Source: Deltaproteobacteria bacterium
GTDB lineage: Bacteria > Desulfobacterota > BSN033 > UBA1163
DNA: 9,368 nt
Reading direction: 5' to 3'
Assembly (NCBI GenBank): GCA_016875155.1
Contig: VGSD01000076.1
Span: 1 to 9,368 of the forward strand
The notes beneath the pieces are model-generated. The model ran no database searches. It saw nothing but the letters and a program-made list of their open reading frames with translations, and was not told where the DNA came from. The position numbers and the translations under genes were made by a program. Shown here piece after piece: positions 1 to 9,368 of this stretch; the first letter of the stretch is position 1, and each line of letters begins with the position of its first letter.

Positions 1-41
1 CGTCCAGTTTTATTGTGACAGGAAAACTTTTTTCTTTCAAG

Positions 42-73
42 ACGGGAGCTGGGGAATCTGGCTCCCGTTTTTA
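42..73 (+). terminator. Intrinsic terminator of an upstream gene
   Basis: The 8-base arm ACGGGAGC (42-49) pairs perfectly with GCTCCCGT (61-68) across an 11-nt loop, and a T-run (68-72) follows directly. This is a standard rho-independent terminator on the + strand. It would end a gene lying left of the window, or act as an attenuator ahead of the SpoVG gene that begins 21 nt later. The complementary strand has no T-run at the right place, so it should work in one direction only. Confidence 0.75.
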
Positions 74-93
74 TTGGAAATTTTTAAGAACCG

Positions 94-384
94 ATGGAAA
101 TAAAGGTCGTTGAAATTAAGTTGGTGCATGGAGATAAGCCATTGAAGGCCCTCGTTGCGATTGAGGTAGGGGGTATCATCATTCGGGATATCCGGGTCGT
201 TAAGGAGAACGGTAGGAGGCCCGTGGTGCTCGCCCCTCAAAATTCCTGGAAGGGCGATGACGGCCAGATTCGATATAGGACGGTGGTCACATTCCCCGAT
301 GAAGTGAAGGGCGAAATCGATTTTGTTGTCCTTAAGAGATACATTGGGGAACTGGAGAAATGCAATGCGGACTCAACACGGTGA
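94..384 (+). CDS. spoVG: SpoVG-family nucleic-acid-binding protein
   Basis: The product is a 96-aa protein whose first ~80 residues follow the SpoVG pattern. An N-terminal strand (EIKVVEIKLV) leads to KALVAIEVGG, the hallmark IIRDIRVV near residues 29-36, then VVLAP, a charged DGQIRYRTVV stretch and FPDEVKGEID. SpoVG proteins of Bacillota and spirochaetes are small DNA- and RNA-binding regulators, first known for sporulation and septation effects. Here the gene sits directly before, and overlaps by 20 nt, a phage-type replication gene, so a role in early regulation or replication of the element is likelier than sporulation. The ATG at 94 gives the full domain, although its SD (AAGA) is weak. 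The last ~15 residues lie in the overlap and extend past the usual SpoVG end. The family call is from motif memory, not a search. Confidence 0.8.
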   Translation: MEIKVVEIKLVHGDKPLKALVAIEVGGIIIRDIRVVKENGRRPVVLAPQNSWKGDDGQIRYRTVVTFPDEVKGEIDFVVLKRYIGELEKCNADSTR

Positions 385-1294
385 GGGATCGGAACTCGAT
401 CTTCTCGGAGAATCGGGATGGATCCAGCTCCATCGGAAATTAAAAGACTCGGCTGTGTTCCAAAACGAAGGACTCCTTAAGGTTTGGATATGGTGTTTGC
501 TTGAGGCCAATCACAAAGACAAGTGGGTATCGGTTAAAACGGGAAAGGGAACCACAGAGGTTTTGGTAAAGCGTGGCCAGTTCATATTCGGTAGGAAATC
601 GGCAGCCAAGAGGTTAAGGATGAAACCCTCAACGATTCAAGGCCGAATGCAAAAGTTAGTAAATATGCAAAATCTCGTCATCAAACCCGTCACCCATTAT
701 TCAATGATAACGATTTGTAATTATGAACTTTATCAAGGAGACGGAAGGGGTGATCCGTCACCCAAAGATTACGAAAAGAGGCTTCCACACACACTTTTTG
801 AAAAAGCCTCAAAAACCGTCACCCAAAACCACGCCATAAGCCCTCAATTTAATGAGGATTCTCGCCGCATTCCAAACAATAACCCGTCACCCATCCGTCA
901 CCCAACCGTCACAAACAATAAGGATAATAATGAAAAAAAGAAAAAAAACTCTCTCTCCGTCGAAGATTTTATAGAACCTGTGTCCGCCTCTCTTGGTTTG
1001 GTGAAACCTAATGATCTCTTCGATATCTTCTGGGAGGCTTATCCTAAAAAGGTTGGTAAGAAGGAGGCGAGGGAGTCGTGGGGAAAAATTAAGATCACCC
1101 GGGAGCTTTTGGAAAAAATGCTTAACACGATTAAAAAGTTTACCGGTTCAGATCAATGGATCGCCGAGGGAGGTAGGTTTATCCCGCACCCTGCGACATG
1201 GTTAAACCAGGGACGCTGGGATGATGAGGTTACGAAACCTTACGATCCTTACGAGTATCTACGGAGGGACGTTAAGGAGATAGGGTATGGATAG
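365..1294 (+). CDS. Phage O-like replication initiator / replisome organizer
   Basis: The product is 309 aa with three parts. Residues 18-124 form a winged-helix module of the phage replisome-organizer type, starting GWIQLHRKL, with RGQFIFGRKSAAKRL and ending NYELYQ. A polar linker follows (about 125-215). Residues 222-290 carry the C-terminal module seen in many phage replication proteins (FWEAYPKK, KKEARESW, then FIPHPATWLNQGRW). Such proteins bind the phage origin and bring in helicase or helicase loader, as lambda O does. The gene itself contains six iterons and an A-rich tract, so the protein probably binds inside its own gene. I chose ATG 365 because GGAG lies 7 nt upstream; an in-frame TTG at 323 would add 14 residues lacking domain character. 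The start overlaps the SpoVG gene by 20 nt, suggesting coupled translation. Confidence 0.8.
   Translation: MRTQHGEGSELDLLGESGWIQLHRKLKDSAVFQNEGLLKVWIWCLLEANHKDKWVSVKTGKGTTEVLVKRGQFIFGRKSAAKRLRMKPSTIQGRMQKLVNMQNLVIKPVTHYSMITICNYELYQGDGRGDPSPKDYEKRLPHTLFEKASKTVTQNHAISPQFNEDSRRIPNNNPSPIRHPTVTNNKDNNEKKKKNSLSVEDFIEPVSASLGLVKPNDLFDIFWEAYPKKVGKKEARESWGKIKITRELLEKMLNTIKKFTGSDQWIAEGGRFIPHPATWLNQGRWDDEVTKPYDPYEYLRRDVKEIGYG
687..915 (+). repeat. Six iterons (CCGTCACCCA) inside the replication gene
   Basis: The 10-mer CCGTCACCCA occurs exactly at 687, 755, 816, 884 and 895, with a sixth copy, CCGTCACAAA, at 906. All are on the same strand. The first gaps are 68, 61 and 68 bp; the last three copies are spaced exactly 11 bp, about one helical turn. 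Copies fall in all three codon phases of the host gene (second, first, second, first, third, second) and encode VTH, PSP, VTQ, PSP, RHP and VT. Selection is therefore on DNA, not protein. A small inverted repeat (CCTCA 842-846, TGAGG 853-857) lies between copies three and four. The array resembles the iterons in lambda O. Confidence 0.85.
911..952 (+). other. A-rich tract next to iterons, candidate DNA-unwinding element
   Basis: Directly after the last iteron comes a ~42-nt stretch that is more than 80% A+T on inspection, with long A-runs at 932-938 and 940-947. In lambda-type and plasmid origins an A+T-rich segment flanking the iterons is where strands first open. It encodes only the lysine- and asparagine-rich part of the linker, so the protein can tolerate it. 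Together with the iterons it makes 687-952 the best candidate replication origin. Confidence 0.65.
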
Positions 1295-1355
1295 GGTATC
1301 AAGGTCAATAATTGGAAAAATGGCCGGAACGTTGAAATTGAGTAGTGTTACTTAG
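1287..1355 (+). CDS. 22-aa ORF overlapping the replication gene end
   Basis: An ATG at 1287 lies 8 bases before the replication gene's stop. It is preceded by AAGGAG at good distance and opens a 22-codon frame (MDRVSRSIIGKMAGTLK...) ending at 1353-1355. The position and overlap are those of the next replication gene in phages (helicase loader, lambda P or DnaC-like). Here the frame is far too short for that. It could be the 5' remnant of a deleted loader gene, a genuine micropeptide, or chance. The product is not recognised. Confidence 0.3.
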   Translation: MDRVSRSIIGKMAGTLKLSSVT

Positions 1356-1394
1356 AGGTGAAGTCCGACTCCAGACATACCCCTATCTCGACTG

Positions 1395-1429
1395 TGTGGG
1401 GGGGGATGGGGTGCCATGTGGGGGGGGAT
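1395..1429 (+). repeat. Tandem G8-tract direct repeat upstream of the 50-aa gene
   Basis: The 13-mer made of TGT, eight G and AT occurs at 1395-1407 and again at 1417-1429, 22 bp apart, with a further GGGG run (1408-1411) between them. The cluster lies in the 96-nt gap between the 22-codon ORF and the 50-aa gene, 23 nt ahead of its start codon. Runs of eight G are prone to slippage, and the three runs could form a G-quadruplex in the + strand or its mRNA. A regulatory role is inference. Confidence 0.6.
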
Positions 1430-1451
1430 ACCGAGAAAGGAGAATTTTTCC

Positions 1452-1604
1452 ATGAACGAAAAACAAACGCAAGCAGTAGTAAGGCAAGAGCTAAAACAAT
1501 TTTATTCGGATCTGGCCATTGGGAAATGGAAGGGCCGAGAGAAGGAAGCCGAGGCCGAGGAGATACGATTGTTGAAGGCACTCGGCGTGAACGTAAAGCA
1601 GTAA
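1452..1604 (+). CDS. Stand-alone scaffold C-terminal-domain-like protein
   Basis: The product is 50 aa. Its last 42 residues (9-50) align without gaps with the last 42 residues of the probable scaffolding protein at 5412-6221, with 27 identities counted by eye (64%). Shared features are RQ-L, FY-D, W-GREKEA, EEIRL and a C-terminal LGV-VKQ. The nucleotide sequences are much more divergent, so the resemblance is at protein level and old. In scaffolding proteins the C-terminus often contacts the coat protein. A free copy could compete for that contact, alter capsid size, or assist assembly; none of this is shown. ATG 1452 is chosen because AAAGGAG lies 9 nt upstream. An in-frame ATG at 1416 would start inside the second G-tract repeat and is less likely. 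Confidence 0.75.
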   Translation: MNEKQTQAVVRQELKQFYSDLAIGKWKGREKEAEAEEIRLLKALGVNVKQ

Positions 1605-1675
1605 GCCTCCATCGTGGGCACCGGGGTTAGGGAAAGAAGGAGAGCGAGCGAAAATCCCGATGTGAGGAGGCAATT

Positions 1676-1882
1676 ATGGAACAAACTATCAGCGAGCAGG
1701 GTGAAATGTCCAGACAGCAACTTCTAACGATTGAGGAGTTAGCGGGGCTCCTTCAGGTCCCGAAAAGTTGGATCTACGACCGGACACGCCAATCCAAGAC
1801 AAACGGATTCCCAACGATTCGGGTGGGGAAGTATTTGCGATTCAATTACCAAGGTGTATTGGAATGGCTTCAGAATCAGTGA
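1676..1882 (+). CDS. AlpA/excisionase-type HTH DNA-binding protein
   Basis: The product is 68 aa. Residues 16-67 match the short winged-helix fold of AlpA, excisionase and MerR-like HTH_17 proteins. LLTIEELAGLLQVPKSWIYD is the helix-turn-helix, FPTIRVGKYLRF is the wing, and VLEWLQ is the terminal helix. Such proteins act as excisionases or as transcription activators of mobile elements; AlpA activates satellite and cryptic prophage operons in Gram-negative bacteria. The SD AGGAGG lies 5 nt before the ATG. The gene stands between the replication block and the packaging block, so control of the downstream operon is plausible. A similar HTH is encoded at 8457, near an integrase remnant, and is the better excisionase candidate by position. 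Confidence 0.75.
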   Translation: MEQTISEQGEMSRQQLLTIEELAGLLQVPKSWIYDRTRQSKTNGFPTIRVGKYLRFNYQGVLEWLQNQ

Positions 1883-1933
1883 CTAACTGGTTACCGATAA
1901 TTTAAATGGCCAATGATTAAGGGTAGTTAGAAA

Positions 1934-1948
1934 AGTATTACAGATACT
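1934..1948. promoter_or_regulatory. Small palindrome, possible operator
   Basis: AGTAT (1934-1938) and ATACT (1944-1948) are inverted copies separated by 5 nt, in the 90-nt gap between the HTH gene and the next gene. The size suits a dimeric HTH regulator. No convincing sigma70 promoter was found alongside it, so this is a weak candidate. Confidence 0.25.
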
Positions 1949-1972
1949 GAATCCGTTAATCAAGGAGGTTTT

Positions 1973-2467
1973 ATGATCGAGATTGAAAAAATCTGGACCC
2001 AGGAAGGGATTGACCAGGCAAGAGATCAGCTCAGATCCGCTTCAGCGAGAATCGAGGAAGCCATTGCCAGGGCCGCAAAGATGGCTGAGGATGCCGAGTT
2101 GGAGGTTCGGGAGATCAACAAAAAGATTCTCCCCGGTCTCTTGGTCAAACAGTTTTTGGGTGAGAAGATTTCCAAGGGCGAGGTTGAAAAGTTGAAAAAA
2201 GCCCGGGAGCGCCGGGTTGAGCTTCGAGAAGTTTTGGAAGATCACCCTCTTTTACACCGAGGTTTGGAATCCGAACCCCCCAGGCTTAACAGCATCGGTC
2301 GAGAGATCACAAAGAGAGAACGCCATGTCCAGTCCTACGAAAAGATCAAAAACTCCCTCAAAGATCGCTATTCTCCCACATTGGCGCAAGATCTCCTGGA
2401 TAAAGCCAAATTCCTAAGCTGTGAATTTGATGCGGTGCAATTTTTAAAGGATCTCAAGGAGAATTAG
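1973..2467 (+). CDS. Coiled-coil protein of unknown function
   Basis: The product is 164 aa and not recognised. It is rich in Glu, Lys and Arg. Long helical, coiled-coil-prone stretches cover about residues 10-90 (SARIEEAIARAAKMAEDAEL, EKLKKARERRVELREVLED) and 110-160. No signal peptide, membrane segment or catalytic motif is visible, and there is one cysteine near the C-terminus. The SD AAGGAGG lies 5-6 nt before the ATG. It precedes the terminase genes, separated from them by a perfect inverted repeat. A structural, DNA-organising or packaging-accessory role is possible, but nothing in the sequence selects one. Confidence 0.7.
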   Translation: MIEIEKIWTQEGIDQARDQLRSASARIEEAIARAAKMAEDAELEVREINKKILPGLLVKQFLGEKISKGEVEKLKKARERRVELREVLEDHPLLHRGLESEPPRLNSIGREITKRERHVQSYEKIKNSLKDRYSPTLAQDLLDKAKFLSCEFDAVQFLKDLKEN

Positions 2468-2468
2468 G

Positions 2469-2498
2469 TTAAGAGTTAACGAATTTCTTAACTCTTAA
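2469..2498. promoter_or_regulatory. Perfect 11-bp inverted repeat before the small terminase gene
   Basis: TTAAGAGTTAA (2469-2479) is the exact reverse complement of TTAACTCTTAA (2488-2498), with an 8-nt spacer. It fills almost all the 46-nt gap between the coiled-coil gene and the small terminase gene. No T-run follows, and the stem has only three G/C positions per arm, so it is a poor terminator. It could be an operator, an RNA hairpin near the SD (AAGGA at 2501), or a packaging recognition site, since small terminases often bind near their own gene. Confidence 0.55.
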
Positions 2499-2513
2499 TT
2501 AAGGATTAACCCG

Positions 2514-3089
2514 ATGGCCAAACCCAAAATAGATAGAGTTCAATTATCTCGGATGCTTAAAAGTAGTAAATCCCAGAAGGAAATTGCTCAATTCTTTCGG
2601 GTATCTGAGGCGGCGATTTCAAGGGCCAAGAAGGAACTCAACATCAACGTCGTCAAGGCCGTTGCCTTAGAGCGGGCTCACCAGGTAGTCGATCAACATC
2701 TTGACACCATCGGCCAACTTCAAAGGATCAATCAGGATGCGAACGAACTCCTTGACCTCCTCATGAGATGGAACCGGGGAGATGAAGGGGCATTGCAGAT
2801 TTTGGAAGGCCAGGTCCGGAAAGTCAGGGTTCGGGGTGAAGAAAAAGAGGTTGAAGAATTCAGGTTCAAAGACCCCAGAGAACTGGCTTTGAAGGCCATG
2901 CAAGAGATTCGAGGACAACTCAGCCTGCAACTCGATATTTTTAAGGCTCTCTATGATTTACATGCTATTGCGGAATTTCAAAAAGAAGTCTTAAGCGCGA
3001 TCGGAGAAGTTGAACCGAATGTTAGGGACCGCATCATCCAGAGGCTCAAGGAAAGTAGAGCTCTTCGACAATCTGTTTCAATCAATTAA
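2514..3089 (+). CDS. terS: Probable terminase small subunit
   Basis: The product is 191 aa. Residues 20-42 form a helix-turn-helix (SQKEIAQFFRVSEAAISRAKKELN) suited to DNA recognition. The rest is predicted mostly helical: a middle part ending in NELLDLLMRW, a basic patch RKVRVRGEEKEVEEF, and a C-terminal helical region with LALKAMQEIRGQLSLQLDIF, the type used for oligomerisation. Small terminases recognise viral DNA at the packaging start and feed it to the large subunit. The main support is position, since the gene overlaps the start of an unmistakable large terminase by 71 nt. SD AAGGA lies 8 nt before the ATG. It could also be a separate HTH regulator, but size, HTH position and context favour TerS. 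Confidence 0.7.
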   Translation: MAKPKIDRVQLSRMLKSSKSQKEIAQFFRVSEAAISRAKKELNINVVKAVALERAHQVVDQHLDTIGQLQRINQDANELLDLLMRWNRGDEGALQILEGQVRKVRVRGEEKEVEEFRFKDPRELALKAMQEIRGQLSLQLDIFKALYDLHAIAEFQKEVLSAIGEVEPNVRDRIIQRLKESRALRQSVSIN

Positions 3090-4596
3090 CCAGACCTTCG
3101 GGAACAAGGATAATCTATCTTTTCACGAATGGGTTACAAGGTCCTCCCTCATCCTCGACGGGAAACCCTTCACCTTCGAGCGCCATGAATACTTGATGGT
3201 TCCTTATCAGGACGATCATCCCCATATCGTTGAGATGAAAGCAGCGCAGATGGGGCTGACCTCCAAGGCCATGCTTAAGACCATCTTCTGCCTTCAGTTC
3301 AAGCGATACCGTGGAGTCCTTTACCTCTTTCCCTCACGATCGGACGTTCTCGATTTCTCAAAAGGCCGGATCTCCCCCTTGATCGAAGAGAATGAGGATA
3401 TAGGCAAAATGGTTCGAGATACCGACAGCGCCGGTATTAAGGCCATTGGGAACGGGTTTCTTTATCTTCGTGGCATGAAGTCGAGGGTTGGTCTTAAATC
3501 GGTCCCGGCAGATTTCATCATATTCGATGAACTTGATGAAGCGCCGCAGAATGCTGTTGATATGGCCCTGGAGCGAATGGCCCACAGCGAATATAAGGAG
3601 GTTCTTAAACTCTCAAACCCAACTCTCCCTGACTACGGGATCGATAAAGCCTTCCAAGAAACCGATCAAAGATATTGGCTTTTAAGGTGTGAGAAATGCG
3701 GAGAGCATACCTGCCTTGAGGATTCCTTCCCTGATTGCCTCTTGGAAATTGATGGAAGGGTTATCCGGGCCTGCTCAAAATGCAAAGCAGAGTTAAACCC
3801 TGCCCTTGGAGAATGGGTCGCAAAGAAACCTTTGATAACCGACAAGCGAGGCTACCATTACTCACAACTCTTTTCCCAATTCGTTTCTCCCGCCGAAATC
3901 CTCCATCAATACCGAACTACAACAAACCTCCGGGATTTTTTCAATCTTAAAATCGGCGTTGCCTATGTCGAAGCCGAAAACCGCCTCAGCATTCAGGAGG
4001 TCCTTTCTCTTTGTGGTTCGGATGGAATTGTCCAAAGCGATCCAGGTCCCTGCTTTATGGGTGTTGACCAGGGTAAGGACCTTCATGTCGTAATCGCAAA
4101 GAAACATCCCCAGACGGCAGGAAAGATCATCCACCTGGGCGTTTACATAGATTGGGAGGAGTTAGACCGACTGATGAAAAACTTCAACGTCATTCGGTGT
4201 GTCGTCGATGCTTTGCCTGAAACACGGAACGCCAGAGCCTTTGCGGAGAGGCATAAGGGGAAGGTCTTTTTAAACTTCTACAGGGAGTTCTTTAAGGGTG
4301 ACTACAAGTGGGACGAGGCGAATATGACGGTGGTCTGTAACCGGACGGAAAGCCTTGACGCCAGCCATAACGAAATTATGACCGGTCAAATTGCCCTCCC
4401 GAAGGAATGCGAGATCGTGGGAGAGTTCGCTAAGCACCTTCACAATGTTGCGAAGAAGTTGGAGGAGGACGAAGAAACCGGTAACAAGCGTTACGTCTAT
4501 GTCAAACTCGGAGCGGACCATTTTAGGCACGCTTTTAATTACGAATCCATGGCCAGGCGAAGTTGTCCGAACTTCTTATTTCCAGATTTTACTTAA
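3019..4596 (+). CDS. terL: Terminase large subunit, GpA family
   Basis: The product is 525 aa from ATG 3019. This is the packaging motor and DNA-cutting enzyme, of the lambda gpA type. The variant Walker A region is MKAAQMGLTSK (73-83). A motif with the LYLFPSRSD pattern follows, then Walker B FIIFDELD (166-173) with its catalytic Asp-Glu pair. KLSNPTLPDYGI resembles the coupling motif. A zinc-ribbon-like pair of CxxC sits at 224/227 and 252/255. The nuclease domain begins MGVDQGKD (347-354) with a likely metal-binding Asp. The protein is shorter than lambda gpA (641 aa) but all core motifs are present, so it looks intact. The start is uncertain: TTG 3010 is an alternative, and no in-frame ATG follows soon. 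The gene overlaps the small subunit gene, consistent with coupled translation. Confidence 0.9.
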   Translation: MLGTASSRGSRKVELFDNLFQSINQTFGNKDNLSFHEWVTRSSLILDGKPFTFERHEYLMVPYQDDHPHIVEMKAAQMGLTSKAMLKTIFCLQFKRYRGVLYLFPSRSDVLDFSKGRISPLIEENEDIGKMVRDTDSAGIKAIGNGFLYLRGMKSRVGLKSVPADFIIFDELDEAPQNAVDMALERMAHSEYKEVLKLSNPTLPDYGIDKAFQETDQRYWLLRCEKCGEHTCLEDSFPDCLLEIDGRVIRACSKCKAELNPALGEWVAKKPLITDKRGYHYSQLFSQFVSPAEILHQYRTTTNLRDFFNLKIGVAYVEAENRLSIQEVLSLCGSDGIVQSDPGPCFMGVDQGKDLHVVIAKKHPQTAGKIIHLGVYIDWEELDRLMKNFNVIRCVVDALPETRNARAFAERHKGKVFLNFYREFFKGDYKWDEANMTVVCNRTESLDASHNEIMTGQIALPKECEIVGEFAKHLHNVAKKLEEDEETGNKRYVYVKLGADHFRHAFNYESMARRSCPNFLFPDFT

Positions 4597-4605
4597 GAGG
4601 GTTCT

Positions 4606-5259
4606 ATGGAAAAAATAATTATCAAGGGAGTTACCCACAACGGTTTGTCGATAATCAAAAATCACGAAGGCGAGGGGAGCGTAGAGGAAACCTGGTCTTT
4701 TCGGGAAATCAGGATCGGACTCCATTGGCCCTCTGCCGGATCACCTGGTTATTTCTGCCTTGTTGGACAGGGCAGCATAAAAACCTTTGACAGCAATCAT
4801 CCGTTACGCCTCCTGCGAGAGAGTGAAGAGATTCTTCCCTCTAAACTATTTGAGAAGATGTGTGATGTTGCGGGTACGTTTGAATGTCAGGAGATCTTCT
4901 GTGATCTCTCTGAAAAGTTTAGAGGATATGTTTTGAATTTTCGTGATTTCAAGAGAAAGGAGAGGAGGCAGCAAGACATATTCCTGAGACAAGCCCCTTA
5001 TCATCAAGAATTTGGTCACGGAATCTTGACCATCAAAGATTGGCTCGGACGCAACGCCTTGGTTATTCCGAAGGGGACGATCGTTGCCCAACAACTTGGC
5101 TCTATCACCGATGGTAACTTGGCGGCGAGTGATGCAAGCGAAAGGTTTTATGCCATCGATGCTCTACGCCATGTGGTGTCAGCCTTTGGAGTCCATTTCT
5201 CTATTTCACACCATGGAAATCTTAATTCTGCTGCTCCACCGTCAGGAGCATGGCATTAA
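4606..5259 (+). CDS. Unknown protein following the large terminase
   Basis: The product is 217 aa and not recognised as a named family. It begins 10 nt after the large terminase stop with SD AGAGGG and is followed by an intrinsic terminator, so it closes the packaging transcript. Visible patches are WSFREIRIGLHWP (31-43), a CDLSEK stretch near residues 99-104, a basic FKRKERRQQ segment, and FYAIDALRHVVSAFGVH near the C-terminus. The last resembles the helix following the final acidic residue in terminase nuclease domains, so an RNase H-like or terminase-accessory fold is a weak inference. No signal peptide or membrane segment is seen. It is too small to be a portal protein. Confidence 0.7.
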   Translation: MEKIIIKGVTHNGLSIIKNHEGEGSVEETWSFREIRIGLHWPSAGSPGYFCLVGQGSIKTFDSNHPLRLLRESEEILPSKLFEKMCDVAGTFECQEIFCDLSEKFRGYVLNFRDFKRKERRQQDIFLRQAPYHQEFGHGILTIKDWLGRNALVIPKGTIVAQQLGSITDGNLAASDASERFYAIDALRHVVSAFGVHFSISHHGNLNSAAPPSGAWH

Positions 5260-5270
5260 AATACCCGCTT

Positions 5271-5290
5271 AATGCGTAGCACGCATTTTT
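5271..5290 (+). terminator. Intrinsic terminator closing the packaging operon
   Basis: AATGCGT (5271-5277) and ACGCATT (5281-5287) form a perfect 7-bp stem with a 3-nt loop, followed by TTT, giving five T in a row at 5286-5290. It begins 12 nt after the stop of the 217-aa gene. It separates the terminase block from the scaffold and radical SAM block, although the stem is modest and some read-through is likely. Confidence 0.7.
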
Positions 5291-5325
5291 GAGGCGTGAA
5301 TAGCTCGGGATGTATGGGAAGGGTA

Positions 5326-5391
5326 ATGGCAAACCAAAATATCAGTCCAGGAGGGCTCCAGTCAGTATCTTCCCTTGGGGTTAATTTATAA
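5326..5391 (+). CDS. 21-aa ORF in the usual portal position
   Basis: In the 152-nt gap between terminase block and scaffold, ATG 5326 opens a 21-codon frame, MANQNISPGGLQSVSSLGVNL. GGAAGGG lies just upstream, closer than ideal. An overlapping frame from ATG 5310 encodes 24 codons. The composition of the 21-mer looks protein-like, and it may be the surviving start of a deleted phage gene, since a portal gene is normally found here. It is not recognised and may be chance. Confidence 0.2.
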   Translation: MANQNISPGGLQSVSSLGVNL

Positions 5392-5411
5392 AAAGCAGGA
5401 GGAATCAGTAA

Positions 5412-6221
5412 ATGACAGATGTGATCGAGCAGGTGAAAGCGGCTGAGGAAAAGGCTGATAGGATTTGGCAAGAGGTGTACGGGGAAAAGGGGGACGAAAG
5501 GGCCCGTGAGCCGGAAGCCCCTAAATCTGAGGTTGAACCGGAAGATAATTATATTCCGATCATGACTTTTCAACTCGGAGAGCAGGGCCGCAAGATCAGC
5601 CAACTCGAAGAAAAGATTACGGAGCTTTCAAGGTTCAAAGAGGAACCAAAGCCAGAGACAAAGCATACCGAAGAACATGAATCGGTTAGATATTTCAAGA
5701 CCGAGTATCCCGACATAGCAGACGGAGTCCAGGAACTCGTTAAGTCGATGGTCGGCCAGCTCGAAAACGAAGTCGATACAAAACTCAAAAAGGTCGATCA
5801 GGACGTCACGAAAGTCAACGAGGATACGGTCAAGAAAGAGAAGAATACGTTCTTGGCAAGCCTCGATGGGGATAAAGAGATCGGCGAGGATTGGCGCACG
5901 ATCAATAACGACCCCGAGTTCATCGAATCGCTCCAGGAGATCGAACCCTATTCGGGCAGAATTAAACATGAACTCCTGATGGACGCCTTCAACGGAATGG
6001 ACACCGAGAGGACGGCCCGGTTTTTCAGGGACTTTCAAAAGGGCAAAACGGCTCCCAAGTTAGATACCGAGAGGCCAAATGATGCTCCCATCGTGACCCG
6101 ACAGGATCTCAGGAGGTTTTATGAGGACGTAAGGACGGGTAGATGGATCGGCAGGGAAAAGGAGGCTGGCCTTGAAGAGATCAGGCTTATTAAGGGCCTT
6201 GGAGTCCAAGTGAAACAATAG
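5412..6221 (+). CDS. Probable phage capsid scaffolding protein
   Basis: The product is 269 aa, strongly charged and rich in Glu, Lys and Asp, with no cysteine. Helical stretches include residues 3-25, 57-75 (EQGRKISQLEEKITELS) and a long coil at about 105-145 (LENEVDTKLKKVDQDVTKVN). A more globular part follows near 150-215 (FLASLDGDKEIGEDWRTINN, HELLMDAFNGMDTERTARFF). The last 42 residues (228-269), with FYEDV, GRWIGREKEA and EEIRLIKGLG, form a compact basic C-terminus shared with the 50-aa protein at 1452. Acidic coiled-coil body plus small basic C-terminal coat-binding domain is the usual scaffold design, and position after terminase fits. No major capsid gene follows. SD AGGAGG lies about 9 nt before the ATG. 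The call rests on architecture and context. Confidence 0.6.
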   Translation: MTDVIEQVKAAEEKADRIWQEVYGEKGDERAREPEAPKSEVEPEDNYIPIMTFQLGEQGRKISQLEEKITELSRFKEEPKPETKHTEEHESVRYFKTEYPDIADGVQELVKSMVGQLENEVDTKLKKVDQDVTKVNEDTVKKEKNTFLASLDGDKEIGEDWRTINNDPEFIESLQEIEPYSGRIKHELLMDAFNGMDTERTARFFRDFQKGKTAPKLDTERPNDAPIVTRQDLRRFYEDVRTGRWIGREKEAGLEEIRLIKGLGVQVKQ

Positions 6222-6233
6222 GGAGGGTTTAAA

Positions 6234-7595
6234 ATGAATATTCTATTAATTCAACCACCACGCAAACAGTTCTTGGGGGGCGGCATTGATTACTGGGAAC
6301 CGTTAAGTCTTGAAACTGCTGTAAGCGAATTACCTGATCACCACAATATCGTGCTGTTCTGCCCGGGGATACTACCGAACATACCCATTGAGGATTTGCT
6401 TAGCAAATCTCAGTTTGATATTGCGGCAATTACCGGCTTTGGGGGCGATGAGGCCCAAATTTATGAAATTTGCAGAAAAATCAGGAAAAATTCCCCAGAA
6501 ACAAACATTGTTGTAGGGGGCTGGTGGGCAACGATATATCCTCATGCTTTCTTTAATCCGATGATTGACTTTATCGTTTATGGTGAGGGGGAACTAACTT
6601 TTCGGGACCTTGTCCAATACCTGGAGAAGAATAAATCCCTTTCGGAGATAGATAGCGTAAAGGGTCTTTACTATCAGGCCGACAACGGATTCTTCCACTT
6701 CACCGGGAAACGTCCATCGCCAGACCTGGCCACACTCAATCCACCGCGTCGAGATCTGTTTGAGCCGTTTCGTATAAAAATCACTGCTGCAATACGGGAA
6801 AAAAATCCCAACTTTAGGAGTTTCTATCTCATCCAAACAACACGGGGTTGCAATCATCGATGCGATTTCTGTTCAGTATGGTCCCTTTTTGAAGGAAAAG
6901 TAAGACGTAAGACCCGTGATCAACTCGAACGTGAACTCAACTTCATCCCCAATGATGCCTTTATTGATTTCGCGGATGACAATTTTTTGATGTCTGGCGA
7001 TTGGGTTCGGGATATAGCCGGTTTGCTTAAGGGAAAGAATTTCTGTGGCAATTTGGCGTGTTTTGCACGCGTCGATGATATTGCGAGAAATCCCAAATTG
7101 ATCGAGGCTTTGGCGGAAGTTGGGTTAAAAAGTGTGTTTGTCGGATTTGAAACCTTTGAGGATGGAGATCAGGTGTTCTCCAAAAACATACCGTTTAATC
7201 AACACCAAGAGGTAGTCAATATCCTGCATCAAAACGGCGTTATGGTGATAGGTTCTTTTATCGTAGACCCTGGGTGGGACAAAGAAGATTTTAAAAGATT
7301 TGCCAATTACCTCCTCACCACCAAAATCGATGAAATATCACTCCAGGTTTTAATTCCTTTACCAGGAACCAGGCTTTACGAAAAGACAAAAAGAACTATT
7401 GTGGGCACAAGAAACGCGGAACTTGGCCATATCCAAAGCATTTTACCAACCAGACTGGATCCCAAAGAATTTGTAAAAAAGGTGCACGTTTTACTTGAAT
7501 TGTGCGCGGGAATAGAGATGAACAAGAAAGTGTTTATGGGTTCCGAAGATAGTTTAAAGACGTTGGGGGAGAGGTGCTTGAAAAGTTTGGAATGA
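6234..7595 (+). CDS. B12-binding-domain radical SAM enzyme (class B type)
   Basis: The product is 453 aa and complete. Residues 1-150 form a cobalamin-binding Rossmann-type domain, starting MNILLIQPP, with VVGGWWAT (Gly95-Gly96) and YGEGE (117-120). The radical SAM core carries the cluster motif CNHRCDFC, with Cys206, Cys210 and Cys213, followed by FIDFADDNF and GLKSVFVGFETF. Enzymes of this layout use a [4Fe-4S] cluster, S-adenosylmethionine and usually methylcobalamin to methylate unreactive carbons or phosphorus or to rearrange rings; the substrate here is unknown. The start is ATG 6234 with GGGAGG upstream, 12 nt after the scaffold stop, so the gene reads as part of the scaffold transcript. 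It takes the place of a major capsid gene. By eye it is more A+T-rich than its phage-type neighbours, suggesting separate acquisition. Confidence 0.9.
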   Translation: MNILLIQPPRKQFLGGGIDYWEPLSLETAVSELPDHHNIVLFCPGILPNIPIEDLLSKSQFDIAAITGFGGDEAQIYEICRKIRKNSPETNIVVGGWWATIYPHAFFNPMIDFIVYGEGELTFRDLVQYLEKNKSLSEIDSVKGLYYQADNGFFHFTGKRPSPDLATLNPPRRDLFEPFRIKITAAIREKNPNFRSFYLIQTTRGCNHRCDFCSVWSLFEGKVRRKTRDQLERELNFIPNDAFIDFADDNFLMSGDWVRDIAGLLKGKNFCGNLACFARVDDIARNPKLIEALAEVGLKSVFVGFETFEDGDQVFSKNIPFNQHQEVVNILHQNGVMVIGSFIVDPGWDKEDFKRFANYLLTTKIDEISLQVLIPLPGTRLYEKTKRTIVGTRNAELGHIQSILPTRLDPKEFVKKVHVLLELCAGIEMNKKVFMGSEDSLKTLGERCLKSLE

Positions 7596-7744
7596 ACGGA
7601 CTTCCAGCCCCGATCCAATTAGCAACGCTTGAAGTTATGGGCCAAGCCGTTGGATTCAGACCAGAGAAATTAGCGGAAACCGGTCCCGACAAAAAGATAC
7701 TCTCCGATCTTTTTCTGTTGACAGAAAATTATTTTATAGGATAA
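7592..7744 (+). CDS. 50-aa ORF coupled to the radical SAM gene
   Basis: The ATG overlaps the radical SAM stop codon as ATGA, a common coupling arrangement. The 50-aa product, starting MNGLPAPIQLATLEVMGQAV and continuing GFRPEKLAE, is not recognised. It resembles the C-terminal tails of some large phage proteins that end with a GFRP-type segment, so it may be the tail end of a truncated structural or virion protein. It could also be a genuine small partner of the enzyme. No good SD is seen; expression would depend on coupling. Its last codons contain a strong promoter facing right. Confidence 0.4.
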   Translation: MNGLPAPIQLATLEVMGQAVGFRPEKLAETGPDKKILSDLFLLTENYFIG

Positions 7745-7745
7745 T
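7718..7745 (+). promoter_or_regulatory. Strong sigma70-like promoter
   Basis: A perfect -35 box TTGACA (7718-7723) is separated by a 16-bp A+T-rich spacer from GATAAT (7740-7745), which matches TATAAT at five of six bases. Transcription would start near 7752. It lies over the end of the 50-aa ORF and points into a 400-nt stretch that has no convincing gene, so its product may be a non-coding RNA or a long leader for the regulator at 8146. Confidence 0.6.
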
Positions 7746-8070
7746 CAGGTTGACTTGGCAAGGTTCGATCCTTCCTGTCGAGTCGAGGTAGGCGGGGCTT
7801 GTGGGAGCGGAGCGGGGTAGGGTTAATTAAATAGATCACCCGGGATTGGAAGGGTGGTCGAAACCGAGATATTTAGAGCATCCAGCACCGAGGATACTAA
7901 AGCCTATGATCTCCGGAGAGTGCCCTATTTTGTTGCTCAGCCTAACAAACTTTGTCAATAAATCGGTAGCGGTAGAAAAAAGGAAGCGCCGCAATTTAAG
8001 ACTCACCAATTTTTTCTTCTCAGAATTTTCCATCCCGATTAAACGGTTAGACCCTTCTAAAAGATTTTTC
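7746..8070 (+). other. Gene-poor gap, possible non-coding RNA
   Basis: No + strand frame here has a good SD and recognisable product. Visible structure includes a hairpin AAGG/CCTT (7760-7763 with 7770-7773), extended by GG/CC around one bulge. A longer one pairs GATCACCC (7834-7841) with GGGTGGTC (7852-7859), with one T-G wobble and a 10-nt loop. There is a G-rich stretch at about 7790-7822 and the palindrome CTCCGGAG (7911-7918). Together with the strong promoter just upstream, this suggests a structured transcript. A minus-strand frame (7836-8147) is open but lacks an SD. Confidence 0.3.
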
Positions 8071-8098
8071 TTGACTTTAAAAAACATCAGTGTATAAT
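8071..8098 (+). promoter_or_regulatory. Sigma70 promoter of the ribbon-helix-helix gene
   Basis: TTGACT (8071-8076) and a perfect -10 TATAAT (8093-8098) are 16 bp apart, placing the start of transcription near 8105, about 41 nt before the ATG at 8146. The segment GTGCATATCAC (8112-8122), with inverted GTG/CAC ends, lies just downstream and could be the operator for autoregulation by the encoded dimeric regulator. Confidence 0.75.
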
Positions 8099-8145
8099 GT
8101 AGGCATAAAAAGTGCATATCACCAAATAAGAAGGGGAGATCAACC

Positions 8146-8307
8146 ATGGAGAGAGTGGGTGTTTACTTGACGGAAACTGAGATTAAGAAATTGAGGGGGA
8201 TTCAGAAAAAAACGGGTCTATCAGTAGCCGAATTGATCCGGCGAGCCGTAGATACCTGGCTTGAAGAATATGAGAAAAAGGAGAAGGGTAAGAAATTGTC
8301 GGGGTGA
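8146..8307 (+). CDS. Ribbon-helix-helix (CopG/Arc-like) regulator
   Basis: The product is 53 aa. It has the full ribbon-helix-helix pattern: a short strand (RVGVYLT, residues 3-9), a first helix (ETEIKKLRGIQKKTG), the turn and a second helix (SVAELIRRAVDTWLEEYE), then a lysine-rich tail. Such proteins dimerise, insert the paired strand into the DNA major groove and usually repress their own promoter. The gene has its own strong promoter, an SD GGGGAG 8 nt before the ATG, and a terminator-like hairpin 34 nt after the stop, so it is a self-contained unit. Ribbon-helix-helix proteins can be antitoxins, but no toxin gene is adjacent. A repressor role for the element is inference. Confidence 0.8.
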   Translation: MERVGVYLTETEIKKLRGIQKKTGLSVAELIRRAVDTWLEEYEKKEKGKKLSG

Positions 8308-8340
8308 AATTCTTCGCCTGCTTGCCTTTGAGATAGCCTT

Positions 8341-8363
8341 AAAATGGCGATTTACGCATTTTT
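8341..8363 (+). terminator. Weak intrinsic terminator after the RHH gene
   Basis: AAAAT and GCG (8341-8349, with one bulged G at 8346) pair with CGCATTTT (8355-8362) around a 5-nt loop, followed by one more T. Outside it CCTTAAA (8337-8343) and TTTAAGG (8372-8378) offer an alternative longer-range stem. Only three G-C pairs hold the core, so termination should be partial. Confidence 0.4.
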
Positions 8364-8456
8364 AGGGAGACTTTAAGGGAAGTCGCACCAGAGATATATG
8401 GTTTTACCAGTTCTCTTCCTGTAGCCTTGATTTTCATGTAAAGAGAGGGGTAAGGG

Positions 8457-8861
8457 ATGTCCGAGATTGAAAAACATGAATCCGGGGTGACTCAAGGGGT
8501 CATGCTCACCATAAAGCAGATAGCCCAGAGGCTTCAGGTTGCGGAAGATACCGTCTATAAGCACTGGCGCGAACTCGGAGGGTTTAAGGTCGGCGGGTCA
8601 ATCAGGTTTGATTGGGAGCGCACCCGTGAGCGTCTATTCAAAGGGGCAGAACAAGAAGAAAAATTGGTATTATCAATTTATGGTGGACGGGCAATACCAC
8701 CGGGGCGGAGGATACCCGACCCAAAAATCCGCAAGGGACGCCGAATTAGAGGCTCGACGATCTTTGAGCGCATCCCCGACCGACATGGCCTTCTGGGAGG
8801 TTTGTCAGAAATATCTGGATCGGGCGGTAGCAAAAAATCCATGACCAGAGAAAGGAGGTGA
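8457..8861 (+). CDS. HTH excisionase-like protein with read-through tail
   Basis: The product is 134 aa, but only the first ~61 residues look like a real protein. MLTIKQIAQRLQVAEDTVYKHW (16-37) is a helix-turn-helix of the excisionase/AlpA type, followed by a wing FKVGGSIRFDW and a short helix RTRERLF. From about residue 62 the frame runs for 73 codons across the integrase fragment in a different reading frame. That tail (GRAIPPGRRIPDPKIRKGRR and onward) has the Arg/Gly/Pro bias of an unselected frame. The stop codon lies within the next gene's SD. An HTH gene directly before an integrase is the classic xis-int pair. The SD (AGAGGGG) is moderate. Loss of the natural stop, or a frameshift near 8626-8650, could explain the tail. 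Confidence 0.65.
   Translation: MSEIEKHESGVTQGVMLTIKQIAQRLQVAEDTVYKHWRELGGFKVGGSIRFDWERTRERLFKGAEQEEKLVLSIYGGRAIPPGRRIPDPKIRKGRRIRGSTIFERIPDRHGLLGGLSEISGSGGSKKSMTRERR
8626..8844 (+). pseudogene. Truncated tyrosine integrase, arm-binding domain only
   Basis: From GTG 8626, with GGGAG about 8 nt upstream, a 72-aa frame begins SVYSKGQNKKKNWYYQFMVD and continues HRGGGYPTQKSARDAELEARR, the pattern of the N-terminal arm-type DNA-binding domain of phage tyrosine recombinases. It then enters the start of the core-binding domain (TDMAFWEVCQKYLDRAVAKNP) and stops. The rest of the core-binding domain and the whole catalytic domain with its Arg-His-x-x-Arg and Tyr residues are missing; intact enzymes have about 300-400 aa. 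It is nested inside the HTH frame at 8457-8861. It is probably a deletion remnant, leaving the element without a visible integrase. A functional arm-site-binding peptide is a less likely alternative. Confidence 0.7.
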
Positions 8862-8865
8862 GAAT

Positions 8866-9156
8866 ATGAGAGATTCGGAAAAGATGCTATCCGCTTTAGG
8901 GCTTACCAAAAATTTCAAGCACGAGGAAACCGAAATGGGGAAAATATCCAGACGGGTTATTCGTATATGCCGCGAGTTTCGAAAAATCGAGAGACAAGAG
9001 GAATTAACCGCTGAGGCGAAGAAGGCCCTCCGGAATTTCGCAAGGGGAAAAATCACAAAAGAAGAACTGGATCTTAAGTTTTTGCCTTTGGAGGCAATGT
9101 TAAACAAGGCGGCAAAAAAGGCCATGCCAAAGGCCAAGAGATTACAAACCCGATAA
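8866..9156 (+). CDS. Small basic protein of unknown function
   Basis: The product is 96 aa and not recognised. It is strongly basic and predicted all helical, with MGKISRRVIRICREFRKIERQ near residues 24-44, AEAKKALRNFARGKITKEEL after it, and a Lys-rich C-terminus (NKAAKKAMPKAKRLQTR). Such composition suggests nucleic-acid binding, but no named fold can be assigned. Translation should be efficient: an ideal SD (AAAGGAGGTGA) lies 5-6 nt before the ATG. The start is 21 nt after the integrase fragment stop, in the spot where the rest of the integrase would be expected, so the junction is probably recombinational. Confidence 0.7.
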   Translation: MRDSEKMLSALGLTKNFKHEETEMGKISRRVIRICREFRKIERQEELTAEAKKALRNFARGKITKEELDLKFLPLEAMLNKAAKKAMPKAKRLQTR

Positions 9157-9250
9157 GAAAGGAGGTGAATCGATTAGGGAAAGGGGTATCAACCCTTAAC
9201 AGACATTCAAACCCTTTAGATCGGCCTTTGGGCCAGAAAGGAGAGCGAGG
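9157..9250 (+). other. Intergenic region with an SD lacking a normal start codon
   Basis: An ideal SD (AAAGGAGGTGA, about 9158-9168) immediately follows the 96-aa gene, but the codon at the right distance is ATT (9174), which would give only 8 codons. It may be the relic of a gene start. AAGGG/CCCTT and GGCC/GGCC short inverted repeats follow, without T-runs. Confidence 0.35.
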
Positions 9251-9301
9251 ATGAAAAAGAATAATGGTTCTTTCGTAAAAAAGTTGAAATGGTTGCTCTG
9301 A
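9251..9301 (+). CDS. 16-aa ORF with good SD
   Basis: ATG 9251 is preceded by AGAAAGGAGAGCGAGG, giving AAGGAG at a workable distance, and encodes MKKNNGSFVKKLKWLL before TGA. It is short and basic with a hydrophobic end. It may be a leader peptide, a small toxin-like peptide or a chance ORF; nothing identifies it. Downstream, TTGATA (9316-9321) and TACATC (9339-9344), 17 bp apart, make a weak promoter candidate. Confidence 0.25.
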   Translation: MKKNNGSFVKKLKWLL

Positions 9302-9368
9302 CCTCAAAAAGTTCTTTGATAACAGTCAGATAAAAAAGTACATCGGATTTTAGCCGTATCTGGTATAG

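Follow-up and report, generated by a model that had tools for sequence, protein, structure and literature searches.

Why should one stretch of DNA encode the C-terminal domain of what appears to be a phage scaffold protein twice, once at the end of a full-length gene and once as a small protein of its own? In the 9,368-nt stretch analysed here (the window, with all of the features described below on its plus strand) the free-standing copy occupies positions 1452..1604, where translation from ATG 1452 to the stop at 1604 gives MNEKQTQAVVRQELKQFYSDLAIGKWKGREKEAEAEEIRLLKALGVNVKQ, a protein of 50 aa; the second copy forms the end of a 269-aa protein encoded at 5412..6221. The ORF listing gives the 50-aa protein within a 62-aa ORF starting at ATG 1416, yet ATG 1452 is favoured as the start because a likely ribosome-binding site, AAAGGAG (1436..1442), sits 9 nt 5′ of it and would be intragenic if translation began at ATG 1416. 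Residues 9–50 of the small protein align without gaps with residues 228–269 of the larger one (encoded at 6093..6218), with 27 of 42 positions identical (BLASTP of the pair, E 3e-17), so that the ORF, its coordinates and the match described in the earlier note are confirmed. The strong divergence of the DNA is likewise borne out: 70 of 126 nucleotides and only 7 of 42 codons are identical, the codons differ at 12 first, 11 second and 33 third positions out of 42, and 20 of the 27 residues common to both copies are encoded by different codons. This pattern had been taken to imply selection on a separate small protein, a claim that does not carry over as it stood, since the synonymous divergence also fits purifying selection in a former full-length scaffold. 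Between the two copies dN is 0.31 (Nei–Gojobori) and dS is not computable, and a dN/dS ratio between them could not tell selection acting on the small free-standing protein apart from that on a scaffold ancestor.

The divergence may in fact predate the separation of the small gene, because the 50-aa protein is not closest to the local scaffold. Over 41 residues it shares 28 with P0035 and 28 with P0036, 26 with the local scaffold and 24 with P0034, where P0034–P0036 are relatives of the 269-aa protein at 66, 65 and 47% respectively; the scaffolds of the window, P0034 and P0035 share 31–32 of these 41 residues with one another. That the small gene is a simple, recent duplicate of the one lying 4 kb from it is rejected on these grounds, and the 50-aa piece appears from the residue identities to be either an old duplicate or a segment captured from a related scaffold.

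Identity of the domain

No family in Pfam, PHROGs or NCBIfam was matched by the 50-aa protein, and tblastn against the phage collection returned only three matches for it, at E 3–8. The 269-aa protein matches phrog_13678, a family of unknown function (E 9.4e-9), and over most of its length the type of scaffold present in locus L114 (E 1e-16). When viral contigs were scanned with a profile made from five copies of the domain, 258 pattern matches were obtained, 46 of which were confirmed as loci, comprising 39 distinct domain sequences. In all 46 the domain is C-terminal, in ORFs of 186–400 aa with the match stopping 3–24 residues before the end, and in 44 the next gene, 0–91 nt downstream, encodes a protein of 301–346 aa recognized by a capsid-protein profile; the contig ends in one of the other two and a 68-aa ORF comes next in the other. 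The capsid proteins of L004, one of these 46, and of L110, from the set of loci collected through the large terminase subunit (TerL), are major head proteins (phrog_267), while Rhizobium phage RHph_TM3_14A presents the same scaffold–capsid order with the capsid gene annotated. Given this gene order in relatives, together with the homology, the 269-aa protein that the earlier note called scaffold-like is therefore referred to here as a scaffold, and we regard it as highly probable that the 50-aa protein is the C-terminal domain of such a scaffold. Within the window itself no capsid gene follows either the 50-aa or the 269-aa gene. The idea of a general DNA-binding module, which the earlier note had set against a scaffold origin, is rejected, the relatives being C-terminal parts of long ORFs that adjoin a capsid gene.

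Against a profile from which both window sequences had been left out, the 50-aa protein reached 49.2 bits and the full scaffold of 269 aa 39.5 bits, so that the similarity of the small protein to the scaffold domain exceeds chance. With a profile that included both window copies, a six-frame search of 50 sequences separated the weakest scaffold copy (E 1.3e-14) from the next match (E 1.3). The AF2 model of the 50-aa protein (41 alignment rows, mean pLDDT 87.4) predicts two helices, residues 3–22 and 30–43, flanking a G-K-W-K-G-R-E turn. The residues invariant in the 41-row alignment (G24, G28, R29, E30 and E32) are retained in both window copies; at five further, nearly invariant positions the 50-aa copy retains F17, D20 and A43 and has lost G47 and R48.

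In the scaffold of phage P22, gp8, a C-terminal helix-turn-helix described as a U-shaped hook contacts the coat (PMC12005531). A hairpin is also predicted for the 50-aa protein and, by this analogy and from its identity as a scaffold domain, it may bind capsid protein; the P22 hairpin differs in being part of the scaffold, and no relationship of sequence or fold between the two was found. A sequence profile search of solved structures with the domain gave no relative (lowest E 2.2), and in a Foldseek search the hairpin model had no match below E 2.8 and none to a scaffold, a two-helix hairpin being too simple for a meaningful structure search. The domains of L002 and L001 had no tblastn match in the phage collection, where the 269-aa protein matched four Rhizobium phages (E 7e-4); scans of the viral contigs with the window scaffold, with the 217-aa protein described below and with scaffold alignment A10 confirmed no relative.

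The window and its TerL relatives

The window opens with genes for a SpoVG-like protein of 96 aa (94..384; PF04026, E 1.2e-5, 25.8 bits, below the cut-off of 29.6) and for a replication initiation or DnaD-like helicase-loader protein (365..1294; phrog_9474, 1.4e-25; phrog_2514, 2.1e-25), the ORF of which is open from 323 and was queried from 362, one codon before the likely start at 365. Beyond the 50-aa gene follow a 68-aa AlpA-like or excisionase-family HTH protein (1676..1882; PF12728 HTH_17, 3.3e-7, above cut-off, with TIGR01764 just below), a 164-aa protein of unknown function (1973..2467; no Pfam match above cut-off and no PHROG match below E 0.2) and a probable small terminase subunit (TerS) of 191 aa (2514..3089). 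The last is matched weakly by phrog_57 (E 0.003) and just below cut-off by the Trp repressor-like PF01371; relatives of it occur 16 times in TerL loci, in 12 cases immediately upstream of TerL. TerL itself (3019..4596; phrog_675, 3.7e-107; PF05876, 5.6e-21) lies in an ORF open from 3010 and was queried from 3022, one codon after the likely start at 3019. It is followed by a 217-aa protein (4606..5259) for which AF2, with 40 of 43 listed relatives, predicts an RNase H-like fold (mean pLDDT 89.3); the best Foldseek matches of the model are terminase large subunits and nuclease domains (8dgc_E, 2.4e-4; 2wc9, 6.1e-4), and the predicted fold resembles that of terminase nuclease domains. Proteins of this kind occur in 48 loci including the window, often following TerL, and no library names them.

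Directly behind the scaffold, where a capsid gene would be found in its relatives, the window has a gene for a B12-binding radical SAM protein (6234..7595; PF04055, 2.5e-17; PF02310, 5.9e-8), which matched many radical SAM families, met no NCBIfam cut-off and is probably cargo. The remaining genes encode a small protein that is ribbon-helix-helix-like by eye (8146..8307; no NCBIfam match), a second, AlpA/MAD1-like HTH protein (8457..8861; NF047737, 3e-7, and TIGR01764, 6.4e-5, both below cut-off) and, overlapping the latter gene, an integrase-like N-terminal fragment (8539..8844) recognized by eye, with a best BLAST match of E 0.87 and no catalytic part seen. Portal and capsid queries found no tblastn match in the window below E 0.04, and portal and capsid profiles matched none of its ORFs. 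Rfam and tRNA scans of the window gave no match; promoter-like sites are as many as in shuffled sequence and terminator-like sites fewer.

The 83 TerL loci whose gene order was compared, the window among them, show two settings: one is phage-type, and in the other TerL, often accompanied by a 217-like protein, stands among replication genes and integrases. Of the 82 other loci, 36 were classed as phage-type through sequence clusters taken as portal or capsid, some of which were checked against a library. From the 46 loci with no such cluster 29 were chosen as satellite-type, the other 17 being distant or very short or resembling phages by eye; L120, which is among these 17, has a portal. Profiles covering one portal family and one capsid family matched nothing in the 29 satellite-type loci, many of them on short contigs. 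PHROG and Pfam scans took in 66 of 157 neighbour proteins, some from loci outside the 29, and among the 25 commonest of the 79 PHROG and of the 36 Pfam families listed there is no structural family, the commonest being primases, helicases, AAA, ERCC4 and similar proteins.

One of these relatives is an integrated element with defined ends. In L059 (4467–20019) a 15,507-bp element lies between perfect 46-bp direct repeats of the 3′ end of tRNA-His and carries a primase/helicase, an ERCC4-type nuclease, TerL, a 217-like protein and an integrase, behind which comes tRNA-His; for several of its proteins, one of 606 aa among them, none of the families tried gave a match, and neither portal nor capsid profile matches any part of the locus. 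An integrase stands directly before a tRNA in 4 of 13 loci scanned (L059, L057, L061 and L066). In L066 the tRNA end recurs as a 21/23 match (E 0.003) and TerL is split over three ORFs; searches for such a repeat in L057 and L061 were negative, and L050, L058, L077 and L081 have an integrase with no tRNA in view. Capsid-less, tRNA-integrated TerL relatives of this kind lend support to the satellite-like setting that the earlier note had envisaged. Two long proteins encoded downstream of TerL, in L059 (14345–16165, 606 aa) and in L069 (8251–13809, about 1850 aa), have no PHROG match and are perhaps, as a guess by eye, ejection-type virion proteins. L061 carries a CAP12/Pycsar TIR protein. In L110, L112 and L114 the order is TerS–TerL–217-like protein–scaffold–capsid, with no portal-profile match in the 8–16 kb examined.

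The highest listed TerL identities to the window, 73–75%, include those of the capsid-less loci L061, L066 and L077; the TerL of L080, a phage with portal and capsid, is likewise 73% identical. A TerL tree of 63 of the 83 loci (sequences shorter than 400 aa, identical copies, most distant ones and L066 were dropped) places the window as sister to phages L101 and L104 (95/95), with satellite-type and phage-type rows intermixed, the satellite label being given here to eight loci with an integrase, of which L066 was then dropped, and to the window. Nearest to the window by path are L069, L079, L056, L061 and L077, and the highest identity is to L061 (73%). Such intermixing, and a sister position beside phages, would allow for more than one origin of capsid-less TerL elements, the window possibly being derived from a phage independently. 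The 217-aa protein too is closest to its counterparts in L101 and L104 (36 and 32%).

A domain of the KWKGREKEA type is absent from all other TerL loci, eight of which have a related scaffold with a variant C-terminus, and 11 genomes holding such TerLs gave one weak domain match (E 0.037); the domain is thus not a feature of the TerL family. No resident helper prophage with the domain was seen in these 11 genomes. In the phylum of genome G005, TerL was found at E 1e-40 in 3 of 395 genomes, so that such elements are not common there, and among the 8 genome contigs whose TerLs come closest to that of the window, 7 are labelled Desulfobacterota or Deltaproteobacteria.

A possible role in capsid assembly

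We lean towards regarding the window as a terminase-bearing satellite, or as the remnant of one. The fuller mechanism that we favour over the alternatives, plausible while falling somewhat short of an even chance, is that a free capsid-binding hairpin from such a capsid-less, satellite-like element competes on the capsid protein of a helper phage. The element would replicate with its own initiator, and its TerS, TerL and nuclease-like 217-aa protein would package its DNA into procapsids whose portal and shell are supplied by the helper. The 269-aa scaffold and the free hairpin would both dock on the scaffold-binding site of the helper's major capsid protein, where the hairpin, having none of the rest of the scaffold, would fill sites without linking subunits. 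Fewer normal helper shells would then be formed, giving smaller or satellite-controlled shells, or a lower yield of helper. As a bare hairpin could not bridge subunits, interference with the helper scaffold is at least as likely as a redirection of size. Several observations speak against this mechanism: the integrase of the window is fragmentary, and the element may accordingly be a defective remnant; its TerL and 217-aa protein appear by sequence to side with phages L101 and L104; and a stand-alone copy of the domain is proven in no independent genome.

The last point bears on a proposal of the earlier note, that stand-alone copies might recur beside replication and AlpA-like genes, for which no instance emerged among 49 loci, 16 phage records and 89 TerL loci. 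Two domain copies occur in the window alone, each of the 49 loci having a single copy by six-frame profile search. Of 20 phage records, some of them fragments, 16 are clearly domain-positive with one copy apiece; L104, L123 and L098, with variant scaffolds or none in view, gave weak matches only (E 0.001–0.06), in L104 at two places, and L113 gave none. The 89 TerL-derived loci (L050–L138; ORFs of at least 40 aa) hold no copy, and the one match of the domain profile in the 395 genomes of the phylum of G005 lies in a 378-aa frame, by eye a scaffold adjoining a capsid gene. A profile search of 5.8 billion proteins, limited by rule to about 28–88 aa, yielded 32 small domain proteins among 100 candidates. 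Only P0001 and P0002 are securely free-standing, and both are the window's own gene, P0002 being identical to its product and P0001 a variant with a 35-residue tandem duplication in which the reading frame is kept. Twenty-five of the 32 are on contigs shorter than 4.2 kb, where a cut gene and a short gene are indistinguishable; P0017, P0022, P0024, P0025, P0028 and P0032 are on longer contigs, and several of these look frame-shifted by eye. Another, P0008 (75 aa), looks by eye like a scaffold N-terminus joined straight to the C-terminal domain, possibly a mini-scaffold or an assembly artefact.

With recurrence unproven, the 50-aa gene might alternatively be a relic, the end of a second scaffold gene stranded between the replication and AlpA-like genes and, expressed or not, functionless. 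A piece derived from another phage would be expected not to be closest to the local scaffold, as is the case here, the synonymous pattern could have been inherited from a full-length gene, and P0001 carries a tandem duplication within the gene. That duplication nevertheless preserved the frame over its 35 residues. Moreover the ATG falls at the edge of the domain and follows a good ribosome-binding site; by eye no scaffold sequence is recognizable in the upstream in-frame translation, and scaffold queries found only the domain there; the conserved residues are intact, and the left-out profile gives the small protein a higher score (49.2 bits) than the full-length copy (39.5 bits). We hold a relic to be unlikely, if a serious alternative.

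To a similar degree improbable is that the window belongs to a temperate phage, or to a deletion derivative of one, in which the 50-aa protein tunes the phage's own assembly or, expressed early, poisons the assembly of capsids by superinfecting relatives. The clustering of TerL and the 217-aa protein with L101 and L104 would agree with this, as would L110, L112 and L114, which also run from TerL through a 217-like protein and scaffold to capsid with no portal between; the 50-aa gene lies in what is apparently an early region, and a prophage-encoded block to virion assembly is on record (PMC10884400). A phage origin in this sense fits less well with a window that shows neither a portal or capsid gene nor a clear remnant of either, that has a radical SAM gene in the capsid gene's place, and in which less than 4 kb separates the end of TerL (4596) from the integrase-like fragment (8539). 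Least probable by far is that the hairpin is a regulator that binds its own scaffold, the AlpA-like protein or nucleic acid rather than capsid protein: the position of the gene between the replication and AlpA-like genes and the basic turn (GKWKGRE) would suit such a role, but all 46 relatives are C-termini of long ORFs, 44 of them adjoining a capsid gene, and the 50-aa protein matches no DNA-binding family.

Comparison with known systems

A detached hairpin competing for helper capsid protein would most closely recall CpmB of the Staphylococcus aureus pathogenicity island SaPI1, a 72-residue satellite protein that carries the scaffold's C-terminal capsid-binding motif (RIIK) and competes with the scaffold of phage 80alpha (PMC5644958). 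Both are small proteins bearing the C-terminal capsid-binding segment of a scaffold, presumptively so in the window, where competition is likewise proposed; the segment is shared with the helper scaffold in the case of CpmB and with the local scaffold and its relatives in that of the 50-aa protein. The differences are equally marked. The 72 residues of CpmB include a dimerisation domain at the N-terminus as well as an RIIK hook, whereas the 50-aa protein has a GKWKGREKEA turn and no RIIK, its single predicted two-helix hairpin filling all 50 residues with no separate dimerisation domain, a further point against the mechanism proposed; the element in the window also encodes a full-length scaffold and TerL. 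We propose that the resemblance would be one of working rather than of membership, the 50-aa protein being a reduced analogue of CpmB. The statement in the earlier note that it knew of no described system of this exact form has to be qualified in view of CpmB. If the proposed mechanism is correct, a bare coat-binding domain would suffice to influence how capsids assemble, achieving what CpmB does by simpler means and in a type of element that packages its own DNA without building a shell.

Other satellites modify assembly from outside the shell: Sid of P4 and TcaP of PLE act on helper coat protein as external scaffolds (PMC10945586), unlike the protein of the window, which is a domain of an internal scaffold family. 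With regard to packaging, some SaPIs are described as bringing only a small terminase subunit, and capsid-forming PICIs as bringing motor and shell; the latter, like the Streptomyces satellites MulchRoom and MiniFlayer, have their own TerS, TerL, portal and major capsid protein (PMC10690885). TerL and, probably, TerS are common to these elements and the window, in which portal and capsid were not found. In the literature consulted, mostly open-access, we recognized no description of capsid-less satellites with their own TerL. A more general proposition, which we consider rather doubtful, is that integrative satellites with their own TerS, TerL and nuclease-like protein borrow the portal and shell of a helper, with one lineage possessing in addition a complete scaffold and a detached coat-binding competitor that seizes or poisons the helper's capsid assembly. 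Parasitism could then draw on packaging motor and shell as independent units, the motor being brought here without the shell. Helper-embedded PICIs have been described (PMC10111431) and satellite families reviewed (PMC11389934); among the traits of PICIs the window has the AlpA-like and replication genes, together with what by eye is a fragment of an integrase.
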